Shown piece after piece: positions 1-40,864 of a stretch of DNA of 40,864 bases; within the stretch, counting starts at the first letter, position 1, and every line of letters starts with the position of its first letter. The position numbers and the translations under genes were made by a program. The notes beneath the pieces were generated by a model that was given only the letters and a program-made list of their open reading frames with translations, ran no database searches and was not told where the DNA came from. The stretch is from an uncultured Verrucomicrobiota bacterium (GTDB lineage: Bacteria > Verrucomicrobiota > Verrucomicrobiia > Methylacidiphilales > Verrucolacustridaceae): assembly GCA_903956835.1 (NCBI GenBank), contig CAJBOM010000065.1:1-40864 (forward strand), given 5' to 3'.

Positions 1-188
1 CCCGAAAACACCGCATAGTTGGTGGTGGTGGGAGCGCCTGCAGGAGACCAATTAGCGGCGCTGTTAAAATCCGTTGTGATGGGGGTCCAGGTAGTAAGAA
101 CAATCGCCGCCACTGCTGGAGAAGATATCGATCCAAGACAAAAAAGGATGCTTACACGCAGAAAGCAGGAATTGATCTTTTTGCTCAT
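1..188 (-). CDS. N-terminal fragment of a secreted protein (autotransporter/beta-strand-repeat-like), truncated by window edge
   Basis: Hand translation of the minus strand from ATG at 188: MSKKINSCFLRVSILFCLGSISSPAVAAIVLTTWTPITTDFNSAANWSPAGAPTTTNYAVF. Signal peptide followed by an 'NWSPAGAPTTTNYAVF' segment typical of large secreted repeat proteins. Missing from the ORF track because it is open at the edge. Confidence 0.6.
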   Translation of the reverse strand, partial: MSKKINSCFLRVSILFCLGSISSPAVAAIVLTTWTPITTDFNSAANWSPAGAPTTTNYAVFS

Positions 189-442
189 ACTACTTTGACC
201 CCATCAAGGGATAAACGTTCAGGCCAATAGATACCACTTGTACTGAAAAATAGCTCAACCCTTTTCTTGGTAAATGCCAATTGCCGATTAAAATATGTAG
301 GAATAATTGACATAGGTGGTTACTAGTGGTACAAAATCCTCTAACGCAATGATATCTATTTACACTATCTTGTTAAACAAGCAAATTAAACTTACTGTAT
401 TCTTATTCAGGATAGTTTTTGGAAGTTTGAAGTTTTATAGAA

Positions 443-462
443 ATGTAGGATCGTATCTACAT
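443..462. promoter_or_regulatory. Candidate LacI-family operator (ATGTAG GAT CG TAT CTACAT)
   Basis: Perfect 6-bp inverted arms around a central CG, 41 bp upstream of the LacI-type gene at 504; resembles 35651-35670 upstream of the second LacI-type gene. Confidence 0.5.
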
Positions 463-503
463 AATTTGGAATCATAATTCTTTTTTTAAATTAGTCCAAC
501 CCG

Positions 504-1553
504 ATGGCATCTAAATCAGCCATAACCCAAGCGCAACTAGCCAAGGCGACTGGGGTCTCGCAAGCGACGATCTCCCGTTGCCTGCGTGGTGACCCTGCTC
601 AAAGTGCCACGAGTTGTGCTCGGATCAGAAAAATTGCCCAAGAGCTTGGTTATGTTCCTAACCCCTTCGCCTCAGGCATGGCCCGTGAGCGTCGCGAAAA
701 AAATCCAACCCCATCCTCTAGTCTTGCCATAATCGCAGGGAATCCCCACTACGATCCCCTGAAAATGGAGCCAGAGATTCAGCAGCTCGTTTCGGCCGCA
801 CGTGACCAAGCCAATGCACTCGGCTACTCCATCGAATATTTCTGGCGCTACAACCCAGAATTAGCTGGTCCACGTCTGGCGGAGGTCATTAAGACGCGCA
901 ACATCCTAGGTCTTTTTCTTTTCCATCTTTCTCACGAGGAACTCAACGTTCCCTGGGGTCAGTTCTCGATTGTCCTTCAAAATCCAACACATCACTCCCC
1001 TTTGTTCCACCACCTGACTTCCAACCGATTCCAGAACACTCAAATTGCCTTAGAAGAGTGCCAACGATTGGGCTACCGACGCCCCGCCTTGCTCATCAAT
1101 CTCGCAGACGATCTCAACCGCAAGGGGGAAATCATGAATCTAGGAGCTTATATGGCCTATTCTCACCTTCTGGGGGATGCTAAGCGCATTCCTCCATTCG
1201 ATCGGAATCAATCCGCGAAGGAGTTCGGCCTCTGGTTCAAAAAATACCAGCCCGATGTGCTCCTTGGCTCAGGTCCTGCTGCGCTTCCCGCACCCTGCGG
1301 ATTTAAGATTCCCCAACAGGTTGGCTACGTGAGCTTGAGCGGTGGAAAATCTCCCGTGCGGACAGGGGCTACCTATGTCGGAGATCGGATGGATGTGATG
1401 GGCAGTACAGCCATCGATCTGCTCACGACCCAAATCCATCGACACGAAAGAGGCTTCCCCACCCATCCTCGCTGTGTCGTCATCGCTGGGCAGTGGCATG
1501 AGGGTTCCACCACCCTCCGTCAAAGATCAACCTCTCCTATCCAGAGAAGTTAG
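504..1553 (+). CDS. LacI-type transcriptional regulator
   Basis: N-terminal HTH 'TQAQLAKATGVSQATISRCLRGDPAQSATSCARIRKIAQELGYVPNPFASGMA' followed by a periplasmic-binding-like effector region. Confidence 0.85.
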   Translation: MASKSAITQAQLAKATGVSQATISRCLRGDPAQSATSCARIRKIAQELGYVPNPFASGMARERREKNPTPSSSLAIIAGNPHYDPLKMEPEIQQLVSAARDQANALGYSIEYFWRYNPELAGPRLAEVIKTRNILGLFLFHLSHEELNVPWGQFSIVLQNPTHHSPLFHHLTSNRFQNTQIALEECQRLGYRRPALLINLADDLNRKGEIMNLGAYMAYSHLLGDAKRIPPFDRNQSAKEFGLWFKKYQPDVLLGSGPAALPAPCGFKIPQQVGYVSLSGGKSPVRTGATYVGDRMDVMGSTAIDLLTTQIHRHERGFPTHPRCVVIAGQWHEGSTTLRQRSTSPIQRS

Positions 1554-1573
1554 CCACCCCCACCCATTCCTGC

Positions 1574-2995
1574 GTGAAATTAGAGCCCCAACTCTTGCCA
1601 ATTTTTTTTCGCCCCACCATCAGTCGAATCGTCCTCGGGTTTGTCCTCTTAGTTTTTTTACTGGATCTGAGCGTAGCGTGGCCAGCCGATCCCGCCCCCA
1701 TGGGGTTATCCCAAAACCTTGGAGGGCGGACGCTTTACGTGAGCCCAACTGGTGCAGATGACCGAAGTGGACTCACCCTCAACCAGGCCTTCGGCACACT
1801 GCAACATGCCGCCGACGTAACGCGACCGGGCGATACGGTGTTGATTATGGAAGGCACGTATTCCAACGTCCGATCAGACTACACCGCACTGTTACGGATC
1901 ACCCGTTCGGGTACGGAGCAGGCACCGATCCGATACTGCGCCTATCCCGGACAAAAACCACGCCTCCTCTTTGATTGCTATCAAGGGATCCGCATCGCTG
2001 GCGCATCCTACATCGAGATCCAAGGACTGGAAATGGATGGGGGCAAGGCAGGCATCACCTTGGAACTAGCGCGACAGTACGAAAAAGAAAACCGCGCCGA
2101 TTGTGACAATGACGGCATCGTGATTGGTCCAATGGGGGATTTCTCCAAACCCACAATCCCCTTCCCCCATCATGTCCGAGTGGTAGGAAACACCGTGCAC
2201 CACTGTGCTGGAGCGGGCATCAGCGCTTACCTCTCCGACCATGTCATCGTCGAAAGCAACGTAGTCCACTCCTGTGCTTGGTACAGTCCGTGGGCCAAGA
2301 GCGGGATCAATCTCGGATGGGGCTACAACTCCGACGAGAACACCCAGAGCTACAAGAATATCATTCGCGGAAATCTCACCCACGATAACGCAAATTATAT
2401 TCCTTGGCGCACAAAGCGAAAGATCACCGACGGCAACGGAATCATCGTGGACTCCATGCGGAATCAGGATCGGAACAAAAAGAAATTCGAGCCCTACCGA
2501 GGCCTAACCCTCGTCCAAAGTAATGTGAGTGTTCATAATGGTGGCTCAGGCATGCATGCCTTTCTTAGTGACCACGTCCATTTCGATGGAAATATCTCCT
2601 ACCAGAACGCTCAGGTTGTCAAGGATGGGTGCGAGATGTTCGGCATGGACTGCACCGATGTGCTCATCCTACACAATATTATTGCTCCACGCCCAGGGGG
2701 CAGGGCCAACGACAACCGATCTTGGCACGGGCCCAACCAGGATCTGTTTTACGACTACAACACCTATCTCGACCCCAGGAAGCTCGCAGTACGTGGAATT
2801 CACGACCAGATTGCCGACCCCCTTTTCATTCGTCCTACCACGAATGTGGAGAGTGCAGATTTCCGATTGCAGGCGGGAAGTCCTCATCTGCAGAATGGAT
2901 ATCTTGGTCTGGAGGAGTGGAAACGAGTCGAGTGGCCTCGCCTCCGAGAAATCCAATCGAAACAAAATAAAGATTCTAACTTTTCGCCCAAATGA
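1574..2995 (+). CDS. Secreted right-handed parallel beta-helix protein (DUF1565/pectate-lyase-like)
   Basis: GTG start; signal-peptide-like N terminus; 'LYVSPTGADDRSGLTLNQAFGTLQHAADVTRPGDTVLIMEGTYSNV' and repeated N/G-rich beta-helix coils. Stop overlaps the next start (ATGA). Confidence 0.75.
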   Translation: MKLEPQLLPIFFRPTISRIVLGFVLLVFLLDLSVAWPADPAPMGLSQNLGGRTLYVSPTGADDRSGLTLNQAFGTLQHAADVTRPGDTVLIMEGTYSNVRSDYTALLRITRSGTEQAPIRYCAYPGQKPRLLFDCYQGIRIAGASYIEIQGLEMDGGKAGITLELARQYEKENRADCDNDGIVIGPMGDFSKPTIPFPHHVRVVGNTVHHCAGAGISAYLSDHVIVESNVVHSCAWYSPWAKSGINLGWGYNSDENTQSYKNIIRGNLTHDNANYIPWRTKRKITDGNGIIVDSMRNQDRNKKKFEPYRGLTLVQSNVSVHNGGSGMHAFLSDHVHFDGNISYQNAQVVKDGCEMFGMDCTDVLILHNIIAPRPGGRANDNRSWHGPNQDLFYDYNTYLDPRKLAVRGIHDQIADPLFIRPTTNVESADFRLQAGSPHLQNGYLGLEEWKRVEWPRLREIQSKQNKDSNFSPK

Positions 2996-3732
2996 TCAGT
3001 GCAACATCTTCATCCGCTCCACTGGAATGCTATCTTCTTCTAGGACAGTCCAACATGGCGGGGCGGGGGCTTGTCCAAGAGGAGGACAAAAAGCCAGTCC
3101 GTAATATTCTCGTTTTCGATTCCCAAGACAAGTGGGTCAATCAAGGTGAGCCGATTCATTACGACCACCCGAGGGCTGGGGTAGGGTTGGGGATGGCACT
3201 GGCTAAACAAAGGGTAAAACGAAATCCCCAGACTAGAGTTGGCTTAATCCCGTGTGCGGTCGGGGGGACTCCCCTCGCCCTGTGGCAACCTGGAGCCGAC
3301 CTCTACTTAAAATCGATTCGCCGGGCGAAGCTGGCTCTCAGCGGGGGCATACTTCACGGATTCCTCTGGCATCAAGGGGAGAATGATTCTTTGGAGTCAC
3401 CGACGGCGCACTCTTATGCCGAAAGGCTCGCAGGGGTCGTTGCGGCCTACCGCGAAAATCTGGCTGCACCCGAAGTCCCCTTCCTAGCTGGAGAACTTGG
3501 CCGATTCCTTGAGCAGAACCCCAAAACTCCTTTCGCCACTCTGGTCAATCAACAGATTCATTCCCTCGTTCCTTCGATCCACCGTTTCGCCGTTATTTCC
3601 TCAGAAGGGCTCAGCCACGGCCATGAGGATCCCTTACATTTCGACGCGAACTCCCTTCAAGAGTTGGGTCGAAGATACGAGAAGGAACTTCAATCCATCT
3701 CCCTTAGTTCGAGTGGGCCCAAAAATCGGTAA
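2992..3732 (+). CDS. SGNH-type sialate O-acetylesterase-like (DUF303/SASA) esterase
   Basis: 'ECYLLLGQSNMAGRG' block I, 'GFLWHQGENDS', 'HFDANSLQELGRRY'; 4-bp overlap with upstream gene. Confidence 0.8.
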   Translation: MISATSSSAPLECYLLLGQSNMAGRGLVQEEDKKPVRNILVFDSQDKWVNQGEPIHYDHPRAGVGLGMALAKQRVKRNPQTRVGLIPCAVGGTPLALWQPGADLYLKSIRRAKLALSGGILHGFLWHQGENDSLESPTAHSYAERLAGVVAAYRENLAAPEVPFLAGELGRFLEQNPKTPFATLVNQQIHSLVPSIHRFAVISSEGLSHGHEDPLHFDANSLQELGRRYEKELQSISLSSSGPKNR

Positions 3733-3734
3733 AA

Positions 3735-4895
3735 CTAAGCGGGTGGAGCCGAAAGGGTGGAGCCGACACGCGAGACAGCAGAGAAGATTTCCCGAACCTG
3801 CGCACCGTTTCCGCGAATGATTTCACATAAATGTCTCAACCCTTGCGTGGTGATGGCCTGCGTTGGGTCAACATAGGCCGACCAGTTCACCTTCGCCCGG
3901 CTCAGAGCCACCTCTTCCGTCACCATCATGACGGAGAGCGCACGCGGCACATCGATTCTCAGCTGCTCAATGCACTTCTCAAAAGCAAGCGTCAAGGAGC
4001 TTCCGTCAACCAGAACGGCGGTGGCATCCATCTTTTTCACGAACTCTGCCAGCTCTTTTTCGACGGGTTCTTTCCTCTCTTTTTCTTTAAGAAAAAGAAC
4101 TCGTCCAGTTTCGTAGGAGATTCCTGCCCCCGCCAACGCATTTTGATAACCCTCCAGCGCGTTTTGAATGTAGGAATTGACGGGATCTCCTGCGATCAAG
4201 GCCACCCGACGATGCCCAGCCGCAAGCAGATCCCCTGTGGCGGTCTGAGCAATCTGGAAATGTTGGGCGGAAGTAAAGTGGATTTTTGGATTTACGAAAA
4301 GACGGTTGACCACCAAAAAGGGTAAAGTGGCTTTGGCGCTCGGCGGAATGGCTTCCAGATAATCAACCCAAGCTTGGGGAGGACGAAAGATGAGCACTCC
4401 ATCTCCATCGGAGGTGGAAGCTTGCAGAAGCTGCTGCAACTTTTCCAGAGTGGGAGTATAAACGTAATGGACTTCGCAATTCACTTCCTCTTCACCACGG
4501 TGAATCCAATCGTAATGAAAAGGCCTACTCTGCCAGTGATCCGATTGAAATCTCTCGGGAATCAATATCCGTAATAACTTTTTGGTCGGGGGGAGGAGAA
4601 CAAAATTTCCTCGACCCTGTTTGGAGACCAAAAGTTTTCTTTCAATTAAATGGCCGAGAGCCGCTCTCACCGTACGTCGGCAGATCGAGAGATTATCCAC
4701 GATCTTCCTTTCGGAAAGAAGTCGATAACCAGGAGGAAGTTTCCCAAGTTCAATCAGCTTGGCAAATCCATTGGCCAACTGAAGATAAAGAGGCGTGGGT
4801 TCATTTTCTTGGAGTTGTCCCGAAAGGTACTTAAAAACCTGCTCGGTTGTGGGGTTCTGGGGAACCAATGTATGCAACATTTCAACTGGTACCAT
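3735..4895 (-). CDS. GntR-type regulator with LacI-like effector-binding domain
   Basis: N-terminal winged-helix 'YLQLANGFAKLIELGKLPPGYRLLSERKIVDNLSICRRTVRAALGHLIERKLLVSKQGRGNFVL', then a LacI-like domain ('RRVALIAGDPVNSYIQNALEGYQNAL'). Confidence 0.8.
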   Translation of the reverse strand: MVPVEMLHTLVPQNPTTEQVFKYLSGQLQENEPTPLYLQLANGFAKLIELGKLPPGYRLLSERKIVDNLSICRRTVRAALGHLIERKLLVSKQGRGNFVLLPPTKKLLRILIPERFQSDHWQSRPFHYDWIHRGEEEVNCEVHYVYTPTLEKLQQLLQASTSDGDGVLIFRPPQAWVDYLEAIPPSAKATLPFLVVNRLFVNPKIHFTSAQHFQIAQTATGDLLAAGHRRVALIAGDPVNSYIQNALEGYQNALAGAGISYETGRVLFLKEKERKEPVEKELAEFVKKMDATAVLVDGSSLTLAFEKCIEQLRIDVPRALSVMMVTEEVALSRAKVNWSAYVDPTQAITTQGLRHLCEIIRGNGAQVREIFSAVSRVGSTLSAPPA

Positions 4896-4946
4896 AGGCA
4901 GAATATTCGTTATTTAAATTGATGTTACAAACCATTACTTCGCTTA

Positions 4947-6254
4947 TTGACTCAATTGCGAACCAGTGTATACCAGTTGTCAGTGCATCCTTCCCCTACC
5001 GGGATTCCCACCACGTCCTCTAAGCCAGCTATTCTTGGTGGAGATCCCCTATGCCAAGCCAGCGAATTTCAAAGGGACCTTATCGGTGACCAAGAGGAGA
5101 AAGCCGCCTTAGATGCCATTCGTTGGGCAAGAACCCACCACAAGGCCTTCGACCGATACGGAGGGATCGAGGTAGATGCCTACGAGAAAGATTTCGCCAG
5201 TTATGTCGGCCTCTCCGTCGCTACCGCCACCAGCTCGGGCACCGCTTCGATTCACGCGATTCTTGCCGCTCTCGATTTAGAACCAGGATGCGAGGTCATC
5301 TGCCCCCCCATCACCGATCCAGGAGGAATATCCCCCGTTCTTTTCTCCCTTGCCATCCCAGTCTTCGCCGATACCCGATCCGATAGTTTTAATATGTCGC
5401 CCACAGCCATCCTTCAGGCCATCACGCCGCGGACCCGAGCGATTCTCGTTACCCATATCGCTGGCGAGCCCTGCGAAATGGAGGAAATCATGGAGATTGC
5501 CAAAACCCACAACCTACCGGTGATCGAGGATGTCGCCCAAGCGCACGGGGCCCTCTACCACGGAAAAATGTGCGGAAGTTTCGGGCACGCCTCAGCCTTC
5601 AGCATGATGGGAGGCAAACACCATACTTCCGGTGGACAGGGAGGCATGGTGGTGACAGACAACCCCGCCCTCCTCGAGAAAATTAAGGCTTTTGCCGATC
5701 GCGGAAAGTTCTGGACCTCTCGCGGTGTGAGAAACCAAACGGCTGGACTGAATTATCGGATGACAGAACTGGAAGCCGCCATAGGGCGGGTGCAATTACG
5801 CCGCCTGCCAGATATCCTAAAACGGCGTCGCGATGGGGCGCTCCATTTTCAAAAAATGATTCAAGGGAGCCAACTCTTTTCTCTCGGTTGGATACCCGAG
5901 GGTGCCATCTCATCCTACTGGTTCCTCCGGATCAAAGTGCACACCCAGTTCTCTTCTCGAAGTAAGGAGGAGATCGTCAAGGCGATGGCAGCCGAAAATA
6001 TCCCCTCCGCGCCTACCTACACCTCCATCATCTACAATCAACCCTGGATTCAAGATCGAGCCATCTTTGCCAAATCCGGAATCCCATGGTCCTTGGCTCC
6101 ACAAGGAATCGAATACGACTATACCCACGCCTGCCCCAACGCAGAACAAGCTCTCGCCGATCATATCCTAATTTCCCTCAACGAGTCTGTTTCAAAGGAA
6201 ACCCTTTCTCGTGTGGCACTCGCCATGCAACGGATCGAGTCCGCCTACCGCTAA
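4947..6254 (+). CDS. DegT/DnrJ/EryC1/StrS-family PLP aminotransferase
   Basis: 'GTASIHAILAALDLEPGCEVICPPITDPGGISPVLFSLAIPVFADT', 'VIEDVAQAHGALYHGKMCGSFGHASAFSMMGGKHHTSGGQGGMVVTDN', 'LNYRMTELEAAIGRVQL'. The annotated start is TTG; the true start may be further downstream. Confidence 0.85.
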   Translation: MTQLRTSVYQLSVHPSPTGIPTTSSKPAILGGDPLCQASEFQRDLIGDQEEKAALDAIRWARTHHKAFDRYGGIEVDAYEKDFASYVGLSVATATSSGTASIHAILAALDLEPGCEVICPPITDPGGISPVLFSLAIPVFADTRSDSFNMSPTAILQAITPRTRAILVTHIAGEPCEMEEIMEIAKTHNLPVIEDVAQAHGALYHGKMCGSFGHASAFSMMGGKHHTSGGQGGMVVTDNPALLEKIKAFADRGKFWTSRGVRNQTAGLNYRMTELEAAIGRVQLRRLPDILKRRRDGALHFQKMIQGSQLFSLGWIPEGAISSYWFLRIKVHTQFSSRSKEEIVKAMAAENIPSAPTYTSIIYNQPWIQDRAIFAKSGIPWSLAPQGIEYDYTHACPNAEQALADHILISLNESVSKETLSRVALAMQRIESAYR

Positions 6255-6258
6255 TTCA

Positions 6259-8235
6259 ATGTCCCGATCCCTTATCGACTCCGAGCGTAACAAAAAAGCC
6301 AAAAAAGTCCTCTCGTACAAAAGTCGGCGTCCGCAACGAAAACCCCAGCCGACCCTTCTTTCACAATCCAAGCACCCCCCTCACCTGCGAGAGGAAATTC
6401 TCCGTCGTGCAATCTCACTCGCCTCTCAACAAGTTCTCCAGGTGGATTACTATCGGATTCAAAGAAAGTATGCTTGGAAACTTCCTCTCACCTCACTCAG
6501 CGAACTTCCAAACGATCCCGTCCCAGGTTTACCCAACTATCCTTGGGCCACCTGGCTGACTTGGACTCTGGAGGAGAGAATCTTCACTTTGGGTTGGGCG
6601 GCACAATGGACGGGCGAAAAGAACTGGATTCTACTGGCCCAACGGGATCTACAAGCGCTCGCCTCATTTCCGAGATACTTCTCCGACCCTCACCACTGCA
6701 CCCTGGACGCGTCATGGTGTGGCAGAATTCTCGCCACCGCCCTTCTCGATTGGACTTGGCTTAGCCCAGCTTTAACCCAAGCGATCCGCGTGGCCCTCAA
6801 CCGCTTTCTTCAGGAAGCCAACACCTACCTAACCTCGATCCTTGGCCAACTTTCTGACCCAGTCACACGCCCTGCTCAAACAGCCAAACTTATGTCCAAT
6901 ATTCCGCTGATCGGATTTCTCACCTGCGCTCTCGTCGCCACCATGGTGGATCACCCGAAGAAAGATGAGCTCAACAACCGCACCCAGGAACTGCTCACCG
7001 AACTCGCACGCCAATATGCGAACGGATTATCCGAAGGCGTTTGTTATGACGGCTTCATTCTCGATATTGTCTCCACTTGGATCCGCGCCCTCCCAGGTCG
7101 CGATGGCGCGAACCTAATCCCTCCTCTGCGACTCAACGATCTTTTCACCCGCACCCTCGCTTTCGGATTGCCGGCCGATCCGAGCAACCTCGCCCCCATC
7201 GGCGATGTGGAACCGCAAATGACTTTCCATATCTCCGCTCAAGCCAAGTTAGAATCCCTCCTGCCCTGCCCATCGCGCCGTGTCTGGCTCCAAGCGATTC
7301 CACTTTCCAAAATGCGCACCGAAGCTCTGGCCTTTCTTCCTCATGCGTCCGATGCTTCTGACCAATCCTTCTCCACCCAAGGAATTTATGATGGTGGCTA
7401 TGGAATCTCATTACGTAATTCTCCCAAGAAACTGGGCCTCACCCCCGTCCTCAGCGTGCACAACTCTGCCTCGGGACATCTTCACAAAGATGCTGGCCAC
7501 CTCTGCCTCGGGAGCCAACACGAGTGGTTAATCACCGATCCAGGATACCAGCAGTATCAGCCCGGTGCTGAAAGGGAGTTCACCCTTGGTCCCACCGCAC
7601 ACAACGCTCCTGTCATCGATGGCCAAGGACAGTCACGCGTTCTCGCTAACCGTTGTTTTCAGACCATCACAGAAATTCATTTTCAAGGGATTGGGATCGA
7701 TCTGACCTCGGCCTATGCTGACCTCCCATCCCTTTCATCAGTTCACCGATATGTTTGGCTGACCTCGGATGGTATGGTTGTAGCCGCCGATAAATTTACC
7801 GCCACGGCGGAAATTGGGGTGGAGTACTTCTGGCACGGAGCCCCCGATGCTTTCTGGGAAAAAAGCCAAAACTGCTTCTCCATCCACGGACTCCGATCTT
7901 CGCTCACCCTACAAGCGGCGGGAATTTCCCTGAATAAGGCAACCGTGACCAAGCTGAATGGCTCCCTTGGTCATCTCACCCTCCAGGTGCGCACTCCGAT
8001 CCTTTCTGATCTTGTCTGGTGGATTTTTAGTCATGATCCCGATGCTGTTCCCACCTTTCGGCAGGCCTCCCCCACCTCCCTGATCCTCAACGAAAAGGTT
8101 CTCCTCACTCCCGAGGCCTTTGATCTTTCCAAGATCAATGCCTCTCAACACTCCACCCAGAATCTCCACACCACTAGTGTAACCTCCCCTCCTCTAGCCC
8201 GAGGAAGACCATTTGCAAAAGAATCGGAAGGGTAG
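6259..8235 (+). CDS. Heparinase II/III-like polysaccharide lyase
   Basis: Start refined to ATG at 6259 (the ORF track start at 6211 overlaps the aminotransferase). Motifs 'HNSASGHLHKDAGHLCLGSQHEWLITDPGYQQYQ' and 'GPTAHNAPVIDG'. Confidence 0.75.
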   Translation: MSRSLIDSERNKKAKKVLSYKSRRPQRKPQPTLLSQSKHPPHLREEILRRAISLASQQVLQVDYYRIQRKYAWKLPLTSLSELPNDPVPGLPNYPWATWLTWTLEERIFTLGWAAQWTGEKNWILLAQRDLQALASFPRYFSDPHHCTLDASWCGRILATALLDWTWLSPALTQAIRVALNRFLQEANTYLTSILGQLSDPVTRPAQTAKLMSNIPLIGFLTCALVATMVDHPKKDELNNRTQELLTELARQYANGLSEGVCYDGFILDIVSTWIRALPGRDGANLIPPLRLNDLFTRTLAFGLPADPSNLAPIGDVEPQMTFHISAQAKLESLLPCPSRRVWLQAIPLSKMRTEALAFLPHASDASDQSFSTQGIYDGGYGISLRNSPKKLGLTPVLSVHNSASGHLHKDAGHLCLGSQHEWLITDPGYQQYQPGAEREFTLGPTAHNAPVIDGQGQSRVLANRCFQTITEIHFQGIGIDLTSAYADLPSLSSVHRYVWLTSDGMVVAADKFTATAEIGVEYFWHGAPDAFWEKSQNCFSIHGLRSSLTLQAAGISLNKATVTKLNGSLGHLTLQVRTPILSDLVWWIFSHDPDAVPTFRQASPTSLILNEKVLLTPEAFDLSKINASQHSTQNLHTTSVTSPPLARGRPFAKESEG

Positions 8236-8258
8236 CAATCTAGATTGAGTTTCTTCTT

Positions 8259-9227
8259 ATGAAAAAAAATCCCGTTCAACCCGCGCGCCAAGAAGTTTCT
8301 CCAAGCAAAACCACCGCCAACCAGAAATCTTCCTCCGGAAAACCACGAATTATCGACAGCCACCAACATGTTTTCTGGCATGGCCGCAATGATCGGGAGT
8401 TGATCGCAGACATCGATGCTGCAGGGATCGACTTGAGCTGGCTTCTGACGTGGGACATTGCCCCTTGGGAATATGTCCCTGGACATAACGAGTGGCTCAG
8501 CCCACTCAATCGCCGAGCGGACGGGACGGTAGCTGGCGTTACCCTAGCCGATGTCCTGCTGGCCCGTGACCGGTATCCGCAACGGTTCATTGCAGGCTAC
8601 TGCCCTCATCCCATGAGCTATGAACCCTGCGCCGCACTCCGCACGGCGGTGAAGATGTACCAAGTGAAAGTATGCGGAGAATGGAAATACCGCATGCCCT
8701 TCGATGATCCCCGCTGCATCGAATTATTTCGGACTGCGGGGGAACTAGGCCTCCCCATCGTTTTGCATCTCGATTATGCTTGGCTCCCAGAGTCCAAAGG
8801 ACGCCCAGCATATCGGCCCTACTGGTACGGCGGTAATCATGACAACCTAGAGCGGGCCCTCCAAGCGTGTCCTCAGACTCGGTTTATCGGCCATGCCGCA
8901 GGATTCTGGCGTGGAATTTCAGCCGATTTCGATACGAATCCTGAGATGTATCCAAAGTCGCCCGTCACGGGTCCAGGTGTCATCCAACGGTTATTCGATC
9001 GGTACGAAAACCTCTCGGCTGATCTTTCGGCAGGATCTGGACTAGGCGCACTCCAGAGGAGTCCGGAATTCTCTCGGAAGTTTCTCTGCGACTATTCGGA
9101 ACGCCTTCTGTTTGGAAGAGATTGCTATGGCACGGAGCTCCTCGATGCCTTGACGGCTATGGATCTTCCGCCTGCCGTCTCTGCGGCCATCTTAGGCGGC
9201 AACGCCCAAAGACTAATTCCTTCTTAA
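8259..9227 (+). CDS. Amidohydrolase-2-type TIM-barrel metal-dependent hydrolase
   Basis: 'RIIDSHQHVFWHGRNDRELIADIDAAGIDLSWLLTWD', 'GLPIVLHLDY', 'RFIGHAAGFW', 'LLFGRDCYG'. Confidence 0.8.
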   Translation: MKKNPVQPARQEVSPSKTTANQKSSSGKPRIIDSHQHVFWHGRNDRELIADIDAAGIDLSWLLTWDIAPWEYVPGHNEWLSPLNRRADGTVAGVTLADVLLARDRYPQRFIAGYCPHPMSYEPCAALRTAVKMYQVKVCGEWKYRMPFDDPRCIELFRTAGELGLPIVLHLDYAWLPESKGRPAYRPYWYGGNHDNLERALQACPQTRFIGHAAGFWRGISADFDTNPEMYPKSPVTGPGVIQRLFDRYENLSADLSAGSGLGALQRSPEFSRKFLCDYSERLLFGRDCYGTELLDALTAMDLPPAVSAAILGGNAQRLIPS

Positions 9228-9253
9228 CTCCGATTTTGCGTACTCTCCGCAGT

Positions 9254-9943
9254 TCAATAAGCTAGCTCGGGTCCAGTGCCCTTCCAAAATCGGTTGGTCA
9301 CACTGGCTCTACAACTATCGAATACGGTCATGGGCACACGTCCAACATGCCCATCGCAGTAACCCACATTCACAAACTCTTTGTGCCTCTTTTTTAGAGC
9401 TGTAATCCGTGATGCTTTGCTACCTGTTACGGTGTTCTCTACAATCGTCCAGTGCTCCTCAAAATCCATCGTTAGTGCTGTTGCACTTGGATACATGATA
9501 CGAGCCATTTTCACACCACTCATATACCCATTCTGGCCGTAACTAACGCCCATGTAGGGTCCATAGACCCCATTGCTGACCGTCCCGTATTTGTCCGCAG
9601 GACAGACCAGAATTTTCGTGCCTTTATTTGTTCCGCCAAGGTACGGGATAATCGACATAACATACGAGGTACCCCAATTCGCATCATTTTGAGGAAATTC
9701 CCCGTCATTATCCGCTGCGCAGCTAAGTGAAGCAGCCCCGATCTGTTGCAGATGTCCCACGCACGCCCCTTGGTCCGCCGAGGCGCGAACTCGCGCCAGG
9801 GCCCCCAAAGACAAGCCAGCGAGCAGACCAATGATCGTGATCACGACCAGCAATTCCACCAAGGTAAACCCAGACCGAGCCAACCCAGTCCACACGGAAT
9901 CCACGCGACTGGAACGATCTCCATCCTCATCGCAGATTTTCAC
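9254..9943 (-). CDS. Type II secretion-type pseudopilin (prepilin N-terminal motif, C-terminal DGHV)
   Basis: 'SGFTLVELLVVITIIGLLAGLSLGALARVR' class III signal; 'VGYCDGHVGRVP' near the C terminus; GTG start overlapping the upstream stop by 4 bp (GTGA). Confidence 0.85.
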   Translation of the reverse strand: MKICDEDGDRSSRVDSVWTGLARSGFTLVELLVVITIIGLLAGLSLGALARVRASADQGACVGHLQQIGAASLSCAADNDGEFPQNDANWGTSYVMSIIPYLGGTNKGTKILVCPADKYGTVSNGVYGPYMGVSYGQNGYMSGVKMARIMYPSATALTMDFEEHWTIVENTVTGSKASRITALKKRHKEFVNVGYCDGHVGRVPMTVFDSCRASVTNRFWKGTGPELAY

Positions 9944-11895
9944 GGTTTTTTCTTTTTAGCTGGAGGGGTGTACTGCAATACGGCTGATTCTTGAGGTGAT
10001 TTACCCAAGAAATCACCAATGGTGGCGTGCCACTGCCTCATCCCATACTCAATGGTGATGGCCAGTAATCCCTCATCCAAAGCAAAGGTGCTCTTCTGGG
10101 TATTGAGCATTTCAATCCGCTTTTGGCCTAAATCCCATGCACGGAGAAGCCACTCGTCTTTTTCCGCCAAGGTATAAGGGAAGGTCTGCTGTTGAAGTTT
10201 TTCAAAAAAATCTCGTGAGACATCGAAATCGGGTACCGCCGTAACCTTCCTCGGTGCACGAGCCGTTGCCTCCCACTCAAACGCTTCCATGGGAAAGCCT
10301 GTTCTCCCCAATTTAGCATAGAGCCCCAGGAGCTCCGACATAAGGGAGGTGTACTCGCAACCCACCCGCAGAAAGGAGATTCTTTTTTGCAGTTCAAGAT
10401 CAGTGCCCGCTGCCTTTTGCGCTTCGTCAAGGCAGAGTCCAGCCCGTGTCAGCTGTTCCGGGGAAAACATTTTAGGGATCGCGTTAAGGATAACGACGTA
10501 GCGGCCATCGATATCCAGCTTGCGCCAACTTTCGCGGGTAGCCTGGAGAAACACCTCGTGATACCGACGCACGGGATCAGCCGCCACCCCAAAGGCACTG
10601 TAAAACTCCTTCTCTAAATCACCGACTTTCCGATCCGGATCCCAAAGAAGATGGGTCACGACATAGTAGTTGAGCGCCATGTTCGAAAAGTTTTTTCCCG
10701 TTTCCCCATAAGCCCCGATCATTCCAGCCTTTCTTGCTTCGGTAATCGTCGTGGCGATTTCTTCAGGATAGAGAAATGGAAGATCCATCCAGTAATGGGT
10801 GCCCCAATATTCGCGCATGATAATTTTCACTCCCTTGGTTTTCCAAGAGCGAACGAAATCTCGGTATTCCTGAGCTCCCTTTTCCGAAAGGAGCATGGTC
10901 GCATAGGTTGTCATCGAGAGGTACACGTTGTCGGGCAGGGTCGGAATTTTGCTCGGAGGTTGCCGACCCACGGTGTAGGCAAACGTGCCGATCCCCTTTT
11001 TCGGTCTCTCCTTTTTCATCCGCAGTGCCATATCATTGACAAAGTCCCAATAGGCGTCGCCCGTAGTGCCCTTGGCCTGACAAAGAGGGCATTCGCAGAA
11101 TCCGTATCCATCGTTGGCTGAAACTGAGACAATATCCAAGCCTGATGTGTCCGCCGCTTCTAGAAGATTTTTAAAGAATTCGTCCCGGAGTTCAGGTTTC
11201 GATTCACAGAGTTGGGCAGGATTTCTTTTTCCACCGACCAAAGCGAACCAGTCGGGGTGAGCCGAAAAGTAAGTCTCCTTTGGAATCATATGGGACCAAG
11301 CGTGACCAAAGTTGGCCTTCAACTGATCCCCTTGGCGAGTTCGCCGCACCCAACGGGCCAGTTCTGGTTTCAGCTCAGCCCAGAAGCGGGCGTAGCCGAA
11401 TTTTAATAACCGCCGTTTGAATTCAGGAGTCCCGCCCTCCTTGATGGGGGGGAGCACAAGTTGCGGGCAGACGGGTATGACCTCGCCACTGGCTCCTGGC
11501 CACAACCAGCGAACCCCGCAATATTTCTCCAGGAAAACCGAAACGGCGTGACCCACCCCTTGGGCATCGCCCCTTAGGCAAACCCCTTGGTCATTAGATT
11601 GTAGAGCCCATGTTTCCTTAGGCACTTCTCCCTCCAGTTGAAAAAGAAAAGCTAACCCCGCCCCAGTATCTTCGGCGACGATGGGCAGGGATCGTCCGGT
11701 TGCTTTTTGTAGATGGTACTGCAGGTCTTCTGCAGATTGTTGGAGCGTACCACTAGCTCCCTTGGCCATCACAATTTGATCGAAGTCAGCCAGATTCTGG
11801 GAAGCGGCACCTGCCTGGGAAACCCCCAGTAAAGCAGTGGCTTGGATAAGGCGAAAGAGCGTTACTTTACAAACGGTGGATGTTTTTAAAAACAA
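9940..11895 (-). CDS. Secreted DUF4838-domain protein (putative glycoside-hydrolase-like, GH20b/GH67N-like N-terminal domain)
   Basis: N-terminal 'SAEDLQYHLQKATGRSLPIV...GHAVSVFLEKYCGVRWLWPGASGEVIP'; core 'NDGYGFCECPLCQ...REYWGTHYWMDLPFL'; clear paralogue of 19542-21563. Confidence 0.8.
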   Translation of the reverse strand: MFLKTSTVCKVTLFRLIQATALLGVSQAGAASQNLADFDQIVMAKGASGTLQQSAEDLQYHLQKATGRSLPIVAEDTGAGLAFLFQLEGEVPKETWALQSNDQGVCLRGDAQGVGHAVSVFLEKYCGVRWLWPGASGEVIPVCPQLVLPPIKEGGTPEFKRRLLKFGYARFWAELKPELARWVRRTRQGDQLKANFGHAWSHMIPKETYFSAHPDWFALVGGKRNPAQLCESKPELRDEFFKNLLEAADTSGLDIVSVSANDGYGFCECPLCQAKGTTGDAYWDFVNDMALRMKKERPKKGIGTFAYTVGRQPPSKIPTLPDNVYLSMTTYATMLLSEKGAQEYRDFVRSWKTKGVKIIMREYWGTHYWMDLPFLYPEEIATTITEARKAGMIGAYGETGKNFSNMALNYYVVTHLLWDPDRKVGDLEKEFYSAFGVAADPVRRYHEVFLQATRESWRKLDIDGRYVVILNAIPKMFSPEQLTRAGLCLDEAQKAAGTDLELQKRISFLRVGCEYTSLMSELLGLYAKLGRTGFPMEAFEWEATARAPRKVTAVPDFDVSRDFFEKLQQQTFPYTLAEKDEWLLRAWDLGQKRIEMLNTQKSTFALDEGLLAITIEYGMRQWHATIGDFLGKSPQESAVLQYTPPAKKKKP

Positions 11896-11928
11896 GCTAA
11901 GAACCTCTTTCTGTTCTGTGTCCCAGCG

Positions 11929-12696
11929 TTAGCCATCCTTGGCCGTCGCTGCCTGGATGATGATATTGCCGAATTTAACAAAAGGTGTTTTCACTCCATC
12001 GCTACTTCCTTCCGCATAGATCCCGACGGCCGTCACTCCCGACAGCTTGGGTTTAAGTTCGGCGGAACCGATTTTGTCCAAACTGCTGGCAGGATCGTAT
12101 GGATACCATTGAAGGGAAGACGGGTCGGAAATGGCCACAGGGAAACGTCGGGTGCCAGAGGAAATACCCAGCTCGGAGGAGATAAGATATTGCGAACCCA
12201 ACTGGACCACCAGACGCGTAGAAACCACGATGCCGCTTCCTCCCCAAAAGTTAAAAGAAATCGGAGTCTTGGCATTCAGGGTCACTTCCCCTGTCTTCAA
12301 GGCAAGAAAATCCTCTTGTTTCCATAAAACAAGTAGACGGACCTTGCCAGTAGGGTCGTGCGCAGACGCAGAGAAATAATCCGGTTCAGAAGACTTACCA
12401 CCATCAGCGATTTTGCAGGGACCCAGCCCACCAGTCCCCGTGGCACTCGCTCCCCCGTAGAATTTTGAACTCGGCAGAGCCGTGTTGTAATGGGCCGTGG
12501 GAGAGAGAAAGTTTTGATCAGAAAAAGTCATCGTGGGGGCGCCATCGACCCAACCCGTAAAACATTGCCAGTTGCTGGCCGTATAAATGGGAGAATTAAA
12601 ATTAACGATCACGGGACCCGCCGTACCTAGAGATGGCAGTGAACCTAGGAGCCCGGTGAGAAAAACCCGTCTCCATAAGCAGAGGTTAGGCTTCAC
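11929..12696 (-). CDS. Secreted protein of unknown function, predicted beta-rich
   Basis: Signal-like N terminus 'LCLWRRVFLTGLLGSLPSLGTAG'; GTGA overlap with the upstream gene at 12693-12696. Confidence 0.6.
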   Translation of the reverse strand: MKPNLCLWRRVFLTGLLGSLPSLGTAGPVIVNFNSPIYTASNWQCFTGWVDGAPTMTFSDQNFLSPTAHYNTALPSSKFYGGASATGTGGLGPCKIADGGKSSEPDYFSASAHDPTGKVRLLVLWKQEDFLALKTGEVTLNAKTPISFNFWGGSGIVVSTRLVVQLGSQYLISSELGISSGTRRFPVAISDPSSLQWYPYDPASSLDKIGSAELKPKLSGVTAVGIYAEGSSDGVKTPFVKFGNIIIQAATAKDG

Positions 12697-15332
12697 TTGG
12701 GTCCACCTTCGCTCAGCAGGCGGAGAAGCTCTCTCTTGGCCTCGTCAAGTTGATGGGTCGTGGCCGTCAACACTGTTTTGGGATAAGGCATATTTCCGAC
12801 CATCTCCTCCTTCATTTTTAACCCATAGGGCGATTTTTCCCCAACTACACTTCCCAAGAAAGCATCGGCCTTGCTCAGCCACTCTTTCTTGGAAGGATCG
12901 CTTTTAGCCACATCCACAGCCGACTGGAGCATACGGAGATAGACCGCATCGGCATATCCGGCTTGGATCCCCATCCCAGAAGCGCAGTTGATTGCCTTGT
13001 CCCCATCAAAAAGGACCAAGCGGGCGTAGGTGTAAAAATCCACCCCATCCAGTCCTTTAGTCCAAACCTCCCAAAAAACTTTCCGAGTATAAAAAGAAGG
13101 AGACTTATAATAACCCCAACTGCCGTAAGTTCCGATCAGGGTCCCCTTTTCTAGGGTGACTTCCCTTGCCTGTTTCCATTTCTGAAACTGATCGATAAAA
13201 TGCACATTCAAAATAAAGGACCGGCAAAGAGGGGCTATTTCATTCATCATAGCAGCCGAGGCGGCTTTACCTGTTGGATTGGTTTCAGGCATCCAGCCCG
13301 CTGCGGACGTGAGCTTGGCCATCGGCAACCAAATAGAATGCATTTCCTCCACACCAAGTTCGTCTCCAAATTTAAAGGTAAACTGACGAAATCCCTTTTT
13401 CTCCAAATAGCTTTTGAATTGAGTCCATATATCCACAAAAGATTTTCCCCAAGATTCGGAAAGGTTGGTACTTCCCGTAAGTTCAGTGATGTAGTTCCCA
13501 CCTTTTATCACCATGGCTCCAGCTCCATGGCGAATGTTAACCCGTGAAAAACCCAGGTCTCGAGCAACTTGGATCTGTTCGTCGTACCCCGAAAAATCCA
13601 GCTCGGGGAGGGTACCGTCAGGCTGGGCAAAAGCCTCTGTTTTACCAGCTTGGCGATTTGCGATGATTGTCTTGAGGGGGACCCCGGTTGATTTTACGCG
13701 AATATTTTGCAGCGTGATCGCGCCATCCACCACCCCATCCCCGCCCAGCTCTCCCATGTTCCGGAGTAAAGGAGTTGCTCCTGATACTGAAAATTTGATG
13801 TCTTTCGCCTTGCCCACCGCCACGGGAAATGCGCGGGGAAAGGGTCCAAGCCAATTGAATCCGTAAAAACCAAGATTCAGCCCCAAGGAACGGTTGAAAG
13901 GTACCGGCCATATCTTAAGAGTTACAGGAAGGACTCGCGAAGTTTCTCCTGATTCCATTACAAGCTGGTACTGATATTCTCCTGGCGCCATCGATGCGGT
14001 CTGCGCTCGGATCCAAAGGATAGCCGTCTTGCCCGCAGCCAAGCCCCCTCCTGTGTTTGGCAGAAGCCAGAACTCCTCTGCCGCTGGATCTGGTTCTCTG
14101 GGTGAAACCGCCGAAATTAATTTCTGGACGATGGATTTGTCTGCAGGTTCCGTGGGTGCTGCTTTCGATACTTCCGCACCCATCGCGGTGACCGCAACTT
14201 GGCGGAAAAAGGTAAGCGCTTTTTCTGGCGCCCCCTTCTGCGGTTCCAAGCGAAGGCGAAGCGAGGGGAGTTCCTCCGTGGCTGTTAGATTGACAAAAGT
14301 ACTGGCAATTTCCCCCTGTCCCGTGTCGATCCGCAGTTCACGAACAACCTCACTCGCTTCGGGTTGTGTCGGGCTAAAACGTGGACGCCCCGCCGTCATA
14401 TGGTAACCGTAAATCGATTCATCCGCCACCGCATCCCTTTGCCAAACCACCCAACGATCTCCCGCGGGCAAACCTAAATGCGCTGGAGTTGCCACGGGGG
14501 TGGATGGGGAAAGCGTACGCATCATCCCTTGGATTCCTTCAAGAAAGATAGAGCCCCGAGTGATACCAGACTGGGTGGCATTCGCTCTCGCTTCCGTAAT
14601 TTTTTGGATCTTTTTTTCCAGTGCATCCTTCGCGGCAGGTTCGGTGGTGCGGGCCAGAGAATTTTGCAGTTGTTTGAGCCGCGGTTCACTCGCATGAACC
14701 GCATCGACATGCATCACCCGAAAAAGCATGGTTCCGATGAAGATCACGCGACCCATTCCAACTCGTTGTACCGCAATAATTGCACTCGTCCCATCTGTCA
14801 CAATGGGCTCTGCCGTGGTCAACCCCTGAAATACTATAAAATCCTTACCCCACCCAGAATCTGGTTCGGCACTTTTCGGCCAGAGGTCTTGCTTATCGGA
14901 TAGGTGATAATTCGCCAGACCTTTAGCACTCACCACTCGGGCGGTTCCCAGCCAGTCTGCCCAAGGAGGGACTTTGCCTCCCACCATTGGGACTAGGCTG
15001 GAGAGGACCGAATCGACGAGAATAAGATTACCCCCCCCAGAAAGAAATGCCTTCACCGCTTCGGCATCCTCCGGCTGTAACTGCCCAGGAGATTTTGGAG
15101 CAATCAGCACACTTTGGTAGGCAGACCAATCCTTTGGAGGTACCCAAGTGGCGGAGTATTGAAAGCCGATCTGCCCAGGATTAAGGACAGACAGAACCCA
15201 TTTGTCACACTCATACTTTCCATACTCCACCCCCATCAAAAGCACCGGTTTCTCGCCCAGGACCAAACTTGGTCCTAAAAACAAAACAACCATCAACGAA
15301 ATACAAGCAGTTCGGAACCTTATCCTTGACAT
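12693..15332 (-). CDS. Large secreted protein: GATase1-like N-terminal domain plus DUF4091/TIM-barrel-like C-terminal region
   Basis: Probable start MSRIRFRTACISLMVVLFLGPSLVLG (signal peptide). 'QSVLIAPKSPGQLQPEDAEAVKAFLSGGGNLILVDS' is GATase1-like; 'KFGDELGVEEMHSIW' and 'GLDGVDFYTYARLVLFDGDKAINCASGMGIQAGYADAVYLRMLQSAVD' resemble glycosidase-like C-terminal segments. Confidence 0.6.
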   Translation of the reverse strand: MSRIRFRTACISLMVVLFLGPSLVLGEKPVLLMGVEYGKYECDKWVLSVLNPGQIGFQYSATWVPPKDWSAYQSVLIAPKSPGQLQPEDAEAVKAFLSGGGNLILVDSVLSSLVPMVGGKVPPWADWLGTARVVSAKGLANYHLSDKQDLWPKSAEPDSGWGKDFIVFQGLTTAEPIVTDGTSAIIAVQRVGMGRVIFIGTMLFRVMHVDAVHASEPRLKQLQNSLARTTEPAAKDALEKKIQKITEARANATQSGITRGSIFLEGIQGMMRTLSPSTPVATPAHLGLPAGDRWVVWQRDAVADESIYGYHMTAGRPRFSPTQPEASEVVRELRIDTGQGEIASTFVNLTATEELPSLRLRLEPQKGAPEKALTFFRQVAVTAMGAEVSKAAPTEPADKSIVQKLISAVSPREPDPAAEEFWLLPNTGGGLAAGKTAILWIRAQTASMAPGEYQYQLVMESGETSRVLPVTLKIWPVPFNRSLGLNLGFYGFNWLGPFPRAFPVAVGKAKDIKFSVSGATPLLRNMGELGGDGVVDGAITLQNIRVKSTGVPLKTIIANRQAGKTEAFAQPDGTLPELDFSGYDEQIQVARDLGFSRVNIRHGAGAMVIKGGNYITELTGSTNLSESWGKSFVDIWTQFKSYLEKKGFRQFTFKFGDELGVEEMHSIWLPMAKLTSAAGWMPETNPTGKAASAAMMNEIAPLCRSFILNVHFIDQFQKWKQAREVTLEKGTLIGTYGSWGYYKSPSFYTRKVFWEVWTKGLDGVDFYTYARLVLFDGDKAINCASGMGIQAGYADAVYLRMLQSAVDVAKSDPSKKEWLSKADAFLGSVVGEKSPYGLKMKEEMVGNMPYPKTVLTATTHQLDEAKRELLRLLSEGGPK

Positions 15333-15368
15333 AGATACCAGTTGGAGCCAGTTGGTAATATATGTCAA
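15326..15368. promoter_or_regulatory. Nested inverted repeat in divergent intergenic region (TTGACATA...TATGTCAA around TACCAGTTGG AG CCAGTTGGTA)
   Basis: Perfect 8-bp outer arms at 15326-15333 and 15361-15368; imperfect 22-bp inner palindrome 15336-15357; lies between divergent starts at 15332 (-) and 15394 (+). Confidence 0.55.
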
Positions 15369-15393
15369 CCCAAACTTTCACACACCCAATCCC

Positions 15394-16296
15394 ATGAACG
15401 TTTTCCGAATCGGTATGGTTGGGTTGGATACCTCCCATGTGCCCGCTTTCGCAAATCTCCTGCACGACACATCTCATGAACACCATGTGCCAGGGGCGCG
15501 CATCGTGGCCGCTTTTCCAGGGGGATCTCCGGATTTCGAAATGAGCATCAACCGCGTGCCGAAATACACCGAGGAGATGAGAGATAAACACCAGGTCGAA
15601 ATCGTTAATTCACTTTCCGCTCTTCGAGGAAAATGCGATGCCCTAATGCTGGAAAGCATCGACGGACGGGTCCATCTTGCACAATTCCGCGAAGTGGCCG
15701 ATTGGGGAGTACCCGTCTTCATTGACAAGCCGTTGACCGTGTCGACCTCCGAAGCGAGGGAGCTGGTGAGGATTGCCAAAGAAAAGAAAGTACGAATGAC
15801 CAGCGCCTCCGCCATGCGCTTCGCGGCAAGTTTCCAACAGGCGTTGCATGCGGACACAGCAGAACCGGTGATCGGCGGGGATTTTTATGGCCCCATGCAA
15901 TGGCAGGAGAAGTGCCCTGGATATTTTTGGTATGGAATTCACACGGTTGAAATGCTCTTTGCAGCAATGGGAACCGGCTGCTGTGAAGTGCACTCTTTTC
16001 GAGAAGAGTTGCACGATGTCGTAGTCGGTCGATGGACGGATGGACGATTGGGTATGGTCCGTGGCAATCGCGCGGGAAATCCTGGTTTCGGCGGGGTGAT
16101 CCATAGGAAGAACAAAAGTTTCGCCTTCGACGTTTCCACGGGCACGAAGCCGTTTTACGCAAGCCTGCTCGAGAAGATTATTCCTTTTTTCAAAGGACAA
16201 GCAGAGGTCGTCCCACCGGCAGAAATGATCGAAGTGATCGCCTTTCTTGAAGCCGCCAACCATAGTGCAACCTCCAAACAAAGGGTGATCCTATGA
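15394..16296 (+). CDS. Gfo/Idh/MocA-family oxidoreductase (copy 1)
   Basis: Start refined to MNVFRIGMVGLDTSHVPAF; 'VPVFIDKPLTVSTSEARELVRIAKEKKVRMTSASAMRF' DKP motif. Confidence 0.75.
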   Translation: MNVFRIGMVGLDTSHVPAFANLLHDTSHEHHVPGARIVAAFPGGSPDFEMSINRVPKYTEEMRDKHQVEIVNSLSALRGKCDALMLESIDGRVHLAQFREVADWGVPVFIDKPLTVSTSEARELVRIAKEKKVRMTSASAMRFAASFQQALHADTAEPVIGGDFYGPMQWQEKCPGYFWYGIHTVEMLFAAMGTGCCEVHSFREELHDVVVGRWTDGRLGMVRGNRAGNPGFGGVIHRKNKSFAFDVSTGTKPFYASLLEKIIPFFKGQAEVVPPAEMIEVIAFLEAANHSATSKQRVIL

Positions 16297-16354
16297 ATTT
16301 CAAACAAGTCCGATGGATCGCAAGGTTATCTCTTCTTAAAGTGGAGCGACTTTT

Positions 16355-17410
16355 GTGATGAAAAGCCTTTCCCCCTTGTCCACCCCTGTCCGTGTCGGAA
16401 TCCTTGGCTTGGGTCGTGCGGGTTGGAACCTGCACTTCGAACCCATGCGCAAGCTAGCCGGTTACCAGATCGTCGCCGTGGCTGATCCCCTACCCGAACG
16501 CGCTCAAGAAGCCGCCAGTTTGACCGCTTGCCAAACCTTCTCTTCCTTGGACGAACTGCTCGCCAAATCCAATGCCCAGCTCGTGGTGGTCGCAACCCCT
16601 ACGGCAACCCACTATCAGGATTGCCTCAGAGTCCTACGTGCCAAACGCCACTGCATCGTTGAAAAGCCGATGGCCCTCACCACCGAAGAGGCAGCCGAAC
16701 TGGTGTCCCTCGCCCGTAGCCATGGACTCGGACTTTTCGTGCACCACAACCATCTCCACCTGCCCACCTATCATCATCTCAAAAGCATCATCGATCAAGG
16801 GATGCTGGGCACCCTGTTTTCCATTCGGGTCTTCTGGGGAAACTACGCCCGAAGATGGGACTGGCAGACCCTCCGAAAAAATGGAGGTGGCCAGTTGAAC
16901 AATACCTGTCCCCACGTTCTCTCGGTGGTCCTGCCGCTCCTCGGTTCTCCTGTTCGTCGGGTCTTCGCCGATCTGCGAAACATCAAGGACGCGGGTGACG
17001 CGGAAGATCATGTCCACATGGTGCTTCAAACGGAATCTGGAGTGACCGCCGACATCGTCGTTTCCTCCGCCATCGCTTTGTCAGGACCAAAGTGGATGCT
17101 CTGCGGTAGTCGCGGCACCCTGATTTCAGACGGAGAGAAAAGCAAACTACGCTTCTATGATGGGACAAAAGTGGAGCCCCTCAACGTCATCGATGCAGCC
17201 GCCCCTGGACGGAAATATTTGAGTGAAACTCTGCCGTGGGAGGAAAAAGAACTTCTGGCCTCACCTGCACCCGTGAAACCCTTTCACGAGAATGTCCTCG
17301 ATGTCCTTACCACCCGGGTCCAACCCATCGTCACACCGGAAAGTGCCGCTGAGGTCGTCCGGGTTATGCAGGAGGTACGGCGGGCGGCGCTGTCCAAGAC
17401 TCAGAAATGA
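16355..17410 (+). CDS. Gfo/Idh/MocA-family oxidoreductase (copy 2)
   Basis: 'VRVGILGLGRAGWNLHFEPMRKL', 'HCIVEKPMALTTEEAAELV'. Start is GTG at 16355 or ATG at 16358. Confidence 0.9.
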   Translation: MMKSLSPLSTPVRVGILGLGRAGWNLHFEPMRKLAGYQIVAVADPLPERAQEAASLTACQTFSSLDELLAKSNAQLVVVATPTATHYQDCLRVLRAKRHCIVEKPMALTTEEAAELVSLARSHGLGLFVHHNHLHLPTYHHLKSIIDQGMLGTLFSIRVFWGNYARRWDWQTLRKNGGGQLNNTCPHVLSVVLPLLGSPVRRVFADLRNIKDAGDAEDHVHMVLQTESGVTADIVVSSAIALSGPKWMLCGSRGTLISDGEKSKLRFYDGTKVEPLNVIDAAAPGRKYLSETLPWEEKELLASPAPVKPFHENVLDVLTTRVQPIVTPESAAEVVRVMQEVRRAALSKTQK

Positions 17411-18396
17411 AAAAAATTGCTCTCCTTGGATATCGCCATATTCACATTGCGGATCTTAAAAAGCGTGCCGAAAACCACCCACGGGTCTCCTTCGTCGCGC
17501 TCTGTGAAGAAAACCCCGCCACGTCCCTTCTCTCCAGCGACAAAGCGACGGCCACCCATCAGAATTTCGAATCTCTCCTGCGTGAGGTTGATTTTGAAAT
17601 CCTCGGTTTAGGGGATTGCTACGGGAAACGTGGCCACCAAGCCATTCGGGCGTTGGAGGCCGGCAAACACATCTTGGCCGACAAACCCCTCTGTACCAAC
17701 TTGGCCGAGCTAAAGAAGATCGAACAGCTGGCCACGAGCCGATCCCTTTCCGTTGGATTGATGCTCGATCAGCGGGACCACGGGAACATGATCCGCCTAC
17801 GCGAAATAGTCCGCTCGGGACAAATCGGCGAGATTCAAACCGTGAATGTCACCGGTCAGCACCCTCTGCTCCAAGGGAAACGCCCAGACTGGTATTTCGA
17901 ACCTGGCCTGCACGGTGGAACTCTCAACGACATCGCCATCCACGCCCTCGACCTTATCCCTTGGATCACGGGGCTGGAATTCTGCGGAGTGGATGCCGCG
18001 AGAACTTGGAACGCCAAAGCAAAGTTTGCACCGCATTTTCAAGATTGTGGGCAGTTTATGCTCCGCCTTTCCAACGGCGGGGGGGTGATCGGCGATGTCT
18101 CTTACCTTGCGCCAGACACTTGTGGCTACGAACTCCCCCAATACTGGCGCTACACTCTCCATGGCACCCGTGGCATGGCAGAGACTTCATGGAAAACAGA
18201 CGGGGTAACCGTAGTGAATGACTCCGACTGGAAGCCCCAACTTTTTCCTCCCTCGCCCACTCGTTCGGGAGGATATCTCGAGGATTTTCTGGACGAGATT
18301 GAAGGCCGACCCCGTCTGGATGGGTTGACCACCGCCAAGGTCTTGGCGGCGACCCGGCTGGCCTTGGAACTCGAGGCCAAAGCCCAACTCCAGTGA
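17407..18396 (+). CDS. Gfo/Idh/MocA-family oxidoreductase (copy 3)
   Basis: 'KIALLGYRHIHIADL', 'KHILADKPLCTNLAELKKIE'; ATGA overlap with copy 2. Confidence 0.8.
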   Translation: MKKIALLGYRHIHIADLKKRAENHPRVSFVALCEENPATSLLSSDKATATHQNFESLLREVDFEILGLGDCYGKRGHQAIRALEAGKHILADKPLCTNLAELKKIEQLATSRSLSVGLMLDQRDHGNMIRLREIVRSGQIGEIQTVNVTGQHPLLQGKRPDWYFEPGLHGGTLNDIAIHALDLIPWITGLEFCGVDAARTWNAKAKFAPHFQDCGQFMLRLSNGGGVIGDVSYLAPDTCGYELPQYWRYTLHGTRGMAETSWKTDGVTVVNDSDWKPQLFPPSPTRSGGYLEDFLDEIEGRPRLDGLTTAKVLAATRLALELEAKAQLQ

Positions 18397-19487
18397 AGGC
18401 ATCCCCCATCCGTTTTGCCATTATCGGGTCCGGAAATATTGCCGAGAAACACGCCCAGGCCATTGCTGCCGTTCCCGGCGCTAAACTCATCGCCGTTTGG
18501 GGCCGAGACCCAAACCGCGGTCGCTCGTTCGCCAAAACCTTAGGGGTAGATTTCGTGACCGACCTAGCATCCTTAGCTGCGCGAGACGACTTGGACGCGG
18601 CAACCATCGCCACCCCCAGCGGTGTTCATGCCGAAAGCTCCCTCCCCTTTCTCCGTCAAGGCAAGGCCGTCCTTTGCGAAAAACCTCTCGAGATCACCAT
18701 GGAAAAAGCCGATCTGATGATCGACACTGCACGGGAGCATGGGGCCATCCTTGCGGGAGTTTTCCAACAGCGCCTAGGAGTTGGCGCTCAAGCGATGAAG
18801 AAAGCGGTCTGCGATGGACGTTTCGGAACAATCACCCTCGCGAGTGCGCAGCTCAAGTGGTGGCGTGAACAGGCGTATTACGACTCCGTTTCCTGGCGAG
18901 GGACCCTCTTGCTCGATGGGGGCGGGGCTCTCATGAATCAGGGAATCCACGTCGTCGATCTACTTCAGTGGTTGGTGGGAATGCCAAGTGAGGTCTTTTC
19001 CTACTCCGCTTGTTTGGCTCACAAACGGATCGAAGTAGAGGACACTGCGATCATCGCCCTCCGCTATCCCAGTGGCGCCCTTGGCACAATTGAAGCCTCG
19101 ACCGCCTGCAAGCCCGGTTTCGCAATGCGCATTGAGTTGTGTGGAGACAAAGGCTCCGCCGTACTCGAAGACGATCGGATCGCCCGCTGGCAGTTCGACG
19201 ATGAACGACCTGAGGACAAATCGGTCCGCACCATGGGAAGTGGTGCGATCGTTGGCGGCTCGGGCGACCCTCGCGCTATCGGTTTCGAAGGCCACCGGAT
19301 TCTCATTGAAGACCTTGTCGGGGCGATCCATGAAAAACGCTCGCCCATGATTCCAGGAAGCGAAGCGCGTAATGCCGTCCAACTAATCCTTGCCGCATAC
19401 GAATCCGTCCGGTCCGGAAAACCCATCCGATTGCCTCAACTCAAGAAGCACGCCCATACCAACTCTATGGGTGGCACGAAAAAGTGA
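18393..19487 (+). CDS. Gfo/Idh/MocA-family oxidoreductase (copy 4)
   Basis: 'RFAIIGSGNIAEKHAQAIAAVPGAKLIAVW', 'AVLCEKPLEITMEKADLMI'; GTG start with GTGA overlap to copy 3. Confidence 0.9.
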   Translation: MKASPIRFAIIGSGNIAEKHAQAIAAVPGAKLIAVWGRDPNRGRSFAKTLGVDFVTDLASLAARDDLDAATIATPSGVHAESSLPFLRQGKAVLCEKPLEITMEKADLMIDTAREHGAILAGVFQQRLGVGAQAMKKAVCDGRFGTITLASAQLKWWREQAYYDSVSWRGTLLLDGGGALMNQGIHVVDLLQWLVGMPSEVFSYSACLAHKRIEVEDTAIIALRYPSGALGTIEASTACKPGFAMRIELCGDKGSAVLEDDRIARWQFDDERPEDKSVRTMGSGAIVGGSGDPRAIGFEGHRILIEDLVGAIHEKRSPMIPGSEARNAVQLILAAYESVRSGKPIRLPQLKKHAHTNSMGGTKK

Positions 19488-19541
19488 GTCCTGTCGGTTT
19501 AGTCATGCACAATTCATGTTTTTTAAAGAAAGGTTAAAGTT

Positions 19542-21563
19542 ATGTCGAAAATAAAAAATAGCCTGTTTTTATGCCTATCTGTCGTAATAGCAGGAGATAT
19601 TTCTGCGCATGCCGCTTCTGGGTTGATCATAAAACAGGGGCAAGCTTTCAAGATTGTTTACCCTGAGAAAGCCCTGCTTGTGGAAAAAACTTCTGCTGAA
19701 GAACTTTCTCAATATATTCGGCAGTCCACCGGGGCACGGACAGAAGTACTCTCAGAAAATAACCTAGAAACAAAGGATGCTGCCGACGCCTATATCGGGC
19801 AGTGCAGTTTCACGAAAGAACAAGGTTCTTATGTAAAGAGCTTCAAACAGGAAGAGTTCATGATTACGGCAAGTGAAGGCAAGCTCTTCATCTACGGAGA
19901 TGACGGAACAGGGAGTCCCTTTGCCCAGAATACAAGAACTGGAACGCTTTTCGGAGTGTATGATTTTCTAGAAAAAGAGGTTGGGGTGGCCTGGATCTGG
20001 CCAGGTAAGAGCGGTGAAGATGTGCCGAATCGAAAAACATTTCAGGTTGCTTCGTTTTCCAGGAGGGACAGTCCACGCCTCTGCTACCGCGGATTTAAGT
20101 TCTCCGCTGCATATAAGGAATCAAAAGAGTTTAAAACTGATCTTAGTTATTGGTTTAAGCGGATGAAACTGAGTTGGATACCTCAGGCCTGGTTTGGTCA
20201 CAGTTGGGGAAACTATATGGTGAAAACAGGAATGGATAAAAAACATCCTGAATGGCTGGCATTATGGGGAGGAACAAGGAGGAAACCGCAGTACTGCACA
20301 TCCAACAAGGACTTTCGGGATTATATTGTGGACCAATGTCTGCACAATCCAATCAACAAGGACAAATGGATTGTTTCGGTATCACCGAACGATGGCTATG
20401 GCTTCTGTGAGTGCGACAAATGCCGAGCCCTTGACCCCGCTAACACTGATTATACATCAGATATCCCGAATTTATCCAACCGCCATTGGGATTACGCTAA
20501 TTATGTGGCCCAAGAGGTAAAGAAACAAAGGCCTGGCCTGAATGTCGGGATGTTGTCCTACACCGCCTATAGTAGTCCTCCTACGAATATCGCAACGATG
20601 GAAGATAATCTTTTTGTCTCCCTGTGCTTCTCCGCGTCCTATTGCGTTCTTCCGGAAAAGAAAAAGCGTTTTTATGAGGACATTCTCTTATGGAAATCAA
20701 AAGGTGCAAAGTTCGTTATAAATGAATATTGGGGGATGCATTACTGGTTAGATTTGCCCTACATATTCACCAAACAAATATCCGAGTTCATGCCACTTAT
20801 CTATAAGAATGGCCTGATTGGAATGGGCGGGGAAGCGCAGAAGAATTTCTCTACCCAAGGACCCAACTACTATCTCGTCTGCCATTTAATGTGGAACCCG
20901 GAAGACAATTCCGAACAGATCCTCCATCGTTACTACGAGGCTTTCGGTCCTGCGGCGAAGTATATCAGGAGTTATTACGACACCTTTGAGACCTCCATTC
21001 TGGAAAACCAGAAATGCGATTTCGCGTACCTACATTTAATCAATTCATGGCCTGAAATATTTCCGCCAGCGACAATCACCAAGGCCGAGGAATGTCTCAA
21101 GAAGGCTCAAGATGCCGTGCAAGCCAGCCCGATTCATGCCGAGCGCGTGAAACTAGTTGCCATCGGCTTTGAATACACCAAAGACATGGTTGAACTACTT
21201 CGCATCTACAGAACCCTGGGAAGAGCTGGGGTTCCCCTTTGGTTCTTCGGTTATCAAGGGGCCTTAGCAGAGATGAGTTACTGGAAGCATTTACCAGAAA
21301 TGCCTGCTTCCTGGACCCAGTTCTGGAAACAGCATCCCGACGAACCGATCTCCCAGGTAGAGAAGTTGAAGTTACTGAGGCGCGCCTATGACCTCGGAAA
21401 TGAACGAGAAAGAATAGTAAATGAATATGCGGATCGGCCCATCGTATCACTGGGAATGTTTAACCACTTCAAAACAAATGGACTCTCCCCATGGCAACAG
21501 ACCATAAAACAGGAGCTTGAAAAAGAAGGCATTACTGTTGGGGCAGATCCGAAGCAGAAATAA
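19542..21563 (+). CDS. Secreted DUF4838-domain protein (second copy)
   Basis: Signal peptide 'LFLCLSVVIAGDISAHA'; 'SAEELSQYIRQSTGARTEV'; 'NDGYGFCECDKCRALD...NEYWGMHYWLDLPYIF...NYYLVCHLMWNPEDN'. Confidence 0.8.
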   Translation: MSKIKNSLFLCLSVVIAGDISAHAASGLIIKQGQAFKIVYPEKALLVEKTSAEELSQYIRQSTGARTEVLSENNLETKDAADAYIGQCSFTKEQGSYVKSFKQEEFMITASEGKLFIYGDDGTGSPFAQNTRTGTLFGVYDFLEKEVGVAWIWPGKSGEDVPNRKTFQVASFSRRDSPRLCYRGFKFSAAYKESKEFKTDLSYWFKRMKLSWIPQAWFGHSWGNYMVKTGMDKKHPEWLALWGGTRRKPQYCTSNKDFRDYIVDQCLHNPINKDKWIVSVSPNDGYGFCECDKCRALDPANTDYTSDIPNLSNRHWDYANYVAQEVKKQRPGLNVGMLSYTAYSSPPTNIATMEDNLFVSLCFSASYCVLPEKKKRFYEDILLWKSKGAKFVINEYWGMHYWLDLPYIFTKQISEFMPLIYKNGLIGMGGEAQKNFSTQGPNYYLVCHLMWNPEDNSEQILHRYYEAFGPAAKYIRSYYDTFETSILENQKCDFAYLHLINSWPEIFPPATITKAEECLKKAQDAVQASPIHAERVKLVAIGFEYTKDMVELLRIYRTLGRAGVPLWFFGYQGALAEMSYWKHLPEMPASWTQFWKQHPDEPISQVEKLKLLRRAYDLGNERERIVNEYADRPIVSLGMFNHFKTNGLSPWQQTIKQELEKEGITVGADPKQK

Positions 21564-21743
21564 TGCATAGAACAACTTTCAGCATGGTTCCCACTGGGCT
21601 TGAACAGAGGAGCGGATCGTGGCACTCAATGGAGAGGGTCCACTCCCACGCTCACCCCGACGACTACCGGATTCAGCCAAGGGAAGAGTAGGCAGATTGA
21701 AACCCTTCGATTTGGAACGATTGAGAGGAAAAGCAAGGCAGGT

Positions 21744-23018
21744 ATGAGCTTAAGGTTTATCAACGGTCGTGAATCAATACGGGACCCGATTCAACCTGAT
21801 ACTTTTAGCGTGATTATTGCCGGGGATTGTTGTCCGTGGGAGAACTCCATTGAAACAATCCGCGATGGCAAGGCAGCGCAGATTATTTCCAGTGTAAAAC
21901 CATTCATTGACTCCGCCGACCTGAAAATAATCCAATTTGAGTCCCCGCTGACGAACAACGACACCCCCATCGATAAAAGCGGGCCTAATTTGAAATGTCC
22001 GCCGGAATGTATTGATTTGGTGCGGGCTGGCGGTTTCGACGTGGCCTTGCTCAGTAATAATCATATCGGCGACCATGGCTCGGCCGTGGTCATGGAAACG
22101 ATTGAGCATTTTAAGGCCGCTGGCATAAAAACCGTGGGAGCAGGGAAAGACCTCGCCACGGCACGCATTCCATTAAAGGTTGAATGCAAAACCATTCAGA
22201 TTTCGATTCTTAATTTTGCCGAAAACGAGTTTGGGATAGCTGGAAAGGATAGCGCGGGATGTGCCCCGCTTAATCCGATTGAGAACATACAAGCCATCAA
22301 GAGGGCCGCGCAATCTGCCGACCTGGTATTTGTGGTTGTCCATGGCGGCCACGAACGTAATCCCCTGCCTTCCCCACGCATGGTCAGTGCTTATCGCGCG
22401 TTTGCCGACGCTGGTGCATCCATCGTAATGAACATTCACCCCCATTGCCCTGAAGGAATTGAATTATGGAATGGCGTTCCTATCGTTTATTCGCCTGGGA
22501 ACCTCTTCTTCCCATGGTCCGATTTATCTTCCGACCATTTAAATGCGATGTGGTGGATTGGCTATTTACCCAAGTTTACCTGTGACCGTAAGGGTGTCTA
22601 TGCCATCGAGTTAATGCCCTATCGGTTCGACAATGAACGCATGCATTCATTGCCTCCTGATGATACAGAGAAGTTTTTTAACTATATGTCAGCTCTGTGC
22701 AATCTCATTAGTGATCCAGAAACAATTCAGAGCTACTTCGACGCATGGTGTGCTCATGAAGGTTCTAAATATCTATCTTGGATTCGTGACCGACTTGCAA
22801 AATGGCCGATAGAACTCAATTCTCGTGAGGCCGTGCGGGAATTATTGCCAGTTCGCAATATGTTCACTTGTGAAGCACACAATAATATGATCACCACCTA
22901 TTTGCGGCTGGTCGAGGAAGGGCGAGTGCCTCAAGCATTAGAAGGTTGGCCAAAAATAGAAATACTTCAAAGTCCTGCCTGGGCTCAGAAGTATTGGGAA
23001 AAGCTTCAAATTCATTAA
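21744..23018 (+). CDS. CapA-family (poly-gamma-glutamate biosynthesis-type, metallophosphatase-fold) protein
   Basis: Start refined to MSLRFINGRES (21744). 'VIIAGDCCPWENS', 'FESPLTNNDTPI', 'LLSNNHIGDHG', 'VHGGHERNPLPSP', 'GVPIVYSPGNLFF'. Confidence 0.8.
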   Translation: MSLRFINGRESIRDPIQPDTFSVIIAGDCCPWENSIETIRDGKAAQIISSVKPFIDSADLKIIQFESPLTNNDTPIDKSGPNLKCPPECIDLVRAGGFDVALLSNNHIGDHGSAVVMETIEHFKAAGIKTVGAGKDLATARIPLKVECKTIQISILNFAENEFGIAGKDSAGCAPLNPIENIQAIKRAAQSADLVFVVVHGGHERNPLPSPRMVSAYRAFADAGASIVMNIHPHCPEGIELWNGVPIVYSPGNLFFPWSDLSSDHLNAMWWIGYLPKFTCDRKGVYAIELMPYRFDNERMHSLPPDDTEKFFNYMSALCNLISDPETIQSYFDAWCAHEGSKYLSWIRDRLAKWPIELNSREAVRELLPVRNMFTCEAHNNMITTYLRLVEEGRVPQALEGWPKIEILQSPAWAQKYWEKLQIH

Positions 23019-23194
23019 TTTGTTTTAATCTACATTGGAGATAGATAAATGATTATTTATAATCTGAGGCAGACTTATCGCCATCTCGCAAAGTGTGCCA
23101 TCCGATAAGGCGTTATTGAGCTTTTCTCTTAGACTCAGACTATCTTTCCGATCGCTCGACAGGGCTACTCCATTCACCATCAAGTTCACAAACA

Positions 23195-24181
23195 ATGAGA
23201 AAACAAGGAAACTCACGATATCAACCGCTCTTATCTTCGATTACTGGAGCGATCGGTCAGACACCTTTACTGGAACTCCAGCGGTTGACGAAAACGTGCG
23301 AAGGAAGAATTCTCGCCAAGCTGGAGTACCTCAATCCTGGTTTTTCTAAGAAAGACCGCATTGCCCTCCAGATAATGGACGATGCCGAAAAGGCAGGTGA
23401 ACTTTCTCCCGGGCAGACCGTCGTAGAACTGACCAGCGGCAACACTGGAACCGGTTTGGCCATCGTCTGCACTACCCGCGGTTATCCTTTCGTGGCTGTC
23501 ATGTCGAAGGGAAACTCCATGGAGCGAGCCCAGATGATGACTGCACTCGGGGCGGAGGTGATTTTGGTGGATCAGGATCCTTCTTCCATCCCGGGCGAAG
23601 TCTCCGGCTCTGACCTTGAACTGGTCGAGATAAAAACGGCAGAAATCACCCATAAGCGGAAGGCGTTTCGGGCGAATCAATTTACCAATCGTAGTGCCTT
23701 CATGGCCCACTACCAGCAGACCGGTCCAGAGATTCTCGAGCAGTCCCATGGAAAAATCACAGCTTTTTGCGATTTCGTTGGAACTGGAGGAACCTTTGCG
23801 GGATGCCTAAAGGCATTCAAGGAGTTCAATCCTCAGATCCTAGGTTTTTTGGTTGAACCCGAGGGAGCGTCCATTTTGCACGGGGACTCAGTAACCAAGG
23901 CGAACCACCGGATTCAAGGAGGCGGATATATCCGGCCTAATCTTCCTCTGCTCGAGGGCTGCTTAGCGGATGGATATATTCAAGTGAGCGATAATGAAGC
24001 AATTCAGGCGGCACGACGTCTCGCTCTTGAGGAGGGAGTCTTTGGAGGGTTTTCTTCTGGGGCGAACGTGGCGGCAGCTCTCCAGTTATTACGGGGTCCT
24101 TGCCGAGGAGGCACCGTGGCAATCTGTATCTGTGATTCAGGATTGAAGTATTTATCCACCGATCTCTGGCCGAAAAGATAA
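23195..24181 (+). CDS. Cysteine-synthase-type (OASS/CBS family) PLP enzyme
   Basis: 'GAIGQTPLLELQRL', 'LEYLNPGFSKKDRIAL' (PLP Lys), 'ELTSGNTGTGLA', 'HRIQGGGYI', 'FGGFSSGANVAAAL'. Confidence 0.85.
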   Translation: MRKQGNSRYQPLLSSITGAIGQTPLLELQRLTKTCEGRILAKLEYLNPGFSKKDRIALQIMDDAEKAGELSPGQTVVELTSGNTGTGLAIVCTTRGYPFVAVMSKGNSMERAQMMTALGAEVILVDQDPSSIPGEVSGSDLELVEIKTAEITHKRKAFRANQFTNRSAFMAHYQQTGPEILEQSHGKITAFCDFVGTGGTFAGCLKAFKEFNPQILGFLVEPEGASILHGDSVTKANHRIQGGGYIRPNLPLLEGCLADGYIQVSDNEAIQAARRLALEEGVFGGFSSGANVAAALQLLRGPCRGGTVAICICDSGLKYLSTDLWPKR

Positions 24182-24228
24182 CTCTGCTTCCCGTTTGCTT
24201 AAAGGCGATCGAAGTTTGTTCCCTGTCC

Positions 24229-24250
24229 ATTCTCTCCCGTGCGAGAGAGT
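24229..24250. terminator. Candidate bidirectional hairpin between convergent genes
   Basis: ATTCTCTC-CCGTGC-GAGAGAGT: 8-bp arms with one G-U-type mismatch between convergent genes ending at 24181 (+) and 24276 (-). No clear U tract. Confidence 0.4.
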
Positions 24251-24275
24251 GGCCTCCTGAACATTTCTGTCGAAG

Positions 24276-25394
24276 TTATTTCTCCGAGGACTTGCTCTTC
24301 TGGGAGAGTCCGGCCGCATATCGGGTCATGTCCCCCAAGAGAGCCTGCACATCTTCTTTTTGGGTTTGCCAAGAGCACATGAACCGTGCCCCGCCCCCGA
24401 TGAAGTGATAGTATTTCCAACCCTGTTGTTGGAGGAATAAATCCATCGAGTCTGGCAGATAAAGGAAAACGGCGTTTGATTCAACGGGGTGCAGCAACCG
24501 GACTCCAGGGATTTTCACTGCCCGCTCTGCGAAAAAGCTGGCGAGCCCGAGTGCCGACCGTAGATACTTTTCGTAGGCGGAGTTCTCTAACATGGAAATC
24601 CAAGGTGCCGTCAGATAGCGCATTTTGGAGGCAAGCTGACCCGCTTGTTTGCATCGATAGTCAAATTCCTTTGCCAGTTCGGGATCAAAGAATACCACCG
24701 CCTCGGATAAGCCAATCCCGGCTTTTGTCCCGCCCAAGCAGAGCACATCAACCCCTGCTTTCCAGCTGAGTTCCTTGGGGCTCAGCCCAGAAGAAACCAC
24801 CGCAAGGAGAAACCTCGCCCCATCCATATGGACACGCATGCCGTGTTTTTTAGCGACGGTGCAAAGTTGCTTGAGCTCCTCGGGTTGGTAGCGGGTTCCC
24901 AGCTCTGTCGGTTGCGACAAGGAAAGAACCCGGGGTCGGGGATAATGGATATCCTGTCGTTTTGTGATAAGTGCCTCCACCGCCGCCGGGGCAAGCTTTC
25001 CTCCAGCACCCGTTCCGAGAAGGAGTTTCGTCCCGTTGCTAAAGAATTCTGGCGCCCCGCATTCATCCGTCTCAACATGGGAGGTGTCGTGGGCAATGAC
25101 GCTGTGGTACGATTGACAGAGAGAAGCCAGCGAAAGTGAGTTGGCTGCCGTTCCGTTGAAAACGAAAAACACTTCGCAATTGGTTTCGAAGTAGGTCCGG
25201 AAAAGATCACTAGCTTTTTCTGTGTGGCGATCCATGCCGTAGGATGCCTCAAATCCTTCATTAGCTTTCCCCATGGCCGTCCAAGCTTCCGGACAAATTC
25301 CGGCAGTGTTGTCGCTCGCAAACTGGTACTTCGCTTGCACCTCCCCTAAAGAGATGGAGGCAGAATGGGCGGGACGGCGGGATGCGTGCTTCAT
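24276..25394 (-). CDS. Threonine-aldolase/beta-eliminating-lyase-family PLP enzyme
   Basis: Start refined to MKHASRRPAHSASISLGEVQAKYQFASDNTAG; 'VFFVFNGTAANSLSLASL', 'MRVHMDGARFLLAV', 'VLCLGGTKAGIGLSEAVVFF' (PLP Lys). Confidence 0.85.
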   Translation of the reverse strand: MKHASRRPAHSASISLGEVQAKYQFASDNTAGICPEAWTAMGKANEGFEASYGMDRHTEKASDLFRTYFETNCEVFFVFNGTAANSLSLASLCQSYHSVIAHDTSHVETDECGAPEFFSNGTKLLLGTGAGGKLAPAAVEALITKRQDIHYPRPRVLSLSQPTELGTRYQPEELKQLCTVAKKHGMRVHMDGARFLLAVVSSGLSPKELSWKAGVDVLCLGGTKAGIGLSEAVVFFDPELAKEFDYRCKQAGQLASKMRYLTAPWISMLENSAYEKYLRSALGLASFFAERAVKIPGVRLLHPVESNAVFLYLPDSMDLFLQQQGWKYYHFIGGGARFMCSWQTQKEDVQALLGDMTRYAAGLSQKSKSSEK

Positions 25395-25422
25395 ACTTTC
25401 AAGGAATACGCCTGAGTTTTTT

Positions 25423-26805
25423 CTAAAGTGCCGGACGATAGCATTCACCCAACAGATCTCGGATCTGGTAAGATCGCCCATCCTGAGCCGATCGCCAGAT
25501 CGCTTCCCCCGTGGCAATGGCCAAAGCTCCCGCATAACTGTCGGAGGAGAGCTTCAGTCGGAGACTTTTATCGTTCGGGCCGAGAAATAGGTCCCTGCGA
25601 ATCACTGGATCCGCACCACCATGCCCCCCCGGGGCCACCGGCACGTCGTACTCTTCGCGACCACCAAACAACGGCCAAACGACGATCTGATCCTTGCTGG
25701 GTTCCCCCGAGCCGGCTCCCGTAGGATCGGTATAGTAACGATGACTGACCTCAAGGCGTCCGCGAGTTCCATTGATGGCCAAGGTGTACCCTTCCCAGGG
25801 TGCGGAGAAGTTGATTGAATAAGCCAGCGAGGCACCGTTCCGATACCGTATGACGGAAGAATACGTGTCCTCAATATCGATGGCTTCGTCGTAGATATAA
25901 TTATCCAGCGGATACTGTTCGGCATACGGTAACTCGAGTTTATCCCAACCGGGTCGAACGCGCTCCGAGGGTTTATCCCCTCGCGGAGCATAGTGGGTTT
26001 GAAAATAGGGGCACGCTTGCCGAACTTCCGTAAGAGTAAGCTTACGACCGTCTGGAGATTTGGGGCGGTGTGCTCCGTGGGGCCCGTAATAATTTCGCGC
26101 ACCAAAGGCGAAGACCGTTTCTGGAGGAGAATCGATCAGCCAACTGATTAAATCAAGGTGGTGAACGGATTTGTGGATGCTCAACCCGCCTGATTTCGAC
26201 CGCTCACGATTCCATCGATAAAAGTAACTTGCCCCATGAAAAGTATCGAGGTTGTAAGCATATTCTATGTTGGTGGGCCGCCCTATCTTGTTTTCCAGCA
26301 GAAGCTCTTTGATGCGACAATTAATGTCGGTGTAGCGACAATTGTGGGCAACCACCAGAGAGCCTCGGCTTTTCTTTTCCGCAGCGAGCACTTGACGGAT
26401 TTGCTCAGAGTTAATCACAGCGGGCTTTTCTGCGATTACCCGCAAATCATTTCGCAAACCGGCTAAAATATATTCGGCGTGAGTAAAGTCGGGTCCAGCA
26501 ACCAACAGAACATCGGGATGAGTCTCGCGAATCATGGCCTCGACCCCTTGGGTCGGCGTGAAACTTGGAATCGAGAGCCCCAGTTTCTTCTGAAATTGCT
26601 TAATCCGCTCCAGATCTAGATCGAGAATACCCACCACTTCGGCTTGATCCCGGAAATCGCCCGCATCCTGCGTATCGGCTCTGCCCAGAAGGGGAAGCAA
26701 AAAATGATAAATACCCCGCACACTCAAACCGCAAATTGCATAGCGAGTTTTCCTACTAGGAGTCATTTCCGGCGAGTGCTGGGCAGTGGGGTGAACAAGA
26801 CTCAT
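25423..26805 (-). CDS. Gfo/Idh/MocA-family oxidoreductase (copy 5)
   Basis: 'YAICGLSVRGIYHFLLPLL', 'LRVIAEKPAVINSEQIRQVLAAEKK', 'SGGLSIHKSVHHLDLISWLID'. Confidence 0.85.
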   Translation of the reverse strand: MSLVHPTAQHSPEMTPSRKTRYAICGLSVRGIYHFLLPLLGRADTQDAGDFRDQAEVVGILDLDLERIKQFQKKLGLSIPSFTPTQGVEAMIRETHPDVLLVAGPDFTHAEYILAGLRNDLRVIAEKPAVINSEQIRQVLAAEKKSRGSLVVAHNCRYTDINCRIKELLLENKIGRPTNIEYAYNLDTFHGASYFYRWNRERSKSGGLSIHKSVHHLDLISWLIDSPPETVFAFGARNYYGPHGAHRPKSPDGRKLTLTEVRQACPYFQTHYAPRGDKPSERVRPGWDKLELPYAEQYPLDNYIYDEAIDIEDTYSSVIRYRNGASLAYSINFSAPWEGYTLAINGTRGRLEVSHRYYTDPTGAGSGEPSKDQIVVWPLFGGREEYDVPVAPGGHGGADPVIRRDLFLGPNDKSLRLKLSSDSYAGALAIATGEAIWRSAQDGRSYQIRDLLGECYRPAL

Positions 26806-26902
26806 GTTAGAAGGATCTCACTTGGGTGAAGGCATGACCAGTTTTTATGTGTTAGATGACACACTGCCCATAAGCCAAGGTCAGACTGGAATCGGTTTCT
26901 TT

Positions 26903-29900
26903 TCATCGGGATGACACTTGCTGGGCTTCCACATAGTCCCCAGGCACCTTTTTAGGCACATCCATATCCCTCTCCACGGAAACTAGGTTGCGTAGGTAGA
27001 TTTCCGGACGTGCTACCGCGGCATACCGATTGAGGTGCAGCGTTTTTTCAGGGATTTCAACGATCAGTTTTTCGAGCAGAAGGGGATAGTGAACGATCCC
27101 ATCTCCATCTGAAAACCATTGGCTATTGGCCGGCCAGTGATACCCCTCCCCTGGGTATTGCCCCGGTAGCGGAAAGCCGAGATAACGCCACCCATCGAAA
27201 TTGATCCGGCTCAACCCAAAAGGATCATCCGTATTGAAATCGGCTATCTTTCCTGGTTTGTAGTTTTTCAGGAGATCCGGGGTCAGCCAATCTCCCATCC
27301 ATTCCGAGGCCCCCTTGGCTGCCGCTCCAATTGAGACCCACCGCTGCCCTGAAGCATCCCGCAGTGAAAAGATCACCCTAGACCAGCTGGAATTGCCATT
27401 CACCCACAACCCTATTTCGGCAGGCTTCCCAGGTAATTCCATTCTCTTTTGAAATGCGAGCTCCGCATACATCGGCATGACGCTTTTTCCTTCTTTGACC
27501 GGTTTGGGCGAGATGCGCAGAGCTGGCCCTTCCCCGTCGATTTTTGAAACAATGGAAAATTCAAAGTTACCTTTCCGCCTAGGCGTCAACGGATTGTACA
27601 TTTCCAGCTCCGGACTGCGTTCGGGGACGACTTTCCATTTTTCAAGGGAAACAAGTGAATCAATTTTGCTGATTCGCCCTACTGGCTGATCCTCATACTT
27701 CGAGAGCCCCAGGACCACCGAGGCGACACGACCTCCCTTTGGTAAAATTAAGTAGGCTGGTTCGGGTGAGGCATCCAGACGGATCGTCCCCTGCAAAACC
27801 GGGACCTCTTTCTCAAGACCATTCGCCTCCACGATCCGCGCTTTGCTTGCCCCATCAAGAAGCAGAGTAAAATCCCGCGTTCCACGTACGACCCAAAAGG
27901 GGAAAACGGTAGTGCCGTCCTTTTTGGAAAACGACATGAGGTAGGCACTGTCGCTACCCGTATCCAAAAAGTCCTCGTAATGGGCGCCGTCCAGCACCCT
28001 CGTTAAGGTGGCTAAACTGATCGCCACAGGCTTGGGTGCTTTTTCCGGGGCACGTTCGAAGAGACCGATCCCACCCCAGTTGCTGTGGTAGTAACTGTCC
28101 CCCGCGTCGAGGAGAGTCCCAGCTCGAATCTGGGGAATTCGCCAGGCCATCGAGTGGAGAATGTGCCGAATGAGATACTTGGCCTGAGTCTCCAAACTGA
28201 GGTTGCCAGGATTCGTCGATGGATAAATGGTCTCGTGACACTGGGTGACACTTTTTTCACGGTATCCGTAGGCATCTAACAGCTGGCGGTCCATCCAAAG
28301 ACTGGAGTTGTTTCCGATCGGATCGGGAGGTTGGGTCTCGGGAAGGCGACTAAAGGCAGGATTCTCGTTCCCTCCCGAATCAAAAAGATCGGCCGGAAAT
28401 CCATGCCGATATAATTCTTCCCGCACCACCATTGGACCATTCCCCAGACTGATTCTCATTTCCGGATGTTTTTCCCGGAATCTTTTCGCAGTGCTCAAAG
28501 CAACTTCCTGCAACAAGGTGAACCGTTTTTGCTCTTCTGGGTTCAGGACGTACGGCGGACGATCGTGGAAAAAATCCGGAGTCCGGGTTGCGTGCTGGGC
28601 ACTGATAGCATCCTCATGAAAAATCATAAGGTGAGGAAGTAGATCCGGGGATTCCTCCAGCCGCTGCGCATAAGCAGCCAGAGAGTTGGTCCATCGTTTT
28701 GTGGTGACGGAAAATTCCCGCCCGATCCGAACACCAGCCCGTTTCCGGATTTCCGCCGAGGCAAAATCCATCCCATAGGTCAGCCCCAGTTTCCGGTAGA
28801 GATCCCCGATGACCTCAGGATCGCACGGGGTAAAGTGGCCCGAGTTCATATCTCCGGTTCCCACCGAACCTTCGGATACAAAATGTCTTTGATTTGGGGG
28901 CAGAACTCCAAAGGAAGTGCGCCGGGTCAGTAGGTGATCCCCCTTCCCGCCCGACAGGATAGCCGAGAGCTTAACATACCCGAGCGGAACCCCGCTTAGC
29001 CTGATCGATTCTCGAACGCTTTGTCCAGGCCCGATCTCCCCTCGGAGCGAAGCCTCTGGCGAAACTCCGGTTTTCAAAGTCAGGGAATACTTCTGAGGTT
29101 CACGGGTGATGTTTTTCAAAATGACCCTGAATTCAGGTTCAGCAGGTTGTTCAAATAAGTTCCCACCCGCAGAAGAACGAAGCTCCATCTGGATCGGGCT
29201 TCGTTCCAAGGTAAGACCGGCAATATGGACACTGCTGGTTCGTCCCAAGGGCACCCACTGGAATCGGTTTGGATCGGGACTCCGCCTCGCCAGACGAATC
29301 TCTTTTGTCATTTCAATGTCGAGAATTCCATCAACGATGTCCTGAGCCAATGCTTCAGTGAACGGAATGCGAATGACGCAGAGCCGCTTGTCGGGCTCGA
29401 TCGTTTTTTTTGTTCTCGGGATCGTTGCAGAGAAGTCCTTTCGAAAGACTTGGCTTTTACTCGACGCCCCCTTCATCCGACGACCCACCCGGAGAGTCAG
29501 TTCGTTTGTCGTGGAGTCATCCTCGTCGGCCTCAGCCAACACATAGGCGGCGCAATAGTCCGCACGTGGAACTTGCACAATTGGCGTATACGGATCGCCG
29601 ATGTAGTAAGCCCCAGCATCATAGGCCTGCCCGTAACTACTGGGATCCCGCCTCCAGTCTAGCCAATGTGCCTTGGCTAGAGAAACCTGACTGTGACCAC
29701 GATCCCACAATTCGAACGGGACCCCCCCGACCATCACTTTTTCCGAGACAGACTTCGTATCTTGGGTTCCTTGGATCAGGTGAATAAGCTCCACTGGCAA
29801 AAAGTTCTCCCCCTCGGCGAACGGGGCCTGCACTTCCAGAAAGCTTTTCATGTCCGCCCCCGGATGCAGGAAAAACCGGATGGGGCCGGGCTTTTCCCAG

Positions 29901-30412
29901 GCCCGCGTGTGGATTAATTGTCCTTCCAGCCAGACGGCGAGATGGCCCGGTTCGCGGCGAACCCTGCCGTGGAGTACTTTTCCCCGCCAGGTTTGCACAG
30001 GGATTTTGTTTTCCTCCAGAGTGGCGAGGGTTTTGAGATCTTTGGGGGCGGGCCAAAAGGCGAGCTCAGTCTGGCCTGCCGGCTCCCATTTTTGATTCTC
30101 TAGGGACCGGAACTCGGATCTCACCACCAACGTCGTTCCCTCCTTGTCCGGAACGATTTTAATTCGGAACGCCGGCACTCCAAGATCAGCCGCCTGAAAT
30201 TCCAGCCGGACGGGCCCGGCTTGGACTCCCATTTTCAATGTAAAGCGCGCGGTGGTCGTGACCTCATCCCCAAGCTCGACCTCGCTGGAAACCGGCGAGG
30301 TCTCAGCCCAGACTTGGGCGAAAGACAAAAAAACAAACGCCGGCAAAACACTGACCAATTTTCTAGCTTGGCCTAAGCTCTGCGAGAACAAAAAAGGAGG
30401 AAGAGTCCTCAT
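26903..30412 (-). CDS. Very large (1169 aa) secreted protein of unknown function, putative TIM-barrel glycosidase-like core
   Basis: Signal-like N terminus; central 'LTYGMDFASAEIRKRAG...LPHLMIFHEDAI...ISLGNGPMV...VTQCHETIYPSTNPG...HSMAWRIPQIRAGTLLDAGDSYYHSNWG'; beta-sandwich-like flanks. ATGA overlap with upstream pseudopilin. Confidence 0.65.
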   Translation of the reverse strand: MRTLPPFLFSQSLGQARKLVSVLPAFVFLSFAQVWAETSPVSSEVELGDEVTTTARFTLKMGVQAGPVRLEFQAADLGVPAFRIKIVPDKEGTTLVVRSEFRSLENQKWEPAGQTELAFWPAPKDLKTLATLEENKIPVQTWRGKVLHGRVRREPGHLAVWLEGQLIHTRAWEKPGPIRFFLHPGADMKSFLEVQAPFAEGENFLPVELIHLIQGTQDTKSVSEKVMVGGVPFELWDRGHSQVSLAKAHWLDWRRDPSSYGQAYDAGAYYIGDPYTPIVQVPRADYCAAYVLAEADEDDSTTNELTLRVGRRMKGASSKSQVFRKDFSATIPRTKKTIEPDKRLCVIRIPFTEALAQDIVDGILDIEMTKEIRLARRSPDPNRFQWVPLGRTSSVHIAGLTLERSPIQMELRSSAGGNLFEQPAEPEFRVILKNITREPQKYSLTLKTGVSPEASLRGEIGPGQSVRESIRLSGVPLGYVKLSAILSGGKGDHLLTRRTSFGVLPPNQRHFVSEGSVGTGDMNSGHFTPCDPEVIGDLYRKLGLTYGMDFASAEIRKRAGVRIGREFSVTTKRWTNSLAAYAQRLEESPDLLPHLMIFHEDAISAQHATRTPDFFHDRPPYVLNPEEQKRFTLLQEVALSTAKRFREKHPEMRISLGNGPMVVREELYRHGFPADLFDSGGNENPAFSRLPETQPPDPIGNNSSLWMDRQLLDAYGYREKSVTQCHETIYPSTNPGNLSLETQAKYLIRHILHSMAWRIPQIRAGTLLDAGDSYYHSNWGGIGLFERAPEKAPKPVAISLATLTRVLDGAHYEDFLDTGSDSAYLMSFSKKDGTTVFPFWVVRGTRDFTLLLDGASKARIVEANGLEKEVPVLQGTIRLDASPEPAYLILPKGGRVASVVLGLSKYEDQPVGRISKIDSLVSLEKWKVVPERSPELEMYNPLTPRRKGNFEFSIVSKIDGEGPALRISPKPVKEGKSVMPMYAELAFQKRMELPGKPAEIGLWVNGNSSWSRVIFSLRDASGQRWVSIGAAAKGASEWMGDWLTPDLLKNYKPGKIADFNTDDPFGLSRINFDGWRYLGFPLPGQYPGEGYHWPANSQWFSDGDGIVHYPLLLEKLIVEIPEKTLHLNRYAAVARPEIYLRNLVSVERDMDVPKKVPGDYVEAQQVSSR

Positions 30413-31128
30413 GGCGCAGACAACTTTCCAGCTTTCATCAGCCCAAATTGAGCCGCGTCATAAAAGTAGCCGTCGTTCTTGCCGTCCCCATAAACTGGAG
30501 AAGGTTTTTTCCAATCGTTTCCTACCGAAGGTACCAACTGGGCATGGCCATCGAGGAAAAACATATTTAAACCCCGTGCCTCCTTCGATCCATGGTATTG
30601 GGGAGGACGTGTCACTCCCTCATTCCCAACTTCCCCCGAACTGTTTCCCCAAATAGTTTGATTTAGGTTTTTTCCGCTATCGAAACTCTCCCAATACCAC
30701 ATCTCTGAAACTAGAACTATCCTAGATGAAGGAACTGGGATGCTCAGTGCCTTGGGATAATTTTTCGCCAAACCCGCATTGATTCCATAGCAGAATCGAC
30801 CAGCCGTTGTGAATTTAGCCGGCTTTGTAGGACAATAAAGGGGGCCAGGAATGTACTCTGGGATCAACCACTGTTGGGTCAATATATCTCCGGGCGGGAA
30901 CCCTTGATTTTCAGCGATACATGACAATGTGGCCAGCCCGTAGGTTCTCACGTTCCCGAGACAAGTCGCCGATTTGCCCTTATCCATCATCTGTTTGACC
31001 CCTGGAGCCACTAAGCCAACCAAAATTCCAATGATGACGATGGTCACCAAAATCTCCACCAAGGTAAAGGCCGTCGCTGACCTTTTCGGAAGGAAGACTT
31101 TTATTTTGCTTTGGCGAAAGAAATTCAT
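30409..31128 (-). CDS. Type II secretion-type pseudopilin
   Basis: 'ATAFTLVEILVTIVIIGILVGLVAPGVKQMMDKGKS'; C-terminal 'LNMFFLDGHAQLVPS'; ATGA overlaps on both sides. Confidence 0.85.
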   Translation of the reverse strand: MNFFRQSKIKVFLPKRSATAFTLVEILVTIVIIGILVGLVAPGVKQMMDKGKSATCLGNVRTYGLATLSCIAENQGFPPGDILTQQWLIPEYIPGPLYCPTKPAKFTTAGRFCYGINAGLAKNYPKALSIPVPSSRIVLVSEMWYWESFDSGKNLNQTIWGNSSGEVGNEGVTRPPQYHGSKEARGLNMFFLDGHAQLVPSVGNDWKKPSPVYGDGKNDGYFYDAAQFGLMKAGKLSAP

Positions 31129-33665
31129 CGGGCAGGGCTTTCGGAAGTTTTTGCCACCTCAGAAGGAATCAGCAGTTCTTGAGGAGTTCTGGAGAGGAAC
31201 GGGGGCACAGTCATAAAAAGTTTTTTCCCGGACGCGTTCTCCAATCGAAACACCCGCACCCGTGGGGACGGACGGATAGGAATGTCAAAAAATTCCGGAG
31301 CCGCGAGTTTTTTGAATTCATAAATGATCTGGTCGGTCTCGTTCCGAATGACACCCGCGGCGGTTTCGGAATAACCGGATACCCGGTCGCTTCCCGCAGG
31401 CACCACAAAACAGCCGGAATAGCGGCCGCGCAGGTTCGCGGCATCCTCCACCCCCGAAGGCACGGCGATCCGCTCACCCTCAGGCCAGCCGATCTCAGTC
31501 TCATTGAATCCGTCGTCCACCATCAATCGATAAAGTCCATCCTCCTTGGCCGTGAGGAAGATTTCATGCCAGTTCTGGTCGGCAGGAGCCTCCGCTTGGG
31601 CAAGGATCGCCTCGGGGTTGCCCTCCCCCTCGGCCACAGGATCCCGCGCGGGCCTCAAGGTCACCTGAATGGCCCGTTTTTCCCCGTGTCCCCTCCATCC
31701 ACCGGAAACTTTGAGGTTTAATTTCGCGCCCGGATTTTTCGCCCACCACCAAAGAGTCTGGGACTTGGAAAAACGGAAGTTGGCGCCCCCCGTGCCTGGT
31801 GCATCAGGGAAAGCCAAAGGGACAAGGTTTTCGGAAAACCGAGACGGCAGGAACGGCAGAAGCTTATTGGCTTGGACTCCAACCCTAACCAAAGCCTCCA
31901 ACTCTTCCGTGGTAGGAACCGGCGTCAATTTCATATCGACGGGGATGACCCCATTCCAGAGTGCTCGTTGCTCCTTCTTGTATCGGTCAGCCAATTCGGG
32001 GCGGCGGGTCACCACATGATAGTCAAACATGGGCATCTCCCGGCAGGCAAAGGTGTGCCTCTCCAACTCCTGAAAAGCCAGGGCCCGAACTTTTCCCTCG
32101 GTGGACTGGTACTGGTGCATCAACTCGACGAATCGCGTGTAAGCAGCCAATTGCAAAATCCTCTCTCGAATCACCGTCCGGGATTCAGCCGCCAGAGCCT
32201 GCTCCAAACAACGGTACATTCTCGCCACAAGATCCTCCGACAAGAGGGGTTTGCTGGATCCATCCAGCAGATTGTAGAACCGGCGCATCGGGTCTTGGGC
32301 AGATCCGAAGCAGTTGATCGTGAATTCATTCAGTAAAGCTGAGGCAGTCGGCGCTAACGCAGGATTCCAGAGGGATCTGGCAGCCAAGTAATAACCCAAT
32401 CCGTTGGGAGCCCAACCGGATCCGGCTTCACCGACCCAGTAACGTGCACCCGCCTCGTGATATTTCAAGATCGAGTCACGCACAGTGGAGAGATTCGAGG
32501 CGGGGGACCGCCCAGGCAGGTTGAGCTCTATCTTGGAGTTATCGAGGTATTCATAGATCCCCACGTCGGCTCCTTTTTCTTTCCACGCCCTAACCAATTC
32601 AAGAGGGGTATGTCCTCCCCTGATAAAAGTGGTGGCGACTAGAACAATGGCTCCAGGTTGGAGCTGCAACGACGGAGCCTGTGACTGCATATGGTAGGCC
32701 AAAAAAGCAAGTTTTGTGGGAAGCTTTCTTCGATTGAATTCCGCCAATATATAATTGGCAAGATAGACCAGTTGATCCGACGGGGTTCCTATGGCAGACG
32801 TCGTTGGCCAACCTCCTCCATCGGTGGGGCTAAGCCCCAACGTATCCGGTGGTGGATCTTTGTGGACCTGTTCAAGCGCGCTCCTTCGCACCGACTCACA
32901 CAGTTCGGCTTTGTCCACTATCGGCTTAAGACCGCTTCCCTTCGGATTCTCAGGAGTGAACCATTCGGGATGGTTTTTCAACGCTTCCCCACTGGGTCGC
33001 AGGAGTCCGACGGTTTCAAGGACGAAGCCACCTGGAACACGGTTTTTTTTCTCCCAATCTGAAAAGGCTTTCCGAGCCACCTTGCGGTTGGTTTGAAAAA
33101 AAGACCGGGTGAGGAAAGCTGGCGTTTCCCAGCGATCCACATCAACGACAAGTTGAGGAGTTTCCGGAATGAATTCCCAAACAGGTGTTGGAAAATACTG
33201 ACGATAGCCCAAGGAATGGAGCAGGTCGAAAACTCCATCCCGCACCGCTACAGGGGTCTCTCCAACAATCCAAAGGGAGCCACGCTCACTGAGCAATCGA
33301 TATCCTTCCCTCCCTTCCGGCCCCAAGGGGCTTGGCCGGCTGTTGAGGATCTCAGGAAAATCGGCGCGCGTGCCGAGGAAGATTGCAGGCCCAGGAGACG
33401 AGCCTGAGACCACCTCAAACGAGGAGGCGCATATTTTCCCAAGAATCAAAGCAAGATATTGACCCGCCTCAGTTAGGATAGGGTCTGAATCCTTCGGAAG
33501 GGAGATGGCGAGAAATGTTTTGCCATCTGCAGCCAACCGCACCGGCGCAGCTTCACTTGGCCGCAAAGTCCAGCCAAAACAAAGAACACTTACCGCGATA
33601 CAACGCGCCAGAAATCCAAGCGAAAGATCAAAGATGCGAGAGAATTTATGGCGGAGACTTGGCAT
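31125..33665 (-). CDS. Secreted DUF4838-like protein (third, divergent copy)
   Basis: N-terminal domain 'EAGQYLALILGKICASSFEVV...LGYRQYFPTPVWEFIPETPQL'; 'HPEWFTPENP', 'GARYWVGEAGSGWAPNGLGYYLAARSLWNPAL', parallel to the two other copies. Confidence 0.65.
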   Translation of the reverse strand: MPSLRHKFSRIFDLSLGFLARCIAVSVLCFGWTLRPSEAAPVRLAADGKTFLAISLPKDSDPILTEAGQYLALILGKICASSFEVVSGSSPGPAIFLGTRADFPEILNSRPSPLGPEGREGYRLLSERGSLWIVGETPVAVRDGVFDLLHSLGYRQYFPTPVWEFIPETPQLVVDVDRWETPAFLTRSFFQTNRKVARKAFSDWEKKNRVPGGFVLETVGLLRPSGEALKNHPEWFTPENPKGSGLKPIVDKAELCESVRRSALEQVHKDPPPDTLGLSPTDGGGWPTTSAIGTPSDQLVYLANYILAEFNRRKLPTKLAFLAYHMQSQAPSLQLQPGAIVLVATTFIRGGHTPLELVRAWKEKGADVGIYEYLDNSKIELNLPGRSPASNLSTVRDSILKYHEAGARYWVGEAGSGWAPNGLGYYLAARSLWNPALAPTASALLNEFTINCFGSAQDPMRRFYNLLDGSSKPLLSEDLVARMYRCLEQALAAESRTVIRERILQLAAYTRFVELMHQYQSTEGKVRALAFQELERHTFACREMPMFDYHVVTRRPELADRYKKEQRALWNGVIPVDMKLTPVPTTEELEALVRVGVQANKLLPFLPSRFSENLVPLAFPDAPGTGGANFRFSKSQTLWWWAKNPGAKLNLKVSGGWRGHGEKRAIQVTLRPARDPVAEGEGNPEAILAQAEAPADQNWHEIFLTAKEDGLYRLMVDDGFNETEIGWPEGERIAVPSGVEDAANLRGRYSGCFVVPAGSDRVSGYSETAAGVIRNETDQIIYEFKKLAAPEFFDIPIRPSPRVRVFRLENASGKKLFMTVPPFLSRTPQELLIPSEVAKTSESPAR

Positions 33666-34467
33666 CCCTCTTTCCCTTGCTTACAAATTCCTTCAATCCT
33701 TTTTGATAAAGTTCGCGCATCTCCGCATCCGTCAGGACCGAGCCCCCGAAAAACCCCAGATCATCCACATGGGTCTTGGTCGGCAAGTTGCCCATAGCCT
33801 TCAGGCTGGGCTTGGTCACCGGATCTTCCTCCATAGACCCAATCTTGGTGGCGGGTGTTGATTTGGTTCCTTCCAGAACCCCATTTTTGTAAAACGTCAC
33901 GACCCCGCGGTCAAAAGACATTCCGAGATGGATCCATTCGCCGTTTTCAATTGCAACAGCCTGACTCACCGCCGATCCGTCCTTGGTGGCGAAGCGCAAC
34001 CCCAAACGCGGATGACGGACAAAAGTAAACAAGCCGGAATCTCCCCCGCTCTTCACCGAATCACGACGAAATAGAGTCGCCGATTCCCCTCCGCCTTCAG
34101 GGGGCAAAAGGATCCAGCAGACGATGCTGAACCGCTCCAAAGATCCTCGCAATGAGGCATACGGCTTGGCCAAGAGAGATTGATGGATAGATCCAGCCGT
34201 ATCCCCCTCAGTGGGCACGAGGATTTCCAAACTCCCATTGCCGAATTTTTTAACGTCCGCGTCGATCCTCACATCCTGGGGAACCCGATATAGAAGATCA
34301 TACCCATGCCCGCTCGAGTCCTTAGCCCAACCCGAAGCTTCCGTCTCATCAAAATAAAGGAAGATATCCATGGCAGATTGCTGCCACGCCTGCGCGGAGT
34401 CTAGGCAACCCCAAAGACCAAAAAGGATCGCCAGTCCAAGTCTTAGCCGAAATTGTTTTTTCTGCAT
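33646..34467 (-). CDS. Secreted LamG/concanavalin A-like domain protein
   Basis: Start refined to MQKKQFRLRLGLAILFGLWGCLDSAQA; 'YFDETEASGWAKDSSGHGYDL', 'FSIVCWILLPP', 'EWIHLGMSFDRGVVTFYKNGVLEGTK', 'HVDDLGFFGGSVLTDAEMRELYQKG'. Confidence 0.8.
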   Translation of the reverse strand: MQKKQFRLRLGLAILFGLWGCLDSAQAWQQSAMDIFLYFDETEASGWAKDSSGHGYDLLYRVPQDVRIDADVKKFGNGSLEILVPTEGDTAGSIHQSLLAKPYASLRGSLERFSIVCWILLPPEGGGESATLFRRDSVKSGGDSGLFTFVRHPRLGLRFATKDGSAVSQAVAIENGEWIHLGMSFDRGVVTFYKNGVLEGTKSTPATKIGSMEEDPVTKPSLKAMGNLPTKTHVDDLGFFGGSVLTDAEMRELYQKGLKEFVSKGKRDAKSPP

Positions 34468-34484
34468 GGTGACTTTCCCGTCTG

Positions 34485-35633
34485 CTAAAAAGGAATCACG
34501 TCCTGCCCACAGGCACGAGTTTCTGCAGCCACCTCTTCCCCGCCCATCGGGTTGGAACGGCCACAAGAGGTGCGTAAAACCAGCTCCGATTGAAAAATTT
34601 TCGAAGCCCGAAAGGACGTTTTCTTCTGAATTCGGTCTTTCAAGAGCTTCACGCCCGCAGCGCATGACTGGGCCACATCACTCCGGATGGTCGTAAGTCC
34701 AAACATCGGATATTTTCCAAACTCGTCGTCGTCCGCGCCAGTCACCGCCAGATCCCTGGGAATGCTCAATCCTCGTTCGGTCGCCGCATTAAAGACCCCG
34801 AAAGCTCCCTGATCATTCGAGCACATAATCGCATCGGGCAAAATGTCCGTGCTAAAAAGCCGCTGACTAAACGCATAATTGGCAGCGGCAAAATCATAGC
34901 TAAAACTCTTTGTCTTCAACTGAACCACGATGCCCACCGTGGATCCATGCGTTTGCTGTCGAAAATCAGCCCATCCCTGAAAAAATTCATCCTCCTTGAG
35001 TTGGGGACAGGGTTCACCCAAGGCCTTCTCAAGGCCATCGATTCGTTCCTTGACGGGTCTTGCTTGCGATTCCCCAATCGTCAATAAAAGACATTGATGG
35101 CCAACCTTTTGAAGATGTAGTCCCATTTCACAAAAGGCAGAGCGCATGTCATTGGAAACCGCGACAATGTTCAGCCGATCATCTCCGTAGACTGTAACCA
35201 CAGGAATGCCGGCGCGATTTAGAATTTCAATATATTCGGACCCAAAAGCCTCCATCATGTTGGAGATAATAACTCCTTCGACACGGGCTTGGATCATTTC
35301 ATTGAGGACACGCTCAATACTTCCACCGTGCCACTGAATATCGACCACCATGTAATCGTAACCTGCCGCATTGATGGCTTGCGGGAGCTCAAACGCCACT
35401 TTTCGCGCGATTTCCAGAGCCAATCCAAAATGAATAATTCCCAGTAGATTACTTCGCCCTCTTTGGACTGCCCGAGATGCGCGATTCGGTTGATAGCCGC
35501 ATTTCTTGGCCGTCTGTACAACTAACTCTCTTGTCTTCTTGCTATAACGAAGACTCGCAGAACCCCCTAAAATGCTTGCCACTGTGGATGGTGAAAGCCC
35601 TAGTTTTTCACCGATTTCTTTCTGAGTAATCAT
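34485..35633 (-). CDS. LacI-family transcriptional regulator
   Basis: 'MITQKEIGEKLGLSPSTVASILGGSASLRYSKKTRELVVQTAKKCGYQPNRASRAVQRGRSNLLGIIHFG'; C-terminal effector domain 'DAIMCSNDQGAFGVFNAATERGLSIPRDLAVTGADD'. Confidence 0.9.
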   Translation of the reverse strand: MITQKEIGEKLGLSPSTVASILGGSASLRYSKKTRELVVQTAKKCGYQPNRASRAVQRGRSNLLGIIHFGLALEIARKVAFELPQAINAAGYDYMVVDIQWHGGSIERVLNEMIQARVEGVIISNMMEAFGSEYIEILNRAGIPVVTVYGDDRLNIVAVSNDMRSAFCEMGLHLQKVGHQCLLLTIGESQARPVKERIDGLEKALGEPCPQLKEDEFFQGWADFRQQTHGSTVGIVVQLKTKSFSYDFAAANYAFSQRLFSTDILPDAIMCSNDQGAFGVFNAATERGLSIPRDLAVTGADDDEFGKYPMFGLTTIRSDVAQSCAAGVKLLKDRIQKKTSFRASKIFQSELVLRTSCGRSNPMGGEEVAAETRACGQDVIPF

Positions 35634-35650
35634 TTGTGCAATCCTTATCT

Positions 35651-35670
35651 ATGTAGAGACGATACTACGA
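35651..35670. promoter_or_regulatory. Candidate LacI-family operator (ATGTAG AGA CG ATA CTACGA)
   Basis: Core GTAG-N3-CG-N3-CTAC identical to 443-462; 18 bp upstream of the LacI start codon at 35633. Confidence 0.5.
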
Positions 35671-36018
35671 AATAACAATTTTTTGTCAATCGCACCTATT
35701 GTATGATTCTTCATTTAAGCTTTTGGCGGAATAAATTATATTCGTAACCTCTTGAAAGGAATCACTTTTCCGACCCACCGGATGAGCTAACCTGAGTTCT
35801 AATCATTGGACCCAGGGCATGAAAAGAGACGATCGAGAAGATACGCGCCATGAAGTGCTGCCATCTTTACTCTTGAGACGAGTCCTTAACCCGTCTACTT
35901 AAGAATTAGTGGACGATCGTATTCTGCCTAGCATCAGCAAGTAGCTCGCCGACTCTATCCTGACAAAGTTTCCCGCAATGATATCTCTTTCTCAGCACAG
36001 TCCATCCGCTCAACACCC

Positions 36019-37548
36019 TTGAAACCGCAACGTCTTCTGCCAGATCTTTTCCTTTTTAAAGATCTCTGCAATGTCTTTGTCATTCGCGATGGCTCCGAGG
36101 CGATCGCCATCGATTTTGGATCCGGGCGATGGAGAAAATATCTTCCTCAACTAGGCATCAAGAACCTCCGACACGTCTTTTTGACCCACCACCACGCCGA
36201 TCAATTGATCGGCCTGTCCGGCCGTCGTTGGCCTTTCGCTATCCATGCCTCCGCTGGCGAAAGGACATTTCTCGACCCTGCCATGCTCCGCACAATCCTC
36301 TCGAAACCATCCGGAGCGGTCTGCCCGCCTAGTTATGCTCCCCCAGCGAAAGGAATTCCAAGAATCTTATTTGATATGGCTCCTTTCGGAGACTTTTTTT
36401 GGAACCGCCATCGCTTCCGCTTTGTCTCTACGCCAGGTCACAGCCGATCCGCTCTGACAATCCTCGCCAACCTCGGCGACCAGCAAGTTGCCTTTTGTGG
36501 AGACGCCGTTTTCGGAAATGGAAAAATCTGGGAACCCCATCACTTGGAATGGCACCATCTTTATCCAGATGGAGTCGAAGCCGCCCGAAACGGCATTCTT
36601 CGACTGGCCGATTTAGGCAACGACCTGCTTTGCCCGTCCCATGGCCCAATCTTACGGACCCGGCCGGAAAAGATTCTCCGCCGCCTCGCAAAAAACCTAG
36701 CCGCCCTGATTCGTGCCCGTGGCAGTGTTTGCCCAGGTGAACCCGACCGTCTCGTACCTGAAACAGCCGCTGGCGAGGGCGCTCGACAGCTCCTTCCCCA
36801 CCTCTACCGCTTTGGCGTCAATGGGTACCTTCTGCTTTCCAAGAGTGGCGAGGCCCTCGCCGTGGACACGCAAGAAAAGGAAATGCCCGTACTTCGCTCC
36901 CTGCTGGCTCGATTGCATATTCCAAAGGTGAGTTGTGCCGTGTCCACGCATCACCATCTGGATCACGCCGATGGCCTACCCGCCCTACGTAAGCAGGGCG
37001 CCCGGATCGTTCTACACCCTTGGGTGGCCCAATGGCTCCGCCAAACCGGTACAAGTCGGCACCCATGGTTTGAAGTTTTGATCCCACGCCGACCGATCCT
37101 GGCCGATCAACTTTGGCCCACTCAAGGAACTTGGCGTTGGAACGAATACCAGTTCCAGATCGCTCCGTTTCCCGGTCAGACTTGGTGGCACTGTGCTTTT
37201 CAAACAGTAGTCGATGGGCGAAAGGTACTGTTCTCCGGAGATAATTTCCAACCCCCATCGCGTTGGTCCGGCCAAGGAGGTTTCTGCGCTTGGAACAGTA
37301 GCCGCCTCGTCACGGGCTATGGAAGGAGCGCCGCCCTTGTCCTGCGGTGGCGTCCAGAAATTCTGGCTTGTGGACACGGCACCAGTTTTTATTTTTCAAA
37401 TAGACATTTCAGGAAAGTCGTGGCCTGGGCCAAGAAAGCGGAACGAGCCCTCCTGAATCTCAGCCCCCATGGTAATTTAGAGCAGGACTATTTTCTGCCC
37501 GCCAAACGTGCTTGGAAATCAATTCTACATTCCCCTCATCTAAAATAA
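36019..37548 (+). CDS. Tandem (two-domain) metallo-beta-lactamase-fold protein
   Basis: TTG start. Domain 1: 'LTHHHADQLIGL...STPGHSRSAL...FCGDAVF...LCPSHGPIL'. Domain 2: 'STHHHLDHADGLPAL...PFPGQTWWHCAF...LFSGDNF...ACGHGTSF'. Confidence 0.8.
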   Translation: MKPQRLLPDLFLFKDLCNVFVIRDGSEAIAIDFGSGRWRKYLPQLGIKNLRHVFLTHHHADQLIGLSGRRWPFAIHASAGERTFLDPAMLRTILSKPSGAVCPPSYAPPAKGIPRILFDMAPFGDFFWNRHRFRFVSTPGHSRSALTILANLGDQQVAFCGDAVFGNGKIWEPHHLEWHHLYPDGVEAARNGILRLADLGNDLLCPSHGPILRTRPEKILRRLAKNLAALIRARGSVCPGEPDRLVPETAAGEGARQLLPHLYRFGVNGYLLLSKSGEALAVDTQEKEMPVLRSLLARLHIPKVSCAVSTHHHLDHADGLPALRKQGARIVLHPWVAQWLRQTGTSRHPWFEVLIPRRPILADQLWPTQGTWRWNEYQFQIAPFPGQTWWHCAFQTVVDGRKVLFSGDNFQPPSRWSGQGGFCAWNSSRLVTGYGRSAALVLRWRPEILACGHGTSFYFSNRHFRKVVAWAKKAERALLNLSPHGNLEQDYFLPAKRAWKSILHSPHLK

Positions 37549-37720
37549 GCTCTACCCACCTCCCCCCACCTCGTTTTCTTACGCGCTCAAGCCGGGCACC
37601 CTCTTTTCAAGTGGATGAGCTTCTTTCCATCCAATCGCCGACAATGAATTTTCTTCTGGCTGATTTTAGTTCATAAAACATCCATGGTTAGATCAATAGC
37701 AGGTTCACACTGGTGCCGAC

Positions 37721-38680
37721 ATGCCGACTCTTGATAAACCTCTTACCGAACTCAGGCAATACCAAGGGATCAATCCCAAACCGGCTGATTTTGATACCTA
37801 TTGGGATCGCGCCCTCCAAGAACTCAACTCCACTCCTCCCCAGCCTAAACTCCAACCCAACCCCACGATCCAAAGTCACCACTTTGATTGCTTCGATCTG
37901 ACTTTCAACGGTGTCGGAGGTAGCCGCATTTACGCCAAGTACATGCGGCCCCGATCCAAAGGCCAGCATGCGGCGGTTCTTAATTTCCATGGTTACGCTG
38001 GAAACAGCGGAGATTGGGTTTCCAATACCCCTTTTCTCGCCAAGGATGTCTGCGTTGCATCGATGGAGTGTCGCGGCCAAGGAGGGCTGAGCGAAGATCT
38101 CCTCTCCGTTAAGGGCAATACTCACACCGGTCACATCATCCGTGGCCTCCATGACCATCCCGATAAACTCCTTTTCCGCCAAATCTTTCTTGATACCGCT
38201 CAGTTGGCACGTGTCGTTGCTTCCTTTCCCGAAGTCGATCCCGATCGTCTTGGTGCCCAGGGCTGTTCCCAAGGCGGTGGTCTCACCCTCGCCTGTGCAG
38301 CTCTAGAACCCAGGATCAAGCGGATTGCACCTCTTTATCCCTTTCTTTCCGACTATCAACGCGTCTGGGACATGGATCTGGCAAAGGGTGCCTATCAGGA
38401 ATTAAAGACTTACTTCCGCCTTTACGATCCCCGTCATCAACGAGAAAAAGAGATCTTCACCACTCTCGGCTACATCGATGTCCATCATTTGGCCCCACGC
38501 ATCAAGGCAGAAACTCTCATGGGCATAGGATTGCAAGATTCAACGACCCCACCCTCCACCGTCTTCGCCGCTTACAATCATCTGCCGGGAAAGAAAGAAA
38601 TGCTAATTTACCCCGATTACGGACACGAGGTTCTGCCTGGGTTCGCCGATCAGGCGTTTGAATTTCTCGGAAAACTTTAA
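37721..38680 (+). CDS. Acetylxylan esterase / cephalosporin-C deacetylase-like (CE7) hydrolase
   Basis: 'PKPADFDTYWDRALQEL', 'AVLNFHGYAGNSGDW', 'GAQGCSQGGGLTLACAALEPRIKRIAPLYPFL', 'MGIGLQDSTTPPSTVFAAYNHLPGKKEMLIYPDYGHE'. Confidence 0.85.
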   Translation: MPTLDKPLTELRQYQGINPKPADFDTYWDRALQELNSTPPQPKLQPNPTIQSHHFDCFDLTFNGVGGSRIYAKYMRPRSKGQHAAVLNFHGYAGNSGDWVSNTPFLAKDVCVASMECRGQGGLSEDLLSVKGNTHTGHIIRGLHDHPDKLLFRQIFLDTAQLARVVASFPEVDPDRLGAQGCSQGGGLTLACAALEPRIKRIAPLYPFLSDYQRVWDMDLAKGAYQELKTYFRLYDPRHQREKEIFTTLGYIDVHHLAPRIKAETLMGIGLQDSTTPPSTVFAAYNHLPGKKEMLIYPDYGHEVLPGFADQAFEFLGKL

Positions 38681-38764
38681 CAAACCATTTATCGTTTCAG
38701 TCCTAAGCTGAGGTACTCCTGTTCAGGCTGGGCACTCCTCAATCTATCCTCTGCTGGCTACGCT

Positions 38765-39571
38765 TTATGCTGGCTCAAGAATACGCTGATCCGCCAAGTC
38801 TTTCCCCCCTCGCGAGACGACCCAAGTTGCACTACGCAACTTACCCAATGGCAGATCCGCCAATGCGTTAACAACGTGAAACAGCGTGGGCAGTTGTTCC
38901 CAAGTGGAACGATGAAAATGCACTTTTCCTAATCCGACGAGACGCTCCGTTACTATCAAGGTAGGGTTCTCCGCCGGAGTGATCGTCGCGTAGTTTGCGT
39001 CCGCTTCGCCCGGGCAACCAGTCTTGGGGATATATTTGTAGTGCAATAAAGGGCGCCGCGCGGGGGCAGGCTCGGTTGCTGGATGAAGTTCGTTGAGCTC
39101 CATATCGAGGAAGAGGTGCCCTAACCAGCTTGCACTAAAAAAGCGTGAATCCGCTGGACGGACAGCTTCTTCAATCTCACACCATAGTTTCGCGTAACCC
39201 AGCTCTTCCCTTCCGCTGAGGATGGGATCCGCAAGATTTTCCCAAAGCACGGCAAGAAAATCCCCTTCGACGGGACCCCCGCGAGCATGAAAGATGGCCG
39301 GAAATTTGATTGCTAATGTGGAGTACCCACGTCCGGCCAGCCAATCAACCTTACGGAGGTGCTGAGCCTCGAAAATAATCCGGGTATCGTCCGCTGGAAA
39401 GAACCCTGGCGGCAGAATTCTGGCAATGGCATCTTTTTCAGTCTCAAAAACCACAGAAGCAACCGCCCGTTCTGGAGAAGAATGAGGATCACGCTGGCCT
39501 GGAACTGGGATTTGGCGCGGTCCTGGAAAAGGTCCAAAACCTATAGGCATGCGGAAGTAGGGCTTCATCAT
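38765..39571 (-). CDS. Acetoacetate-decarboxylase-family protein
   Basis: Start refined to MMKPYFRMPIGFGPFPGPRQIPVPG; 'YSTLAIKFPAIFHARGGPVEGDFLAVLWENLADPILSGREELGYAKLWCEIEEAV' resembles the ADC-fold substrate/lysine region. Confidence 0.65.
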   Translation of the reverse strand: MMKPYFRMPIGFGPFPGPRQIPVPGQRDPHSSPERAVASVVFETEKDAIARILPPGFFPADDTRIIFEAQHLRKVDWLAGRGYSTLAIKFPAIFHARGGPVEGDFLAVLWENLADPILSGREELGYAKLWCEIEEAVRPADSRFFSASWLGHLFLDMELNELHPATEPAPARRPLLHYKYIPKTGCPGEADANYATITPAENPTLIVTERLVGLGKVHFHRSTWEQLPTLFHVVNALADLPLGKLRSATWVVSRGGKDLADQRILEPA

Positions 39572-39628
39572 AAATCGGCAGAAGAACCTACCCCCCAACC
39601 CAACTCGGATATTCCCGAAGAAGCGTCC

Positions 39629-40375
39629 TCAAAGTAAAGAGGCGGAGTTTTTATCCAGAAAACACCAAGCCGCTTTATGCCGCTGAAGAATCGAGGAAGG
39701 ATGCATTGGGGTAATTCCTCCACGCAGACAGTTCGACACAGCCTGAGCCTTACGCCTGTCCGGTACGCTACAGAGGATGGCTTTGGACTTCATGATTTGA
39801 GTAATGGACATGGAAATCGCCCGGTCAGGAACCTGTCGGAGCGTCTTGAACCAGCCCTCCCCCATCTGCTGCCGCCTGCAGGCATGATCAAGCTTCACCA
39901 CAATATAAGGAGCCTTTGTTTTAAAATCAGCTGGTGGGTCGTTAAAGGCCAGATGCCCATTCTCCCCAATGCCGGCAAAACAAACATCAATCGGATGTCG
40001 CGCAAGAATTGCGCCCACCCGACGACATTCCGCCAAAAGATTGCCCTCGCCGTTAATATAGTGAAACGCCGCCAAGGGCAGTGGCAGTTTTGAGACAAAT
40101 CTTTCCCATAGATATTTTCGAAAGGAAGAAGGATGCGTGATCGGGGTGCCAAAATATTCATCAAGATGGAACGCGGTGACCCTTGTCCAATCGATCCCAG
40201 GCTCTTGAACTAACTGCCCCAGCATTTCGAATTGGGAGGCGCCTGTGCCCACAATGATGTTTGCTCTCCCATTCTTCCGGATCGCCGCACGGATCAGTTG
40301 CGCGCCAAGTCCAGCCGCCGCGGCACCTAGCTCCACTTTTGTTTTTTTAATTATGATTCGTACTTTTGATTTCAT
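39629..40375 (-). CDS. Glucosamine-6-phosphate deaminase-like (NagB family)
   Basis: '[18 protein letters not shown]', '[28 protein letters not shown]', '[22 protein letters not shown]'. Confidence 0.85.
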
Positions 40376-40710
40376 TGGGCTTCGTCTTTCTTTTGTTTGG
40401 TTTTATTTTTTCTCAGCGTCTGCCGAAGAATAGAAAGGATCTCGAGAAAGGAAAGGTTACTATGGTAGAGAGGGTCACCTTCCGGAATCGCGGGCACCGA
40501 ATTCAACACCTTACCCGTCCGTCCACATCGGGTTTGGTATGGAAAATACATCATATCCGGATTCAGGTAGTGCCGAAAGTACGCGTTGTGACACTTCGCA
40601 TAGATGGCCAGACACTCCTCTCGCACCCCAGTCTCTGTCGTAGCGAGGGCCGCTAAGAGTGCGGCCCGCATGGTTTCAGGAAGGTTCCACCAAGGCATAT
40701 CGAAATCCAT
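40372..40710 (-). CDS. C-terminal part of a possible AGE/(alpha/alpha)6-barrel-type sugar enzyme, 5' end disrupted
   Basis: '[32 protein letters not shown]'; plausible coding continues upstream of the predicted Met (RTEFTRWEGIFKAVNNRTGEV) until a TGA near 40777; ATGA overlap with the nagB-like gene. Confidence 0.4.
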
Positions 40711-40864
40711 GACCTCCCCAGTGCGGTTGTTGACCGCTTTAAAGATTCCCTCCCAGCGCGTAAATTCGGTGCGGCATCATGTTTGCGCCTCTCTTGTTGC
40801 AGGGTTCGCCAGCGCCGGGCACGACTGGTCCGACGCCGCCCCGGCGACCGTGGCCTCAGTGAAG

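Follow-up and report, generated by a model that had tools for sequence, protein, structure and literature searches.

The selection of cargo by the T2SS is still poorly understood. Minor pseudopilins of Pseudomonas are reported to assemble into a complex at the tip, to which T2SS substrates bind (PMC6211770). The pilin that we describe here shares with the T2SS pseudopilins (GspG/H/I/J/K; PulG, Xcp) a prepilin cleavage/methylation motif with Glu+5, a long hydrophobic N-helix and, at low confidence in its model, C-terminal strands; it differs in that pilins of its type are encoded away from the T2SS cluster, inside enzyme operons and in many copies. The arrangement of a pseudopilin in a glycan operon is already known from Verruconatronum alginivorum, where an alginate-induced operon contains a pulG-like pseudopilin, pgaptmp_000050, with 67 paralogues (2026 paper, PMC13274419). 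Our locus resembles that system in having an orphan pseudopilin within a probable glycan-degradation operon of the Verrucomicrobiota, with many paralogues per genome, but where our locus has DUF4838 and GH39-like proteins, V. alginivorum has PL29/PL15/PL39 lyases together with an SSF symporter as the partners.

The locus lies in a 40,864-nt stretch of contig CAJBOM010000065.1, the whole of which is referred to here as the window. Three minus-strand open reading frames follow one another head to tail at 31125-33665, 30409-31128 and 26903-30412. A sequence-only reading of this DNA had given these coordinates and ATGA overlaps at 31125-31128 and 30409-30412; both proved exact, and the PF16126 and PF07963 matches of the first two proteins were above cut-off. 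On the reverse complement, the junctions on either side of the pilin gene read CCCGATGAATTT and CGCCATGAGGAC, each of them an ATGA. The features of the locus, all on the minus strand, are as follows.

35662..35689, minus strand: sigma-70-like promoter candidate upstream of lacI, TTGACA-16-TAGTAT (motif scan)
34485..35633, minus strand: LacI-family transcriptional regulator, first gene of the probable operon (Pfam Peripla_BP_3, 2.2e-20)
33646..34467, minus strand: LamG/concanavalin-like exported protein, 273 aa, with an internal start MQKKQF (PF13385, E 1.6e-8)
31125..33665, minus strand: predicted DUF4838 (GH163-related) exported protein, 846 aa (PF16126 above cut-off; signal-like N-terminus)
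31125..31128, minus strand: ATGA overlap of the DUF4838 stop and the pilin start (junction sequence)
30409..31128, minus strand: orphan pseudopilin, 239 aa, prepilin motif SATA/FTLVE (PF07963 above cut-off)
30409..30412, minus strand: ATGA overlap of the pilin stop and the start of the 1169-aa gene (junction sequence)
26903..30412, minus strand: 1169-aa exported protein, candidate GH39-like (clan GH-A) glycosidase (model, Foldseek, invariant Glu pair)
25423..26805, minus strand: GFO/IDH/MocA oxidoreductase, possible extra operon member (Pfam; 97-nt gap)
24276..25535, minus strand: beta-eliminating lyase family protein, possible extra operon member (PF01212, 4.1e-51)

The LacI HTH domain of the regulator did not reach its cut-off of 27 bits (score, 20.4). 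An alternative start of the LamG gene at 34467 gives a signal-like N-terminus and is likely the true start. Given that only 17 nt separate this start from the lacI stop, that the end of the LamG gene and the start of DUF4838 share 20 nt, that the two junctions of the pilin gene are ATGA overlaps and that the whole set is located downstream of LacI, the arrangement lacI-LamG-DUF4838-pilin-1169-aa likely constitutes a five-gene operon, perhaps extended by the oxidoreductase and the beta-eliminating lyase. The number of promoter-like sites in the region did not exceed that in shuffled sequences, and neither SusC nor SusD was found among the operon genes scanned with Pfam.

The focal pilin matched the N_methyl family PF07963 at 24.0 bits (cut-off, 21.2), and its prepilin motif, Glu+5 and hydrophobic helix are the N-terminal signature of the pilin/pseudopilin superfamily. 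The F, L and E of FTLVE were invariant across 25 aligned pilins, and residue -1 is Ala, where the canonical residue is Gly. Its best NCBIfam match was GspG, a partial one: the equivalog model TIGR01710 scored 32.3 bits against a curated cut-off of 88.85 and covered the N-terminal third only. The AlphaFold (AF2) model consists of a long N-helix (residues 23 to 71) followed by C-terminal strands at low confidence, and with this C-terminal domain so modelled Foldseek returned no solved-structure match from the PDB. The protein is similar in length and layout to the H-X9-DG-CTERM family TIGR04294. The exact H-X9-DG is present in the pilin of a second, parallel pair in the window (pair 1), whereas the H...DGH near the C-terminus of the focal pilin has the spacing H-X13-DG; neither pilin matched TIGR04294 at E 0.01, and a single one of the 25 aligned pilins did.

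Membership of the focal 846-aa protein in DUF4838 is indicated by a PF16126 score of 53.3 bits (gathering cut-off, 26.6). Asp282, the sole invariant acidic residue among 25 aligned relatives, is kept in it. The family profile reached structure 6q63 at 1.8e-4, in an alignment limited to the N-terminal domain; we take 6q63 to be the structure of the Bacteroides thetaiotaomicron GlcNAc-beta-1,2-Man endo-enzyme (GH163). One DUF4838 protein has been annotated as GH163 (PMC9870897). From these sequence relationships, the focal protein is predicted to be a GH163-related exported protein. It shares the PF16126 domain with GH163 (6q63), but the CxCxxC cluster present after the conserved Asp of most relatives is absent from it. 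The nearest homologue of the focal protein (881 aa, genome G019) retains a similar Cys cluster near the residue-282 region and is one of two tandem DUF4838 genes (locus L026, 3696-8799) with no pilin nearby. Direct searches of the PDB with single sequences gave nothing meaningful, and the focal protein as a query found no relative in the named genomes. A further scan for DUF4838 relatives recovered only Clostridia, all without a pilin.

The third protein, of 1169 aa, matched no Pfam or NCBIfam family, and no glycosidase match in Pfam or NCBIfam was found across 21 members of its family, to a curated GH39 family or any other. Its AF2 model (pLDDT 74) contains a TIM barrel, and both Foldseek with this model (E 1.3e-16) and the profile search ranked the GH39 enzyme 5jvk first. 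Glu600 and Glu727 were invariant in 21 aligned family sequences and stand in the model directly after strands 594-597 and 721-724, which are barrel strands 4 and 7 in a numbering read from DSSP. The model thus appears to have the clan GH-A arrangement (a TIM barrel in which the acid/base Glu follows strand 4 and the nucleophile Glu follows strand 7), a likeness in fold and Glu positions to GH39 (Bacteroides cellulosilyticus 5jvk; PslG), from which the protein differs in having several hundred extra residues on each side of the barrel. These observations make it a candidate GH39-like glycosidase, with Glu600 and Glu727 as candidate catalytic residues. Homologues were present in 44 of the 388 sampled genomes of the phylum, the window genome counted, and a pilin lay within two genes at 7 of 20 loci of the family. 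At one of them (L158) DUF4838, the 1169-aa homologue and a pilin stand in a row; at another (L164) a GntR-like regulator overlaps the pilin, which is followed by the 1169-aa homologue.

The sequence-only reading had also claimed that the same gene order recurs at 9254-11895 with divergent sequences. This was borne out, with the same order and overlap and only 25% identity between the DUF4838 proteins and 25% between the pilins. The two genes of this pair are listed below.

9940..11895, minus strand: first DUF4838 of the parallel pair, 651 aa (PF16126, 142 bits)
9254..9943, minus strand: pseudopilin of the parallel pair, 229 aa, ATGA-coupled (PF07963, 27.7 bits)

A congener (G010) keeps the orthologous pair with an identical overlap, and the dN/dS of the pilin relative to this genome was 0.14, indicating purifying selection. 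Just upstream of the pair, at 11929-12696, is a gene for a 255-aa exported protein; another 255-aa exported protein of similar N-terminal layout is ATGA-coupled to a different pilin on contig C194 (locus L009, 9027-9794), and neither has a Pfam match.

The window genome (2.17 Mb) contains 5 DUF4838 genes and 18 N_methyl (pilin) genes. Overlap with a pilin gene is seen at three of the five DUF4838 genes, namely in both window pairs and in a pair on contig C124 (p ~5-7e-5 under random gene order); on C124, unlike in the window, the pilin comes first. Near the fourth DUF4838 gene (contig C166) a pilin is merely convergent, about 0.8 kb off. The fifth (window 19542-21563, plus strand), which is the third in the window, follows three oxidoreductase-like genes and has no pilin.

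DUF4838 was present in 187 of the 388 sampled genomes. Genome G097 carries 57 DUF4838 genes and 115 pilins, and 25 of the 57 had a same-strand pilin 0.7 to 1.9 kb upstream, against an expected 1.36 and a maximum of 9 in 2000 shuffles; at the same distance, no DUF4838 gene had an opposite-strand pilin. We also fetched 60 DUF4838 genes, the second batch being picked partly from families already showing pairs, and it is for this reason that the whole-genome test in G097 is the fair estimate. A same-strand pilin lay within 120 nt at 18 of 29 DUF4838 genes from families f29, f34 and f61 (f29 and f34 are presumably Lentisphaeria), and none lay within 200 nt at the 31 loci sampled from other families; since these 31 have none, DUF4838 export needs no adjacent pilin. 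The pairs occur across many genera, with gaps mostly between -10 and +60 nt. The compactness of the genome (~2.2 Mb) and the commonness of gene overlaps in it would suit an origin of the adjacency by chance or as a by-product of short intergenic distances. Permutation and binomial tests in two genomes of different classes, together with the empty opposite-strand control, rule this out for practical purposes, and we give it a vanishingly small probability. The pairing of DUF4838 with pilins is therefore well supported as a recurring functional association rather than a coincidence.

The sequence-only reading had described a conserved functional module. The recurring association stands, both in the window genome and across the phylum, and two narrower features of the module fall. 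It is not strictly DUF4838-specific, as other pilin partners are common: 8 of 14 orphan pilins in the window genome overlap a neighbouring gene for an exported or membrane protein by 4 to 10 nt, just 38 of the 115 pilins of G097 lead to DUF4838, and the downstream neighbours of the pilins of genome G067 (at least 150) are diverse, many with signal-like N-termini. Nor is the gene order fixed, the pilin coming first on C124 and at most loci elsewhere. An ATGA overlap joins a pilin, preceded by a beta-helix protein, to an SSF symporter gene on contig C99 of the window genome (G000; 10331-12675, locus L012), much as a pilin and a symporter are neighbours in the alginate operon of Verruconatronum; on contig C200 of the same genome (290-1255, locus L017), a PEP-CTERM protein adjoins an orphan pilin. 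In about 10 of 19 inspected loci, nearly all of them in other genomes, the gene immediately preceding the pilin was read from the sequence as a GntR/LacI-type regulator. Very similar LacI regulators stand directly upstream of pilin-DUF4838 pairs at L061 3873-4880 (G395) and L069 8190-9197 (G108). Given the diversity of partners and the upstream regulators, the recurring unit is therefore a regulator, a pseudopilin and exported enzymes.

Co-evolution of the two proteins had been proposed as a check on the module. Within G097, distances between pilins and between DUF4838 proteins did not correlate (Mantel r = 0.12, p = 0.12), in a test of low power with pilin domains near saturation; across genomes, with permutation within each genome, p was 0.046. 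As a control for power, the two halves of DUF4838 correlated at r = 0.81 and those of the pilin domain at just 0.28, and for the latter reason the Mantel test has little power. The undetected co-divergence, the many different partners and the variable gene order would all be expected if the pilin were a general, cargo-independent GspG-like shaft subunit, duplicated beside exported genes for co-expression and making no specific contact with its partners. Such redundancy is hard to square with genomes that carry at least 115-150 copies whose C-terminal domains have diverged strongly, the stop/start overlap coupling recurs, and the canonical set of T2SS pseudopilins stands apart on another contig; we consider a general shaft subunit improbable.

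That canonical set is on contig C16 of the window genome, where a T2SS gene set with GspF, GspK and pseudopilins lies separate from the pilins of the enzyme operons; secretin genes are present on three further contigs. Genes of T4P type were read from the sequence of contig C3, and they would provide a fiber for the main rival explanation, that the pilin acts at the surface or in the periplasm as a glycan-binding (adhesin-like) subunit on a T4P or pseudopilus and draws the polymer to the cell, being co-regulated with the enzymes for that substrate and having no role in their export. The pairing of pilins with transport genes, by ATGA on C99 and as the neighbours pgaptmp_000050/000051 (PMC13274419), is consistent with this, and a fast-diverging C-terminal domain fits a diversity of ligands. 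Against it, no carbohydrate-binding domain was recognised in the focal pilin by Pfam or NCBIfam, and its model has no structural match. An adhesin-like subunit is a possible though rather unlikely reading.

The best explanation, to which we give an about even chance of being right, is an operon-dedicated pseudopilin that serves the T2SS for the co-encoded glycan-degrading enzymes. It draws on the observed gene order, overlaps, pilin signature, T2SS genes and secretins, and phylum-wide non-random linkage. It would further entail co-transcription, incorporation into the pseudopilus and contact with cargo. A LacI-headed operon for the use of one particular glycan would export the LamG, DUF4838/GH163-like and GH39-like proteins, and the orphan GspG-like pseudopilin would be translated in coupling with both enzymes. 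Prepilin peptidase would most likely process the pseudopilin, the inner membrane would hold it, and small amounts may enter the T2SS pseudopilus, at the tip or in the shaft. There, the variable C-terminal domain could assist in loading, exposing or tethering the enzymes encoded beside it, or their glycan. Because translation appears to be coupled with that of the enzymes, a pseudopilin dedicated to loading, exposure or tethering is the most economical reading. Points against it are that co-divergence was not detected, that the model of the pilin C-terminal domain is of low confidence and without a structural match, that DUF4838 loci free of pilins exist and that position -1 is Ala.

No paper on DUF4838-pilin pairs was found in the literature searched, which did not extend to subscription journals. 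Nor did that literature yield the DUF4838 linkage statistics, the GH39-like partner family, the coupling by overlap to a range of partners or the layout of regulator, pilin and enzymes.

The above-chance recurrence across the phylum suggests that each enzyme set may receive its own pilus-like partner. Extended to the whole phylum, this leads to a tentative and rather doubtful picture of a combinatorial T2SS, in which ~15 to 200 pseudopilins would be exchanged on a common machine, each of them produced by one glycan-degradation operon and dedicated to it, so that the machine would be refitted for every substrate. Were every enzyme operon to supply a pseudopilin of its own, the 70 to 200 pilin genes without obvious use in some genomes of the phylum would be accounted for, hundreds of natural matched pilin-cargo pairs would be available for reading and testing the rules of selection, and the pilin would serve as a genomic marker for unannotated glycan-degradation operons, such as those of the unclassified GH39-like family.
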